Assembly (NCBI GenBank): GCA_022428005.1
Contig: JAKMDI010000007.1
Coordinates: 1-64,000 of the forward strand
Direction of reading: 5' to 3'
Origin: Flavobacteriaceae bacterium
Lineage (GTDB): Bacteria; Bacteroidota; Bacteroidia; Flavobacteriales; Flavobacteriaceae
DNA: 64,000 bases
Part shown: piece by piece, positions 1-64,000 of the stretch
Layout of the letters: every line of letters starts with the position of its first letter
Numbering within the stretch: the stretch's first letter is position 1
Program-made: the position numbers and the translations under genes
Notes under the pieces: generated by a model
What the model was told of the DNA's origin: nothing
Databases searched by the model: none
Seen by the model: the letters and a program-made list of their open reading frames with translations, nothing else

Positions 1-228
1 ATAAAATTAAGTTTAATCAAATTACATTGAAAAATAAATTAAATGCATATATTTCAAGTAGTTATAAAATAAAATTTCCCCTTTTCACTTGTATGATTCT
101 AAACTAAATTTGAATTAAAATACTGTAAGTCTCGTAATTAAGATTTAATCATTATAATTTTGATTGATATGTGTTAAATGAACCATAATCAAATTGTTCT
201 AAATCCATACCATCTTTACAGAATCACT

Positions 229-236
229 TATCTTTG
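229..236 (+). promoter_or_regulatory. Promoter -7 element (TATCTTTG) of the first gene
   Basis: The sequence matches the Bacteroidota -7 consensus TAnnTTTG exactly. No TTG is found at the usual 19-nucleotide distance upstream, so the -33 box is weak or absent. The element ends only 6 nucleotides before the ATG at 243, so the transcript would start at or very near the start codon. Confidence 0.5.
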
Positions 237-242
237 AACCAA

Positions 243-668
243 ATGCTATTAAACGTCTCCTATAACGATCCCAAGATCAAAGAAAAGATTGACACCGCGG
301 TGGGAAAACCTTTTACACTAAAAGAGCGGTGGGCCAAAGGCGGGGTGGGCTCCTCAAAGCTCATCATCAGCCAAACCTCTATAGAGATTCACAATTTATT
401 GGTATTGGACAACAACCGCAATACCTGTAATATTGAGCTACGTCCCCAGGGAATAATCCTGAGATTTAGAAGTCTTTTGGAGACCTACGCACTGGTAATA
501 CCCTATTATAAATTGACATTGTACAAGGGAAAAGCACAGGAATATTCTGTCTACAAAGACAAGCAGTTTGTAAAAGTGGTCGCAGATACCAAAGCGACCT
601 TTAAATTTTTCTCAAAAATCAGTGCTGAAAAAGCCAACAACCAACTCCCAGGAATCGAAGACCTGTAG
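243..668 (+). CDS. Conserved-looking hypothetical protein, 141 aa
   Basis: I do not recognise a family. The predicted protein is soluble, with no signal peptide and no membrane segment; it is mixed alpha/beta in composition with a basic N-terminal half (KERWAKGG) and many beta-type residues in the middle. An in-frame TTG exists at 234, but it lies inside the -7 promoter element, so the ATG at 243 is the better start. The gene converges on citrate synthase with only 4 nucleotides between the stop codons. Base composition resembles the neighbouring genes, so it is probably a resident gene. Function unknown. Confidence 0.7.
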   Translation: MLLNVSYNDPKIKEKIDTAVGKPFTLKERWAKGGVGSSKLIISQTSIEIHNLLVLDNNRNTCNIELRPQGIILRFRSLLETYALVIPYYKLTLYKGKAQEYSVYKDKQFVKVVADTKATFKFFSKISAEKANNQLPGIEDL

Positions 669-672
669 GGAA

Positions 673-1938
673 TTATATTTTCCGGTGGGGATGTCCAGTA
701 TATACTTGTCTGGGGCGTCCAATGGGTTCTTTGTTAAAACGCATTTCTTTCCACTGCGCAATCCAACCCGGTAAACGTCCGATGGCAAACATCACCGTAA
801 ACATTTCTGTGGGGATACCCAAAGCTCGGTAGATGATACCGGAATAGAAATCCACATTGGGGTATAATTTTCTATCCACAAAATAAGGATCTTCTAAAGC
901 CTCTTTTTCCAAACGCTTGGCAATGTCCAAAACGGGATCGTCGATACCCAATTCGGAGAGTACCTCATCGGCTGCTTTTTTGATGATCTTGGCCCGTGGG
1001 TCGAAATTTTTATAAACGCGATGACCGAAGCCCATGAGTCGGAAAGGGTCATTTTTATCTTTGGCCTTGGCCATGAATTTTTTAGTGTCGCCACCATCCA
1101 ATCTTATTTCTTCCAGCATTTCAATAACTGCTTGGTTGGCACCACCGTGGAGGGGTCCCCATAAAGCAGAAATCCCTGAGGCGATAGAAGGAAACAAACC
1201 GGCATGAGAAGAACCCACCATCCGTACCGTAGAGGTAGAACAGTTTTGTTCGTGATCGGCATGAAGGATCAATAGCTTATTCAAAGCGCTTACCAGAGTT
1301 GGACTTGGATTAAAGGCCTTGTTGGGCATTCTGAACATCATGTACGCCAAGTTATCGGTATAGGACAGCTCGTAGTTGGGATAATTGAGCGGGAGGCCTT
1401 TCATCTTCCTGTGTGTCCAAGAGGCCAAAACAGGAAATTTTGCTAAAAGCATGATGATGGCTTCGTGAAATTCTTTTTCTGAATTGATGTCAACAGAAGA
1501 AGGGTTAAAAGCAATCAAAGCGGAGGTCAGGGAAGATAAAATACCCATAGGGTGGGCAGACTTGGGAAAACTTTTTAATATAATTTTAAAATCTTCATCT
1601 ACCAAAGCGTAATCACGGATCTCATTTTCAAAACCCTCCAATTGGTCAGCAGTGGGCAAATCCCCGAAAATCAGGAGATAGGCTACTTCAATAAAGGAAT
1701 GATTATTCGCCAAATCCTCAATGGCGTATCCTCGATAGCGCAGTACCCCTTCCTCTCCATCGAGAAAAGTGATGTCACTGGTACAGGAACCTGTATTTTT
1801 AAAACCCGGATCCAAGGTGATTAAACCTGTTTGGGCTCTAAGGCTTTTAATGTCAATGGCTGCTTCGTTTTCAGAACCTTCCACCAACGGAAATTTATAA
1901 CTTTTTCCTTTGTAAATAAGATCAATTTGGTCTGACAT
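673..1938 (-). CDS. gltA: Citrate synthase (type II)
   Basis: Catalyses oxaloacetate + acetyl-CoA to citrate, the first step of the TCA cycle, in the cytoplasm. The 421-residue protein has the normal length of the hexameric bacterial type. The catalytic regions are visible: HGGAN with the oxaloacetate-binding His, GFGHRVYKNFDPRA with the second active-site His and Arg, and NVDFYSG with the catalytic Asp. The N-terminal beta-rich domain typical of the NADH-sensitive type is present. It has its own promoter at 1958-1988 and lies downstream of enolase on the same strand. Confidence 0.97.
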   Translation of the reverse strand: MSDQIDLIYKGKSYKFPLVEGSENEAAIDIKSLRAQTGLITLDPGFKNTGSCTSDITFLDGEEGVLRYRGYAIEDLANNHSFIEVAYLLIFGDLPTADQLEGFENEIRDYALVDEDFKIILKSFPKSAHPMGILSSLTSALIAFNPSSVDINSEKEFHEAIIMLLAKFPVLASWTHRKMKGLPLNYPNYELSYTDNLAYMMFRMPNKAFNPSPTLVSALNKLLILHADHEQNCSTSTVRMVGSSHAGLFPSIASGISALWGPLHGGANQAVIEMLEEIRLDGGDTKKFMAKAKDKNDPFRLMGFGHRVYKNFDPRAKIIKKAADEVLSELGIDDPVLDIAKRLEKEALEDPYFVDRKLYPNVDFYSGIIYRALGIPTEMFTVMFAIGRLPGWIAQWKEMRFNKEPIGRPRQVYTGHPHRKI

Positions 1939-1957
1939 AGATAGTATTAAATTCGAG

Positions 1958-1988
1958 CAAAAATAAACAATTAAGCGTCAAAAAACAA
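1958..1988 (-). promoter_or_regulatory. Promoter of gltA
   Basis: On the minus strand, TTG (1988-1986), a 20-nucleotide spacer and TATTTTTG (1965-1958) match the Bacteroidota promoter TTG-N19-TAnnTTTG apart from one extra spacer base. The predicted leader is about 15-20 nucleotides to the ATG at 1938. Confidence 0.65.
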
Positions 1989-2018
1989 CTGTAACCAGTG
2001 CGGAGTTGGGGCTCCACG
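1981..2018 (-). terminator. Possible weak terminator after enolase
   Basis: Reading the minus strand after the eno stop there is an imperfect hairpin (GTGGAG pairing with CTCCGCAC, one bulged G; alternatively CAACT with AGTTG) followed by TTTTTT. It overlaps the -33 box of gltA, so termination and gltA initiation would be packed together. The stem is short and ambiguous. Confidence 0.35.
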
Positions 2019-2026
2019 AAATTTTA

Positions 2027-3322
<1,296 letters not shown>

Positions 3323-3327
3323 TTAAA

Positions 3328-4452
3328 TTAAATGGGTTGTGTTTTTTGGGTATGACTTTTGATGTTTTCGTAAAATTCATCAAATAAATAGATGGTATCA
3401 TTTGGACCTGGGCCTGCCTCGGGATGGTACTGCACTGAAAAACAATTTTTGTTTTTCATACGAAGTCCAGCAACCGTCTGGTCGTTTAGGTGAAGGTGAC
3501 TGATCACAATATCTTTGTGCGCCTCAGCCGCTTGCTTGTCCACAGCAAATCCGTGGTTTTGAGAGGTGATTTCTCCCTTTCCAGTGATCAGATTCAAGAC
3601 CGGGTGGTTGATACCACGGTGGCCGTTAAACATTTTATAGGTAGGAATACCATTGGCCAGAGCAATGATCTGGTGGCCCAAACATATTCCAAAAAGGGGC
3701 AGGTCATTTTTGATGATTTCTTTAGCGAGGGCTTGCGCCTGGTGCAGTGGATCGGGATCTCCGGGTCCGTTGGAAATAAAAAATCCATCGGGCTCCCAAG
3801 CTTGCATTTCTTCGAAGGGGGTATCGAAAGGGAAAACTTTGATGTACATCCCTCGATCAGACAAATGCCTGAGGATATTGGTCTTAATACCCAAATCCAA
3901 GGCTGCCACCTTGAAAGGAGCATCGGGACTCCCATAGAAATAGGACGTTTGGGTAGAAACCTTCGAGGCCAACTCCAACCCTTCCATACTGGGCAATGCT
4001 GCCAATTCAGCGCGCAATGCAGCTTCATTATCCACATCAGTGGTAATCACTGCGTTCATGGCGCCGTTTTCTCGAATGTAATTGACCAAAGCGCGGGTAT
4101 CGACGTCCGAAATCGCAAAAAGATCATTGTCATTCAAGTATTGTTCCAAAGAAATATCGGCTGCAGGTCTGGAATAGTCATAGCTGAAATTCTTACAAAT
4201 CAATCCAGCTATTTTGATCCCATCGGACTGTGCCTCATCTATTTGAACCCCATAATTTCCAATGTGTGCGTTGGTGGTTACCATTAGCTGACCGAAGTAG
4301 GATGGGTCAGTAAAAATTTCTTGATAGCCAGTCATTCCGGTGTTAAAACATATTTCACCAAAACGGGTACCTTCAGCGCCTACTGCTTTTCCAAAAAACT
4401 TGGTACCATCGGCCAATAATAATAGTGCTTTTCTCCTGGTTTTATAAGTCAT
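3328..4452 (-). CDS. carA: Carbamoyl-phosphate synthase, small (glutaminase) subunit
   Basis: Hydrolyses glutamine and passes ammonia to the large subunit CarB to make carbamoyl phosphate for pyrimidines and arginine. The 374-residue protein has the N-terminal CPSase_sm domain (FGKAVGAEGTRFGEICFNTGMTGYQEI) and a class I glutamine amidotransferase domain with nucleophile Cys in LFGICLGHQ and the His/Glu pair in QYHPEAGPGPND. carB is not in the window. Located just after the rplQ terminator and before eno; no convincing promoter was found in the 86-nucleotide gap. Confidence 0.97.
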   Translation of the reverse strand: MTYKTRRKALLLLADGTKFFGKAVGAEGTRFGEICFNTGMTGYQEIFTDPSYFGQLMVTTNAHIGNYGVQIDEAQSDGIKIAGLICKNFSYDYSRPAADISLEQYLNDNDLFAISDVDTRALVNYIRENGAMNAVITTDVDNEAALRAELAALPSMEGLELASKVSTQTSYFYGSPDAPFKVAALDLGIKTNILRHLSDRGMYIKVFPFDTPFEEMQAWEPDGFFISNGPGDPDPLHQAQALAKEIIKNDLPLFGICLGHQIIALANGIPTYKMFNGHRGINHPVLNLITGKGEITSQNHGFAVDKQAAEAHKDIVISHLHLNDQTVAGLRMKNKNCFSVQYHPEAGPGPNDTIYLFDEFYENIKSHTQKTQPI

Positions 4453-4472
4453 ATCTAATCACAAATTAACAT

Positions 4473-4505
4473 AAAAAAAAGGATAAACTAAAAAGCTTAT
4501 CCTTT
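4473..4505 (-). terminator. Intrinsic terminator after rplQ
   Basis: On the minus strand the stem AAAGGATAA (4505-4497) pairs with TTATCC (4486-4481) across a short loop and is followed by eight T residues (4480-4473). It separates the ribosomal-protein array from carA-eno. Confidence 0.75.
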
Positions 4506-4523
4506 ATTATAATCTTAAATTAT

Positions 4524-4537
4524 CAACAATATTGTTG
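4524..4537. repeat. Perfect 14-bp palindrome CAACAATATTGTTG
   Basis: Self-complementary 14-mer one base after the rplQ stop codon and just ahead of the terminator hairpin. It could be a protein-binding site or a 3'-end RNA structure; nothing in the sequence distinguishes these. Confidence 0.6.
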
Positions 4538-4538
4538 T

Positions 4539-5126
4539 TTAGGCATCCTTCTTTTTATCGGTTTTAGAAGATTTGTCATCCGTTTGTTCTTCGGATTTTT
4601 TTTCTTCAGGTTGAGATGCTTCTGGCGCCGGCGCAGCAGCTGTTTCAGCAACCTCTGCAGCTGGCGTTTCAGCTTGTGCCTCTGGCGTTGCTGCACTGCC
4701 TGATTTTTTCCTGGACCTACTTCTTCTGGTCGTCTTTTTCGCCTCAGCTTTGTCCGCGTTGTAAACCGTATTGAAATCCACCAGTTCGATCATGGCCATA
4801 TCGGCATTGTCTCCCAAGCGATTTCCCATTTTGATAACGCGTGTATATCCTCCTGGTCGATACCCTACCTTTTGTGCCACATCCCTAAAGAGTTCTGAAA
4901 CAGCATATTTGTTTCTTAAGGCACTGAACGCCAAACGTCGGTTGTGGGTCGTGTCGGTTTTTGATTTTGTGATTAAAGGCTCTACAAACTGTTTCAATGC
5001 TTTGGCTTTCGCAACAGTGGTGTTGATTCGTTTGTGCTCGATCAAAGAACAGGCCATATTTGCCAACATGGACTTTCTATGGGCTACTTTCCTCCCTAAG
5101 TGATTGCCTTTTTTTCCGTGTTTCAT
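4539..5126 (-). CDS. rplQ: 50S ribosomal protein L17 with long C-terminal extension
   Basis: Large-subunit protein lining the peptide exit region. The first about 120 residues are a normal L17 ([50 protein letters not shown]). The remaining about 75 residues are an extra low-complexity tail: a basic [12 protein letters not shown] patch, then Ala/Pro/Glu-rich sequence, ending in a charged Lys/Asp/Glu segment. Usual L17 is about 115-130 residues, so 195 is long; such tails are known in Bacteroidota. Last gene of the array. Confidence 0.96.
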
Positions 5127-5145
5127 GATTTATTGTCTAAATAAT

Positions 5146-6138
5146 CTAATCCTTGTCTAACTTGTATTTGGCCAAATCCATACCAAAAGAGAGGCCTTTC
5201 AATACCACCAACTCTTCTAATTCTGTCAAGGATTTTTTACCAAAGTTTCTGAATTTCATCAGGTCATTTTTGTTGTATGAAACCAAATCTCCGAGGGTAT
5301 CCACTTCGGCAGCTTTCAAACAGTTTAGCGCTCTCACAGACAAATCCATGTCGATCAACTTGGTCTTGAGTAACTGTCGCATGTGCAACGATTCCTCATC
5401 ATAAGTTTCTGATTGGGCAATCTCGTCAGCTTCGAGTGTAATGCGCTCATCGGAGAACAATAGGAAGTGATGAATCAATGTTTTCGCGGCTTCTGTAAGC
5501 GCATCTTTAGGATGTATTGAGCCATCGGTGATGATTTCAAAAACCAATTTTTCATAATCCGTTTTTTGCTCCACACGATAGTTCTCGATGCTGTACTTTA
5601 CATTCTTGACGGGCGTAAATATAGAATCTATAGAAATTACACCAAAAGGAGCGTTGGATTTTTTATTTTCCTCGGCCGGTACATATCCCCTACCTTTTTC
5701 TATGGTTACTTCCATGTTCAACTGAACCCCTTTTTCTAAATTACAGATCACCAAATCAGGATTTAATACCTGAAAACCAGAGATGAACCGCTGGAAGTCG
5801 CCTGCTTTTAGCTGATCTTGACCTCCTATCATTAGGGTGACATTTTCTTCCTCTAAATCTTCAATTTGTCTTTTAAACCTGACTTGTTTGAGATTGAGAA
5901 TGATTTCGGTGACGTCTTCAACAATGCCGGGAATGGTAGAAAATTCGTGTTCTATATTTTCTATTTTAACCGAAGTTATTGCAAAACCTTCCAAAGAAGA
6001 TAATAAAACTCTTCTCAATGCATTTCCAACAGTGAGTCCATATCCGGGTTCTAAGGGTCGAAATTCAAACTTACCTTCGAACTCAGAAGAGTCGATCATG
6101 ATTACCTTATCGGGTTTTTGGAAATTTAATATTGCCAT
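5146..6138 (-). CDS. rpoA: DNA-directed RNA polymerase alpha subunit
   Basis: Dimerises to nucleate RNA polymerase assembly; the C-terminal domain contacts DNA and activators. At 330 residues it has the complete layout: N-terminal domain with [23 protein letters not shown], then a linker and an alphaCTD with two helix-hairpin-helix motifs (residues about 260-325, [20 protein letters not shown] and [16 protein letters not shown]). Flanked by rpsD and rplQ as in the alpha operon of most bacteria. Confidence 0.98.
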
Positions 6139-6159
6139 AGTTTTCTTCCTGTGATTTAA

Positions 6160-6765
6160 TTATTTAGAGTACAATTCAACGATCAATTGTTCCTTTATGT
6201 TTTCTGGGATTTGCTCTCGTTGAGGGATGCTTACAAAATTACCCTCATAAGTTTCGCTGTTCCATGTCATCCAATCGTAAACAGACGTGTTGGCCTCTAA
6301 GGAGGCAGTGATGGACTGTAAAGATTTGGATTTTTCTCTAACCCCAACAACATCACCAGCATTTAGGGAAAATGATGATATGTTAACGATTTTACCATTT
6401 ACGGTAATATGACGATGAGAAACCAATTGACGCGCAGCGTTTCTAGAAGGAGCAATCCCCAGTCGATAGACTACATTGTCTAATCGGGACTCGCACAACT
6501 GAAGTAGCACTTCACCTGTAACTCCTTTACTACTGCTCGCTTTTTCAAAAATGTTTCTGAACTGACGTTCTAAAATACCATAGGTGTATTTTGCTTTTTG
6601 CTTTTCCAACAACTGAACTGCATATTCGGACTTTTTTCCCCTCCTTCTATTGTTCCCATGTTGACCAGGGGGATAGTTTCTTTTTTCAAAAGCCTTGTCA
6701 GCTCCGAAAATAGCTTCTCCGAATTTCCTTGCAATTTTTGATTTTGGACCGGTATATCTTGCCAT
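6160..6765 (-). CDS. rpsD: 30S ribosomal protein S4
   Basis: Primary 16S rRNA binding protein of the small-subunit body. 201 residues. The N-terminal region ([20 protein letters not shown]) lacks the Cys cluster of zinc-binding S4, so this is the zinc-free form. An S4 RNA-binding domain follows at about residues 92-155 ([25 protein letters not shown]). Within the alpha-operon segment between rpsK and rpoA. Confidence 0.98.
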
Positions 6766-6821
6766 ATAGATTTTTTGTGTTATGAATTAAGGTCTGATCC
6801 TTCGATAACAGATTAAAATAA

Positions 6822-7205
6822 TTATACTCTTCTTCTTTTGGGTGGGCGACAGCCATTGTGGGGTAGTGGGGTAACATCTACTATTTCGGTAACTTCAATA
6901 CCACTGTTGTGTAGGGTTCTGATGGCAGACTCACGTCCGTTACCAGGTCCTTTTACATACACCTTTACTTTTCTCAAACCAGCCTCTAACGCTACTTTAG
7001 AAACATCCTCGGCAGCCGTTTGGGCAGCATAGGGAGTGTTTTTCTTGGAGCCTCTAAAACCCATTTTCCCGGCCGATGACCAAGTAATGACTTCACCTTT
7101 GTTGTTGGTTAGTGAGATAATAATGTTGTTGAACGATGCATTGATGTGGGCTTCACCAAAAGCCTCAACAATTACTTTACGTTTTTTACTTGTTACTTTT
7201 GCCAT
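6822..7205 (-). CDS. rpsK: 30S ribosomal protein S11
   Basis: Platform protein of the small subunit near the mRNA exit. 127 residues with the family signature [16 protein letters not shown] and the C-terminal [15 protein letters not shown], whose Asn-Gly is the position that forms isoaspartate in other bacteria. Lies 12 nucleotides after rpsM. Confidence 0.98.
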
Positions 7206-7217
7206 AGTTAATTCCTA

Positions 7218-7592
7218 TTATTTAGTGGCTTTCTTTTTGTTTGCAACCGTCTTTCTTTTCCCTTTTCGCGTTCGAGAGTTATTCTTGGTACGCTGACCCC
7301 TCAAAGGAAGTCCAGATCTGTGACGTATTCCTCTGTAACAGCCAATGTCCATCAATCGCTTGATGTTGATTTGAAGTTCTGAGCGCAATTCACCTTCGAT
7401 TTTAAAGTTACCAACGGCTTCTCGAATTCTTCCGGTTTCGTCGTCGGTCCAATCAGACACCTTGGTCTCTTCACTCACCTTTGCACTTGCCAATATCTCT
7501 TGGGCGCGCGACTTTCCTATACCATAGATATAGGTAAGGGCAATAACGCCTCTTTTTTGCTTGGGGATGTCTACTCCTGAAATTCTAGCCAT
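7218..7592 (-). CDS. rpsM: 30S ribosomal protein S13
   Basis: Head protein of the small subunit that contacts the P-site tRNA and the large subunit. 124 residues: N-terminal helix-hairpin-helix region ([25 protein letters not shown]), the [19 protein letters not shown] signature and a basic tail [15 protein letters not shown]. Follows rpmJ with a 2-nucleotide gap. Confidence 0.98.
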
Positions 7593-7594
7593 AA

Positions 7595-7711
7595 TTAACC
7601 TTGTCTTTGTTTGAATCGAGGATTTTTCTTGTTAATGACATACAAACGTCCTTTCCTACGGACAATTTTGCAATCTGCACTTCGTTTTTTTATGGAAGCT
7701 CTTACTTTCAT
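7595..7711 (-). CDS. rpmJ: 50S ribosomal protein L36, zinc-free form
   Basis: Translated directly from the sequence: 38 residues starting [19 protein letters not shown] and ending [11 protein letters not shown]. This is full-length L36. Of the four zinc ligands of the classical protein (Cys11, Cys14, Cys27, His32) only Cys14 remains; the others are Ser, Asn and Arg, so it should not bind zinc. It lies between infA and rpsM, its normal place in the spc/alpha array. Confidence 0.95.
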
Positions 7712-7720
7712 TTTTCTTGT

Positions 7721-7936
7721 TTAAAATCTATACGTAATCCTTGCTTTTGATAAATCGTAAGGACTCATTTCTAATTTAACTTTGTCTCCAGGCAACAACT
7801 TGATGTAATACAATCGCATTTTGCCAGAAATATGAGCGGTCACAACGTGGCCATTCTCTAGCTCCACACGAAACATGGCATTTGACAATGCTTCGATGAT
7901 GGTTCCTTCTTGCTCTATTGCGGGTTGCTTGGCCAT
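7721..7936 (-). CDS. infA: Translation initiation factor IF-1
   Basis: Binds the 30S A site during initiation together with IF-2 and IF-3. The 71-residue protein is a single OB fold with the family pattern: [20 protein letters not shown], the loop [19 protein letters not shown], and the ending [14 protein letters not shown]. It directly follows secY with one base between, adk and map being absent from this position. Confidence 0.98.
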
Positions 7937-7937
7937 A

Positions 7938-9293
7938 TTATATTGTTCCTGCTCTTCTGTTTCTACTGGTTTTAGACATCAATCCGTCATAATGACGGTT
8001 CAACAGGTAAGAATTTACTTGTTGTATGGTATCGATGGCAACGCCAACCATAATCAGTAGGGAGGTTCCTCCATAAAACAAGGCCCAGCCTTGTTGCATA
8101 CCAATTAGCTTTACAACTACTGCGGGGAAAACCGCAATGGCTGCCAAATATAAAGACCCGGGGAAGGTGATGTGCGACATCACTGTATCTAAATATTCTG
8201 AGGTTTCGTTTCCAGGGCGAATTCCCGGAACAAAGCCGCCATTTCTTTTTAAGTCATCCGACATCTTGTTGGTCGGCACTGTAATGGCCGTGTAGAAGTA
8301 GGTGAAAATAATAATCAACACTGCAAACAATATGTTGTACCAAAGACCAAAAATATCTGAGAAATTTGTCTGTAACCACTGTCCTGCCGTGGAATCACCA
8401 AAAGTTCCTCCCACATAGGCAGGCGCAAACATCAGCGCTTGCGCAAAAATGATGGGCATCACACCCGAGGCGTTTAATTTTAATGGAATATATTGTCTGG
8501 ATCCAAAAACGTTTTTTTCGTTGACACCTGCTGCTGATCTGCGGGCATACTGAACAGGTATTTGTCTTACCGCCATTACCAGTAGCACACTGAGCAATAT
8601 AATGACCACCCACAATACCAATTCTATGAGAATCATCATCAGGCCACCGTTATTTTCGGATACTCGCGATACGAATTCTTGGGTGAACGATAAGGGAAGG
8701 TTAGCAATAATACCCACCATTATCAACAATGAAATACCATTACCGATTCCTTTATCGGTTATTTTTTCTCCCAGCCACATGGCAAAGATGGTACCTGTAA
8801 CCAGAATTATGACAGCAGAAAACATAAACAGTGGTCCTCTACCAATAACAAAGGCGCTATCGGGTACTCCCAGTGCAGAGAGTCCGTATAGATAGGCTGG
8901 TGCTTGTACAACACATATGAGTATGGTCAACCACCGCGTAATTTGTGTTCTTTTCTTATTACCGCTTTCACCCTCTTTCTGAAGTTTTTGCAGGTAAGGC
9001 ACTGCAATTCCCATCAACTGAACAACAATGGAGGCTGAGATGTAGGGCATGATGCCCAATGCAAATACAGAAGCATTTGCAAAAGCCCCTCCTGTGAAGG
9101 CATTTAGAATCCCCAACAACCCACCTCCATCGGTGCGGTTGGCCAATTCTGCTAATTGAACAGAATCTATTCCGGGGAGGACAACTTGAGCCCCTAAACG
9201 ATAAACCAACAACAAAGAAAGGGTCGTTAGGATACGCCCTCGTAGTTCCTCGATATTGTAAATGTTTAGTATGGTCTCAATAAATTTTTTCAT
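7938..9293 (-). CDS. secY: Preprotein translocase subunit SecY
   Basis: Channel subunit of the SecYEG inner-membrane translocon. 451 residues with ten predicted membrane helices, beginning with a short cytoplasmic helix and the first transmembrane segment around [20 protein letters not shown]. The plug region after TM1, the cytoplasmic loop [11 protein letters not shown] and the [22 protein letters not shown] loop are all visible. Encoded in the spc segment between rplO and infA. Confidence 0.98.
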
Positions 9294-9302
9294 TTCTCTT
9301 TT

Positions 9303-9755
9303 TTATGGGGTAATGGCTTCACCTCCTGCTGCTTCAATAGCGGCTTTAGCTGTAGCTGAAAATTTGTGGGCAATTACTTTGAGAGGCGCTTCTATTTTAC
9401 CCCTACCCAGTATCTTTACCAACTCATTTTTTCCAGCCAAACGGAGTTCGACCCAGTTTTCAAGTGATACTTGTTTGTTAACTTTTTTATCGGCTACTAA
9501 TGCTTGAAGGGTGTCTAAATTAATTCCCTTATAGGCAACCCGGTTGATGTTATTAAATCCAAACTTGGGCACCCGGCGCTGTAAAGGCATTTGTCCACCT
9601 TCAAATCCAATTTTTTTGGAGTAACCCGATCTGGATTTAGCTCCTTTATGACCTCTGGCAGCTGTTCCTCCTTTACCGGAGCCTTCTCCACGTCCTAGTC
9701 TCTTTCCTTGTCTTTGGATGGAACCCTCTGCGGGTTTTAAATTTTCTAAACTCAT
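9303..9755 (-). CDS. rplO: 50S ribosomal protein L15
   Basis: Late-assembly protein of the large subunit. 150 residues with a long Gly/Arg-rich N-terminal arm (GKRLGRGEGSGKGGTAARGHKG and KSRSGYSKKIGFEGGQMPLQRR regions) and the globular C-terminal domain ending in AIEAAGGEAITP. Upstream of secY with a 9-nucleotide gap. Confidence 0.97.
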   Translation of the reverse strand: MSLENLKPAEGSIQRQGKRLGRGEGSGKGGTAARGHKGAKSRSGYSKKIGFEGGQMPLQRRVPKFGFNNINRVAYKGINLDTLQALVADKKVNKQVSLENWVELRLAGKNELVKILGRGKIEAPLKVIAHKFSATAKAAIEAAGGEAITP

Positions 9756-9757
9756 CT

Positions 9758-9937
9758 TTATGCTTCTGTGGTTTTAACCAAGTGTTTCACTCTATCAATC
9801 ATCCCAAGGATGTTAGGGGTTGCTTCGTGGGTAACCTCTTTTCCAATCCCTCTAAGACCCAATGCTTCAAGGGTTCTCTTTTGGGACTGCATTCTTTTGA
9901 TACTGCTTTTGATTTGCGTAACTTTTATCTTGGCCAT
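9758..9937 (-). CDS. rpmD: 50S ribosomal protein L30
   Basis: Translated from the sequence: 59 residues beginning MAKIKVTQIKSSIKR and ending MIDRVKHLVKTTEA, with the family core TLEALGLRGIGKEV and the conserved HLV near the end. It matches bacterial L30 in size and order (between rpsE and rplO). The stop codon is 2 nucleotides ahead of the rplO ATG. Confidence 0.95.
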   Translation of the reverse strand: MAKIKVTQIKSSIKRMQSQKRTLEALGLRGIGKEVTHEATPNILGMIDRVKHLVKTTEA

Positions 9938-9947
9938 GATACTAATA

Positions 9948-10472
9948 TTAACCGTTAAATACTTTTTCCAAACTTATCCCCCTTTGATGGGCGATGGTCT
10001 GGGGACTTCTCAATTGTAAAAGGGCATCAAAAGTCGCTTTTACCACGTTGTGTGGGTTGGACGATCCTTGAGATTTCGACAAGACATTGTGAACACCAAC
10101 GGCTTCTAATACGGCCCTTACCGCACCACCAGCAATTACCCCTGTACCTTCAGAGGCTGGCTTTAAAAATACTCTTGCACCCCCAAATTTTCCTTTTTGT
10201 TCGTGGGGCAGTGTTCCTTTGGATATGGGAATTCTCACCAAGTTTTTCTTAGCATCTTCAACAGCTTTGGCAATGGCCTCAGAAACTTCTTTTGATTTTC
10301 CAAGTCCTTGACCCACAACGCCATTTTCGTCACCTACAACTACAATTGCAGAAAAACCAAATGCACGTCCTCCTTTGGTCACTTTGGTTACACGTTGCAC
10401 ACCAACCAATCGATCCTTGAGATCTAATCCAGCTGGTTTTACCAATTCAACATTTTTATAATCTTGATACAT
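9948..10472 (-). CDS. rpsE: 30S ribosomal protein S5
   Basis: Small-subunit protein involved in decoding accuracy and mRNA helicase activity at the entry channel. 174 residues: N-terminal double-stranded-RNA-binding-like domain ([21 protein letters not shown]) and the C-terminal domain with [20 protein letters not shown] and [13 protein letters not shown]. Position between rplR and rpmD is standard. Confidence 0.98.
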
Positions 10473-10481
10473 ATATCTTAT

Positions 10482-10841
10482 TTAAAATTTTAGACCTGCT
10501 TCACGTGCGCCATCGGCAAGGGACTTAACCCTACCGTGATACAGATAGCCACTTCTGTCAAAACCAATAGCAGTTACCCCTGCTTTGAGTCCGCGTTCTC
10601 CAATCAATTTCCCCACCAATTGGGCGGTGGACATCTTGTTTTCCCCTTTGGCATCAGCAACCTCTTTATCTCTTGAAGAAGCAGCCGCCAAGGTAACTCC
10701 ATTTACATCGTCGATGATCTGAGCATAAATTTCTTTATTGCTTCTGTATATCGACAAACGGGGCTTTGATGCTGTGCCCTGTATGGTTTTACGGATTCTG
10801 AGGTGAATCCTATTTCTTCGTACTGATTTTGTTAATCCCAT
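10482..10841 (-). CDS. rplR: 50S ribosomal protein L18
   Basis: Binds 5S rRNA in the central protuberance with L5 and L25. 119 residues with basic N-terminus ([19 protein letters not shown]), [18 protein letters not shown] core and the C-terminal [24 protein letters not shown] signature. Sits between rplF and rpsE. Confidence 0.98.
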
Positions 10842-10851
10842 AATAATTTAA

Positions 10852-11394
10852 TTAGGCAGACTTCCCTGCTTTTCTTCTTATCTGTTCTCCAACAAATTTT
10901 ACTCCTTTTCCTTTGTAAGGCTCTGGTTTTCTAAAAGATCTGATTTTTGCTGCAACATAACCCAACAATTGCTTGTCGTGTGAGCTGAGTTTGACGATGG
11001 GGTTTTTCCCTTTTTCCGAAACTGTCTCTACTTTTACCTCGGGTGCAATATCGAAAAGTATGTTGTGAGAAAAGCCTAGTGAAAGATCCAGTTTTTGTCC
11101 TTGATTACTGGCCCGATATCCAACACCTACCAATTCCAATTCCTTGGTAAAACCTTTTGAAACGCCTTCAATCATGTTGTTGACCAAAGCACGGTACAAA
11201 CCGTGTTTCGCACGGTGGTCTTTTGAATCGGTGGGTCGGGTTACCTTTAAGACATTGTCTTCCATTTCAAAAGAGACAACGGCATAGTCCTGAATCAATT
11301 CTCCCATTTTACCCTTGACCACGATTTTATCAGCATGGATGTCAACATTGACACCTTCTGGGATCGTAATGGGATTGTTACCTATTCTTGACAT
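10852..11394 (-). CDS. rplF: 50S ribosomal protein L6
   Basis: Large-subunit protein near the sarcin-ricin loop and factor-binding site. 180 residues forming two similar domains (about residues 1-82 and 83-180). The C-terminal signature PEPYKGKGVKFVGEQIRRK is intact. Between rpsH and rplR in the spc segment. Confidence 0.98.
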   Translation of the reverse strand: MSRIGNNPITIPEGVNVDIHADKIVVKGKMGELIQDYAVVSFEMEDNVLKVTRPTDSKDHRAKHGLYRALVNNMIEGVSKGFTKELELVGVGYRASNQGQKLDLSLGFSHNILFDIAPEVKVETVSEKGKNPIVKLSSHDKQLLGYVAAKIRSFRKPEPYKGKGVKFVGEQIRRKAGKSA

Positions 11395-11415
11395 TTTTGT
11401 TCTTTTTTCTTCTTT

Positions 11416-11817
11416 TTAATAAACGTAGCAAAGTAATTCTCCTCCAACATGCTGAAGCGAAGCTTGCTTGCCGGTCATCACACCCTTTGAAGTAGAGACT
11501 ATTGAAATCCCTAATCCATTTAAAACCCTGGGGTAATTGTCAGCAGAGGCATATTGTCGCAAACCTGGAGTACTGATTCTTTGTATTTTTTTGATCACAG
11601 GCTCTTTGGTAATCTTATCGTATTTCAGAGCGATTTTGATATTGCCTTGGTTATTTTCTGTTTCTTCGAACTTATAACTCAAAACATAACCCTGATCGTA
11701 TAATATTTTGGTAATTTCTTTTTTCAATTTAGACGCAGGAATATCAACTACCATGTGGCCGGCGGCACTGGCGTTTCTAATTCGGGTCAAATAATCTGCA
11801 ATAGGATCTGTAAACAT
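11416..11817 (-). CDS. rpsH: 30S ribosomal protein S8
   Basis: Binds helix 21 of 16S rRNA; in enteric bacteria it is also the translational regulator of the spc operon. 133 residues with DPIADYLTRIRNASAAGH at the N-terminus and the C-terminal STSKGVMTGKQA loop followed by GGELLCYVY. No obvious S8 target mimic was identified near rplE. Confidence 0.98.
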   Translation of the reverse strand: MFTDPIADYLTRIRNASAAGHMVVDIPASKLKKEITKILYDQGYVLSYKFEETENNQGNIKIALKYDKITKEPVIKKIQRISTPGLRQYASADNYPRVLNGLGISIVSTSKGVMTGKQASLQHVGGELLCYVY

Positions 11818-11833
11818 ATTTTTTCTTATTGTA

Positions 11834-12103
11834 TTACCAGCTGGCTTTGGTTACACCTGGAATTAATCCTTTGTTGGCCATTTCTCTGAAAGTCACCCTC
11901 GAAATTCCAAATTGACGGATGTAGCCCTTTGGGCGACCCGTTAATTTACAACGGTTGTGCATTCTTACAGGAGAGGCATTTTTGGGGAGTTTTTGTAAGC
12001 CCTCAAAATCACCAGCTTCTTTTAAAGCTTTTCTTTTTGCTGCGTATTTGGCAACTGTTTTAGCTCTTTTTCTCTCACGAGCTTTCATTGATTCTTTTGC
12101 CAT
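11834..12103 (-). CDS. rpsN: 30S ribosomal protein S14, zinc-independent long form
   Basis: Small-subunit head protein. At 89 residues it is the long form without a CxxC-x(n)-CxxC zinc ribbon; only one Cys ([15 protein letters not shown]) is present. C-terminus [20 protein letters not shown] is typical. Two nucleotides separate its start from the rplE stop. Confidence 0.98.
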
Positions 12104-12105
12104 GA

Positions 12106-12657
12106 TTAACTGTTTTTAAAGGGTAACCCCAATTCACTCAGTAGGGACTTCGCTTCTTTATCTGTCTGTGCAGAGGTCACAAAAGAAATGTCCATACCTG
12201 ATATTTTATTTACCTTGTCTATATCTATTTCAGGAAAAATAATTTGTTCGGTAATTCCTAAATTATAATTTCCTCTTCCGTCGAATCCAGTGGCTTTTAC
12301 TCCCTGAAAGTCTCTAACTCTGGGCAGCGCGGTAGTCACCAAACGATCTAAAAATTCGTACATGCGTGCACCGCGGAGGGTTACTTTGGCCCCGATGGGC
12401 ATCCCTTTTCGCAATTTGAAAGCTGCAACATCTTTTTTAGACATGGTTGCAATGGCTTTTTGACCAGAAATTAAGGTCAACTCGTCAACTGCATGCTCAA
12501 TTAATTTCTTGTCCGCAACAGCAGCCCCTACACCCCGACTAATTACAATCTTTTGAAGTTTTGGGACTTGCATGGTATTGGCATATCCAAGTTCTTCTTT
12601 TAACGCAGTGACGATACGTTCGTTAAATTCTTTCTTAAGTCTCGCTTGATAACTCAT
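12106..12657 (-). CDS. rplE: 50S ribosomal protein L5
   Basis: Central-protuberance protein that binds 5S rRNA and contacts S13. 183 residues: [37 protein letters not shown] and the C-terminal [20 protein letters not shown] region. The ATG overlaps the rplX stop by one base (TAATG), indicating translational coupling. Confidence 0.98.
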
Positions 12658-12968
12658 TATACTACTTCATTATTTTTTTTAGAAAAACGAACCTTATTTC
12701 CATCTTCCTCTCTGAATCCTACACGAGTGGCTTCCCCTTCGGCAGTGGTCAAAGACAAGTTAGAAATATGAATGGGTGCTTCTTTTTCTATAATTCCTCC
12801 TTGTGGGTTTTGGGCACTGGGTTTGGCGTGTTTTTTGATCAAGTTTACACCTTCAATGATGGCCTTGTTTTTATCACGAATCACCTTCACAACTTTGCCT
12901 TCGGCGCCCTTGTGTTCTCCAGCGATTACCAGTATTTTGTCGTCTTTCTTTATTTTTATCTTTCCCAT
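12657..12968 (-). CDS. rplX: 50S ribosomal protein L24
   Basis: Assembly initiator of the large subunit. 103 residues; KOW motif at about residues 9-35 ([21 protein letters not shown]), then [12 protein letters not shown]. Stop codon overlaps the start of rplE by one base. Confidence 0.98.
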
Positions 12969-12977
12969 GTCTATGGA

Positions 12978-13346
12978 TTATAACACCTCTGGTGCTAATG
13001 ATACGATTTTCATAAATTGCTTATCGCGGAGCTCTCTGGCAACGGGACCAAATACCCGTGTTCCTCTCATCTCCCCAGTGGGGTTCAACAACACGCAAGC
13101 ATTGTCGTCGAAACGGATATAGGAACCATCTGCACGACGGACCTCCTTGGTCGTTCGGACCACAACTGCCTGGGAAACTTGACCCTTTTTTACTGTTCCT
13201 GATGGAGAAGCTTCTTTGACGGAAACCACAATTTTGTCTCCCAATGAAGCATAACGCCTTTTGGTTCCTCCCAATACCCTAATGGCCAAAACTTCTTTGG
13301 CTCCTGTATTGTCTGCTACTTTTAATCTAGATTCTTGTTGTAACAT
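12978..13346 (-). CDS. rplN: 50S ribosomal protein L14
   Basis: Interface protein contacting 16S rRNA and L19. 122 residues with [19 protein letters not shown] at the N-terminus, [19 protein letters not shown] and the ending [11 protein letters not shown]. Standard position after rpsQ. Confidence 0.98.
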
Positions 13347-13348
13347 GA

Positions 13349-13606
13349 TTATTTTGCTCTATCTATTATTTCAACCAAACGCCAGCATTTTGATTTGCTC
13401 ATGGGACGTGTCTCCATTATTTTTACAGTATCGCCTACATTACAATCATTTGAATCATCGTGAGCAACATATTTTTTAGTCTTTAGAACAAACTTTCCGT
13501 ACATGGGATGTTTTACCCTTTTGACTTCAGAAACAACAATGGATTTTTCCATTTTGTTGCTGGTCACAATTCCGATTCGTTCTTTTCTTAAATTTCTATT
13601 TTCCAT
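13349..13606 (-). CDS. rpsQ: 30S ribosomal protein S17
   Basis: Primary 16S rRNA binder with an OB fold. 85 residues; [19 protein letters not shown] and the signature [19 protein letters not shown] are complete. Two nucleotides precede rplN. Confidence 0.98.
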
Positions 13607-13607
13607 A

Positions 13608-13811
13608 TCACTGAGCGATAATTTCGTTTTCCTTGGATGTTATTGCGGTTAACAATCGTGCCACTGTTCTTCTAACCGCTTTGATTTGTAAAGGGTTTTC
13701 GAGCGGACTAACTGCATGATTCATCTTGAGGTCTTTCAACTGCTTTTGTTGTTCTTGTAATTTGTCTTTCAAGTCCTCCAAGGATAGTTTTTCTATTTCT
13801 GATGTTTTCAT
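13608..13811 (-). CDS. rpmC: 50S ribosomal protein L29
   Basis: Helical hairpin protein at the peptide exit, near the trigger-factor and SRP docking site. 67 residues: [20 protein letters not shown] and the C-terminal [19 protein letters not shown]. Lies between rplP and rpsQ. Confidence 0.97.
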
Positions 13812-13813
13812 GA

Positions 13814-14242
13814 TTATATCGTATTAGGCTCGAAATCTCTGGCCACAATAAATTTGGTTTTGACGGGCAATTTTTGTGCTGCCAATCTCAATGCTTCCTT
13901 GGCTACCTCGGCGGGGACACCAGCAACCTCAAACATTATTCTACCGGGCTTTACTACTGCTACAAAATATTCTGGAGCTCCTTTTCCTTTTCCCATTCTT
14001 ACCTCCAACGGCTTTTTGGTAATCGGTTTGTCGGGAAAGATCTTGATCCACAATTGCCCTTCTCTTTTCATGTATCGTGTTGCGGCAATCCTGGCGGCTT
14101 CGATTTGTCTCGAGGTAATGAATTTAGAATCCAAAGATTTTAATCCAAACATTCCATTGGAAAGTTGGTTTCCTCTTTGTGAATTTCCTTTCATGCGACC
14201 CTTTTGCGCTTTTCGAAATTTAGTTCTTTTAGGTTGTAACAT
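13814..14242 (-). CDS. rplP: 50S ribosomal protein L16
   Basis: A-site region protein of the large subunit. 142 residues: [38 protein letters not shown], the [11 protein letters not shown]-type loop (here [20 protein letters not shown]) and [17 protein letters not shown]-like end. Between rpsC and rpmC. Confidence 0.98.
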
Positions 14243-14247
14243 TTTAC

Positions 14248-14979
14248 CTATCTGTTATTATTATTTCTTCTACGTTGGCGTCCTGCAGCATTTCCTTTGT
14301 TGTTTCCTGCTCCAGATTTTTTAGACATTCCAACCAAAGGTGAAAGCTCTCTTTTTCCAAAGACTTCACCTTTCATGATCCATACTTTTAAGCCTATTCT
14401 ACCATAAGTGGTATGGGCTTCCACCAAGGCATAGTCAATATCAGCTCTAAATGTAGACAATGGGATACGTCCTTCTTTATAGGATTCTGAACGTGCCATC
14501 TCAGCGCCGTTCAATCGTCCAGATATTTGAATTTTGATCCCTTCGGCGTTCATCCTCATAGAAGCTGCAATGGCCATTTTAATGGCACGACGATAGGAAA
14601 TTCTACTTTCTATCTGTCGGGCTACACTGGCCGCTACCAACTGTGCGTCCAACTCGGGACGTTTAATTTCAAAAATGTTGATTTGAATGTCCTTGTTGGT
14701 AATCTTCTTTAACTCTTCTTTGAGCTTGTCCACTTCCTGACCCGCCTTACCGATTATGATACCCGGTCGGGCGGTGGTAACGGTTACAGTAATCAGTTTT
14801 AAGGTGCGCTCGATGATCACATTGGATACACTGGCTTTTGCCAAACGTGCGTGGATGTACTTTCTGATTTTGTCATCCTCAGCCAATTTGTCTCCATAAT
14901 TTCGCCCACCATACCAATTGGAATCCCATCCTCTGATGATTCCCAAACGATTACCGATAGGATTGGTTTTTTGTCCCAT
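14248..14979 (-). CDS. rpsC: 30S ribosomal protein S3
   Basis: Forms part of the mRNA entry channel with S4 and S5. 243 residues: N-terminal region [14 protein letters not shown], a type 2 KH domain with the [16 protein letters not shown] loop (about residues 65-90), and the C-terminal domain with [14 protein letters not shown]. It ends in an Asn/Arg/Gly-rich basic tail of about 20 residues, slightly longer than in Escherichia coli. Confidence 0.98.
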
Positions 14980-14980
14980 A

Positions 14981-15385
14981 TTAACTTTCTATATTATTTG
15001 CTCCCAATACTAATGTAACGTGGTTGGAGCGTTTTCTTATTCTGTGTGCTCTTCCTTGTGGAGCTGGTCGAAGGCGTTTAAGCATTTTCCCACCATCCAC
15101 TCGGATTTCTTTTACAAACAATGCGGCCTTTTCAACATCGGCTTCTTCGTTCTTGGCCTGCCAGTTGGAAATGGCAGACAACAAAAGTTTCTCCAGCTTT
15201 CGGGAAGCTTCTTTTGGACTGAATTTCAGTATGGCCAAAGCCTTGCTGATCTCTTCCCCTCTTACTTGGTCGGCGACCAATCTCATTTTTCGAGGCGAAG
15301 TCGGACAGTTGTTCAGTTTTGCAAAAGCTAAGTTCTTGTTAGCTTCTCTAATTGCTTCCGCAGATTCTCTTTTACGTTTTCCCAT
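14981..15385 (-). CDS. rplV: 50S ribosomal protein L22
   Basis: Its beta-hairpin lines the exit tunnel. 134 residues with [21 protein letters not shown], the extended hairpin [21 protein letters not shown] and a short end. Stop codon one base before rpsC. Confidence 0.98.
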
Positions 15386-15394
15386 GTCCGTAAA

Positions 15395-15673
15395 TTATTT
15401 ATTTCCTTTATTTTTTGCACCCGCATGCCCCCTAAAGGAACGTGTGGGAGAAAATTCACCGAGTTTGTGACCTACCATGTTTTCTGTTATGTATACAGGA
15501 ACAAATTGACGACCGTTGTGTACGCCAATGGTTTGGCCCACAAAATCGGGTGTAATCAGTGAGGCACGGGACCAGGTTTTGATCACGGATTTTTTGTTGT
15601 CTTCAATATTCTTCTGAACCTTTTTTTCAAGGCTTATCGAAACGAAGGGTCCTTTTTTTAATGAACGGGCCAT
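15395..15673 (-). CDS. rpsS: 30S ribosomal protein S19
   Basis: Head protein pairing with S13. 92 residues: [38 protein letters not shown] and the C-terminal signature [17 protein letters not shown]. Confidence 0.98.
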
Positions 15674-15679
15674 AATTGA

Positions 15680-16504
15680 TTATTTTTTTCTACGTTCTAA
15701 AATGAATTTATTACTCGCTTTGTTCTTAGAACGGGTTCTGTATCCTTTAGCAGGTATTCCGTTTTTAGATCTTGGGTGACCTCCAGAGGCACGGCCTTCA
15801 CCACCACCCATGGGGTGATCGACAGGGTTCATGGCCACAGGTCTTGTCCTCGGTCTTCTTCCAATCCATCGGGAGCGTCCCGCCTTTCCAGATACAAGTA
15901 ATTGGTGATCAGAATTGGACACTACGCCTACCGTTGCTAAGCAACTAGTAGGAATTGTACGGGTTTCTCCAGAAGGAAGTTTGATGGTCGCCAGTTTTCC
16001 TTCTCTTGCCATAAGCTGTGCAAATGCACCAGCACTTCGGGCTAATACCGCCCCTGCACCGGGATTCAATTCGATACAAGAGATAATCGTACCCAAGGGA
16101 ATTTTGGACAAATAAAGGGCGTTACCCACTTCAGGGGAAGCTTTTTCACCCGAGGAAATTTTTTGACCCAACTGTAAACCGTTTTGTGCAATGATGTAAC
16201 GTTTCTCTCCGTCTTTGTATTCCAAAAGCGCGATGAACGCAGAACGGTTGGGATCGTATTCTATAGATTTTACCTCTGCGGCAACGTCAAACTTGTTTCG
16301 TTTGAAATCGATGATACGATATCTTTTCTTGTGACCTCCACCACGATGGCGAACAGTCATCTTACCCCTGTTGTTTCTTCCTCCAGTTCGCTTTTTCGGA
16401 GAGAGTAAACTCTTCTCCGGCTTATCAGTAGTAATTGCGTCAAATCCATTTACTACTCTAAAACGCTGCGCGGGTGTTACTGGTTTTAATTTTCTTACTG
16501 ACAT
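15680..16504 (-). CDS. rplB: 50S ribosomal protein L2
   Basis: Core large-subunit protein close to the peptidyl-transferase centre. 274 residues: [20 protein letters not shown], an OB-like and an SH3-like domain, and the conserved [20 protein letters not shown] loop with the functionally important His. Normal length. Confidence 0.99.
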
Positions 16505-16513
16505 CAGACGCTA

Positions 16514-16804
16514 TTAAAGATTACTATAAAAATCTATGGTATCCCCCTCAGCAACCTTAACTACCGCCTTTTTGGTAGCATTAGTTTTGCCGGATTGGAT
16601 ACCTGTTTTGGTGTATTTTGTTTTTCTTGAAGGTCCGTAGTTGAGTGTTCTCACTTTCTCTACAGATACCCCGTAAGCTGCCTCTACTGCTTTTTTAATT
16701 TCTACCTTATTGGCTCTGGTATGGACCAAAAAACTATAGCAATTACTGAGCTCGCTGCCCAGGGTTGCTTTTTCGGTAATGATCGGTTTTATTAATACAT
16801 CCAT
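16514..16804 (-). CDS. rplW: 50S ribosomal protein L23
   Basis: Exit-tunnel rim protein and docking site for trigger factor and SRP. 96 residues: DVLIKPIITEKATLGSE at the start, YSFLVHTRANKVEIKKAVEA and KVRTLNYGPSRKTKYTKTG. Between rplD and rplB. Confidence 0.98.
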   Translation of the reverse strand: MDVLIKPIITEKATLGSELSNCYSFLVHTRANKVEIKKAVEAAYGVSVEKVRTLNYGPSRKTKYTKTGIQSGKTNATKKAVVKVAEGDTIDFYSNL

Positions 16805-16808
16805 TGCG

Positions 16809-17441
16809 TTAGGCTTTATTTAAAATGGTCTGAATTTCGGCAACTGCACTTTCAAACAAAACAACACTTGAGGCGTTAGAAATGTGGTAAGTGCTTAATT
16901 CAGAGTTACTTATAACTTTGGAGTGCGCCAAATTTCGAGACGACAAATATACATTTTTATTCGGCACACCCAATACCACCAAAGATTTTTTGTCCAATAA
17001 GCCCAAGGCTTTTAGTACAGCATTGTAGCTGGAGGTTTTGGGGGCGTCCATTTGGAAGTCTTCAACGATCAAAATAGATTGCTCTTTGGCCTTGATACTC
17101 AAAGCAGATTTCCTGGCCAATCGCTTTACTTTTTTGTTCACCTTTTGGTTGTAATCGCGAGGAGTGGGGCCAAAAATTCGACCTCCACCACGAAAAATAG
17201 GATTCTTTATACTCCCTGCTCGCGCGGTTCCGGTCCCTTTTTGTTTTTTGATCTTTCGGGTACTCCCTACGATCTCCGCACGCTCTTTACTTTTGTGGTT
17301 ACCTTGGCGCTTGTTGGCCAAATGTTGTTTTACATCCAGATATATGGCGTGATCATTGGGATCAACTCCAAAAACTGAAGGGTCTAATTTGACCTTTCTT
17401 CCAGTTTCTTTTCCTTTATTGTTGAGTACTGCTAATTCCAT
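16809..17441 (-). CDS. rplD: 50S ribosomal protein L4
   Basis: Large-subunit protein with a tunnel-lining loop; regulator of the S10 operon in enterics. 210 residues with the loop RKIKKQKGTGTARAGSIKNP and FRGGGRIFGPTPRDYNQKVNKK. Its ATG overlaps the rplC stop by one base (TAATG). Confidence 0.98.
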   Translation of the reverse strand: MELAVLNNKGKETGRKVKLDPSVFGVDPNDHAIYLDVKQHLANKRQGNHKSKERAEIVGSTRKIKKQKGTGTARAGSIKNPIFRGGGRIFGPTPRDYNQKVNKKVKRLARKSALSIKAKEQSILIVEDFQMDAPKTSSYNAVLKALGLLDKKSLVVLGVPNKNVYLSSRNLAHSKVISNSELSTYHISNASSVVLFESAVAEIQTILNKA

Positions 17442-18058
17442 TATTTCCGAACGATTACATATGAATTCTTATGACCGGGAACACAGCCTTTTACTACCAA
17501 AATATTTTTTTCAGCAACTACTTTGACGACCGATAGGTTTTGAACTTTTACCTTTTCGTTACCCATTTGCCCCGCCATGCGCATGCCTTTAAAAACACGA
17601 GCAGGATAGGAGGCTGCACCGATAGAACCTGGAGCCCTCAAACGATTGTGTTGACCGTGAGTAGCCTGTCCGACACCGGCAAAACCGTGTCGTTTGACCA
17701 CCCCTTGGAAACCTTTTCCCTTGGAGGTGCCAGAGACATCTACAAATTCCCCTTCTTTAAAATGATCTACCGTGATGGTATCTCCCAATTTGTGATCTTC
17801 TTCAAAATTCTGGAATTCGACAAGCTTCTTCTTGGGTGCTGTATTGGCTTTCTTAAAATGCCCTTTTGCAGCATTTGTAACCCGTTTTTCTGCCTTGTCA
17901 TCGAAACCCAGTTGAAGTGCATCATACCCGTCAACCGCTTTGGTTCTGACTTGGGTAACCACACATGGCCCGACTTCCAAGACGGTACAAGGGATGTTTT
18001 TCCCTTTTTCGTCAAAGAGACTGGTCATGCCGATTTTTCTTCCTATTAACCCAGACAT
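17441..18058 (-). CDS. rplC: 50S ribosomal protein L3
   Basis: Assembly initiator of the large subunit whose loop approaches the peptidyl-transferase centre. 205 residues: [37 protein letters not shown] and the [18 protein letters not shown] loop. In Escherichia coli this loop carries a methylated Gln (GSIGQ); here the position is Ala. Otherwise a normal L3. Confidence 0.98.
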
Positions 18059-18076
18059 TTTTTTTTATTTGTTTAG

Positions 18077-18382
18077 TTATACTTTAATTTCTACCTCAAC
18101 ACCGCTGGGCAATTCGAGCTTCATCAGAGCATCAATGGTCTTGGATGAAGAACTGTAAATGTCCATCAGGCGTTTGTAGGAGTTTAATTTAAATTGTTCT
18201 CTCGACTTTTTGTTAACGTGGGGAGATCGCAACACGGTAAAAATTTTCTTGTGCGTTGGTAATGGGATCGGTCCCGTTACAACAGCTCCAGTTGTTTTTA
18301 CGGTCTTTACGATCTTGTCGGCAGACTTGTCTACCAAGTTATGGTCGTAAGATTTTAATTTTATTCTAATTTTTTGGCTCAT
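18077..18382 (-). CDS. rpsJ: 30S ribosomal protein S10
   Basis: Small-subunit head protein, also NusE in antitermination complexes. 101 residues: [29 protein letters not shown]-type motif ([20 protein letters not shown]) and the ending [11 protein letters not shown]. Follows fusA by 10 nucleotides. Confidence 0.98.
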
Positions 18383-18392
18383 TCTAAAAGCT

Positions 18393-20519
18393 TTATTCGT
18401 TGTTTCCTTTTATGGCTGCGATTACACCTTCAGAAATATTGGAAGGCGTTTCAGCGTAGTGATCAAATTCCATGGTGGAAGTGGCACGTCCAGAAGAAAG
18501 TGTTCTCAAGGAGGTAACATAACCAAACATCTCTGCAAGAGGGACTTCTGCTTTGACCACCTTGGATCCAGCCCTGTCGTCCATTGAATTGACCTGTCCA
18601 CGGCGGCGATTTAAATCCCCGACAATGTCTCCCATATTCTCCTCGGGGGTTAAGACCTCCAGCTTCATAATGGGTTCCATAATTACAGCTCGTGCAGCTT
18701 TTGCTGAATCCTTAAATCCAAGCTTTGCCGCCAGCTCAAAGGAGAGTGAATCAGAATCCACAGGGTGGAAAGATCCGTCTTTCAATGTGACTTTCATCGC
18801 ATCAACCTCAAATCCGGCAAGCGGTCCGTTCTTCATAGAATCTCTAAATCCTTTTTCTACAGAGGGGATGAATTCTTTAGGGATATTTCCTCCTTTTATT
18901 TCATTGACAAACTCTAAACCTACTTTGCCTTCTTCTGCGGGCTCAAGGGTAAACACAATATCTGCAAATTTACCACGACCCCCAGTTTGTTTTTTGTAAA
19001 CTTCACGGTGATTGGCCGAGCCGGTAAGGGCTTCTTTGTACTCTACCTGCGGTTGACCTTGGTTGACTTCTACCTTAAACTCACGTCTGAGGCGATCAAC
19101 GATAATATCCAAATGGAGTTCTCCCATTCCAGATATAACTGTTTGTCCAGAAGCTTCGTCGGTTTTGACCTGGAATGTAGGATCTTCTTCCGCCAACTTG
19201 GCCAAGGACATTCCGAGTTTGTCCACATCGGCTTTGGTTTTGGGCTCCACAGCAATACCGATTACGGGATCTGGGAAATCCATGCTTTCCAAAATGATGG
19301 GTGATTTTTCAGCGGAGAGGGTATCACCGGTTTTGATGTCTTTAAAACCTACCGCTGCTCCAATATCTCCAGCTTCAATATAATCAATAGCATTTTGCTT
19401 GTTGGAATGCATTTGATAAATACGGGAAATACGTTCTTTTTTTGCTGTACGGTTGTTCAGCACATAGGATCCTGCGTCCAATCTACCCGAATAGGCTCTA
19501 AAGAAAGCCAAGCGACCTACATATGGGTCAGTAGCAATCTTAAATGCCAATGCTGAGAAAGGCTCGCTTACCTCTGGCTTTCGCGATATCTCATTTCCAG
19601 TATCGGGATCACTCCCCACAATAGCGTCCTTGTCTTCAGGAGAAGGAAGGTAGCGACATACTGCGTCCAACAAAAATTGAACTCCTTTATTTTTAAAAGA
19701 AGATCCACAAATCATTGGGATGATACTCATGTCCTGAGTAGCCGCCCTGAGGGCATTGTGGATTTCGTCTTCTGAAATAGAATCCGGATCCTCAAAATAT
19801 TTTTCTAATAGCTGCTCATCGTATTCTGCAACAGCTTCGATCAACTGACCGCGGAGGGACTCTGCCTCTTCCTTTAAATCTTCAGGAATATCGACTACAT
19901 CGAAAGTAGATCCAAAATTATCGTCGTGCCAAACAATGGCACGGTTTTTTACCAAGTCAACAATTCCTTTAAAGTCTTCCTCGTCCCCGATGTTCAATAC
20001 AATAGGAACAGCATTGGACTTTAGCATGTCCTTTACTTGTTGACACACGTTGAGGAAATTGGACCCTTGACGGTCCATTTTGTTGACGAAACCAATTCGG
20101 GGAACCTTGTAGTTGTCGGCCAGGCGCCAGTTGGTTTCCGATTGTGGTTCTACCCCGTCAACAGCAGAAAATAAAAAAACCAATCCATCCAGTACTCGGA
20201 GTGATCGGTTTACCTCTACTGTAAAATCTACGTGACCAGGGGTATCAATTATATTAAAGTGATAGCCGTTGGCATTTGCTGTTGGCTGTCCTTGTTCAGT
20301 TGGGAACTGCCAGGTACAGGTGGTAGCAGCAGAGGTAATGGTAATTCCTCTTTCTTGCTCCTGTTCCATCCAGTCCATGGTGGCGGCTCCGTCATGAACT
20401 TCACCTATTTTATGACTCACCCCAGTGTAGAACAAAATTCTTTCTGTGGTGGTTGTTTTTCCTGCATCGATGTGAGCAGCAATCCCAATATTTCGAGTGT
20501 ATTTTAAATCTCGTGCCAT
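18393..20519 (-). CDS. fusA: Translation elongation factor G
   Basis: GTPase that drives tRNA-mRNA translocation. 708 residues in five domains. Domain I has all GTP motifs: P-loop [14 protein letters not shown], switch [22 protein letters not shown] and NKMDRQG. Domains II-V follow, with the domain IV signature GGRGKFADI and domain [21 protein letters not shown]. Located between rpsG and rpsJ; in many bacteria tuf follows it, but here rpsJ follows directly. Confidence 0.98.
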
Positions 20520-20525
20520 TATTGA

Positions 20526-21002
20526 TTAAAATCTAAAGTGTGAGAATGCTTTGTTGGCCTCAGCCATTTTGTGGGTATCCACTCTTTTCTTAACGGCAGC
20601 ACCTTCTTCCTTTGCAGCAGCCAATACCTCTTGTGCCAAACGCAAAGCCATCGATTTTTCATTTCTCTTACGGGCAGCTGTGATCAACCACTTCATGGCC
20701 AGCGATACTTTTCTATCGGGACGAATTTGCATGGGTATCTGAAAAGTAGCTCCTCCTACCCTTCTGCTCCTAACCTCTACATGAGGCATTACATTGGAGA
20801 GGGCGTCTTTCCACAGTGCTAAAGGTGTTTTCTCTTCGTCTTGGTTGCGCTCCTCGACAATGGCAAGGGCGTCATAGAAAATATTGAAGGCGGTTGATTT
20901 CTTTCCGTCCCACATCAACATATTTACAAAACGGGTGACCAATTGGTCGTTGAATTTAGGATCGGGAAGTAAGGGGCGTTTTTTTGCTTGTCTTTTTCTC
21001 AT
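20526..21002 (-). CDS. rpsG: 30S ribosomal protein S7
   Basis: Primary binder of the 16S rRNA 3' domain. 158 residues: [40 protein letters not shown] and the beta-hairpin [19 protein letters not shown]. Between rpsL and fusA. Confidence 0.98.
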
Positions 21003-21025
21003 GATTAGTAATTCAAGGAATTATG

Positions 21026-21400
21026 CTATTTTTTGGGTCGTTTGGCACCGTATTTAGAACGGCGTTGTAGGCGACCTTCAACACCAGCGGTGTCCAGTGC
21101 GCCCCTGACAATGTGATAACGGACTCCCGGCAAATCCTTAACTCTTCCGCCACGGACCAATACTATCGAGTGCTCTTGGAGGTTGTGTCCTTCTCCGGGA
21201 ATGTAAGCATTGACCTCTTTTCCATTGGTCAATCGAACCCTAGCAACTTTTCGCATTGCTGAGTTAGGCTTTTTAGGGGTGGTGGTGTACACACGGGTGC
21301 AAACCCCACGTTTTTGAGGACACGAATCCAAAGCAGCCGATTTACTCTTCTTGGTAATGGTGACTCTTCCTTTTCGTACTAATTGTGCTATCGTTGGCAT
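21026..21400 (-). CDS. rpsL: 30S ribosomal protein S12
   Basis: Decoding-centre protein; first gene of the array. 124 residues from the ATG at 21400 ([12 protein letters not shown]), which is the conserved family start; a 7-residue upstream extension is possible only from an ATG inside the leader hairpin and is not conserved. The streptomycin-site regions [15 protein letters not shown] and [13 protein letters not shown] are wild-type, with Lys at both classical resistance positions. Confidence 0.98.
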
Positions 21401-21409
21401 ATAATTTAT

Positions 21410-21430
21410 AAAAAACCCCATTTTTATGGG
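21410..21430 (-). promoter_or_regulatory. Hairpin plus U-run in the str-operon leader (attenuator-like)
   Basis: On the minus strand CCCAT (21430-21426), a 4-base loop, ATGGG (21421-21417), one G and six T residues (21415-21410) lie between the promoter and the rpsL start. The layout is that of a small intrinsic terminator; the 5-bp stem is short, so it may instead be a leader stabiliser. Confidence 0.4.
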
Positions 21431-21434
21431 CGTG

Positions 21435-21464
21435 CAAATGTAAAAATTATTTTTTTCTATTCAA
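21435..21464 (-). promoter_or_regulatory. Promoter of the str-S10-spc-alpha array
   Basis: Minus-strand TTG (21464-21462), exactly 19 bases, then TACATTTG (21442-21435): a perfect match to the Bacteroidota consensus TTG-N19-TAnnTTTG. The transcript would start near 21430. Confidence 0.85.
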
Positions 21465-21542
21465 ACCCCTAGATGGCAAAATTTTATCATTTTTTGTAAA
21501 AAAATCATATCTGTGGGAAAGTGAAGAAATTTTGACCATTTC

Positions 21543-21579
21543 TACCCCCATTTTCTATCACTTTTGGGGGTATTTTTTT
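21543..21579 (+). terminator. Orphan intrinsic terminator
   Basis: TACCCCCA (21543-21550) pairs perfectly with TGGGGGTA (21565-21572) around a 14-base loop and is followed by seven T residues. It is oriented away from rpsL, with no plus-strand gene before it. Confidence 0.6.
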
Positions 21580-21688
21580 ATTGGTTTCTTATGCGAAATG
21601 TCCAGTAAAATAAATGCCAAAAGTTTATTGACAAAACAATTACTGCATTAAAAATAGGATTTTTCCTACACGATTAATAAATAACAAA

Positions 21689-21717
21689 AACTCCTCTGAA
21701 TTGTGGAGTTGTTTTTT
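21689..21717 (+). terminator. Second orphan terminator-like hairpin
   Basis: AACTCC (21689-21694) pairs with GGAGTT (21705-21710) around a 10-base loop, followed by G and six T residues. Confidence 0.5.
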
Positions 21718-21877
21718 CTGTATCAACCCCTAACTCCCTCTAAAATTGATTAATACATGGAATTTTTGATTTTTCTAATCGCTCTGTGCAAGTATATAAT
21801 TCCGTGCTTAATAGGGTGAAATTTATGATTAACAAAATATTAAGAAATTTACCATCGAACCAAATCTTACTATTAAT

Positions 21878-22185
21878 ATGAACATAAAAAGAATTTATTC
21901 ATGTTGTCTCCCCCTATTTTTTATCTTTTGGATGGTCGGGACCATGATAGGATTTTCGCAACAAAAAACAGTAAGCGGAAATGTAACTGACGAAAATGGC
22001 TTGCCACTGCCTGGTGCCACAGTAATTGAACAAGGAACCAATAACGGAACTACCACAGATTTTGCTCCATTCCTACTAAAATGCCTTACCCACAATCGGA
22101 AAGAACTAATAATGCAACATCGCTTGGGGCTGTAAGCTCTAATCCAATAAACATCACTGCAAAAGTATGGTGGGATGTAAATTAG
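21878..22185 (+). pseudogene. Deletion relic: start of a susC fused out of frame to the end of a susD
   Basis: The frame from the ATG at 21878 encodes a signal peptide and the beginning of the SusC carboxypeptidase-regulatory-like domain (VSGNVTDENGLPLPGATVIE), closely resembling the intact susC downstream. After TTDF, where DGNF should follow, it loses homology and stops at 22135. From about 22066 another frame encodes KMPYPQSERTNN and ends AKVWWDVN at the stop 22183-22185, which is a typical SusD C-terminus. The simplest reading is a single deletion of roughly 4 kb joining susC codon 60 or so to the last about 39 codons of susD, with the junction near 22063-22066. The native terminator survives at 22210. 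Confidence 0.8.
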
Positions 22186-22209
22186 TTTTATAAACATTAA
22201 AACTTGAAG

Positions 22210-22235
22210 AACCACCCCCAGGGGTGGTTTTTTTT
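22210..22235 (+). terminator. Strong intrinsic terminator of the lost sus operon
   Basis: AACCACCCC (22210-22218) and GGGGTGGTT (22221-22229) form a perfect GC-rich stem that runs into eight T residues (22228-22235). It lies 25 nucleotides after the susD relic stop. Confidence 0.85.
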
Positions 22236-22251
22236 GCCATTATACCAACCG

Positions 22252-22281
22252 ACAATATCACTACCATTTAATGGATATTGT
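22252..22281. promoter_or_regulatory. Operator-like inverted repeat upstream of susC
   Basis: ACAATATC (22252-22259) and GATATTGT (22274-22281) are perfect 8-bp arms; inside, CCAT (22264-22267) and ATGG (22271-22274) extend the dyad with one bulge on the left. The dyad ends exactly where the -7 element starts, covering the -33 region, so a bound protein would control susC-susD. Confidence 0.5.
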
Positions 22282-22289
22282 TACCTTTG
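22282..22289 (+). promoter_or_regulatory. Promoter -7 element (TACCTTTG) of susC-susD
   Basis: Exact TAnnTTTG match. The expected -33 TTG is missing, which suits a promoter needing an activator at the neighbouring dyad. The predicted leader is about 65-70 nucleotides to the ATG at 22359. Confidence 0.5.
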
Positions 22290-22358
22290 CGTTATATCTA
22301 TAAAATCTGTATATAATCCAGATTTTTAGATATTTGTATTTTTTTTGTCACTATATTT

Positions 22359-25300
22359 ATGAAAGAATTATTTGTTACTCTGTTTTTAATCGTTTTAACG
22401 CCAATGGTGATTTTGGCGCAGCAAAACATCGATGTGAGTGGAATAATCACGGACGAACTGGGCATGCCTCTTCCTGGAGCTACCGTGATTGAAGTAGGAA
22501 CGGTCAATGGTGTTTCCACCGATTTTGACGGAAACTTCAGTATTGAAGTCCTGGAGGGTGCAACTCTTGAATTTAGTTATGTGGGCTATGCTCCACAAAC
22601 TATTTTGGCCACTACCCAGGGGCCTTTCAATATTTCCCTACAGCCCGACAATACGCTGGAAGAAGTTGTAGTAGTCGCCTACGGGACGCAATCAAAACAA
22701 TCGATTGTAGGATCAGTGGCCGTAATTTCAGAAAGTGATATTCAATCCCAACCTGCAACCACCATCACCCAAGCCATTCAAGGTAGTGTTCCAGGGATAA
22801 ATGTTATAAACACTGGAGGAGTACCAGGTACCAACCCAACCATCAGGATCAGGGGAATCGGATCGATTAACGCTTCTGCAGCGCCATTGATAATTGTAGA
22901 CGGCGCCCCCTTTAATGGAGACCTCAACAGTATCGCGCAAGAACAAGTCGCTTCAATATCGGTTTTAAAAGATGCTTCTTCAACCGCCTTATATGGTTCT
23001 CGAGCCGCCAATGGGGTCATTATTGTAAATACCAAATCTGGAAAAAAATCTACGCCTACAGAAATCTCCCTGTCGACCGTTTATGGAAGTTCCTCCATGG
23101 CCACACCCATGCATGACCTCTTGGGAGTCGATGATTATACGAGATACTATTGGGAAGCCTACAGCAACAATGAACAGTACGAAAACAACCTCAGCCCTGC
23201 AGCAGCGGCAGCGGCGGCTTCATCGAATTTAGTGTCGGCATTGGCCTACAACCCCTATGGTGTTCCTAATCCTGTTGACAATCAAGGAAACCTAACCGCA
23301 GATGCTGCTTGGAGCACAGATTGGAAAGACGTCATGCTCAACACAACTGCTTACAAAAAACAACACGGGCTCTCTGTTTCTGGAGGCAGTGAAAAAACTA
23401 ACTTTTATTTTGGGAGTAACTATTTGAGGGAGCAAGGGCAAATTAAATCCACCTATTTTGAACGCTTTGCTACACGTCTAAATATAAACACTACCGTCAA
23501 TGACTTTATCTCTTCGGGGCTAAACATGTCATACACAACTTCGAAACAAAATACACCCAACCAATCGGGGACTTCATTTTCCAACTCCATACAATGGATA
23601 TACACTATACCAAGTTACTACCCTCTTTACAAAAGAGATGCTCAGGGCATGATAACAAATGATGGAAACGGTAATCCGCTATTTGACTACGGAAACAACA
23701 ACGGGCAAATTGTCAACGGGGTAAGGCCTGCCTTGTCCAACGAGAATGCATATGGCGCTATATTAAATAACGAAATCCTAAAAAACAGGACTTATGTATC
23801 CATGAATGGTTTTATAAAAATTGACTTACTCCCCCAACTTAACTTTAAGTCAAATATTTTATATGAAAGATTTATTTTCGATGGTTCGAAATACACCCAC
23901 AACGAATTTGGTGCTGCCGCATCAGTGAACGGTAGGGTAAGCCAAGACAGGGATTTTACTACCACACTAAATGCCATACAGACCTTAAATTATTCAAATT
24001 CCTTTGGTGCGCACCGTTTCAAGGTTGATGCTATTTTTGAATCATACAATCGAGAAAACAATCTTTTTGACGCGCAAGGAACTGGTTTTCTTCCCAATGT
24101 AAGAGTCCTGAATGGAAGCACAATTCCCGAAGGGGTTGGAGGAGCAATCAATCAAGAGCGCCTGATGAGCGCGATCACCAGGGTTAGCTATGACCATGAC
24201 AACACCTATTTTGCAGAGCTTTCTTTTAGAAGGGACGGTTCCTCCAAATTTTCCAACGATACCCGATGGGGAAATTTCTATTCTCTGGGGGGATCCTGGA
24301 TTCTATCGAATGCTTCTTTTGTTGAAACAACAGACTGGATCGATTATTTGAAACTTAAATTATCCTATGGCGAGCTTGGAAATAACAGGGGAATTGGATT
24401 TTTCCCTTATTTACAAGTTTTTGATACAGGCTACAACCAGCTGGACAATACCGGTGTAATTTCCTCAGAATTTGTTGATCCCAACCTGACTTGGGAGAAA
24501 ACAGCGCTCTTAAATATTGGGACAGAGTTTACATTTTTTGAGGGCAAACTGGAGGGCAGTATCGAATATTACAACAGAGAGTCTATCGACTTGATATACA
24601 ATAAACCTGTGGCCCTGTCAACGGGTAACGAATCTATTAAAACCAATGTTGGCGCCGTAAAAAATTATGGGTTGGAATTTTCTTTTAACAGCTTGGTCCT
24701 GAAAAAAGAAAATCTTTTGGTCGATTTAGGACTTAACTTTTCATTTGACAGAAACGAAATCAGCGACCTTACTCAGGAGGAGTTTATCGAAGGCGATAAG
24801 AAATGGATGGTTGGAAAATCTCTATACGATTTCTTTATCAGAGCTTCTGCGGGTGTAGATCCAAGTGATGGATATCAAATGTGGTACAAAGACGTGACCA
24901 CCAATGAAGGAGAGAAAACAGGTGAAAGAATTACCACCAAGGAATACAGTGAGGCCACAAGGTACTACGCAGGAAAATCCTCACTCCCAAAAATGGTGGG
25001 AGGGTTTAACGCCAATGTTGTTTATAAAAATTTCGATTTAAATGCTTTGATCAATTTTAGTTTTGGCGGTTATGTCTATGACAGTGTATATGCTGGGCTG
25101 ATGAGTGGGTTTTCAGCTCCTGGAAGAGCGGGCCATCCCGATTTGAGCAGAAGGTGGCAAGCGCCAGGTGATGAAACCGATGTTCCTCTTTTTCTGAGCT
25201 CGCAAAATGATTTCAATGCTTCTTCTACCCGCTTTTTATTTAAGAACGATTACATCCGATTGAGAGGACTCAACATCGGGTATAATTTTAAAGAAAACTG

Positions 25301-25469
25301 GATGGAAAAATACCAGCTGAAAGGACTTAGGGTTTTCTTTCAAGGAGATAATATTTTTACCCTTCAATCTCATAAGGGTATCGATCCAGAGCAAGCCATT
25401 TCTGGGAGAACAAACTACCGTTCACATCAAATGAAGACTTTTTCTTTAGGTATAAATATTCAATTGTAA
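22359..25469 (+). CDS. SusC/RagA-family TonB-dependent outer-membrane transporter
   Basis: Outer-membrane beta-barrel that imports oligosaccharides or similar nutrients with TonB energy and a SusD lid. 1036 residues: signal peptide (about 1-20, ending ILAQQ), carboxypeptidase-regulatory-like domain (about 24-100, ITDELGMPLPGATVIEVG, STDFDGNFSI), TonB-box region and plug with the SusC hallmarks LEEVVVVAYGTQ, IRIRGIGSINASAAPLIIVDG and KDASSTALYGSRAANGVI, then the barrel to the end (SLGINIQL). No STN domain, so no anti-sigma signalling is expected. Paired with susD 10 nucleotides downstream. No glycan enzyme is encoded nearby, so the substrate cannot be told. Confidence 0.95.
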   Translation: MKELFVTLFLIVLTPMVILAQQNIDVSGIITDELGMPLPGATVIEVGTVNGVSTDFDGNFSIEVLEGATLEFSYVGYAPQTILATTQGPFNISLQPDNTLEEVVVVAYGTQSKQSIVGSVAVISESDIQSQPATTITQAIQGSVPGINVINTGGVPGTNPTIRIRGIGSINASAAPLIIVDGAPFNGDLNSIAQEQVASISVLKDASSTALYGSRAANGVIIVNTKSGKKSTPTEISLSTVYGSSSMATPMHDLLGVDDYTRYYWEAYSNNEQYENNLSPAAAAAAASSNLVSALAYNPYGVPNPVDNQGNLTADAAWSTDWKDVMLNTTAYKKQHGLSVSGGSEKTNFYFGSNYLREQGQIKSTYFERFATRLNINTTVNDFISSGLNMSYTTSKQNTPNQSGTSFSNSIQWIYTIPSYYPLYKRDAQGMITNDGNGNPLFDYGNNNGQIVNGVRPALSNENAYGAILNNEILKNRTYVSMNGFIKIDLLPQLNFKSNILYERFIFDGSKYTHNEFGAAASVNGRVSQDRDFTTTLNAIQTLNYSNSFGAHRFKVDAIFESYNRENNLFDAQGTGFLPNVRVLNGSTIPEGVGGAINQERLMSAITRVSYDHDNTYFAELSFRRDGSSKFSNDTRWGNFYSLGGSWILSNASFVETTDWIDYLKLKLSYGELGNNRGIGFFPYLQVFDTGYNQLDNTGVISSEFVDPNLTWEKTALLNIGTEFTFFEGKLEGSIEYYNRESIDLIYNKPVALSTGNESIKTNVGAVKNYGLEFSFNSLVLKKENLLVDLGLNFSFDRNEISDLTQEEFIEGDKKWMVGKSLYDFFIRASAGVDPSDGYQMWYKDVTTNEGEKTGERITTKEYSEATRYYAGKSSLPKMVGGFNANVVYKNFDLNALINFSFGGYVYDSVYAGLMSGFSAPGRAGHPDLSRRWQAPGDETDVPLFLSSQNDFNASSTRFLFKNDYIRLRGLNIGYNFKENWMEKYQLKGLRVFFQGDNIFTLQSHKGIDPEQAISGRTNYRSHQMKTFSLGINIQL

Positions 25470-25479
25470 TTCAGTTAAG

Positions 25480-26895
25480 ATGAAAAAACTATTCGGTTTA
25501 CTTTTGGTTTTAAGCAATGTATTTACAGTGGGCTGTGAGCAGGATTATCTGGACCAACCCGCACCCACAGAATCTGTAAATTCATCGGTTATTTTTGAAT
25601 CCAAAGCAGGTGTAGAGGCCTTTATGTCGGGGATTCTAAGAGTTAGTAGAAGTCAGTTTGAAAGAACAGATGCTGGGGGACTGTACTCGATGTATTTCGC
25701 CCGAGAAGTAAAAGGAAATGATCTTATCATGGGTTTCCAATGGTATCTTTTCGACTATGAAAACGACAACCGAGAACCCACTTATACAAGGACTACCTTT
25801 AGCTGGGAATTTCCCTATTCAATGATCAATCAATTGAATCTCTATATTGATGGGGTGAAAAACAGCAGTAGTTTGTCCGAAAATGAAAAGGAGGGCTTAC
25901 TGGGTCAGGGATATGCCCTTCGCGCTTTTTACTACTTCCAGTTGGCCATGGAGTTTCAACATACCTTTGCCTATGACACCTCCTTGGCTGCTCCCCCTAT
26001 CTATGAAGAACCTGCCTTGGAAGGAAAGCCCATGTCGACCATCGGTGCCTTGTACGAGTTTATTCTATCGGATCTGTACACCGCTGTTCAAACAACTCCC
26101 GAGACACGACAGAATAAATCTTACGTAAACAGAAATGTTGCCCATGCTATGTTGGCCCGTGTTCATCAGGTGATGGGAAATTGGCAAGAGGCGGCCAATG
26201 CTGCAACCATTGCGAGACAGGGATACAGCTTAAACGCAAGCGAGTATGCTCAGGGTTTTGATGACATGAATGCAAGTGAGTGGATCTGGGCCCTGCCACA
26301 GCGTTCCGATCAAACCAATTATTTCTACATTGCACCACACGCTTTTACAGATAATGAAAGTGATGGCTTCGGATTGGCATTTTGGAATAAGGATTTTGTG
26401 TCCTTGTTCAGCCCAACGGATGTTAGGAACACTTTTGTAGACCTCTACGGCGTTGGAGAGGGTAACGATTACTATGCGAGGGCCTCTTCAAAGTTCAGGT
26501 TTTCCTTTAGCGCCGACATTCCCATCATCAGATCAGCTGAGATGCTGTTGATCGAAATCGAAGCAAAGGCGCGGCTGGGGAATGAAAATGAAGCCGCAAG
26601 TTTGTTGTTGCAATTACAACAAAACCGGGATCCCAATGCACAAGCCAGCGGCAATACAGGAAACGCACTGATCGAGGAAATTTTGGTGGAAAGAAGAAAG
26701 GAATTATATGGTGAGCTGGGTGTAGGTTGGTTCGATGCGAAACGATTGCGCCGTGGAATCACCAGAACAGGAAACCACAGGGTAGGAAGCCCCGCCAATC
26801 TTCTTCCAGACGATAAAAAGTTTTTTCTAAAAATTCCCCAAAAGGAAATTGATTCCAATGAGTATATTGACAATAGTGTAAACAGCAATCGTTAA
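25480..26895 (+). CDS. SusD/RagB-family nutrient-binding outer-membrane lipoprotein
   Basis: Surface lipoprotein that caps the SusC barrel and captures substrate. 471 residues: lipoprotein signal with lipobox FTVGC (Cys19), followed by EQDYLDQPAPTESVNSSVIF. TPR-like helices include the conserved ALRAFYYFQLAMEFQHTF and NRNVAHAMLARVHQVMGNWQEA regions, and the C-terminal part has RSAEMLLIEIEAKARLGNE and VERRKELYGELGVGWFDAKRL. The end is shorter than that of the relic SusD and lacks its VWWDVN ending, so the two were different pairs. Confidence 0.94.
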   Translation: MKKLFGLLLVLSNVFTVGCEQDYLDQPAPTESVNSSVIFESKAGVEAFMSGILRVSRSQFERTDAGGLYSMYFAREVKGNDLIMGFQWYLFDYENDNREPTYTRTTFSWEFPYSMINQLNLYIDGVKNSSSLSENEKEGLLGQGYALRAFYYFQLAMEFQHTFAYDTSLAAPPIYEEPALEGKPMSTIGALYEFILSDLYTAVQTTPETRQNKSYVNRNVAHAMLARVHQVMGNWQEAANAATIARQGYSLNASEYAQGFDDMNASEWIWALPQRSDQTNYFYIAPHAFTDNESDGFGLAFWNKDFVSLFSPTDVRNTFVDLYGVGEGNDYYARASSKFRFSFSADIPIIRSAEMLLIEIEAKARLGNENEAASLLLQLQQNRDPNAQASGNTGNALIEEILVERRKELYGELGVGWFDAKRLRRGITRTGNHRVGSPANLLPDDKKFFLKIPQKEIDSNEYIDNSVNSNR

Positions 26896-26978
26896 TTCTA
26901 TTTTCCCAATTGGCTTTCAATTGTTGATTCGCCAAAAAAAAACCTCAATTTATCTTGGGTAATTTCTAAATTGCAGTT

Positions 26979-27713
26979 ATGAAAACTGCTCAAGAAATTT
27001 ATGGCTTGCGTGCCATTATGGAAGCCATCCAACAAGACAAAGCCATTGACAAAATCTGGTTGCTCAAGGGGCAGCAGGGACAACTGTTTAAGCACCTCGA
27101 GCAGAAAATCCGCGAAAAAGGGATTTCACACAGCTATGTACCGGTGGAGCGGCTGGAGCGGTTTTCTAATCAAAATCACCAAGGAGCAGTGGCCAGGATT
27201 GCACCCATCAGTTTTGTGTCGTTGGAGACATTAATCGAAAGTAATGCAGATAAAAAAGCCATTTACCTGCTGCTGGATGGCATTACAGATGCCCGAAATT
27301 TAGGAGCAATAATCAGGACAGCGGCAGCCGTTGGGGTGAGTGGAGTTATTCTTCCGCAAACGGGATCTGCCCCGGTCAATGCAGATACGGTTAAAACCTC
27401 TGCTGGTGGAATTTTTTCTGTTCCTTTGGTCAAGGTAAACCACCTAAAGGATGCAGTTTTTCTATTCCAGGCACATCAAATCAGATGCGTTGCTGTTACG
27501 GAAAAAGCGAATAAAACAGCCTATGAGGAGGATTTAAACGAAAGCCTGGCACTGGTTGTAGGTTCTGAGGACAAAGGCATTCAAAAGAGCCTATTACAAA
27601 TGGCTACAACTTCGGTAAAACTGCCCATGAACGACCTTATGGATTCACTGAACGTAAGTGTAGCCTGTGGTGTTCTACTCTATGAAATTCAACGGCAACA
27701 ATATTATTCCTAA
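26979..27713 (+). CDS. rlmB: 23S rRNA 2'-O-methyltransferase RlmB-type (SPOUT, TrmH family)
   Basis: Expected to methylate a guanosine ribose in the 23S peptidyl-transferase loop using SAM. 244 residues: N-terminal substrate-binding domain (YGLRAIMEAIQQDK) and C-terminal SPOUT knot with the three motifs DARNLGAIIRTAAA, LVVGSEDKGI and LPMNDLMDSLNVSVACGVLL. Probably cotranscribed with rarA 11 nucleotides downstream. The exact target nucleotide is inferred from the family. Confidence 0.9.
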   Translation: MKTAQEIYGLRAIMEAIQQDKAIDKIWLLKGQQGQLFKHLEQKIREKGISHSYVPVERLERFSNQNHQGAVARIAPISFVSLETLIESNADKKAIYLLLDGITDARNLGAIIRTAAAVGVSGVILPQTGSAPVNADTVKTSAGGIFSVPLVKVNHLKDAVFLFQAHQIRCVAVTEKANKTAYEEDLNESLALVVGSEDKGIQKSLLQMATTSVKLPMNDLMDSLNVSVACGVLLYEIQRQQYYS

Positions 27714-27724
27714 AACTACATAAA

Positions 27725-28999
27725 ATGAACACCCCTTTGGCAGAAAGAATGCGGCCCAAAAGCCTGGAGGATTATGTAGGTCAGGAACATTTAGTGGGAG
27801 AAAAAGGAAGTCTGACCCCTATCCTCAAAAGTGGCCACCTGCCTTCCATGATATTGTGGGGTCCCCCTGGAACAGGAAAAACGACCCTGGCCAGACTGCT
27901 GGCTTCTCAAAAAGAGCGGTCCTTTTACCAACTGTCTGCCATCAACGCTGGGGTAAAAGAAATACGAGAGATTTTACAAAAAGCGGAACAAAGCGGTGGC
28001 CTTTTTACCAACAAAAGTCCCATACTGTTTATTGACGAAATTCACCGATTCAGTAAATCACAACAAGACTCCCTGCTCGGAGCTGTAGAAAAAGGGAGTA
28101 TAACACTGATCGGGGCTACCACAGAAAACCCCAGTTTTGAGGTAATCAACGCACTGTTATCTCGCTGTCAGGTCTACATATTAAATCCATTGGACCAAAA
28201 TCATTTAAAAAACTTACTGTCTAAAGCCCTCGTTCAAGACGATCAGCTTAAAAATAAAAAAATTGAAATCCTTGAAAATGATGCGCTCCTGAAAATATCG
28301 GGTGGCGATGCTCGGAAATTACTCTCAGCATTGGAACTGGTTGTCAATAGCTGCGCAGAGCCCGTCGAGATCGACAATGCTTTGGTATCGAGTAAAGTTC
28401 AGACCCATATGGTTCAATTTGACAAAAATGGAGATTTACACTACGATGTTATTTCAGCTTTTATCAAATCGATTAGAGGCAGTGATCCGAACGGAGCAGT
28501 TTATTGGTTGGCCAGGATGATAGAAGGTGGAGAGGAGGTAAAATTCATCGCCCGAAGAATGTTGATCTTGGCAGCGGAGGACATTGGAAACGCCAACCCC
28601 AATGCCTTGGTTTTGGCCAACAGCACATTTCAAGCGGTGAACGTATTGGGCTTTCCTGAAGCGAGAATTCCCCTCAGCCAATGTGCGCTGTATTTGGCCA
28701 GCTCTGAAAAAAGTAATGCGTCCTATACGGCCATAAATAAAGCCCAGCTCAAGGTAAAAGAAACGGGAGATCTCGGCGTGCCCCTGCCCCTGAGGAATGC
28801 TCCTACACAACTCTTAAAAGAATTGGACCACGGTAAAGATTATCAATACGCTCATGACCACAAAAATAATTTTATTCCCATGGAGTTTTTACCAGAGGGA
28901 ATAGAAGGGTATCGGTTTTATGAACCTGGGGAGAATTCGAAGGAAAATCAAATCCGAAAATTTCTAAAATCGAGATGGAAAGATAAATACGGCTATTAA
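27725..28999 (+). CDS. rarA: Replication-associated recombination AAA+ ATPase RarA (MgsA)
   Basis: Acts at stalled replication forks, related to clamp-loader ATPases and eukaryotic WRNIP1. 424 residues: [20 protein letters not shown], Walker [12 protein letters not shown] (about residue 45-55), Walker [10 protein letters not shown], sensor GATTENPSF, then the RarA C-terminal tetramerisation domain ([21 protein letters not shown]). The stop codon overlaps that of trkH on the other strand (28996-28999). Confidence 0.95.
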
Positions 29000-30492
29000 T
29001 TTTTACTCCAAAAAAATGGTGTAAAAAGTATCAAGACCGTAAACAACTCTAAACGGCCCATAAGCATTAGAAACGAAGACCAATATTTACCCAATGTGGG
29101 CAATGAACTGAAATTACTTGCTGGGCCAAAATCGCCAATAGCAGGACCTACATTACCCAATGAGGAAGCTGCAACCCCAATGGCATTTTCAAAGTCTAAT
29201 CCCATAAGTCCAAATCCCAGGCTCCCCACGATAAAAGAAATCATGTAAAGGATAAAAAATCCTAAAATATTACCAATTATTTCCTTGCTTACCACCTTTC
29301 CATTGTAGCGCGATTGTATTATTTCATTGGGATGCAAAGCCCTTTTAAACTCCAAAAATCCACTTTTGATCATCAACAGGTGTCTGACTACCTTGATGCC
29401 CCCAGAGGTGCTCCCTGCAGAACCACCGAGAAAAAATAAACCGAAAAAGAAAACCGTCATAAAAGGGGTCCATGCCGTAAAATCTGCGGTGACAAAACCC
29501 GTAGTGGTGATAATGGCAATGACCTGAAAAAAGGAATGTCGCAAACTGCTTTCCACTTTACCCCAAACCTGGGGATGTTCAAAAGCATCTTGATCGAGGT
29601 CTACATGGGTAATCAAGACCGCAAAAACGATCATAGAAAAAACAAAAATGAACTTAGCAAAAGTCAAAAACTCATTGTCTTGAAAAATCTTTTTGAATTT
29701 CCCTGTAAATGCGAAGTAACTCAACACAAAGTTTGACCCCGCCAAAAACATAAAAATGATGACAATGTAATGTACCCATGGTAAATGGTTCCAGTGAGCC
29801 AGACTGGCATTCTTGGTCGAAAATCCACCTGAAGCCATGGTGCTCATCGCATGATTAACGGCATCGAAGAGGGACATCCCAGCCAAATACAAAAGCAGGG
29901 TCTCCGCAAAAGTATAAGATACGTAGATCAGCCACAATCGCTTGGCAGTATCGGTAATCCTTGGGTGCAATTTATCACTGTTGGGTCCTGGCGCCTCGGC
30001 AGTAAACAACTGCATTCCCCCGATACCGAGCAGCGGTAAAATAGCAATCGCCAAAACAATGATACCCATTCCTCCAATCCAATGGGTCATACTCCTCCAA
30101 AAAAGAATTCCAGTGGGCAATGATTCGATATCCGTGAGTATGGTAGATCCGGTAGCCGTATAGCCAGACATGGTCTCAAAAAAAACAGAGGACAAGCCCT
30201 GTATTGCGTCCGTTAGCAGATAGGGAGTCATTCCAGTAATTGTCATCAATATCCATCCCAAACTCACAATGAGGTAACCTTCTCTTTTTTGGATTTGGGC
30301 CTCGTGTTTTAGGGAAACAAGCATCATAAAACCACCGGTGATCATGACGATAAAAGCTGAGAGTACTATTTCAAAAGTCACCCCATCTTTCATCAGCCAA
30401 CTCACCAGGGCCGACAGGAGCATTAAACCCCCATTGAAAAGCAGCAGTACTCCGATGATATGAAGAATTACCTTAAAATTGAATCTGAGCAT
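28996..30492 (-). CDS. trkH: Trk-type potassium uptake membrane protein
   Basis: Inner-membrane K+ channel/transporter subunit gated by TrkA. 498 residues from the ATG at 30492 (MLRFNFKVILHIIGVLLLF); the longer frame to 30549 runs into trkA and lacks family support. Four pore-loop repeats are visible through their filter segments: TATGSTIL, ASGGFSTKNAS, TTTGFVTADF and LGNVGPAIGDFG. About ten membrane helices. Forms an operon with trkA, 8 nucleotides upstream. Confidence 0.95.
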   Translation of the reverse strand: MLRFNFKVILHIIGVLLLFNGGLMLLSALVSWLMKDGVTFEIVLSAFIVMITGGFMMLVSLKHEAQIQKREGYLIVSLGWILMTITGMTPYLLTDAIQGLSSVFFETMSGYTATGSTILTDIESLPTGILFWRSMTHWIGGMGIIVLAIAILPLLGIGGMQLFTAEAPGPNSDKLHPRITDTAKRLWLIYVSYTFAETLLLYLAGMSLFDAVNHAMSTMASGGFSTKNASLAHWNHLPWVHYIVIIFMFLAGSNFVLSYFAFTGKFKKIFQDNEFLTFAKFIFVFSMIVFAVLITHVDLDQDAFEHPQVWGKVESSLRHSFFQVIAIITTTGFVTADFTAWTPFMTVFFFGLFFLGGSAGSTSGGIKVVRHLLMIKSGFLEFKRALHPNEIIQSRYNGKVVSKEIIGNILGFFILYMISFIVGSLGFGLMGLDFENAIGVAASSLGNVGPAIGDFGPASNFSSLPTLGKYWSSFLMLMGRLELFTVLILFTPFFWSKN

Positions 30493-30500
30493 TGTAAAGG

Positions 30501-31850
30501 TTATAAAAACATGCTTTCCACTCGTTTGATGGCGCGAGGCATGGCACACACCACTACCCTATCTCCAGGCTTAATGGTGTAATCGCCGAGTGCAATAATA
30601 CCCTCACCCGATCTGATCACCCCTCCAATACTGGCCATCCTGGGAAAATCTAAGTCTTTAATTTTCTGATTGGCTACTTTAGATCGTGGGTGAACCACAA
30701 ACTCTAAAATTTCTGCGTTCAGGTTGTTGAGGGTGGTCATGTCAACCACATCACCCCTCCTGATATATCTGAAGATAGTATTTGCAGTAAGTAGTTTTTT
30801 ATTGATCAATGTATCGATACCGATGGCTTGAGAAAGATGAAAATAATCCATATTTTCAACCAGTGCTATGGTTTTTTCAACCCCTTTAGAGCTGGCCATC
30901 AAACAAGACATTATATTGGTTTCTGAGTTTTCTGTTACAGAAATAAAAGCATCCATCGACTCAATAGATTCTTCTTCTAACAACTCTGAGCTTCTGCCAT
31001 CACCATGGATTACCGTTAGATCAGGTAATTCCTCCCAAATTTCCATGGCCTTGATTTTATTTTGTTCGAGCAGTATCACCCTGAACTTTTTCTCACAAAG
31101 CTCCCTTGCAGTGTTCACCCCAATTTTACTACCTCCGAGTATCATCACGTTTTTTATGGGTTTATTGCTTTTTCCGGACAGCTTTTGAATTTCTTCAACC
31201 CCTTCTTTTAGCGTGATAAAAAATACGGTATCGCCGGCTTCAAAAAGGGTATCCCCTCTTGGAATCAGGGTAAACTGTGTACCTTTTCGCTGAATAGCGA
31301 CAGGCATAAAATGTACATCGGGAAATACAGAAGCGGCTTCTTTTACTGTTTTTCCTACGAAAGGGACCTCTGCACCCAGCTGGGTACCAATCATTGTTAA
31401 GGCTCCCTCCTCAAATTCGTAGCTGTTGGTAAAGGCAGATTGGTCTAATAATTGCTGAATTTCGTCGGCGGCCAACTCCTCAGGCGAAATTAATTCATCC
31501 ACGCCAATATCTTGAAAGCTTATGGATTGGTCGGCATTGGTAAATTCCGTATTTGAAATACGCGCTATGGTCCGCTTACAACCCAATTGCTTGGCCAGCG
31601 CGCAAATGGTAATATTGACAGACTCTGAAGCGGTTACGGCGATAAACAAATCAGATTCTGAAGTATCAGACTCTTTTAAAACAGCCAAAGAAGAAGCGTT
31701 TCCTCTAAGGGTTTTAATGTCTAAATGCCCTTCGGCATAGTTTAACCGATCTTTAAGCGTATCGATCAAAGTGATGTCAAGAGATTCGTAGGAGAGTAAT
31801 TTTGCCAAGTGAAAACCCACTTCTCCAGCTCCTGCAATGATTATTTTCAT
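30501..31850 (-). CDS. trkA: Trk potassium transporter regulatory subunit TrkA
   Basis: Cytoplasmic NAD(H)- and nucleotide-binding ring that gates TrkH. 449 residues from the ATG at 31850 (MKIIIAGAGEVGFHLAKLL). Two RCK repeats: RCK-N at 1-130 and about 230-350 with GxGxxG-type pockets (AGAGEVG and ILGGSKIG), each followed by an RCK-C domain. A -7 element lies at 31874-31881 upstream, inside the longer frame, which supports the shorter start. Confidence 0.95.
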   Translation of the reverse strand: MKIIIAGAGEVGFHLAKLLSYESLDITLIDTLKDRLNYAEGHLDIKTLRGNASSLAVLKESDTSESDLFIAVTASESVNITICALAKQLGCKRTIARISNTEFTNADQSISFQDIGVDELISPEELAADEIQQLLDQSAFTNSYEFEEGALTMIGTQLGAEVPFVGKTVKEAASVFPDVHFMPVAIQRKGTQFTLIPRGDTLFEAGDTVFFITLKEGVEEIQKLSGKSNKPIKNVMILGGSKIGVNTARELCEKKFRVILLEQNKIKAMEIWEELPDLTVIHGDGRSSELLEEESIESMDAFISVTENSETNIMSCLMASSKGVEKTIALVENMDYFHLSQAIGIDTLINKKLLTANTIFRYIRRGDVVDMTTLNNLNAEILEFVVHPRSKVANQKIKDLDFPRMASIGGVIRSGEGIIALGDYTIKPGDRVVVCAMPRAIKRVESMFL

Positions 31851-31873
31851 AATGTAAGTTCGAAAACTTAATG

Positions 31874-31881
31874 CAAATATA
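31874..31881 (-). promoter_or_regulatory. Promoter -7 element (TATATTTG) of trkA-trkH
   Basis: Exact TAnnTTTG on the minus strand, 23 nucleotides before the trkA ATG; no TTG at the expected -33 spacing. It diverges from the ubiE promoter 60 bp away. Confidence 0.5.
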
Positions 31882-31938
31882 GGAAACATTGGAGTGTCTT
31901 TTTTGATTTCGTTAAATCCGAGTAGATTTGAATTGTTC

Positions 31939-31946
31939 TATCTTTG
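31939..31946 (+). promoter_or_regulatory. Promoter -7 element (TATCTTTG) of ubiE
   Basis: Exact TAnnTTTG match ending only 3 bases before the ATG at 31950. Transcription would begin at about the A of ATG, predicting a leaderless mRNA. No good -33 TTG. Confidence 0.5.
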
Positions 31947-31949
31947 CAT

Positions 31950-32690
31950 ATGTCCAAGAAACAAGTGCTTCCCTACCAGAACAAAAAAAGCTCTAAGAAA
32001 ACACAGGTAACCCAAATGTTTGATGGTATTTCTGCCCAATATGACCTGATGAACAGGATTATTTCGGGTGGCATCGACATACGTTGGAGAAAAAACGTGG
32101 TTGCGATGTTGATGGATGAAAGACCTAAAAAAATTTTAGATGTTGCCACGGGTACGGGAGACCTTGCATTGGCACTGCTCAAAACCAAAGCTGATGAAAT
32201 AGTTGGTATTGACATTTCAAAAGGAATGTTGGATTTGGGCAAAGAAAAAGTAAAAAAACAGCAGCAGCACAAAACCATAAAAATGGAAATTGGGGACAGC
32301 GAAAACATCACTTACAATGACAATTACTTCGACGCTGTCACCGTTGCCTTTGGTGTAAGGAATTTTGAAAATTTAGACCAAGGGCTTTCTGAAATACTAC
32401 GTGTTTTAAGACCTGGAGGAGATTTGGTCATTTTAGAAACCGCTGTGCCCAAAAATATATTGATTCGAAAATTCTACTATTTGTACACACGATTTATCAT
32501 GCCCTCTTTGGGAAAACTATTTTCTAAGGACCGGTCGGCCTATAGATATTTATCCGACTCTGCTGCCGCTTTTCCATTTGGGAAAGCTTTCAACAATATT
32601 TTAGCAAAAAATGGGTTTATAGAAATAGAGGACATCCCCCAAACCCTTGGGGTGGCTTCCATATATCGTGCAAAAAAACCGACATTTTAA
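31950..32690 (+). CDS. ubiE: Demethylmenaquinone methyltransferase (MenG/UbiE)
   Basis: SAM-dependent C-methyltransferase of the last menaquinone step. 246 residues from the ATG at 31950 (MSKKQVLPYQNKKSSKK). Family motifs: MFDGISAQYDLMNRIISGGID, SAM-binding ILDVATGTGDLAL and VAFGVRNFENLDQGL, then ILRVLRPGGDLVILE. Bacteroidota use menaquinone, so the menaquinone reaction is the likely one. Overlaps the start of the PorT gene. Confidence 0.95.
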   Translation: MSKKQVLPYQNKKSSKKTQVTQMFDGISAQYDLMNRIISGGIDIRWRKNVVAMLMDERPKKILDVATGTGDLALALLKTKADEIVGIDISKGMLDLGKEKVKKQQQHKTIKMEIGDSENITYNDNYFDAVTVAFGVRNFENLDQGLSEILRVLRPGGDLVILETAVPKNILIRKFYYLYTRFIMPSLGKLFSKDRSAYRYLSDSAAAFPFGKAFNNILAKNGFIEIEDIPQTLGVASIYRAKKPTF

Positions 32691-33420
32691 AATATTATTT
32701 CTCGCTGGTCTGTTAATCATCGTGACCAACCACACTCTTTGTGCGCAATACCCAACGGTGCGGGAGAGAGTCATCAATCTCCCAAATTTTGATGACCCTT
32801 TTTTACATTACGGCTATTTTGTCGGTGTAAACAATTTTGATTTTAAGTTTTTGTATGAAGGGGGATACTACGAAAATGGACTCCGGGATATTGAAGTCAA
32901 GTCCAATACAGGGTTTAATGTTGGTCTTATAGGAGATATGAGGATAAATAAGTTCATCAACCTAAGGCTGGAACCTGGACTGTATTACTCCAAAAGAGAT
33001 CTAATGTACCCTGAAAATTCGATTTTTGAAAACGAATCCGATCGCTTGAGAGAAGTGAAATCTACCTATATTCACCTCCCGCTAATAGTAAAATTCAGTG
33101 CCGGACGCATCAATAATTTTCGTCCCTTTGTATTGGCTGGAATATCAACAGATTTTAATCTGTCGAGTAACCATAAGAACGTCGATGATAATTTTAGTGC
33201 TGTATTCCGAATGGAACCTCAAAACATAAATTATGAAATTGGTTTGGGTTTTGACTTTTACCTGTACTACTTTAAATTCTCACCCTCCATACGCGGAATA
33301 TTTTCAATGCAAAACGAGCTGATTCCAGACAATCCAAATACCAGCGGTCCCAGCCCGTGGACAGGTAATATCCAAGAAATGGTCAGCCGAGGATTTGCGA
33401 TCAACTTAACTTTTGAGTAA
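32668..33420 (+). CDS. porT: PorT-family outer-membrane beta-barrel protein (type IX secretion)
   Basis: PorT/SprT proteins are outer-membrane barrels needed for type IX secretion and gliding in Bacteroidota. 250 residues from the GTG at 32668: signal peptide (about 1-27, ending TLCAQ) then a predicted 8-stranded barrel (GYFVGVNNFDFKFLYEGGYY, GFNVGLIGDMRINKFINLRLEPGLYYSKRDL, aromatic C-terminus INLTFE). No ATG is available upstream of the signal peptide; GTG 32668 or TTG 32647 must serve, and both overlap the ubiE end by 23-44 nucleotides. The ubiE-porT order is common in Flavobacteriaceae as I know them. Confidence 0.85.
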   Translation: MQKNRHFKILFLAGLLIIVTNHTLCAQYPTVRERVINLPNFDDPFLHYGYFVGVNNFDFKFLYEGGYYENGLRDIEVKSNTGFNVGLIGDMRINKFINLRLEPGLYYSKRDLMYPENSIFENESDRLREVKSTYIHLPLIVKFSAGRINNFRPFVLAGISTDFNLSSNHKNVDDNFSAVFRMEPQNINYEIGLGFDFYLYYFKFSPSIRGIFSMQNELIPDNPNTSGPSPWTGNIQEMVSRGFAINLTFE

Positions 33421-33431
33421 TTGATCCCGAC

Positions 33432-34151
33432 TCAGGGGCGGAATATTTCACTCAACAAAATAGCAGTGGCATTAGCTACATTTAGACTTTCTGGTCCCTC
33501 GCCATCCATCCCTCTGGGAATGGTAACTTTATTTTCAATTTTATCGAGTAGTTCGCTGCTGATGCCACGAGACTCACTGCCCATAACCAACAAGCCGCTC
33601 TTTGGAAAAGTCAGCTCATAGTGTGCAGTTCCAGCTAAGGTGGCGGCAAAAACTTCGCCTTTAAAACCGTCAATTAAAGTGGCTAAATCAAGGTAATGGC
33701 AACTTACTCTGGTAATGGAGCCCATTGTGGACTGGACTACTTTTGGGTTAAAACAGTCCACTGAATTGGGGCTGCAATATATATCCTCAATACCATACCA
33801 ATCACACAGTCTGATGATGGTCCCCAGGTTTCCTGGATCCGAGACGCCTTCCAAAACGAGAGAAAACTGACTGTAATTTATTTTTGGGGTTTTGATTTTG
33901 GGCAGGTGAAAAATGGACAAAACACGACTGGCCGACGAAAAATGGGAGATGCGTTCTAACTCGGACTGATCTACATTTGTAGTGGAAATATCTTTTAGGG
34001 GGCTACTGGAGTAAATCGAATCTGCATTCCAGCCCGCATCAAGCAGTTCCCTCACGACCTTCTCCCCTTCGGCGACAAACATACCAGTTTGTTGGCGGTA
34101 TTTTTTTTGCGATAATTGACGGATATGTTTGCGTTGATTTTTGCTTAACAT
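33432..34151 (-). CDS. TrmH-family RNA 2'-O-methyltransferase (SPOUT)
   Basis: Likely methylates a ribose in rRNA or tRNA with SAM; the target is not evident. 239 residues: MLSKNQRKHIRQLSQKKYR at the N-terminus (typical of the TrmH/RlmB-like group that recognises RNA with a leading helical domain), then SPOUT motifs DPGNLGTIIRLCDW, LLVMGSESRGIS and GPESLNVANATAILL. Convergent with porT (11 nucleotides between stops) and divergent from the TamL-like gene, whose promoter lies within this gene's first codons. Confidence 0.92.
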   Translation of the reverse strand: MLSKNQRKHIRQLSQKKYRQQTGMFVAEGEKVVRELLDAGWNADSIYSSSPLKDISTTNVDQSELERISHFSSASRVLSIFHLPKIKTPKINYSQFSLVLEGVSDPGNLGTIIRLCDWYGIEDIYCSPNSVDCFNPKVVQSTMGSITRVSCHYLDLATLIDGFKGEVFAATLAGTAHYELTFPKSGLLVMGSESRGISSELLDKIENKVTIPRGMDGEGPESLNVANATAILLSEIFRP

Positions 34152-34169
34152 TCAAAAAGCTTAATTTTG
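34141..34169 (+). promoter_or_regulatory. Promoter of the TamL-like gene
   Basis: TTG (34141-34143), 18-base spacer, TAATTTTG (34162-34169). It overlaps the 5' end of the divergent methyltransferase gene. The -7 element abuts the ATG at 34170, so the next in-frame ATG at 34185 is probably the true start. Confidence 0.6.
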
Positions 34170-34184
34170 ATGAACACTCTACTC

Positions 34185-36740
34185 ATGAGAAACTACTTGC
34201 CATCAAAGTTAGCGATTATCTCCATTTTGTGGCTGGTATTTTATGGGTGTAGTAGTACCGAAAAAATTGCAGGTTCCAATTATCTCTTAGAGAGAAATCA
34301 AATCTTTAAAAACCAAGAGGAATTGGTCAATGATCCTGTAAAGTTGCTCCTGGTTGACCAACCCAACAAAAAAGTATTGGGCATCCCTTTCAAAAGAAAT
34401 TTATTTGTTCTGGCCGAAAAAAATCCGGACTCCACCTTCAACGCCTGGCTCCAAAAAAAACCCAACAGAAAAAAAAGGTTAGAAAAATGGCTTTCCGCAA
34501 AGCAGGTCACAACATTGAGCAATTATAAAAAAGGGGTCAACAATTGGCTTACGCAAAGTGGAGAGGCACCTGTTTTTCTGGACAGCTCAGCTACCCAAAA
34601 AAGTGCCAATCGACTGAAACAGTTTTATAAAAATCAGGGGTATTTTGACACAGAAGTAGCATCAAAATATACATTTTATCCGAACCGAATAGCCAAAGTG
34701 GAATATCACATAGCTACTGGTAATCAATACACAATCGACAGCATAACAAGGCAAATAAGCTCCCCTGCTTTGGACTCGCTCTATGCGCTGTCTTTTGCGG
34801 ATCGTCTCATAAATAGAGGGGAAGCTTTTGAAATAGACCGATTTGAAGCGGAACGGGCAAGGATCATTAATTTTTTTAGAAACAATGGTGTTTATAATTT
34901 TCAACAAAACAGCATTCAATTTACCGCTGCGATTGACAGCAGCGGGAGAGACACCAAAATCCCTATTGTTGTCGACATCTCAAATCTTCAAAAAAGGGTG
35001 AATGATACTTTACGCACCGAGGCCTATCAAATTCATCCTGTCTCTAAAATCAATGTATATGTAGATACCCCCGGCCAGCTGGGACAATTAAATAGTTTTA
35101 CCGATAGTTTATCTCATAAAGATTTCACTCTATATTTCAAAGGGAAATTGAAATACAAACCCAAAACTTTTGAGGACGTGATTTTTATAGAAAAAGGGAA
35201 AGCCTACAGTGATTATCAGCGATCACAAACCTATCGTTATATTTCCAACCTTAGGAATTTTAAATACCCCAGTATTACCTATAGCCTTATTGATAAAGAT
35301 CGACCTGACCTGGTTGCTAATGTTTTTTTAAACCCCAAAGAACGATTTTCGATGGGCTTTGACTTGGACCTGTCACACTCAAATATTCAAGATTTCGGTT
35401 TCTCTGTAGGAAGCTCATTTGGCATCAGAAATATTTTTAGAGGAGCTGAAAATCTTGAGATAGGTGTAAAAAATACCTTAGGTTCATCAAGTGATATCGC
35501 ATCAATAAATCGGCAATTGTTCAATCTATATGAGTTGGGAGCAGATATCAAACTGCGCTTTCCCAGAATATTTTTTCCTTTAAATGTAGAAGGCATTATT
35601 CCCAAAACCATGAATCCCTCCACCGATATAACTTTCAATGCCACCCTACAGCAAAATATTGGATTGGACAAACAATATTTTGGTGCCCAGTATCAATTGA
35701 TTTGGCAGCCCAGTGCTCTGTCCAAGATGAATTTTAAAATAATTGATTTAGAATTTATCAATAATCAAAACGTAAATAATTATTTCAATGTTTATAAAAA
35801 TGCCTACAGCAGACTCAATGACATTGCCAAAGACTATAACACCAACCCCGACAACCTCAATTCCGATGGTGATCTTATCATCCCCAATGGGGCCGTTAAT
35901 TTTATGTCGGAAGTTCTCAACAATCAAACCCCACTCAACGACCAAAACGGAAGGTTCCAAGAGGTCAATTTGATAAAAGAGCGACAAACACGATTGACTA
36001 CGAATAACCTCATTTTTGGGTCTTCATTTGGCATCAATTACAAAAGCCAAGAGAATATATTAGATGAGTCATTTTTTCAGCTCCAATGGAAGATAAGTCT
36101 TGTGGGAAGCTTACTGAATGAAATTATTAAATCCACAGATGCTAAGAAAAACGAAAACGACCAATATGAAATAGCAGGTGTCACGCCTTCACAGTACATC
36201 AAAACCGAGCTGAATTACATCAAGCACTGGCAACTGTCGTCGGAGACAGTATTGGCCCTTCGCGCTTTTGGAGGGGTCGCAATACCATTTGGAAATGCTG
36301 AAAATATTCCTTTCAATCGTTCCTATTTTTCTGGAGGTGCAAACGACAACAGAGGCTGGCGGGCCTATCATTTGGGGCCAGGAAGTAGCACCAACCTGAA
36401 TGAATTTAATGAGGCCAATCTAAAACTCACTTTTAATTTGGAGTACAGATTTCCTTTTATTGGAAACATGAGTGCTGCTTTTTTTATTGACGCTGGAAAC
36501 ATATGGAATGTCTTGGACAATGTGAATGACCCTACCTACCGATTTGATGGTTTACAAGATTTGAATGAGATCGCGGTGGGAACAGGTTTTGGACTCCGGT
36601 ATGATTTTGATTTTTTTGTTTTCCGTTTGGATACAGGTTTTAAAACTCATGATCCATCACTTCCTATATCTTCCCGATGGCAAACAGATTATGCCATAAA
36701 AAACGCTGTTTTTAATATTGGAATTAATTATCCATTTTAG
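34185..36740 (+). CDS. TamL-like outer-membrane lipoprotein of the BamA/TamA (Omp85) family
   Basis: Omp85 proteins insert barrels into the outer membrane; Bacteroidota encode a lipidated TamA relative called TamL. 851 residues from the ATG at 34185: lipoprotein signal MRNYLPSKLAIISILWLVFYGC with Cys22, then POTRA-like repeats in the first half (NYLLERNQ, RLKQFYKNQGYFDTEVASKY, IINFFRNNGVYNFQ, KGKLKYKPKTFEDVIFIEKG) and a 16-strand type barrel with the Omp85 motif region SGGANDNRGWRAYHLGPG and FNLEYRFPFIGNMSAAFFIDAGNIW. The final residue is Phe (NIGINYPF), as in BAM substrates. Starts at 34170 or TTG 34167 are possible. Confidence 0.88.
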   Translation: MRNYLPSKLAIISILWLVFYGCSSTEKIAGSNYLLERNQIFKNQEELVNDPVKLLLVDQPNKKVLGIPFKRNLFVLAEKNPDSTFNAWLQKKPNRKKRLEKWLSAKQVTTLSNYKKGVNNWLTQSGEAPVFLDSSATQKSANRLKQFYKNQGYFDTEVASKYTFYPNRIAKVEYHIATGNQYTIDSITRQISSPALDSLYALSFADRLINRGEAFEIDRFEAERARIINFFRNNGVYNFQQNSIQFTAAIDSSGRDTKIPIVVDISNLQKRVNDTLRTEAYQIHPVSKINVYVDTPGQLGQLNSFTDSLSHKDFTLYFKGKLKYKPKTFEDVIFIEKGKAYSDYQRSQTYRYISNLRNFKYPSITYSLIDKDRPDLVANVFLNPKERFSMGFDLDLSHSNIQDFGFSVGSSFGIRNIFRGAENLEIGVKNTLGSSSDIASINRQLFNLYELGADIKLRFPRIFFPLNVEGIIPKTMNPSTDITFNATLQQNIGLDKQYFGAQYQLIWQPSALSKMNFKIIDLEFINNQNVNNYFNVYKNAYSRLNDIAKDYNTNPDNLNSDGDLIIPNGAVNFMSEVLNNQTPLNDQNGRFQEVNLIKERQTRLTTNNLIFGSSFGINYKSQENILDESFFQLQWKISLVGSLLNEIIKSTDAKKNENDQYEIAGVTPSQYIKTELNYIKHWQLSSETVLALRAFGGVAIPFGNAENIPFNRSYFSGGANDNRGWRAYHLGPGSSTNLNEFNEANLKLTFNLEYRFPFIGNMSAAFFIDAGNIWNVLDNVNDPTYRFDGLQDLNEIAVGTGFGLRYDFDFFVFRLDTGFKTHDPSLPISSRWQTDYAIKNAVFNIGINYPF

Positions 36741-36755
36741 TCTGAAAAAGTTTGA

Positions 36756-36763
36756 TACTTTTG
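36756..36763 (+). promoter_or_regulatory. Promoter -7 element (TACTTTTG) of fbaA
   Basis: Exact TAnnTTTG, 21 nucleotides before the fbaA ATG; no clear TTG at -33. Confidence 0.5.
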
Positions 36764-36784
36764 TGATTGTAAACCTTTTTTTTG

Positions 36785-37855
36785 ATGAAAAACAACTTTC
36801 CTAAAGGAGTCCTCACTGGCAATCAAGTTCAAGAGTTATTTCAATATGCAAAACAACAAGCCTTTGCGCTGCCAGCCGTCAATGTTGTTGGTAGTAACTC
36901 TGTCAACGCTGTTATAGAAACTGCTGCTGAATTAAACAGCCCTGTCATCATTCAATTTTCAAACGGCGGGTCTCAGTTTATGGCTGGAAAAGGCTTGTCA
37001 AATGAAAATCAAAAGTCCGCCATTGCTGGAGGTGTTTCTGGTGCCAAACACGTTCATGAATTGGCCAAACAATATGGCGCATCGGTTATCTTACATACCG
37101 ATCATTGTGCCAAAAATCTGCTCCCCTGGATAGACGGACTGTTGGATGCTGGTGAAATTTTTTATCGACAAACGGGAAAACCCCTCTACAGCTCCCATAT
37201 GTTAGACCTTTCTGAGGAGCCCATAGAGGAGAACATTGAGATTTGTAAAACCTACCTCACCCGAATGGAGAAAATGGGCATGACACTTGAAATTGAGCTT
37301 GGGGTAACGGGAGGTGAGGAAGATGGTGTCGACAATACTGACATTGATGTTTCAAAACTTTATACCCAACCCGAGGAAGTTGCCTATGCCTATGAAGAGC
37401 TCAGCAAAATAAGTCCTCGGTTTACCGTAGCTGCTGCTTTCGGGAATGTACATGGCGTTTACAAACCTGGAAATGTGAAATTGACCCCAAAAATCCTTAA
37501 AAACTCCCAAGAATATATCTCCAACAAATTTGGTGTTCCCAACAATACCGTTGATTTTGTTTTCCACGGAGGATCTGGCTCTTCACTCGAAGAGATATCA
37601 GAGGCCATTGGGTATGGTGTTATCAAAATGAATATAGATACCGACCTGCAATATGCTTTTACTGAAGGTATTAGAGATTATATGGTTAATAACATCGATT
37701 ACCTGAAAACCCAAATCGGCAATCCCGAAGGTGCTGATTCACCCAATAAAAAATATTACGATCCCAGGAAATGGTTGAGAAAGGGAGAAGAGACTTTTAA
37801 AGCAAGACTGATCAAAGCATTCGAGGATCTAAATAACGTCAACACGCTAAGTTGA
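36785..37855 (+). CDS. fbaA: Fructose-bisphosphate aldolase, class II
   Basis: Zn-dependent glycolytic and gluconeogenic aldolase. 356 residues from ATG 36785, the Escherichia coli FbaA (class IIa) type. Metal ligands are in VILHTDHCAKNLLPWIDG (His and nearby Asp), the ELGVTGGEEDGVDN loop, FGNVHGVYKPGNV (His) and FHGGSGSS (His, phosphate binding); KMNIDTDLQYAFTEGI is also typical. Likely cotranscribed with accD 32 nucleotides downstream. Confidence 0.97.
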   Translation: MKNNFPKGVLTGNQVQELFQYAKQQAFALPAVNVVGSNSVNAVIETAAELNSPVIIQFSNGGSQFMAGKGLSNENQKSAIAGGVSGAKHVHELAKQYGASVILHTDHCAKNLLPWIDGLLDAGEIFYRQTGKPLYSSHMLDLSEEPIEENIEICKTYLTRMEKMGMTLEIELGVTGGEEDGVDNTDIDVSKLYTQPEEVAYAYEELSKISPRFTVAAAFGNVHGVYKPGNVKLTPKILKNSQEYISNKFGVPNNTVDFVFHGGSGSSLEEISEAIGYGVIKMNIDTDLQYAFTEGIRDYMVNNIDYLKTQIGNPEGADSPNKKYYDPRKWLRKGEETFKARLIKAFEDLNNVNTLS

Positions 37856-37887
37856 TTTAATTTTCACCTGTAAAAATCGATATCCCT

Positions 37888-38745
37888 ATGAGTTGGTTCA
37901 AAAGAAGTGAAAAAGGTATCCAAACCAAAACCGAGGAGAAAAAAGACATCCCAAAGGGATTGTGGTACAAAACTCCAACGGGGAAAATAGTAGAAACCCA
38001 AGAACTCGCCTCAAATTTCTATGTGTCTCCAGAGGACGACTATCACGTTCATATTGGGAGCAAGGAATATTTTGAGATTTTGTTTGATGACAACCACTAC
38101 AAGGAGTTGGATGCAAAACTAAAATCCAAAGACTTTCTAAATTTTAAAGATTCAAAAAAATATGTTGACCGTTTAAAAGACGCTCAAAAAAAATCTGGAC
38201 TGAATGACGCTATCCGAACGGCTGTTGGCAAATCCAAAGGGAAAGGTATAGTAATTGCCTGTATGGATTTTGCTTTTATAGGCGGTTCCATGGGCTCTGT
38301 AGTGGGTGAAAAAATTGCCCGAGCAGCAGACCATGCCATCCAAAACCACTTTCCCTTGGTGATTATATCCAAATCTGGAGGTGCCAGAATGATGGAATCT
38401 GCGAATTCATTGATGCAAATGGCTAAAACCTCAGCAAAGTTGGCAGAATTGGCGGAAGCCAAATTACCCTACATCTCGTTGTGTACCGACCCCACCACTG
38501 GTGGTACTACTGCATCGTTTGCCATGCTGGGCGATATCAATATCGGAGAGCCCGGTGCGCTGATTGCATTTGCAGGCCCAAGAGTGGTGAAAGATACTAC
38601 GGGACAAGAGCTCCCAGAAGGTTTTCAAAAAAGTGAGTTCTTACTTGAAAAAGGTTTTTTAGATTTTATTTCACACAGAAAACAACTGAAATATAAAATC
38701 AATTTGTATTTGGATTTAATCATGAACCAGCCCTTGAGAGATTAA
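37888..38745 (+). CDS. accD: Acetyl-CoA carboxylase, carboxyltransferase beta subunit, without zinc-finger cysteines
   Basis: Transfers carboxyl from biotin to acetyl-CoA in fatty-acid synthesis, in an alpha2-beta2 complex with AccA. 285 residues. The catalytic crotonase-type domain is normal ([67 protein letters not shown]-type [14 protein letters not shown]). The N-terminal zinc ribbon is remodelled: where CxxC pairs normally occur the sequence reads [12 protein letters not shown] and [15 protein letters not shown], with no Cys. Confidence 0.96.
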
Positions 38746-38759
38746 TTATGCCATTTCAA

Positions 38760-38789
38760 TTGTAGATTTAATATTAACAAGTATATTTG
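38760..38789 (+). promoter_or_regulatory. Promoter of rpsO
   Basis: TTG (38760-38762), exactly 19 bases, then TATATTTG (38782-38789): a perfect Bacteroidota promoter, 38 nucleotides before the rpsO ATG. Confidence 0.85.
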
Positions 38790-38827
38790 CACACATTTTA
38801 CATAAAAATTATTTAAACAATATTGGC

Positions 38828-39097
38828 ATGTATCTCAACAAAGAAGTAAAACAAGAGATTTTCAAGAAGTACGGAAAATCAGAGAAAAACACAGGTTCTG
38901 CAGAGGGTCAAATTGCCCTTTTTTCACACAGAATCGACCACCTTTCCAAACATTTAAAAACCAATAAAAAAGACTTTAATACGGAACGTTCCTTGGTGAA
39001 GTTAGTAGGAAAACGTCGTCATCTTTTAGATTATCTAAAGTCAAAAGACATTGAACGTTATCGTTCTATCGTCAAAGAACTGGGATTGAGAAAATAA
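38828..39097 (+). CDS. rpsO: 30S ribosomal protein S15
   Basis: Binds the 16S central domain and forms an intersubunit bridge. 89 residues in four helices; GSAEGQIALFSHRIDHLSKH and the C-terminal VGKRRHLLDYLKSKDIERY signature. Upstream of pnp, the arrangement found in most bacteria. Confidence 0.98.
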   Translation: MYLNKEVKQEIFKKYGKSEKNTGSAEGQIALFSHRIDHLSKHLKTNKKDFNTERSLVKLVGKRRHLLDYLKSKDIERYRSIVKELGLRK

Positions 39098-39142
39098 TTC
39101 CAATTTCTTTGAAGCACATCTATTTACTGAATCAGTTTTTCG

Positions 39143-39183
39143 TTGGTTGCTGCAACACACAACAACAAAAATTTTACAACCAA
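39143..39183 (+). promoter_or_regulatory. Possible stem in the pnp leader
   Basis: TTGGTTG (39143-39149) is the exact reverse complement of CAACCAA (39177-39183), 11 nucleotides before the pnp ATG; an alternative small hairpin GTTG-ctg-CAAC sits inside. In enterics a leader stem controls pnp through RNase III; whether this one does so is unknown. Confidence 0.3.
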
Positions 39184-39193
39184 TTTAGAAAAA

Positions 39194-41326
39194 ATGATAC
39201 CTAAAACATTTACCCAAGTAATCCATTTAGAAGATGGAAGAACGATTACCTTAGAAACGGGAAAGCTTGCCAAGCAAGCCCACGGTTCCGTTGTAGTAAC
39301 AATGGGAGACTGCATGCTGCTGTGTACGGTAGTTTCCAATTACAATGCTGGTCATGTTGACTTCTTACCTTTGACCGTTGACTATCGAGAAAAATTTGCC
39401 GCTGCAGGGAGATACCCCGGTGGGTTTTTCAAAAGAGAAGCACGCCCAAGTGATGGTGAAATATTAACCATGAGAATTGTTGACCGCGTTTTGCGTCCTC
39501 TTTTCCCAAAAGATTATCACAACGAAGTTCAAGTGATGATTCAACTCATGTCGCATGACGAAAACGTAATGCCAGATTCGCTGGCTGGTTTAGCAGCTTC
39601 TGCTGCCATTCAGCTGAGTGATTTTCCATTTGAATGCGCCATCTCTGAGGTCAGGGTTGCTCGCATGAATGGGGAATTTATTATCAACCCCAGCAGAACA
39701 CAATTAGAAGCCTCTGATATAGACATGATTATTGGAGCTTCGGCAGATTCTGTAATGATGGTTGAAGGAGAAATGGATGAGTGCAGTGAAGAAGAAATGG
39801 TAGAAGCGATTAAATTCGCGCACGAGGCCATCAAAAAACAAATTGACGCACAGCTTAAATTGTCAGATGCTGTAGGTCGAAAGGAAGTACGTGAATACGA
39901 CCAAGCAGAAGAAAATGAAGAACTTCAGCAGCAAATACACGATGCTGCCTATGAAAAATGCTACGCCATTGCCAAGAAAGGCACAGAAAAAGCGGAGCGC
40001 AGCCTTGCTTTTAGTGAATTAAAAGAAAGTATAAAAGAAACTTTTAGCGAGGAGGAGTTGGAAGAAAAAGGAGACTTAATCGGCAAATATTTTGGTAAAG
40101 CTCAAAAAGAGGCTGTAAGAGAATTGGTCTTGAGTGAAGGAATCCGATTGGATGGAAGAAAAACTGATGAAATCAGGCCCATATGGTGTGAGGTCAGTTA
40201 CCTTCCCTCTACCCATGGTTCCTCCATTTTCTCCCGTGGAGAAACACAAGCACTTGCAACAGTAACGCTGGGAACTTCCAGGGAAGCCAATCAAATTGAT
40301 ATGCCCTCCTATGAAGGTGAAGAACGATTTTACTTACACTACAACTTTCCTCCATTTTGTACCGGTGAAGCCCGGCCTTTGCGGGGAACTTCCAGAAGAG
40401 AGGTAGGTCACGGAAATCTCGCTCAAAGAGCCTTGAAGGGAATGGTTCCCGATGATTGTCCTTATACCGTAAGAGTAGTGAGCGAAGTATTAGAATCAAA
40501 TGGATCGTCTTCCATGGCGACTGTTTGCTCAGGAACCATGGCGCTTATGGATGCAGGTATACAAATCAAAAGACCTGTGTCAGGTATTGCCATGGGATTG
40601 ATTTCTGATGGAGATCGTTATGCCGTTTTAAGTGATATTTTGGGCGACGAAGACCACTTAGGCGATATGGACTTTAAAGTTACTGGAACTGAAAAAGGAA
40701 TTACAGCTTGCCAGATGGACATCAAGATAAAAGGCTTGTCCTACGAAATACTGGTTAATGCACTCAAGCAAGCCCGCGAAGGTCGTTTACACATATTAGA
40801 TAAACTGGTGGAAACCATCAGCCAGCCCAATCAGGAGGTTAAACCTCATGCTCCCAAAATGGTTAACATTACCATTCCTGGAGAGTTTATAGGTGCTGTT
40901 ATCGGCCCAGGTGGTAAAGTCATTCAAGAAATGCAAAAAGAAACAGATACTACCATTGTAATCGAAGAAGAAGACGAAAAAGGTATTATTGAGATCTTGG
41001 GTGTCAATCAAGAAAAAATTGATGCTGTTATTGATAAAATAAATAACATCACCTTCAAACCTACGCCTGGAGAAATTTACAATGTTACTGTGGTTAAGAT
41101 TTTAGATTTTGGTGCTGTAGTAGAATTTGTTCCTGGAAACGAGGTGTTGCTTCATATTTCTGAAATTTCATGGGATAGAATTGATAAGGTAACCGATGAG
41201 ATCAATATGGGAGACACTTTCGACGTAAAATATGTCGGGATAGACCCCAAAACAAGAAAACAAAAAGTCTCTAGAAAAATTCTTTTACCCAGACCAGAGC
41301 GGAAAAACAACAACAAAAGAGAATAA
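39194..41326 (+). CDS. pnp: Polyribonucleotide nucleotidyltransferase (PNPase)
   Basis: Phosphorolytic 3'-5' exoribonuclease of mRNA decay. 710 residues from the ATG at 39194 ([20 protein letters not shown]); the frame continues upstream only through the hairpin region without family support. Two RNase PH cores (about 1-210 and 315-545, with GDGSSSM-type [14 protein letters not shown]), a KH domain ([17 protein letters not shown], about 555-615) and an S1 domain ([20 protein letters not shown], about 620-690). Confidence 0.97.
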
Positions 41327-41392
41327 ATTACATTCTTAATGAAACATTTTTGATTTTTTAACGTACAATAAAACGAGAACTAAAATTTATTC

Positions 41393-42256
41393 ATGAGACA
41401 ATTAAAAATCACAAAGCAGGTAACCAATAGGGAAACCGCATCTTTGGACAAATACCTTCAAGAAATTGGTAAAGTAGATTTGATTACTGCCGAAGAGGAA
41501 GTGGAGCTGGCCCAGAGAATTAAAGCTGGAGACCAAATTGCTTTAGAAAAATTGACCAAAGCCAACCTGCGTTTTGTGGTTTCTGTTGCCAAACAATATC
41601 AGAATCAAGGACTAACGTTACCGGATTTAATCAATGAAGGTAACTTAGGCCTTATAAAAGCAGCCCAACGCTTCGATGAAACGCGTGGTTTTAAATTTAT
41701 ATCCTACGCTGTTTGGTGGATTCGACAATCTATTCTCCAGGCATTGGCCGAGCAATCCAGAATTGTTAGGCTGCCATTGAATAAAATTGGTTCTATTAAT
41801 AAAATCAATAAAACTTTTGCTTTTTTAGAGCAAGCCCACGAGCGTGCTCCCTCAGCTGAGGAAATTGCCAAGGAATTGGACATGACCATCAATGATGTCA
41901 AAGAATCTCTTAAAAATTCTGGGAGACATGTCTCCATGGATGCGCCTTTAGTAGAGGGAGAAGATTCAAACCTTTACGATGTATTGAACAGTGGGGAATC
42001 TCCCAATCCTGACAAGACGCTCCTTCACGAATCTTTAAGAACTGAAATTGAAAGGGCCTTAGAAACGCTAACTCCGAGAGAGGCAGACGTGGTTCGGTTG
42101 TATTTTGGATTGGGCAATCAACACGCCATGACCTTGGAAGAAATTGGTGAGACTTTTGATCTGACCCGTGAACGTGTTAGGCAGATTAAAGAAAAAGCCA
42201 TTCGAAGGCTAAAACATACCTCGCGCAGTAAAATTCTTAAGACTTACTTGGGCTAA
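41393..42256 (+). CDS. rpoD: Primary RNA polymerase sigma factor (RpoD/SigA)
   Basis: Housekeeping sigma factor. 287 residues, the short form of Bacteroidota lacking region 1.1. Region 1.2 [21 protein letters not shown], region 2 with [20 protein letters not shown] and [17 protein letters not shown], region 3 and region 4.2 with [19 protein letters not shown]. This sigma should read the TTG-N19-TAnnTTTG promoters listed here. Followed by rpe after 14 nucleotides. Confidence 0.97.
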
Positions 42257-42270
42257 CTCAACAATTGATC

Positions 42271-42921
42271 ATGGGAACACTTGTGGCCCCCTCTCTTCTC
42301 GCAGCTGATTTTGGAAATCTGGAACGCGATTGTAAAATGGTAAACGCCAGTGATGCAGATTGGTTCCATATCGATGTAATGGACGGTGTTTTTGTTCCTA
42401 ACATATCCTTCGGTATGCCCGTAATTAAGTCTATCGCCGCCCACGCAAAAAAACCTTTAGATGTTCACCTTATGATTGTGGAACCAGAGCGCTACATAGA
42501 TGCTTTTGCGGATTTGGGGAGTGATGTGTTGACCGTGCACTATGAGGCTTCTACCCACTTGAATAAAACACTTGATTCCATTAGAGGAAAAGGGATGAAA
42601 GCAGGCGTCGCTTTGAATCCACACACTCCTGTAGATCTGTTGGAACCGATAATCAACGACATCGATGTGGTTTGCATAATGAGCGTAAATCCAGGTTTTG
42701 GAGGACAGCGTTTTATTGAAACCACCTACCAAAAGGTATCAAAACTCAGGGGTATTATTGAAGAAAACAATGCAACTACTTTGATAGAAATTGATGGTGG
42801 AGTGACCGACCAAAATGCTAAACGCTTGGTTGAATTAGGTGCAGATGTTCTTGTTGCAGGCAGCTTTGTCTTTTCCTCAGAAAACCCTCAAGAAACTATA
42901 AAGGGTTTAAAAAATATCTAA
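42271..42921 (+). CDS. rpe: Ribulose-phosphate 3-epimerase
   Basis: Interconverts ribulose 5-phosphate and xylulose 5-phosphate in the pentose phosphate pathway. 216 residues from ATG 42271: (beta/alpha)8 barrel with APSLLAADFGNL, FHIDVMDGVFVPNISFG (metal His, Asp), LDVHLMIVEPERY, MSVNPGFGGQRFIE and DGGV/ GSFVFSSEN phosphate region. An in-frame TTG at 42265 is less likely. Confidence 0.97.
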   Translation: MGTLVAPSLLAADFGNLERDCKMVNASDADWFHIDVMDGVFVPNISFGMPVIKSIAAHAKKPLDVHLMIVEPERYIDAFADLGSDVLTVHYEASTHLNKTLDSIRGKGMKAGVALNPHTPVDLLEPIINDIDVVCIMSVNPGFGGQRFIETTYQKVSKLRGIIEENNATTLIEIDGGVTDQNAKRLVELGADVLVAGSFVFSSENPQETIKGLKNI

Positions 42922-42924
42922 AAA

Positions 42925-42949
42925 GACAGGAATAAAAACTATCCCTGTC
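42925..42949. terminator. Bidirectional terminator between rpe and the OmpA-family gene
   Basis: GACAGG (42925-42930) pairs with CCTGTC (42944-42949). The plus side is followed by TTTTATTTT and the minus side by TTTTT, fitting the convergent genes on both sides. Confidence 0.65.
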
Positions 42950-42960
42950 ATCATTTTATT

Positions 42961-44352
42961 TTAAAAATCGGCCCTGAATTGTACCCTTCGGTTTAATGCT
43001 CTGCCTTCCAATGTATCGTTATCATTGGCGGGCTTATCCTCACCGAAACTTTCCACCCTAAGGCGATCGGCACTGATGCCCATTTTGATCAGGTATTCTC
43101 TAACGGCATTGGCCCTCTGCTCAGATAGTTTGGCGTTGTACTCCGATGAACCATCGCTAGAAGCGTGACCCTCTATAATAAGTTTTCCATCTGGATTGAG
43201 CTCCAATAATGACTTAATTTCATTGAGGACTCTGAATACTGAAGCTCCCTGTAATCTTAAGCTTTCAGGGGCAAACAGAATTTTGTCCGCCAGTTCATTT
43301 ATAGAAGATATTATTTCTTTAGAAAGCTCTGGACATCCGCTATTTTCAGGGGTACCTTTCTCCTCTGGACAGGCATCTTCTTTGTCATTTACTCCATCAC
43401 CGTCAGTATCAGGCCATGGACAACCCTCGTTTTCAGGTGCACCAACTTCATCAGGACACTTATCATTTTTATCGGCCACACCATCCTCATCAGTATCAGG
43501 ACAGCCGTTTAACGCTACAGAGCCTTTATCCTGTGGACATTCGTCGTCTTTATCAGCAATCCCATCTTCATCAGCATCAGGACAGCCATTCATCATTTCT
43601 GTTCCAACTTCCTCTGGGCACTCATCTTTATTGTCGGGAATTGTATCACCATCGGTATCGGGACATCCATTAAACTCTTTTAATCCGGGCTCCTCTGGGC
43701 ATTCGTCGTCTTTGTCTTTTATTCCATCCTTATCCGTATCTTTTTCGCCAAAAGCATAGAAGAGCCCAAGCTGGTGACGGAAATGTTTTACGCCTGTGGA
43801 TTCAAGAGGATTGTGAAAAGTAGACTCAATGGAAAGTCCAATAAAATCAAAAAACTTAAAATCAAATCCTATTCCTCCATTGATGTTTCTGGAGGTGTTA
43901 CTGGATAGTAATTCAAATTTTCTGTTATTGGAATAATCAAAATCAGATATTCCGTACCCTACTGTGATAAAGGGTCGCACTTTTTTTGACGATGCAAAAG
44001 TTTGTTTCAAAAAACCACCTGCAGCAAAATATGGGTATTCTACGTTATCGAGACCTTCAATTTTTTTTATGAGATTGATGGATACTCGGGCACCTATAGA
44101 AAATCCTTTGTATACAGATCGGCTTAAAGAGACCGATGGGCCTCCAAAATTCCAGTGATCGCTAAAATTGAATACGTCTTCAAAAAAATCACCCTGTGGG
44201 GCAAACGGATCATTCCCCTCTGCTCCAGTAGGATAAACATCGACCGCATTAAAACTGAGTCCAATTTGCCATGGATCATCAGCGGTTTGGGCAACTATAT
44301 GAGTTGTAGATAAAAATAAAATAGTAGCTATTAGGACGTTAAGATGTTTCAT
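42961..44352 (-). CDS. OmpA-family outer-membrane protein with thrombospondin type 3 repeats
   Basis: 463 residues from ATG 44352 ([14 protein letters not shown], signal peptide cleaved near VAQ). An N-terminal beta-barrel of about 190 residues is followed by five calcium-binding type 3 repeats at about 200-335 ([75 protein letters not shown]) and a C-terminal OmpA peptidoglycan-binding domain ([36 protein letters not shown]). It would tether the outer membrane to the wall. Upstream in-frame codons to 44382 are outside the signal peptide and unlikely. Confidence 0.93.
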
Positions 44353-44526
44353 TAGTAATAAAAAGTTTATAGAATAACTCAAAAAAATGGATTTTATTGT
44401 ATTTCAATAGTCTGCATAAGCGAACCCATTTTGCAAATAAAAGGTAAAAAATGAAATACTTTCGATAACTTGAATGGAGTTTAAATTTAGAAAATCCCTT
44501 TTAAGTTACAAAAAAAGGCGCTTTTT

Positions 44527-46320
44527 TCAGTTTTTAAAAAGAATTGCCGTATCAATAAGTGCTAAATGTGAGTAAGCTTGCGGAAAGTTTCCAAGCAGTC
44601 TTTTGGACTTAAAATCGATATCCTCACTGAATAATCCTAAATGATTACTGTAGGAAAGTAGCTGGTCAAACATTGTTTTTGCCTTTTTCTCCTCCCCTAT
44701 TTTATACAAGCTATTAATGAACCAAAATGTGCATACGGTGAACGAGGAACTGGGTGTTCCAAAATCGTCATCATTTTTGTATCTGAACAGCAAACCCTCG
44801 TAGGATAATTCCTTCTCAATGGCTTTTACAGTTTTGACATACATGGGATCTTTAGCATCGATAAACCCATAAGGTTCCATCAACAATACAGAAGCATCCA
44901 AATGCTCTGTTCCATAGGACTGGGTGAAGGATTGAGCCGCTTCGCTCCAAGCATTTTCAATGATATCATTATAAATCTCTGTTCTAAGGGAGTGCCATTT
45001 TTTTGCGGATTTTCCAGATTGAATAATCTCTGAAATCTTTATCGCTCGGTCAACAGCTACCCAACACAAAAGTTTAGAGAAAGTAAAATGTCTGTCTTCT
45101 TTTCTAAACTCCCATATCCCTTTATCGGCTTGTTTCCAGTTGTTTTCAACCACCCACACTATAGACTTTACAATGGACCAGAGCTCTTCGTGCTTGTCGG
45201 TCTCATCTGTATATTTTTCAATATGAAAATGAATGGCATCCATCAGAATACCATAAATATCATTTTGTTTTTGAATGTAGGCGGCATTCCCAATCCTCAC
45301 AGGTTTTGACCCCTTGTACCCAGACAGGTGATCTAGTGTTTGCTCTGTAAGTATTTTTTCTCCACTAATCCCATACATGATTTGTAGCTTTTCATCTTTG
45401 TCGGGGATGAGATCAATTATAAATTCAATGAACTCTTTGACAATTTTGAGGTGTCCTAATTTTGTAATCACCTTGATCACCATTGAAGCATCTCTTATCC
45501 AACAAAAACGATAATCCCAGTTTCTCACTTCTCCAATGGTTTCGGGAAGTGAAGTCGTTGCTGCAGCCAATACAGCTCCAGTCTTCTCGAAAGTAAGCAG
45601 TTTTAAGGTAATGGCACTTCTGAGAATTTGGATGTTGTAGGGGCTGTCAAAAGTCGGTGTTTTATAACACCAATTTAGCCAGTAGACTTTGGTTTTTTCA
45701 TAATCAAATTTTACCTCCTCAATGGAAAAGGGATTGATTTTCTCATTGTATGAAAATTTAAAAAAATGATCCCCATCAAGGGTGATGGATTTGCCCTGAA
45801 AAACGGCCTCTTTATCAAAATCTGTATAGAGCATTAGCGTGTCATAGCGGTCATCATTTACAATACTGATGATAAAATCATCTTTGACATAGGTTTTTGT
45901 TTCACCCTGGGCATACTCTAAGCGGGGATCATACAGAATCTTTAATACAGGTTTTCCTTTGGTCAATTTAATCAACCGGGAGATTTCGGGAGGAGCATGG
46001 TAAACGCCGTTTTCTTTTTGGTACCTCGGCATAAAATCAATCAACTGGAAAGCATCAGATCCATTATCAAACTCCGTTATTAAAATAGCGGTTTTATCCA
46101 AATACTTTTGTTTGATCTGATAGCTCAGATCACATTCTATTTTGAATGACCCCCCCTTGTGATCGTCGAGTATTTTTCCAAAAACTGATGGAGAATCAAA
46201 TTGAGGCAAGCAACACCAATCTATTGAGGAATCCTCATTTATAAGTGCTGAAGATTTACAATTTCCTATTATTCCATAATTTAAATTGTCTTGTAGAGGG
46301 TGTGACGGTTTAAAATCCAT
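44527..46320 (-). CDS. Glycoside hydrolase family 15 protein (glucoamylase/trehalase-like)
   Basis: 597 residues, cytoplasmic (no signal peptide). N-terminal beta-sandwich (YGIIGNCKSSALINEDSSIDWCCLPQFDSPSVFG) and an (alpha/alpha)6 catalytic domain with RNWDYRFCWIRDASM, the acid-Glu region GIWEFRKEDRHFTFSKLLCWVA and the base-Glu region LGLFSEDIDFKSKRLLGNFPQAYSHLAL. Members hydrolyse alpha-1,4-glucans or trehalose. Because it is divergent, 32 nucleotides from a trehalose synthase gene, trehalose turnover is a reasonable inference; the substrate is not proven. Confidence 0.88.
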   Translation of the reverse strand: MDFKPSHPLQDNLNYGIIGNCKSSALINEDSSIDWCCLPQFDSPSVFGKILDDHKGGSFKIECDLSYQIKQKYLDKTAILITEFDNGSDAFQLIDFMPRYQKENGVYHAPPEISRLIKLTKGKPVLKILYDPRLEYAQGETKTYVKDDFIISIVNDDRYDTLMLYTDFDKEAVFQGKSITLDGDHFFKFSYNEKINPFSIEEVKFDYEKTKVYWLNWCYKTPTFDSPYNIQILRSAITLKLLTFEKTGAVLAAATTSLPETIGEVRNWDYRFCWIRDASMVIKVITKLGHLKIVKEFIEFIIDLIPDKDEKLQIMYGISGEKILTEQTLDHLSGYKGSKPVRIGNAAYIQKQNDIYGILMDAIHFHIEKYTDETDKHEELWSIVKSIVWVVENNWKQADKGIWEFRKEDRHFTFSKLLCWVAVDRAIKISEIIQSGKSAKKWHSLRTEIYNDIIENAWSEAAQSFTQSYGTEHLDASVLLMEPYGFIDAKDPMYVKTVKAIEKELSYEGLLFRYKNDDDFGTPSSSFTVCTFWFINSLYKIGEEKKAKTMFDQLLSYSNHLGLFSEDIDFKSKRLLGNFPQAYSHLALIDTAILFKN

Positions 46321-46352
46321 AATTTCGAAGGTGATTCAGATTCATTGATGAT

Positions 46353-48557
46353 ATGGCTAAAAATATTATTGTATCAAATAGACTCCCGATACAGCTTACA
46401 AAAGTAGATAATTCTTTTAGATTTACCCCAACCAGTGGGGGCTTGGCTACGGGTATGAACTCTGTTCATCAAGGTCAAGAATCCCTGTGGATCGGCTGGC
46501 CTGGTATCGATGACGATGAGGTTGACAAAAAGTCATGGGTTCCATTGAAAAAATCACTAAAAAAGGAGGGGTATTTTCCAGTTCCCTTAAATCAACAGGA
46601 AATCGATAATTTTTACTACGGGCTCTCCAACAAGTCCCTTTGGCCCCTTTTTCATTACTTTATCGAGTTTTCTGTCTTCGACGAAAAGCAATGGGGGTCT
46701 TATCAAGAAGTAAATCAAAAGTTTGCTGACAATGTTTTAAAAAATATCGAACAAGGGGATACAGTTTGGATCCACGACTATCAGCTTTTGCTCTGTCCAA
46801 AAATGATCAAAGACGTGAGGCCCGACGTAACCATCGGCTTTTTCTTACACATCCCTTTCCCTTCTTTTGAAATTTTTCGAATTTTTCCATGGAGAGAAGA
46901 GTTGTTAGAGGGAATGTTGGGTGCCGATTTAATTGGATTTCACACCTATGACTACGAGCGTCATTTCTTGAGCTCAGTAAGGAGAATCCTCCGCAGGGAG
47001 GTTTCGTTTAATAGGGTCAGTACAGGCACAAGAGAAGTGGTGGTGAATACTTTTCCCATGGGGATTGATTACAACAAATTTAGAGACGCTGCGCAAACCC
47101 ACATGGACATGGTTGCGGCGGAAAAGTCGGATCTGAAAAAACAGTTGGAACTGCACAAAAAGGGAGCAGAAAAAGGAAAACTCATTCTATCAATTGATCG
47201 GTTGGACTATACCAAAGGGGTCGTAAATCGCATCAAGGCCTTTGAATTGTTTTTGACCAAATATCCTGAATATTTAGAAAAAGTTCGCTTGGTGATGCTC
47301 ACAGTACCTTCGAGATCAAATGTCTCTGATTATAAAAGACTAAAAAAAGAAACTGATGAGATCGTGGGGCGTGTCAATGGAAAATTTGCTACTGTCAATT
47401 GGACCCCCATATGGTATTATTACCGCGCTATGGCCTTCGATGATTTAATAGACCTTTATATGACCTCTGACATTGCGATGATTACCCCAGTCAGAGACGG
47501 TATGAACTTGGTCGCCAAAGAATTTATAGCCACCAGGGTTAAAGGAGACGGGGTACTTATTTTGAGTGAAATGGCAGGAGCCTCCAAAGAGCTTTATGAA
47601 TCGGTACTGGTAAATCCTTTTGACCTCAATCAAATGGCAGATGCCCTACTGACTGCGATAAAAATGCCGGTAGAAGAGCAGCAAAAAAGAAACCGGAGTA
47701 TGCAAAAGAGGTTGAGTCGCTATTCCGTAGAACTGTGGGCCAAAGAATTTATGAAAGCCTTGAAAACAAAACACCATACTGTTGATGAATCCTCTGTGGT
47801 TAAGATCAATGAAAGTGTTAAAGACACATTGGTGGAAAAATTCAAAAAGGCTGAAAAGAAAGTAATTTTCTTGGATTATGATGGTACTTTGGTGGGCTAT
47901 CATCAGCAACCTCAACTGGCGACTCCAGACGAGTCTTTACTTGGTTTACTGCATCAATTGTCAGAGCACAAGGATACGGAAGTAGCCATTGTTAGTGGGA
48001 GAGATCAAGAGTTTTTGGAAAAGTGGTTTGGTCACCTCAACATATCACTAGTGGCAGAGCACGGCTACTTCATTAAACACAAAAGCCAAAAATGGCATAA
48101 GAAAGAAATTCACAATAAAAATTGGAAAAAGGAACTAATTCCTTTACTAGAAACTTTCACAGATAGAACACCAGGTACGTTTATCGAAGAGAAAAAAAAT
48201 AGTTTGGTATGGCACTACAGAAAAACTGATCCTGAATTGGCAGCGGAAAGGGTGGTAGAACTCAAAACGGTACTACAAAGCTTAATTTCAGATGATCTTC
48301 AGCTCATGGATGGCGATAAAGTCATCGAAGTCGTCAGTGGCAGATACAATAAAGGAACGGCAGTGTCTGAACTAATTGGCGATAAATCCTATGATTTCAT
48401 TCTTTGTATGGGTGATGATGTCACTGATGAATTTATGTTCAATGACTTACCAGAATTAGCTCTAAATGTAAAAGTCGGAAAAAAAACAACCCAAGCGGGT
48501 TATTACATTGAAAACACAGAGGCTGTAAAAGCACTTCTCAACAGCCTGGTTTCCTAA
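46353..48557 (+). CDS. otsAB: Bifunctional trehalose-6-phosphate synthase/phosphatase
   Basis: Makes trehalose from UDP-glucose and glucose 6-phosphate and then dephosphorylates it. 734 residues. GT20 domain (about 1-475): VSNRLPIQL, SGGLATGMNSV, WIHDYQLLLCPKM, FLHIPFPSFEIFRI, IDRLDYTKGVVNRIKA and VRDGMNLVAKEF. C-terminal HAD phosphatase (about 500-730): DYDGTL with Asp508 and Asp510, SGRDQEFLEKWF and MGDDVTDEFMF. Both halves look active. The symbol otsAB describes the fusion; other names are used for such enzymes. Confidence 0.95.
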   Translation: MAKNIIVSNRLPIQLTKVDNSFRFTPTSGGLATGMNSVHQGQESLWIGWPGIDDDEVDKKSWVPLKKSLKKEGYFPVPLNQQEIDNFYYGLSNKSLWPLFHYFIEFSVFDEKQWGSYQEVNQKFADNVLKNIEQGDTVWIHDYQLLLCPKMIKDVRPDVTIGFFLHIPFPSFEIFRIFPWREELLEGMLGADLIGFHTYDYERHFLSSVRRILRREVSFNRVSTGTREVVVNTFPMGIDYNKFRDAAQTHMDMVAAEKSDLKKQLELHKKGAEKGKLILSIDRLDYTKGVVNRIKAFELFLTKYPEYLEKVRLVMLTVPSRSNVSDYKRLKKETDEIVGRVNGKFATVNWTPIWYYYRAMAFDDLIDLYMTSDIAMITPVRDGMNLVAKEFIATRVKGDGVLILSEMAGASKELYESVLVNPFDLNQMADALLTAIKMPVEEQQKRNRSMQKRLSRYSVELWAKEFMKALKTKHHTVDESSVVKINESVKDTLVEKFKKAEKKVIFLDYDGTLVGYHQQPQLATPDESLLGLLHQLSEHKDTEVAIVSGRDQEFLEKWFGHLNISLVAEHGYFIKHKSQKWHKKEIHNKNWKKELIPLLETFTDRTPGTFIEEKKNSLVWHYRKTDPELAAERVVELKTVLQSLISDDLQLMDGDKVIEVVSGRYNKGTAVSELIGDKSYDFILCMGDDVTDEFMFNDLPELALNVKVGKKTTQAGYYIENTEAVKALLNSLVS

Positions 48558-48615
48558 ATATCACGGTAAACTTTTTTTTGTAAAGTCATTTTAATAAATT
48601 AACAGAAAATGATTC

Positions 48616-49311
48616 ATGCTAAAAAGAAGATCTTTTGTAAAATCCAGCGCACTAGGGATACTCTCTTTCTTGTTGCCACAAAATAAATTTTCATTAAATA
48701 AAAAGATACCCAATGTTCTGATTCTTGGAGATTCTATTTCCATCGGATACTATCCTTTTGTTAAAAAGGCTTTATTGGGAAAAGTAAACCTATTTCGGCC
48801 CACCTTAAAAAATGGCCATTTTGAAAATTGCGCTGGTACTACCAATGGTGTTGTTAAAATATCAGAGTGGTTGGGGGAAACCCAATGGGACTTGATTCAT
48901 TTCAATTTTGGACTACATGACATCAAGCACGTACACCCCGTGACGGGCAAAAACAGCAAAAGTTTTAACGATCCACACCAAGCCTCACCCAAAGAATACA
49001 AAAAAAACTTGACCTTCATTGTCAAAAAAATAAAGAAAACAAAAGCCAAGTTAATTTTTGCCACTACAACACCCTATCCCAACAGTGGATTGAGACCAGC
49101 TCGCAAGCCGGGAATGCACAATGTCTATAATTCAGTGGCTTTAAAAGTGATGAAAAAACACAAAATTTCGATCAACGATTTACATGCATATGTACTGCCG
49201 AGAATGGAACAATTACAAAAGCCCCAAAATGTGCATTTTACTGAAGAGGGTAGTAAATCCCTTGCGGAAGTAGTAGCCTCCTCGATCAAAAATCACCTAA
49301 AAATCAATTAA
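48616..49311 (+). CDS. Exported SGNH/GDSL-fold hydrolase, probable carbohydrate esterase
   Basis: 231 residues. The N-terminus KRRSFVKSSALGILSFLLP resembles a twin-arginine signal. Block I is clear (LILGDSISIGY, nucleophile Ser). Block III reads FNFGLHD instead of GxND, and around the catalytic His (QNVHFTEEG) the Asp three residues before the His is replaced by Gln. The fold family is clear but the triad is unusual. First gene of a unit with GH39 (3 nucleotides downstream) and GH32, suggesting it removes acyl groups from the same glycan. Confidence 0.8.
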   Translation: MLKRRSFVKSSALGILSFLLPQNKFSLNKKIPNVLILGDSISIGYYPFVKKALLGKVNLFRPTLKNGHFENCAGTTNGVVKISEWLGETQWDLIHFNFGLHDIKHVHPVTGKNSKSFNDPHQASPKEYKKNLTFIVKKIKKTKAKLIFATTTPYPNSGLRPARKPGMHNVYNSVALKVMKKHKISINDLHAYVLPRMEQLQKPQNVHFTEEGSKSLAEVVASSIKNHLKIN

Positions 49312-49314
49312 AAG

Positions 49315-50931
49315 ATGAAGATCAAGCTGTTTATTTTAGCACTATTCGTGATGTCTGGTGCAGTGGCGCAACAACCCACCTTTGAGGTAAAAACTAATGA
49401 TATTTTAGGCAACAATACTGAGTTTTGGAAAGCTGCTGGCTCGGACCATCTTTTTTATCACGCACTTAAGCCCGCAGGGCAATATTTATTGAAAAGGATG
49501 GGAGAAACCAATTCGCACCATTATTTACGCTCCCACCACACTTTTAATCAGGACACAAAACACGGAGTAATAAGAGGGCAAAACGTATACAGTGAGGACG
49601 AAAATGGAAACCCCATATATGACTTTTCTAATCTGAATAAAGTCTTTAAAGCTTATGTCAAAAACGGGATAAAGCCGATCGTAGAGTACGATTACCTTCC
49701 TAAAGCACTGACCCGTAAACAAGTCAACGTTTCCAGGGGGAATGATGAGGGCATGACCATGATCAACTCTGGTCCTAATGACTGGAAAAAATGGTCTGAT
49801 TTAATGAAAGCCACCACACAAAATTTTATAGACCAATTTGGAATTCAAGAAGTGAGAACATGGTATTTTGAGGTTTGGAATGAACCAGATGGATGGTTAG
49901 AAGGAGAATGGGATGTTTTTTACAAAATGTATGACGTATTCGTAGATGCAGTTACTTCTGTTGATTCAAAACTAAGGGTCGGTGGGCCAGCTTGTTATCA
50001 CGAGTATTTTCTTAAGCCATTTCTAAATCATGTCGTCAATGGAACCAATTATGTCACAGGAAAAAAAGGAACGCACATCGATTTTATTTCATATCACGTC
50101 TACGGCTTGTCTGGCAAATGGCTAAATCACGAGCCTCATATACAACCCCAAGTACAGCGCTTTTCTCAATCGTTGCTGTGGTTAAAACGCCTCATCAGCG
50201 ATTATCCCTCTTTAAAAGGAACTCCATTTCATCTCAATGAATGGGGACTCTCCTCAAACTACTACCGAACCGTTGCAGATTATCCCGATCTGGTGTACAG
50301 GAACTCCATTAGCTCCCCACTATTTCTATTCAAATTAGTAGATGCGCTTTATCAAATTGGGGATCAATATAATTTTCCAACCTCCTTGTTACTGTATTGG
50401 GGGTTCACTTGGGAAGCCGATGAAAATGAGTTTTTTGTTGGTAAAAGAGAGTTGTTAACTGCTGGTAATACCCCAAAACCAATACAAACAGGTTTTGAGA
50501 TGCTGGCCCAACTTCTGCCTAAAAGGGTAAATGTTGTAAAGGATAAAAAAGGTGGACGTTTGGGACTTATGGCGACTAAATCCACCAATAAAATTGCCTT
50601 ACTGTTGTACAACTATCAAGAATCTGATGGTGAAAATCCAGAGGGAAGTGATAATGTTTATATAAAATTAACAGGCTTGAAAAAAAATCTCCGCTACACC
50701 GTTGAATCCATAGCGCTTAATGACAAAAATAACAACACCTATCAAACGTGGCGCTCCATGGGCAGTCCTGAAAGTGCAGATGGGATTGATCTGTCACCAC
50801 TAAAAACTGCAGGCGTGCTGCGTATCACCCATCAATTTGAGATTAAAGCTAATGAAAAAGGGGAGGGAAAAATTGATATGGTGGTAGATAGAAGTGCCGC
50901 GACTCTAATGATTTTAAAAACTAATGACTAA
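49315..50931 (+). CDS. Glycoside hydrolase family 39-like secreted enzyme
   Basis: 538 residues with signal peptide (about 1-19, ending AVAQQ). A clan GH-A (beta/alpha)8 barrel: acid/base Glu190 in EVWNEPDGW and nucleophile Glu309 in FHLNEWGLSS, followed by a C-terminal beta-sandwich (about 420-535, LALLLYNYQES-type region). GH39 enzymes cleave beta-xylosides, alpha-iduronides and some other pyranosides, so the substrate is open. No type IX sorting domain. Middle gene of the SGNH-GH39-GH32 unit. Confidence 0.82.
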   Translation: MKIKLFILALFVMSGAVAQQPTFEVKTNDILGNNTEFWKAAGSDHLFYHALKPAGQYLLKRMGETNSHHYLRSHHTFNQDTKHGVIRGQNVYSEDENGNPIYDFSNLNKVFKAYVKNGIKPIVEYDYLPKALTRKQVNVSRGNDEGMTMINSGPNDWKKWSDLMKATTQNFIDQFGIQEVRTWYFEVWNEPDGWLEGEWDVFYKMYDVFVDAVTSVDSKLRVGGPACYHEYFLKPFLNHVVNGTNYVTGKKGTHIDFISYHVYGLSGKWLNHEPHIQPQVQRFSQSLLWLKRLISDYPSLKGTPFHLNEWGLSSNYYRTVADYPDLVYRNSISSPLFLFKLVDALYQIGDQYNFPTSLLLYWGFTWEADENEFFVGKRELLTAGNTPKPIQTGFEMLAQLLPKRVNVVKDKKGGRLGLMATKSTNKIALLLYNYQESDGENPEGSDNVYIKLTGLKKNLRYTVESIALNDKNNNTYQTWRSMGSPESADGIDLSPLKTAGVLRITHQFEIKANEKGEGKIDMVVDRSAATLMILKTND

Positions 50932-50949
50932 AAAATCCCTTCTAAAAAA

Positions 50950-52425
50950 ATGACACTTTTAAGGAATACCTACCTGTTCATTTTTTCTTCTTTTATCGCC
51001 CAAGCGCAGCATGGGATAATGATCGATAGTTTTCAAACATTTGATTCTTATTCGGACATCAAATACGATGAAGTATTACGCCCTCAGTTTCATTTTTCAT
51101 CAAAGAAAAACTGGATCAATGACCCCAACGGATTGGTCTACTATAAGGGGGAATATCATCTGTATTTTCAACACAATCCCAAAGGAACTCGATGGGGAAA
51201 TATGACCTGGGGCCACGCGGTAAGCAAAGATATGGTTCGTTGGGAACAGTTAGCTCACGCCATTTTACCCTATGGTAACGGAACAATATACTCAGGGACT
51301 GCCGCGGTGGATTACCCCAATAGTTTAAAAAAGAACACCCCAACAGAACAGGCCATTGTAGCCTATTTTACCCATGCTCAAAAAAGTAAAAACGACCCGT
51401 ATTACCAGGCAGGAGCCTACAGTACAGACCGAGGCAGAACATTCCAACTGATTGATGGGGGCCGACCTTTGCTAAACAATCAGGGGCATGATCGGGGGGA
51501 AAGAGACCCTAAGATATTCTGGCATGCTCCTTCCAACAAATGGGTGATGGTATTGTGGATAAAACGAGGAGACAAAAAAAATACAGCTGACTTGGGTAAA
51601 GTCCGTTTTTTCTCTTCAGATGACTTAAAAAATTGGAATGATTTAAGTGATTTTGACCGCAGATGGGTTTATGAATGTATGGATATGGTTCCATTAAAGG
51701 TCGATGGGGACCCCGACAAGATAAAATGGTTGATTTACGACGCCAGTTTTGATTACGAGGTAGGCGCATTTGATGGCACCACATTGACCACCGATAAAAC
51801 AACCCTATTGGGAGACTATGGGGATGCTTATTATGCTGCGCAGACCTTTAACAACTCCCCTGACAACAGAACAGTAATCATTGGCTGGTTAAAAACCAAA
51901 AAAAACAATATCTTCTGGGATAATAATATGCCTTTTAACCAGCAGATGGCTTTTCCAGCTACCTTGGAATTGAAAAATACATCGTTGGGACTTCGATTGT
52001 TCCGTTGGCCTGTCGAAGAAATTAAAAGTTTGTATGAAAAAAGTCAGATCTATGAGAATGTCAAAAAAACATCTCTCAATCGAAAAATGAAAAAAATTAA
52101 TTTTGATGGGGTAGATCTTTACGGAGCGTTTGATCGCAGGCAAAATGCTGATTTTACCATAAATATCCGTGGGAATATTCTCAAGTACGAAAACGGGAAT
52201 TTTTACTTTGAAGGCAAGACCCTGCCCACTCTTAAAAATGATAAAGTCAATTTTAGAGTTTTACTGGATCGTGCGACGATTGAAATATTTACGGACAATG
52301 GGTTTTCGGTGCTTTCAAATTACACAAGTCCAAATACTGAAAATACATCCATCAATATCAGTTCAGAAAAGAACATGATTTTTCACTCTTTTGAGGTACA
52401 CAAAGTCGGATCTATCTGGCAATAA
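50950..52425 (+). CDS. Glycoside hydrolase family 32 (fructan/sucrose hydrolase)
   Basis: 491 residues with signal peptide (about 1-19). Five-bladed propeller catalytic domain: nucleophile Asp58 in WINDPNG, RDP triad at 185-187 (GERDPKIF), and acid/base Glu242 in VYECMDM (the usual ECP is ECM here), then a C-terminal beta-sandwich with VLLDRATIEIF-type motif (LLDRATIEIFTDNG). GH32 members cleave beta-fructosides such as levan, inulin and sucrose. Convergent with the sulfatase gene, stops 15 nucleotides apart. Confidence 0.92.
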   Translation: MTLLRNTYLFIFSSFIAQAQHGIMIDSFQTFDSYSDIKYDEVLRPQFHFSSKKNWINDPNGLVYYKGEYHLYFQHNPKGTRWGNMTWGHAVSKDMVRWEQLAHAILPYGNGTIYSGTAAVDYPNSLKKNTPTEQAIVAYFTHAQKSKNDPYYQAGAYSTDRGRTFQLIDGGRPLLNNQGHDRGERDPKIFWHAPSNKWVMVLWIKRGDKKNTADLGKVRFFSSDDLKNWNDLSDFDRRWVYECMDMVPLKVDGDPDKIKWLIYDASFDYEVGAFDGTTLTTDKTTLLGDYGDAYYAAQTFNNSPDNRTVIIGWLKTKKNNIFWDNNMPFNQQMAFPATLELKNTSLGLRLFRWPVEEIKSLYEKSQIYENVKKTSLNRKMKKINFDGVDLYGAFDRRQNADFTINIRGNILKYENGNFYFEGKTLPTLKNDKVNFRVLLDRATIEIFTDNGFSVLSNYTSPNTENTSINISSEKNMIFHSFEVHKVGSIWQ

Positions 52426-52440
52426 TAAGCTCATTAAAAC

Positions 52441-54213
52441 TTAATTTACTCTGGTTATTTGAACCCAAAAAGGGAAATAACGACTTCTGCCCTTGCTGTA
52501 AAAGGGGGTGAAATCAAAAGATCCCTGGGGAAGGGATATATTTTGCCATTCCAATTCGTCAACTGCCTCCTGAGCATTGTTTTTTTGATGAATGCGCTGA
52601 CCCAGTTCTAAACTCATTTTTCCACCTTGGGGAATAGGCTTAACAAACTTGAACTTGAGATTGTATTCTCCCTCCTCAAGGGCTACTTTCCAATAAGAAA
52701 AAATATTTTCCTGACTCCAAACACCACGCTCTCCTCCAGCATCATTGCGGTTCAAATAAACAGGGTTTTCATGCGGAGTCCCTACACTTATTCGTGGTGG
52801 ATTTACCAAATTCTTTGAACGGCCCAATTCATTGATGTACCCATCCATTTCCTTTTTTAATACCGTTGCTTTTTCTTTGTGTTGCATCAGCAGATTAACT
52901 TGTTCTCCTGGATCTTTCCTAAGATTGTACAATTCAAATTCCCCTATGGGCGCGTCAAAGTCGGTCTTTCCCACCAACTTATAATCTCCTTTTTGAAGAG
53001 CTATGTTATTATACATCTCAGGAAATTTACGCGTCCAATAAGAAAAAAAACTTCTGTTAGCCAGAGTTTCCCCACGGAGCGCAGGAAGAAAACTTCTCCC
53101 GTCAATTGTTCGGTCTGTTGGTAAAGGTGCACCGCATAATTCAGAAATTGTTGGTACTATATCTATGTGCGCGGCCATCTGATCCATATCTTGATCTCCT
53201 TTGTATTTTGCAGGATAACGCATAAAAAAAGGAACGCGAATTCCTCCGCGGTACACACTGGATTTTCTTCCCTTCATCCCTCCCAGATATCTGGGCTGCT
53301 GAGGGCCATTGTCTGTCATAAAAATCACAATGGTATTTTCTTCAATACCCAGAGATTTTAGTTTCTGGAGCAGCTTATTTAAGTTGTCATCAATGTTAGA
53401 AACCATGGCATAGACCCTTCTTGCGTCTTCTTTGTTTTTTTCCGACATAGGACTGGATGGTAATAGGGTTGGATCTATCCCTTGTGATAAATCGGTATCC
53501 TTATACATTTGATAATATTTATCTGGAACCTGCAGTGGAGTGTGCGGAGCATTAAACGATAGATAGCAAAAAAATGGTTCTTTGTGATTTTTTTCAATAA
53601 AATCAATGGCCTGATCAGTAAAAATATCGGAACAATAACCCTGGTAGGGCTTTTGCTCGTTGTTGTGCCACAATACAGGGTCAAAATAACTGGTCTCTTT
53701 TTTAAAAAAATTTGTAAAATCACCTACCTGACCCATACCGCCTGCCAAATGAATCAAGGATTCATCAAAACCTTGATCTGTGGGCCGCGAGGGGTAATTG
53801 TCTCCCAAATGCCATTTGCCAAAAATTCCAGTTTTATAATTTATTTTTTTTAGTATTTCTGCTAGGGTAATCTCTGAGGAAGCCATAATGGCTCCTCCAT
53901 TGTAGGTGTCTCTGACTCCCGTTCTTAATGAATACCGCCCTGTCATTAGACTCGATCTCGTGGGGGCACAGACCGGAGACACATGGAAATCATTGAATCG
54001 TACGCTTTCCCGAGCAAATGCATCCAGGGTAGGTGTTTTAACATTGGGGTTACCGTGATAACCCATATCACCATAACCTTGGTCGTCTGTAATCACCAAG
54101 ATCACATTGGGGGGCTTTGAGTTTACCTCTTGTTTTTGACAACCCGTCGATACCACAGTCATCAGGAACAGTGGCAGGTATATGAATTTTATAATATTCT
54201 CAGATTTTTTCAT
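52441..54213 (-). CDS. Family S1 sulfatase, lipoprotein
   Basis: Removes sulfate esters from glycans. 590 residues from ATG 54213: lipoprotein signal with VVSTGC (Cys25), alkaline-phosphatase-like domain with ITDDQGYGD (Ca ligands), the formylglycine site Cys82-Ala-Pro-Thr-Arg86, GKWHLGD, and FMTDNGPQ. A C-terminal beta-sandwich of about 100 residues follows (SYWKVALEEGEYNLKFKF). Activity needs a formylglycine maturase, not in this window. The ATG overlaps the kinase stop (ATGA), so the two are translationally coupled. A longer frame to 54318 runs inside the kinase and is not used. Confidence 0.94.
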   Translation of the reverse strand: MKKSENIIKFIYLPLFLMTVVSTGCQKQEVNSKPPNVILVITDDQGYGDMGYHGNPNVKTPTLDAFARESVRFNDFHVSPVCAPTRSSLMTGRYSLRTGVRDTYNGGAIMASSEITLAEILKKINYKTGIFGKWHLGDNYPSRPTDQGFDESLIHLAGGMGQVGDFTNFFKKETSYFDPVLWHNNEQKPYQGYCSDIFTDQAIDFIEKNHKEPFFCYLSFNAPHTPLQVPDKYYQMYKDTDLSQGIDPTLLPSSPMSEKNKEDARRVYAMVSNIDDNLNKLLQKLKSLGIEENTIVIFMTDNGPQQPRYLGGMKGRKSSVYRGGIRVPFFMRYPAKYKGDQDMDQMAAHIDIVPTISELCGAPLPTDRTIDGRSFLPALRGETLANRSFFSYWTRKFPEMYNNIALQKGDYKLVGKTDFDAPIGEFELYNLRKDPGEQVNLLMQHKEKATVLKKEMDGYINELGRSKNLVNPPRISVGTPHENPVYLNRNDAGGERGVWSQENIFSYWKVALEEGEYNLKFKFVKPIPQGGKMSLELGQRIHQKNNAQEAVDELEWQNISLPQGSFDFTPFYSKGRSRYFPFWVQITRVN

Positions 54214-55097
54214 TTTTTGGTATTTAATTTCGGTACAGCCTCGAGTTGGGTACAGACCCAGGCCGCGATATCCGAGGCCTCTCGGTTGATCTGATCCAAA
54301 GGCTTCTGGTTGAGCCAACCCATGACCGCAGCCGCTGTGAATGCATCTCCAGCCCCAACAGTGCTTTTGATTCTGATGGAAGGAATCTCCGTATGATGAC
54401 TAAAATAATTATTACTGGCCATAATAGAACCCTTTTTTCCCAAGGTAAGAATACACATTTTAAGGTCAAAACGATCGATCATGGAAAACATTCCTTTTTT
54501 GAGATTTTTGGGAATCGAAAACATGTCAGTAATCGCATCAAATTCCTGTTCATTCATTTTAAGAATATTGGCATAATTCAAACTTTGCTCTACCATTTGT
54601 GGGTTAAAGAAATCTTTTCTAAAGTTTACATCAAAGACCCTCAAGCAGTCTTTTGGGGTCTCCTCTAAAATCTTAAAGATAGAATTTTGAGAAACTGAAT
54701 TTCTTTGCGCTAATGTTCCAAAACAGACAGCATCGAGCTGCTTCGCAATTTTTTTGGCGGTGCCATCAAATGGAATATAATCCCAAGCAGCGTTATCATG
54801 AATCTTATAATCGGCATTGCCTTGATCATCTAAAAAAACCTCAACCCAACCTGTAGGAAAATCACTATTGACAACCAATCCACGGGTGTCCACATCGGCT
54901 TGTCGCAAAAGTCTTTGGGCTTCCAAGCCCAAGGCATCATTTCCAATACTGCTGAGAATAAAACTCTGCGCCCCCAATTGTTGTGCATGGGCAGTGAAGT
55001 TGGCGGGAGCACCACCAATTTTTTTCTCCTCAGGAAAAATATCCCAAAGGACTTCACCCAGTCCGGCAATCCTATATTTTTTTTTGCTTAACGACAT
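54210..55097 (-). CDS. PfkB-family carbohydrate kinase (fructokinase-like)
   Basis: ATP-dependent sugar kinase, cytoplasmic. 295 residues from ATG 55097 (MSLSKKKYRIAGLGEVLWDIFP). Ribokinase fold with IGGAPANFTAHAQQLG (sugar side), VFDVNFRKDFF, and C-terminal VGAGDAFTAAAVMGWL with catalytic Asp. GEVLWDIFP and GGAPANFA-type motifs are those of bacterial fructokinases, which suits the nearby GH32. A TTG-initiated longer frame overlaps the -7 promoter element, so it is rejected. Confidence 0.9.
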   Translation of the reverse strand: MSLSKKKYRIAGLGEVLWDIFPEEKKIGGAPANFTAHAQQLGAQSFILSSIGNDALGLEAQRLLRQADVDTRGLVVNSDFPTGWVEVFLDDQGNADYKIHDNAAWDYIPFDGTAKKIAKQLDAVCFGTLAQRNSVSQNSIFKILEETPKDCLRVFDVNFRKDFFNPQMVEQSLNYANILKMNEQEFDAITDMFSIPKNLKKGMFSMIDRFDLKMCILTLGKKGSIMASNNYFSHHTEIPSIRIKSTVGAGDAFTAAAVMGWLNQKPLDQINREASDIAAWVCTQLEAVPKLNTKK

Positions 55098-55127
55098 CTG
55101 CTCGGGGCTGATAATTAATGATCCTTT

Positions 55128-55135
55128 CAAAACTA
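55128..55135 (-). promoter_or_regulatory. Promoter -7 element (TAGTTTTG) of the kinase-sulfatase unit
   Basis: Exact TAnnTTTG on the minus strand, 30 nucleotides before the kinase ATG; no TTG at the standard distance. Confidence 0.5.
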
Positions 55136-55268
55136 CAAAACAAAAAGATTAATTATCCTATATTTAATCTCGAGTGGTGTAATTGATTTGTACAATGTGA
55201 GGAAATCAGAAAAATAGCCACCAGCTGTACTTTTATATAACTATATTGATAATAAAAATAATTTTTAA

Positions 55269-56183
55269 ATGAACCACGATTTTGTCAGTAATATCATCGC
55301 CGCCCCATTTACCCCCATGAATGAAATGGGAGCAATAAAACCATCCAGTATTCCTGATTATGCCAAAAAATTAAAAAAAGATGGGCTCGCTGGTGTCTTT
55401 ATCTGCGGTACAACAGGAGAGGGAATGTCACTTACTGTAGCGGAGCGTAAAATCGTGGCTGAGGAGTGGATAAAATTTCAAGACACTGACTTTAAAGTGA
55501 TTGTCCATGTAGGGACTACGTCTGTCAAACAATCTCAGGAATTGGGACAACATGCCCAAAAAATAGGAGCCTACGCTACGAGTACCATGGGCCCTTTATT
55601 TTTAAAACCCAACTCCGTTAATCTTTTGGTTGATTTTTGTGCTGAGATTGCTGCTGCTGCTCCGAATATTCCATTTTTTTATTATCACATCCCTTTGATC
55701 TCTGGGATCGAACTGTCAATGGTCGATTATATTGATGCAGCAAAATCAAAAATCCCAAACTTTTCTGGGATAAAGTATACCCATGACAACTTTGATGAAA
55801 TGAAAAAGCTCAAAGAAAAGGATGGCGGAAAGTGGGAAATATTCAATGGTTTTGATGAACATTTAATCGACGCCTTTTCTGTAGGGGTAAACAATGCTGT
55901 AGGAAGTACTTACAACTATATCTACCCAATGTTTAAATCGATGATAAATGAATATGGCGCAGGCAATATTGATGAGGCCCGAGAGCATCAAATAAAAAAT
56001 AATGAAATCATTTCAGCCCTGTTTGACTTTGGTGGTCCTCAAATCGCAGGGAAGGCGATTATGAAGATGTTGGGGGTTGACTGCGGACCCTGTAGGCTAC
56101 CCCTCTCAAATCTGTCGGAAGATTCTATATCTAATTTGAGTAAAAAGCTAAAAGAGATAGGATTTTTTGAACTCAATAGTTAG
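55269..56183 (+). CDS. N-acetylneuraminate-lyase-type aldolase (DHDPS superfamily)
   Basis: Cleaves a 2-keto-3-deoxy sugar acid to pyruvate and an aldose by a Schiff base. 304 residues, (beta/alpha)8 barrel: carboxylate-binding GTTGEG (47-52), Tyr139 in FFYYHIP, Schiff-base Lys169 in GIKYTHDN, and GAVGSTYNY-type end (NNAVGSTYNYIYPM). The HIP motif, HVGTTSVKQSQELGQHA and the C-terminal CGPCRLPL are those of animal and Bacteroidota N-acetylneuraminate lyases rather than dihydrodipicolinate synthase. Substrate could be sialic acid, KDN, Kdo or another ulosonic acid. Followed at once by an SSS symporter. Confidence 0.88.
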   Translation: MNHDFVSNIIAAPFTPMNEMGAIKPSSIPDYAKKLKKDGLAGVFICGTTGEGMSLTVAERKIVAEEWIKFQDTDFKVIVHVGTTSVKQSQELGQHAQKIGAYATSTMGPLFLKPNSVNLLVDFCAEIAAAAPNIPFFYYHIPLISGIELSMVDYIDAAKSKIPNFSGIKYTHDNFDEMKKLKEKDGGKWEIFNGFDEHLIDAFSVGVNNAVGSTYNYIYPMFKSMINEYGAGNIDEAREHQIKNNEIISALFDFGGPQIAGKAIMKMLGVDCGPCRLPLSNLSEDSISNLSKKLKEIGFFELNS

Positions 56184-56189
56184 AACTTA

Positions 56190-57623
56190 ATGCTGCCTTT
56201 TTTTGATATTTTAGTCATCGTAATCTATTTCCTGTTAATTTCTGGGTTGGGTTATTACTATTCTAAAAGACAAAAAAATACCGAGGACTTTTTTAGAGGA
56301 GGACAAAGAATCCCTTTTTGGGCAGCAGGGATTAGCATCTTTGGAACTGCATTAAGCCCTATTACCTTTATGGCGATTCCTGCCAAAACCTACAGTACAG
56401 ACTGGTCTTACTTCCTACTCAACATGAGTATTTTTTTATCCCTTCCTCTGGTAATTCTTTTGTTTATTCCTTATTACAGGCAGAAAAAACTAAATACTCC
56501 TTACGAATATTTAGAAATACGATTCAGCAGTATCATCCGTTTGCTGGGCAGTTGCTGTTTTATTCTTTATCAGATTGGCAGAATTGGGGTGATTCTTTTT
56601 CTTCCTTCCATCGCATTGAATTTAGTCACTGGAGTGGATATATTTTTGTGTATTGCTTTGATGGGTGGAGTAAGCTTGATCTATACCTTGATGGGAGGCA
56701 TCGAGGCGGTAATCTGGACGGACGTGGTTCAGGTTTTTGTATTGATGGGTGGGGTCAGTCTTTCCTTAATATTGATCATTATAGATATTGAAAACGGATT
56801 TTCGGGAATTATTGAACAAGCCAAAATTTACGGAAAATTTAATGCCTTTGATCTCACATTTTCACTAAAAGAACCAACAGTTTGGGTGATGCTCTTTGGG
56901 GGGTTTTTTATTAATTTGACGACTTATGGGACAGACCACACCATGGTCCAGCGTTATCTGGTAACCCCTACACAAAAAGAAGCTCAAAAAAGTCTGTGGA
57001 TAGGAGCATTACTCACCATCCCTGCCACTTTTATTTTCTTTTTTATGGGAACAGCCCTTTTTGTTTTTTACCAAGTCAATCCATCGGCCTTAAACAATAA
57101 CTTTATCAACAATGACGCTATCTTCCCCTGGTACATCGTGTCCCAATTACCCGGTGGTGTTTCTGGAATTCTGATCGCTGCAATATTTGCTGCAGCCATG
57201 AGCAGTCTCAGCTCAAGCATGAATTCGGGTGCGGCCTCTTTTAGTGCTGATGTATATGACCGTTATGGATTTGTTTGGCACAAAGACCCTCTTAAAATGG
57301 CACGATGGACAACCCTTTGCATAGGAATGATGGGGATTCTTTTTGCCTTGTTTATGGCAACAGCGGACATCAAGTCCCTATGGGATCAATTTAATAAAAT
57401 TTTAGGGTTGATATTCGGCAGTTTAGGTGGGGTTTTTATGTTGGGTCTTTTAACAAAAAAAGCAAATACTAAAGGTGTCCTTATTGGAATTGTGGTGAGC
57501 TTTACAATTCAGTTGATCATCAGTTTTCAGCAATCCGTACATTTGTTAATGTATGCTGCCACAGGAATGATTTCATGCTTTATATCGGGTTATTTTGGTA
57601 GTTTATTATTTAAATCCAAATGA
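56190..57623 (+). CDS. Sodium/solute symporter (SSS family)
   Basis: Na+-coupled inner-membrane importer. 477 residues, about 13 membrane helices, starting LVIVIYFLLISGLGYYYSKR and FFRGGQRIPFWAAGISIFGTALSPITF (unwound first core helix and Na site), GGIEAVIWTDVVQVFVLMGG, and SSSMNSGAASFSADVY (second Na site helix). Six nucleotides after the aldolase gene. SSS carriers of sialic acid and of sugars occur with such aldolases, so it probably imports the aldolase substrate or an oligosaccharide product. Confidence 0.92.
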   Translation: MLPFFDILVIVIYFLLISGLGYYYSKRQKNTEDFFRGGQRIPFWAAGISIFGTALSPITFMAIPAKTYSTDWSYFLLNMSIFLSLPLVILLFIPYYRQKKLNTPYEYLEIRFSSIIRLLGSCCFILYQIGRIGVILFLPSIALNLVTGVDIFLCIALMGGVSLIYTLMGGIEAVIWTDVVQVFVLMGGVSLSLILIIIDIENGFSGIIEQAKIYGKFNAFDLTFSLKEPTVWVMLFGGFFINLTTYGTDHTMVQRYLVTPTQKEAQKSLWIGALLTIPATFIFFFMGTALFVFYQVNPSALNNNFINNDAIFPWYIVSQLPGGVSGILIAAIFAAAMSSLSSSMNSGAASFSADVYDRYGFVWHKDPLKMARWTTLCIGMMGILFALFMATADIKSLWDQFNKILGLIFGSLGGVFMLGLLTKKANTKGVLIGIVVSFTIQLIISFQQSVHLLMYAATGMISCFISGYFGSLLFKSK

Positions 57624-57663
57624 AATTTGTACTTAAATATTGTACGACTTTAATGCGATTTAT

Positions 57664-57680
57664 GGTTGTCGATGACAACC
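57664..57680. promoter_or_regulatory. Operator-like palindrome GGTTGTC-GAT-GACAACC
   Basis: Perfect 7-bp arms around a 3-base centre. The left arm contains the -33 TTG of the GH78 promoter (57666-57668), so a bound regulator would block RNA polymerase. Shape fits dimeric GntR- or similar helix-turn-helix regulators; none is encoded in the window. Confidence 0.6.
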
Positions 57681-57695
57681 AAGTTGTTAGAATTG
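57666..57695 (+). promoter_or_regulatory. Promoter of the GH78 gene
   Basis: TTG (57666-57668), exactly 19 bases, TAGAATTG (57688-57695), one mismatch to TAnnTTTG. It is 19 nucleotides before the GH78 ATG and allows GH78 and downstream genes to be expressed apart from the aldolase-symporter pair. Confidence 0.55.
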
Positions 57696-57714
57696 CTAAT
57701 CGGTATAATCAGGT

Positions 57715-60150
57715 ATGAAATATTTTGGTATTATTTTTTCTCTCTTTGTTGTGCTCTTTTTCGTTCAATGTGCCCAGGAAAATAAACTTGATGATGAAGT
57801 TGTTTTTTATCAAAACAAAAAAGCGAATTGGATCAAAGACCATAAGAGTTTACCATTAAAAGACTCATTGTTTTATGAAATAGATCCTGCTCCATTGTTT
57901 AGAAAAAACTTTTTTTTGGAGCATGCTCCAAAAAAAGTGCAATTGTTTATCACGGCAGCCGGCTACTACAAAGCAGCTGTGAATGGTACCGGTATAGAAA
58001 ATAATATTTTAGATCCTTCCTGGACCGATTACAGTAAAAGAATATATTTCCAGGAATATGATATCACTTCAAAAATCCAACAAGGTGAAAACTGCATTGG
58101 AGTAGTTTTGGGCAATGGTTTTTACAATCCACTTCCTTTAAAAATGTGGGGCAGGATAAATTTAAGAGATCGCTTACCCACAGGGAAACCGCGCTTTATT
58201 GCTAAAATTATTGTAACCGACCATGAAGGGAACATGAGAGAAATTGTAACCGATACCACTTGGAAATACAGCTATGGTCCCATCGTAAAAAACAGTGTTT
58301 ATTTGGGCACTCACTATGATGCAAGAAAAGAAATTAAAGATTGGAATCTTGCCCTATTTAACGACAAAAAATGGCAATCTGCAGTGACGGTAAAATCCCC
58401 AGGAGGAAGATTGCAAAAAGCATTTTTTCCACCAGTTCAAGTCCATAAAAGGATTAAGCCAATCAATATTTATAACAGTAGCTCAGGAAAATGGATAATT
58501 GATATGGGTGAAAATTTTACTGGTACGTATCGCATTAAAATTAAGGGGGAAAAAGGGGATCAAATAAATCTTAGATTTGGGGAACGCATCTTTAGGGACG
58601 GTGAACTCAATCCCTTGACCTCTGTGGTGGGGCAAATTAAAAAAAAGGGGATGGGTGGACCAGGCGCACCTGCAGTAGCATGGCAATCTAATAGCTACAC
58701 AATTGGGGATACCCTTGCCCATTGGTTTACGCCAGATTTTACCTATCACGCTTTCAGGTACATGGAAATCGACGGTCTTAATTATCAACCTAAAAAGGAG
58801 GATATTGCTGGACTTTCGATTCACACCAATGTTGATCAGCACAATAATTTTTCCTCCTCCTCTTCCCTGATCAACGACATTCAAAATATGGTAAGAAGAA
58901 CTTTTTTAGCCAATTTAGTCGGGGTTCAATCCGATTGTCCTGCGCGAGAAAAATTTGGTTATGGTGGAGACCTCAATGCAACAAGCCCTTCATTTATCTA
59001 TAATTTTGACATGCGTTCCTTTTACAAAAAAACAGTCTATGACTGGGTGGACGCAATTAATGATTCCACATTCGTTGACACTGCCCCAAACGTGGGTATT
59101 CAATATTGCGGGATCAGCTGGGAATCTGCGTTCCTAATCACCCAGTACCAATTGTACCTCTTCTATAATGATGTTGATTTGATTCGTGAACTGTATCCAA
59201 TAAATACCAAGTGGATGGAAAAAGTAGCGGCTTTAAATCCAAAGGCTTGGGTTGAATCAGGTCTCAGTGATCATGAATCTCTATCCCCTGTTCCAGTGGA
59301 ACTGATCGGCACCCTTCACTATCTTAAATCGGCGCGCATCATGACTGAATTTGCAGAGCTGATGGAGGACCGCGAGAATAAACAAAAATACCATCAATTG
59401 GCCATTCAATTGGAAGACAAATTACGTGTAGCTTTTTGGGACAAAAGCAATAGTGGCCCAATAAATCGTCAGACCTTATTTGCATCACTATTGTATCACG
59501 ATATTATCCCTGAAGATGAAATCGAAAGGGCAAAAGATTCATTGATGGATGCCCTTCAAAAAGCACCATCAAAGCATTTGACAACGGGTATCTTTGGGAC
59601 ACAGTTTGCCTTGGAGGCTATCTCAAAACACCTATCTCCACAAATAACGTTTGATATAGTTAACAGCAAGTCGTATCCTGGATGGGGTCACATGGTAAAC
59701 CAGGGGGCAACTACTCTTTGGGAAACATGGCACGAAAGTGAGGATGTATATTCCAATTCTCACCCCATGTTTGGTTCGGTAACCGAATGGTTTTACCGCT
59801 GGCTTGGTGGAATTCAACCCAACAAAGATTATCCTGGGTTTCAAAGGTTTTTTATCAAGCCTTTTTTACCCAAGGGGCTGGACAGCATATCCACCCTTTA
59901 CAATGCCCCTCAAGGGGAAATAATCTCTCGATGGAAAAAGGATAAGGTCAAAGGTACCCAATATGAAATCTCTGTTCCTGAAAAAACGATTGCTACAGTT
60001 GTGTTGAGAAAAGACCCCTCTCAAAAAGTAACCATTCTGCGTGAGGAACCATATCTTAATAACGCTGAGAAATCAGCGATTGAGGACGGAACTTTCGAAC
60101 TTAAAAGCGGAAATTATACTTTTGTTGTTTCCCCTAGCAGACAATTATAA
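57715..60150 (+). CDS. GH78 alpha-L-rhamnosidase, lipoprotein
   Basis: Releases terminal L-rhamnose. 811 residues: lipoprotein signal ending FFVQC (Cys19), N-terminal carbohydrate-binding domain (LFITAAGYYKAAVNGTGIENN, LDPSWTDYSKRIYFQ), beta-sandwich with MGENFTGTYRIKIKGEKGD, then the (alpha/alpha)6 catalytic domain with SDCPAREKFGYGGDLNATS (about 402-420; the usual form is DCPQRDER-GWTGD), GLSDHESLSPVP and ATTLWETWHESED, and a C-terminal domain. The lipid anchor suggests the cell surface or periplasm. Confidence 0.93.
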   Translation: MKYFGIIFSLFVVLFFVQCAQENKLDDEVVFYQNKKANWIKDHKSLPLKDSLFYEIDPAPLFRKNFFLEHAPKKVQLFITAAGYYKAAVNGTGIENNILDPSWTDYSKRIYFQEYDITSKIQQGENCIGVVLGNGFYNPLPLKMWGRINLRDRLPTGKPRFIAKIIVTDHEGNMREIVTDTTWKYSYGPIVKNSVYLGTHYDARKEIKDWNLALFNDKKWQSAVTVKSPGGRLQKAFFPPVQVHKRIKPINIYNSSSGKWIIDMGENFTGTYRIKIKGEKGDQINLRFGERIFRDGELNPLTSVVGQIKKKGMGGPGAPAVAWQSNSYTIGDTLAHWFTPDFTYHAFRYMEIDGLNYQPKKEDIAGLSIHTNVDQHNNFSSSSSLINDIQNMVRRTFLANLVGVQSDCPAREKFGYGGDLNATSPSFIYNFDMRSFYKKTVYDWVDAINDSTFVDTAPNVGIQYCGISWESAFLITQYQLYLFYNDVDLIRELYPINTKWMEKVAALNPKAWVESGLSDHESLSPVPVELIGTLHYLKSARIMTEFAELMEDRENKQKYHQLAIQLEDKLRVAFWDKSNSGPINRQTLFASLLYHDIIPEDEIERAKDSLMDALQKAPSKHLTTGIFGTQFALEAISKHLSPQITFDIVNSKSYPGWGHMVNQGATTLWETWHESEDVYSNSHPMFGSVTEWFYRWLGGIQPNKDYPGFQRFFIKPFLPKGLDSISTLYNAPQGEIISRWKKDKVKGTQYEISVPEKTIATVVLRKDPSQKVTILREEPYLNNAEKSAIEDGTFELKSGNYTFVVSPSRQL

Positions 60151-60159
60151 AATATTACC

Positions 60160-61590
60160 ATGCATCAAAACCCATTACATCATTCTATTTTCAAGTGTAT
60201 CATATTTTTGGCTTTTAACGCTAGCTGGTTTTTTTCGGTGTTATACGGTCAATCAATAGAAAATAAAAGAATAGAGGGATACCGTGCTATTTGGTTTGAA
60301 CTCAATCAGAAATATGAATATGGTGATAAGTACTCAGGTGCATTGGGAACCTACACTGCCAAACACCACCCTCTGGCGCTATATTCAAAAGAAGCGGATA
60401 AGACTTTTTTTGTATACGGTGGCACCAAATCAGAAAACAGTAAACACCTGCTCTGCATGATTGGAGCATATGACCACGCATCGGGGAAGGTTTCTCAACC
60501 CTTGGTTGTGTGTGACAAAATGGGGGTTGACGACCCTCACGACAATCCTTCTATTTCCATTGACGATCAAGGATACATCTGGGTATTTGTCAGTGGAAGG
60601 GGAAGAAGCCGTATGGGTTTTAAATACAAAAGCATAAAATCTCACAGCATAGACGGTTTTGAAAAAATCAGTACTGAAGAAATGACCTACCCACAACCCA
60701 AAAAAACAAAATGGGGCTTTTTTAATTTTTTCACAAAATATACGGGTGTTCGGCAGTTGTATTTTGAGACGAGTGAAAATGGGAAAGAATGGTCTGAAGA
60801 CAAAATGTTGGCTGCCATTCCAGAGAAAGTAGGTGAAAAATCTGGTCATTATCAAGTCAGTGCCCAATTCAAAGAAAAAAAAGTAGCCACTTTTTTTAAT
60901 CGGCATCCCAATGGTGTCGTAGATAAAAGAACAGACCTTTACTATATGGAAAGCGACGATAATGGTGAAACTTGGACAACGGTTGACCATCAACCCCTGT
61001 TGACCCCTGTAGTGGATTTTGACTCCCCCTCCCGAGTAATAAATTACGCCATCTCAAATAAAAACATCTACCTCAAAGACATGATTTTCGATCCTGAAGG
61101 GAACCCCATTTGTCTCTACATCAGAAGCAACGGCCACACCCCTGGTCCTGACAGCAGTCCATATGAGTGGTGTGTTACCCTTTGGAAGGGAACGCAATGG
61201 CTGACCCACTTTATTACGGTTTCCGACCACAACTATGACATGGGTAGTTTACTTTATCAAAACAACAAACTCTACCTTGTAGCCCCAACAGAAACCGGTC
61301 CTCAAGAATGGGGTGTTGGTGGTGAAGTACATCTATGGAGCTCTGCAGACATGGGGGAAAACTGGGTCATTGAAAAAAAAATCACCCAAAAAAGTACTTT
61401 TAATCACTCCTATGTGAGAAAGTCAACGCATTTTAAATCCCCATTTATATTTTTCTGGGCGAATGGTGATGCGCACAATTTCAGTAAATCAGCCCTTTTT
61501 TTTGGAAATTTAGAGGGTGAGGTATGGCAACTTCCCTATACCATGAAAGATAAATATGAAACCCCAAAAAAAATAAATTTATCTCCTTAA
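60160..61590 (+). CDS. Secreted BNR-repeat beta-propeller protein, probable glycan-active enzyme
   Basis: 476 residues with signal peptide (about 1-31, ending VLYGQ). Sequence resembles the BNR_4 group: KYSGALGTYTAKHHPLALYS, FFVYGGTKSENSKHLL, DPHDNPSISIDDQGYIWVFVSG. Asp-box-type turns occur at SDDNGETW and SSADMGENW. The propeller fold is shared by sialidases and by several polysaccharide lyase and rhamnosidase families, but the sialidase RIP motif is absent. Probably cleaves the same glycan as GH78, 9 nucleotides upstream; specificity unknown. Confidence 0.75.
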   Translation: MHQNPLHHSIFKCIIFLAFNASWFFSVLYGQSIENKRIEGYRAIWFELNQKYEYGDKYSGALGTYTAKHHPLALYSKEADKTFFVYGGTKSENSKHLLCMIGAYDHASGKVSQPLVVCDKMGVDDPHDNPSISIDDQGYIWVFVSGRGRSRMGFKYKSIKSHSIDGFEKISTEEMTYPQPKKTKWGFFNFFTKYTGVRQLYFETSENGKEWSEDKMLAAIPEKVGEKSGHYQVSAQFKEKKVATFFNRHPNGVVDKRTDLYYMESDDNGETWTTVDHQPLLTPVVDFDSPSRVINYAISNKNIYLKDMIFDPEGNPICLYIRSNGHTPGPDSSPYEWCVTLWKGTQWLTHFITVSDHNYDMGSLLYQNNKLYLVAPTETGPQEWGVGGEVHLWSSADMGENWVIEKKITQKSTFNHSYVRKSTHFKSPFIFFWANGDAHNFSKSALFFGNLEGEVWQLPYTMKDKYETPKKINLSP

Positions 61591-61609
61591 TCATTATTAC
61601 CTTTTGCCT

Positions 61610-62857
61610 ATGAAATCCACTGTAAAATTTCAACTGTCGTTAATGATGTTTCTCCAATTTTTTATTTGGGGAGGATGGTTTGTCACTTTGGGAACTTTTT
61701 TAGGAAACAATCTCAATGCAACTGGAGGGCAGATAGCTATGGCCTTCTCAACACAGTCATGGGGAGCAATCATCGCGCCCGTATTCATTGGACTGATTGC
61801 AGACAGGTTTTTTAATGCTGAAAAAATTCTGGGTTTTTTACACTTGTTTGGTGGCGGCTTGCTTTACTTAATGTCAATAACAGAGGACTTCTCTGTTTTC
61901 TACCCCTACGTTTTTGTATACATGCTACTCTACATGCCCACACTGGCTTTGGTCAATTCAGTTTCATTCAATCAAATGAAAGATACTACATCAGAATTTC
62001 CTTTAATCCGCACCTTTGGTACCGTAGGATGGATCGTTTCTGGACTGGTGATCAGCTTTGTTTTTGGATGGGACGCTCAGGATTCCATTGCTGATGGAGC
62101 ACTTTCAAATACTTTTTTAATGGTTGCTATGGCTTCTTTAATGTTGGGTTTTTTTAGCTTTAGTCTCCCTAAAACCCCACCCTATCAACAAAGTCAAAAT
62201 AAATTCTCCCTAAAAAATGCCTTAGGATGGGAGGCCGTAAAATTATTAAATGACAGGAATTTTCTTTTATTTTTCATCGCCTCCATTTTGATTTGTATTC
62301 CCTTGGCATTCTATTATCAACAAGCCAATCCTTTTTTAGTGTCCCTAAAAATGGACAATCCCACGGCAAAAATGTCTTTAGGGCAGGTAAGTGAAGTACT
62401 CTTTATGTTGTTACTACCGCTCTTTTTTGCACGTTTTGGATTAAAAAAAACAATTTTGGTGGGCATGATGGCCTGGGTCATTCGTTATCTGCTATTTGCT
62501 TTAGGAGATGCAGGTGAACATACCTATATGCTGATTGTCGGAATATTACTCCACGGTATCTGCTATGACTTCTTTTTTGTTTCAGGACAAATTTATACCG
62601 ATTTCAAAGCGGGTGAAAAAGTCAAAAGTGCAGCACAAGGCTTGATCACACTGGCTACCTACGGAGTGGGAATGCTGATTGGTTTTTGGATTGCAGGAAA
62701 AATCTCCGATACTTTTATTCTCAACTCTGGCGCACCCGATTGGAAAATGATATGGCTTATCCCATCATTTTTTGCTCTGCTGGTATTTGTTCTTTTTTCA
62801 CTCATTTTTAAAAATGAAAAGATAAGTTACAACAATGAGCCCAACACTAACCCATGA
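61610..62857 (+). CDS. MFS permease of the nucleoside:H+ symporter (NupG/XapB) type
   Basis: 415 residues from ATG 61610, 12 predicted membrane helices: FQLSLMMFLQFFIWGGWFVTLGTFL, GAIIAPVFIGLIADRFFNAEK, the RTFGTVGWIVSG motif of the NHS family and YDFFFVSGQIYTDFKAG near the end. Family members carry nucleosides in enterics, but homologues in Bacteroidota sugar loci often serve sugars, which fits here. 19 nucleotides after the BNR gene. Confidence 0.85.
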   Translation: MKSTVKFQLSLMMFLQFFIWGGWFVTLGTFLGNNLNATGGQIAMAFSTQSWGAIIAPVFIGLIADRFFNAEKILGFLHLFGGGLLYLMSITEDFSVFYPYVFVYMLLYMPTLALVNSVSFNQMKDTTSEFPLIRTFGTVGWIVSGLVISFVFGWDAQDSIADGALSNTFLMVAMASLMLGFFSFSLPKTPPYQQSQNKFSLKNALGWEAVKLLNDRNFLLFFIASILICIPLAFYYQQANPFLVSLKMDNPTAKMSLGQVSEVLFMLLLPLFFARFGLKKTILVGMMAWVIRYLLFALGDAGEHTYMLIVGILLHGICYDFFFVSGQIYTDFKAGEKVKSAAQGLITLATYGVGMLIGFWIAGKISDTFILNSGAPDWKMIWLIPSFFALLVFVLFSLIFKNEKISYNNEPNTNP

Positions 62858-62889
62858 AAACTATTGAAGAAACATATTATTTTTAGAAG

Positions 62890-63717
62890 ATGAAACTATA
62901 CAAAAAAGAAAATAAAATTCTCATTCAAAATGAAGAACTGTTATATAGTTTAGCGGATCAAGATTGGGATACATTCATTAACGACGATCAATTGTTTGAA
63001 AAAATTCAATCGGCCATCGCCGGAGCAACTCCCCTTGGAGCGAAGGACTTCAGAGGAATACAGCCACCCATAGCAGGGCAAGAATTGTGGGCAAGCGGGG
63101 TCACTTACTTTAGAAGTAAACAAGGGCGCGAGGAAGAATCTAAAGAAACGGGAGGTGCTGTTTTTTATACCAAAGTCTATGATGCCCCCAGACCTGAGCT
63201 ATTCTTTAAAGCGACAAAAAATAGAATTTCAGGAACCGACCAAGCGGTTAGAATTAGAAGAGACTCCTCTTGGAACGTCCCGGAACCAGAGCTTACACTT
63301 TTTGCGACTGCTAACGGAAAAATTGTAGGCTATACCATTGGAAACGATATGAGCTCTAGAGATATCGAGGGGCAAAATCCGTTGTATCTGCCCCAAGCCA
63401 AAACATACGATGGATGTGCAGGCTTGGGACCCTGTATCTATGTGCCAAAAACACCCTTGGAAGTAGCTTTAGAAATCCAACTTACCATTGAGAGAAATTC
63501 AATTGTCGTTTTTGAGGAAAGTATTTCTACAGACCGTATGAAAAGAAAACCCCAGGAATTGGTTGACTATCTCTTTCGCGAGTCTTCTTTTCCCAACGGT
63601 GCATTTCTAATGACAGGAACAGGAATTGTTCCTCCTCCAGATTTTACTTTGGAATTGGGAGATACCATCCACATAAATATTGAAAAAATAGGCACTTTAA
63701 CCAACACCGTCGAATAA
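62890..63717 (+). CDS. FAH-family enzyme, probable 2-keto-3-deoxy-pentonate dehydratase
   Basis: 275 residues, cytoplasmic. The fumarylacetoacetase-fold domain has the metal ligands Glu132 and Glu134 in VPEPELTLFA and GYTIGNDMSSRDIEGQ, AKTYDGCAGLGPCIY. Layout with a short N-terminal domain (MKLYKKENKILI) resembles 2-keto-3-deoxy-arabinonate dehydratases, which form 2-oxoglutarate semialdehyde; the next gene is of the type that oxidises this semialdehyde, supporting the call. A diketo-acid hydrolase of a rhamnose pathway is the main alternative. Confidence 0.75.
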   Translation: MKLYKKENKILIQNEELLYSLADQDWDTFINDDQLFEKIQSAIAGATPLGAKDFRGIQPPIAGQELWASGVTYFRSKQGREEESKETGGAVFYTKVYDAPRPELFFKATKNRISGTDQAVRIRRDSSWNVPEPELTLFATANGKIVGYTIGNDMSSRDIEGQNPLYLPQAKTYDGCAGLGPCIYVPKTPLEVALEIQLTIERNSIVVFEESISTDRMKRKPQELVDYLFRESSFPNGAFLMTGTGIVPPPDFTLELGDTIHINIEKIGTLTNTVE

Positions 63718-63727
63718 GTTTTAAACT

Positions 63728-64000
63728 ATGGTCATTACAGGAAAAAATTTTATCGGAAACCAGCTATCTGCAAAGGGTAGCGAAAGTTATAAAACATACA
63801 ACCCATCTAAAAATATTGACAATGAAACTGTTTATGTAGAGGCAACAACGGAGGAGTTAGATGAAGCAGCAGCTTTGGCGGAAACCGCTTTTATTACTTA
63901 CTCAGAAATGCCAGGTGTCAAAAGAGCTGCTTTTTTAAATGCTATTGCCGATGAAATCTTAAATCTTGGGACCGCATTGGTGGACATCTATTGCGAAGAA
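63728..64000 (+). CDS. Aldehyde dehydrogenase, 2-oxoglutarate-semialdehyde type (partial, cut by window end)
   Basis: Translated from the sequence: 91 codons from ATG 63728, beginning MVITGKNFIGNQLSAKGS and running to ALVDIYCEE at the edge with no stop. The segment is the N-terminal part of the NAD(P)-binding domain; GKNFIGNQ and KRAAFLNAIADEILNLG are typical of 2-oxoglutarate-semialdehyde dehydrogenases. The catalytic Glu and Cys lie beyond the window. 10 nucleotides after the FAH gene, it would make 2-oxoglutarate. Confidence 0.8.
   Translation, partial: MVITGKNFIGNQLSAKGSESYKTYNPSKNIDNETVYVEATTEELDEAAALAETAFITYSEMPGVKRAAFLNAIADEILNLGTALVDIYCEE

Follow-up and report, generated by a model that had tools for sequence, protein, structure and literature searches.

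A 308-bp unit beside rpsL in a Flavobacteriaceae genome is very probably a deletion scar of a susC and a SusD-like_2 susD

The window, the whole stretch of 64,000 nucleotides that was analysed, comes from a Flavobacteriaceae bacterium and is part of contig C7 (156 kb) of a 1.72-Mb draft genome with 23 contigs and 82% completeness. Between rpsL and an intact susC-susD pair, a unit of 308 bp (21878–22185, plus strand) begins like a SusC gene and ends like something else. Is it a small gene, a recombination cassette, or the remains of a lost operon? EF-G, rpsG and rpsL (21026..21421) are located on the minus strand, followed on the plus strand by the unit, susC2 (22359..25469), susD2 (25480..26895), rlmB (26979..27713) and rarA. 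Here, rpsL and rlmB served as the left and right anchors of the syntenic site. EF-G, rpsG, rpsL and rarA were named by sequence appearance, and the name of rlmB was taken from the original prediction. The intact neighbours outside the unit were tested with Pfam, in which SusC2 showed Plug and CarbopepD_reg_2 domains and SusD2 matched SusD_RagB and SusD-like_3. A scan of named genomes with SusC2 gave 15 loci, 13 of them in Flavobacteriaceae or Bacteroidetes MAGs at 64–81% identity and two at 25–28%. The closest carriers were uncultured members of these MAGs, and their isolate names read as marine or aquatic.

The unit opens with an ATG frame of 85 codons (21878..22135, plus strand) that begins at the susC start and continues past the junction. 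Its SusC part (21878..22063) encodes a signal-peptide-like leader, judged by eye, and the start of a carboxypeptidase-regulatory-like domain, and recognisable SusC similarity ends at TTDF. Residues 30–62 of the frame aligned with positions 1–33 of the 981 positions of TIGR04056 (SusC/RagA) at E 4.6e-10, scoring 38.5 bits where the cut-off for the whole protein is 368. A match to PF13715 covered residues 32–74 (E 2.4e-7) and, at 31.1 bits, was slightly under the cut-off of 32.2. The first 62 codons thus match the start of the SusC/RagA family of TonB-linked outer membrane proteins. Proteins of this family have a plug and a barrel, whereas the relic has neither, and Pfam gave no Plug or beta-barrel match in the 85-aa frame.

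The second half is read in another frame. A peptide of 41 residues (22060–22182, plus strand) ends at a stop codon at 22183–22185, and by itself it had no Pfam match. Its residues 3–41 gave an ungapped alignment with the C-terminal 39 residues of a protein of 474 aa in G389, a genome of another genus in the same family, and 27 of the 39 were identical (E 2e-17, the value of a single comparison). The G389 protein belongs to SusD-like_2 (PF12771, E 1.9e-111), and among solved structures the chain closest to it in sequence is 5j5u_A (E 9.5e-46). The susD 3′ end therefore occupies 22066..22185 on the plus strand (39 codons and a stop), and 22066–22182 translates to SIPTKMPYPQSERTNNATSLGAVSSNPINITAKVWWDVN, followed by the stop. 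Unlike the full-length protein of G389, the relic keeps the last 39 codons alone, too short for a SusD protein. The junction lies at approximately 22064..22068 (plus strand), between the last SusC-like codon (22061–22063) and the first SusD-aligned codon (22066–22068).

An intrinsic terminator follows at 22205..22240 (plus strand), with a fold of −18 kcal/mol and z −4.2, and none of 200 shuffles was as good. It was missing from the list of the pattern scan, probably because the stem pairing extends into the T run. The terminator presumably belonged to the lost pair. No Rfam match at gathering scores was found in 21000–22800. Two further terminator-like hairpins on the plus strand (21540–21582 and 21684–21720, z −3.2 and −2.0) have no recognised gene ahead of them, and they may mark where additional operons, since lost, once ended between rpsL and the relic.

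We consider the 308 bp very likely to be the dead scar of a deletion that removed most of a SusD-like_2 susD and of a susC, which once stood between rpsL and susC2-susD2. Three observations support this: the two ends with their families, an intact pair at the syntenic site in a relative, and scars whose left ends differ in two other species. The intact pair is that of G389, which has the order rpsL, susC (1076 aa), susD (474 aa), rlmB. In this scenario, the ancestor would have carried a SusD-like_2 susD and a susC between rpsL and the present pair, and a deletion would have removed the DNA from approximately codon 62 of a susC up to the point where 39 codons of the susD remain. If one pair was involved, the deletion would measure about 4.4 kb (the 4667 bp found in G389 less the 308 bp of the relic, approximately 4.36 kb). 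The old 5′ end, an out-of-frame 3′ end and the terminator would have been left behind. The original prediction, a susCD deletion relic between rpsL and rlmB that ends in a strong terminator, was borne out on these points by the family alignments of both halves, by the terminator fold and by the intact pair in G389.

The tail was then followed through the family. In G017, another genome of the genus, the relic has 75 SusD codons and lacks a SusC end, so that almost twice as much SusD is retained as in the window. This longer tail passes the PF12771 cut-off (33.7 versus 27 bits) and lies on the same contig as rpsL and susC2. It has matches in 180 of 397 family genomes at E ≤ 1e-5. Among the matches listed, most sit in open frames of about 470–560 codons, and the best from other genera were in G226 (58%) and G389 (53%). 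Within the genus, strong tail matches (E 5e-16 or better) occurred only in G000, G017 and G021. Weak matches (E 0.0017–0.09) were found inside full-length frames in five other genus genomes and at a second place in G017. The window's own genome has one tail match at E ≤ 0.1.

The relic could also be a tandem duplicate of the neighbouring pair. For the SusD end this was rejected, because no relation between the tail and SusD2 next to it could be detected (best 15 bits, E 0.26), and the Pfam families of SusD2 differ. For the SusC end, a tandem-duplicate origin may still apply.

An assembly chimera in the draft genome is another reading, and we consider it highly improbable. The draft state, the repetitive susC starts, and the contigs of G021 and G005 that terminate within susC2 are in its favour. 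However, G017 has the SusD tail at the corresponding position, with rpsL and susC2 on that contig as well, in G021 the tail is found next to rpsL, and the window's contig is 156 kb long. With a 23-contig draft at 82% completeness, the exact junction could still be an artefact of assembly or strain mixture. A deletion scar remains the preferred reading.

The rpsL–rlmB site was compared among the 21 other genomes of the genus. In 12 of them rpsL and susC2 were on one stretch, in G004 they were on two adjoining stretches, and in G021 the rpsL side only was covered; the site reading left out seven of the 21, for example where contigs end or rpsL lies beyond the stretch. In G004 three pairs stand in tandem at this site, two of them extra and intact, and both extra SusDs are over the PF12771 cut-off. 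Another pair lies beside susC2 in G012 and G018, in a compared stretch without rpsL. G021 carries a SusC start of SusC2 type and the SusD tail next to rpsL, and both parts contain stops. No SusC or SusD fragment was found at the site in the other 11 genus genomes at the thresholds used, among which the interval of G013 has many undetermined bases. Among the other 21 genomes of the genus, all drafts, none was found to join the two halves as the window does, and G021 joins the tail to a different SusC start. Short SusC-start frames in G011 (C34) and G004 (C47) are contig ends, and those in G018 are parts of longer broken genes.

Several other features of the site were noted. In G180, two susC-susD pairs lie between a piece of rpsL and rlmB, and the contig holds the first 18 rpsL codons only. 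In three Flavobacteriaceae genomes the pairs in the interval differ and number one to three per genome (L072/L073 in G004, L103 in G180, L102 in G389), as if the interval were a preferred SusCD site. In G018, susC2 and another susCD pair are split into several frames (L075:12854–15955 and L151:4903–9493), which could reflect sequencing errors or decay. An ORF fragment lies between rpsL and susC in G021, and a similar-looking one was seen by eye in G011 (L047:951–1409 and L051:8247–9505). The G021 fragment had no Pfam or NCBIfam family, and PDB gave short matches to designed ankyrin proteins only. To the eye, this fragment, located between rpsL and the relics, looked like the end of an M16 peptidase.

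Did the two ends belong to one pair or to two? The SusC end of the window scored 59.7 bits with the second SusC of G180 and 58.2 with the rpsL-side SusC of G004, versus 53.5 (G389) and 41.2 (G226) with the SusC partners of the relic-type SusD, and 51.2 with SusC2. Identity to several SusC paralogues was 60–74% over 34–36 residues. The end of 62 residues is short and fits several paralogues about equally, and score differences over 34–62 residues are small. The SusC end of G021 was 73–77% identical over 82 residues to the SusC2 starts of G017 and the window and 58% to the SusC2 part present in G021 itself, versus 41–45% to the SusC partners of the relic-type SusD in G389 and G226. The SusC ends of the window and G021 were 63% identical over 35 conserved residues, no closer than the window end is to other paralogues, so they are probably different genes, although 35 residues are too few to settle this.

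The same scar could therefore have arisen from a deletion spanning two neighbouring pairs, with the SusC start from one and the SusD end from the next, since G021 joins the same SusD tail to a SusC2-type start. The three tandem pairs of G004 and the order of the scores of the window's SusC end (59.7 and 58.2 above 53.5 and 41.2) also point this way. On the other side, these scores differ little, and a single pair, as in G389, is the simpler ancestor. We regard a two-pair origin as quite possible, though somewhat short of probable; it is compatible with the main explanation, a deletion scar. Of the original prediction of one deletion of about 4 kb from one pair, the size agrees with the 4.36 kb expected for a single pair, but the fit of the SusC end to several paralogues and the mixed ends of G021 leave the single pair less certain.

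It is likely that more than one deletion took place at this site, because the left ends differ between species. The relic of the window species would stem from a single event. The site as a whole has seemingly lost pairs more than once. In three pairwise comparisons of the tails over 38 codons, 14 of 22, 15 of 23 and 13 of 23 differences fell at third codon positions (one-sided binomial against 1/3: 0.003, 0.002 and 0.02; the three comparisons are not independent). This bias indicates that the tails diverged mostly while coding, and they were probably orphaned later in each lineage.

The relics also differ in their state. In the window species no decay is visible beyond the junction, and the 85-codon frame, the stop and the hairpin are undamaged. 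In G021 the start codon seems to be lost (by eye), a TAA interrupts the SusC part and a TGA the SusD tail, and the hairpin is reduced to −10.4 kcal/mol (z −1.6, 12/200 shuffles as good). G017 is intermediate, with a hairpin of −13 kcal/mol (z −2.7, 2/200 shuffles as good). The intact frame, stop and hairpin suggest that the deletion in the window may be the youngest among the relics.

Comparable SusC-start and/or SusD-tail scars occur at a second site in G009, G021 and G017 (L150:4615–5663, L149:3469–4108 and L167:7721–8027). The flanking genes there are queG and a haloperoxidase-like gene (both named by sequence appearance). The haloperoxidase-like gene was found in 13 genus genomes at E ≤ 1e-200, and the site was compared in 12. 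In G009 a SusC start that lacks its ATG (by eye) is followed by a SusD tail and a hairpin with z −6.2. This tail was 68% identical over 19 residues to a SusD of G018 whose gene passes the PF12771 cut-off. The G017 scar is limited to a SusD tail, 63% identical over 30 residues to the G009 tail, with a hairpin (z −3.4), and G021 has only a SusC-start frame of 83 codons ahead of the haloperoxidase-like gene. In the other nine genomes no match to the SusD tail was found at E ≤ 0.01, with the intergenic stretch inspected in eight. No intact pair was seen at this site among the genomes compared.

Does the relic still do anything? A transcript from the old promoter would yield at most an exported fragment of 85 residues without plug or barrel, and transport function would not be expected. 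No transport is possible because plug and barrel are absent. The relic most likely has no function, and the 85-codon frame, if translated at all, probably gives a pseudogene product. In Porphyromonas, mutants lacking ragB contained RagA only in degraded form (PMC10525598). This is consistent with the idea that one member of a pair has little use without the other.

Retention of the 85-codon frame after the deletion as a small functional exported protein, or of the unit as a functional transcript, appears very doubtful. Frame and terminator are intact in the window species, and G021 has the similar SusC-start frame before its haloperoxidase-like gene. However, beyond TTDF these two intact frames have no sequence in common (by eye), searches of the other 21 genomes of the genus did not find the whole unit, and the scars on G021 C87 and G009 C144 seemingly lack a start codon (by eye), the former with stops as well. 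A conserved stand-alone gene was rejected, since no relative has the 308-bp unit (60 genomes searched by DNA, 22 genus genomes by each half).

SusC/SusD loci of Bacteroides that vary in phase by shuffling have a partial susC sequence beside a full susC. The relic likewise is a partial susC beside a full one, with a similar regulatory domain and the same direction, and a weak inverted repeat (39 nt, 72% complementary) connects 21740–21778, upstream of the relic, with 25022–25060 in susC2. Unlike those loci, the relic has no recombinase on its contig, since PF00589 (tyrosine recombinase) has four matches in the genome, located on C13, C16, C21 and C23, and none on C7. It also has no inverted repeat of at least 20 nt with an arm inside it, and the attached SusD end and terminator would be superfluous for a susC cassette. 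A silent cassette of a Bacteroides-type shufflon is thus extremely unlikely, and we return to the deletion scar.

Deletion pseudogenes are ordinary in bacterial genomes. The relic resembles them in keeping gene ends and a terminator, with intact or differently damaged copies in relatives. It is genuine yet ordinary gene decay, one of several parallel scars. The unusual point is that susCD end-scars recur at two sites within one marine genus. In the open-licence literature searched (including PMC13063519 and PMC10525598), no account of joined susC-start/susD-end relics or of recurrent end-scars was found. We speculate, with considerable doubt, that susC-susD pairs of this genus are lost repeatedly, each deletion sparing the 3′ end of susD with its terminator and in some cases the susC start as well. 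Such scars would make up a readable fossil record of lost uptake systems, and the susD end and terminator would persist because they protect the next gene from read-through.

In annotation, pseudogene fragment is the appropriate label for the 85-codon frame, and not small secreted protein. The scars reveal which SusCD pairs a lineage once had and lost. The differing leftovers at the rpsL–rlmB and queG–haloperoxidase sites could help to establish how often, and when, uptake functions were lost.
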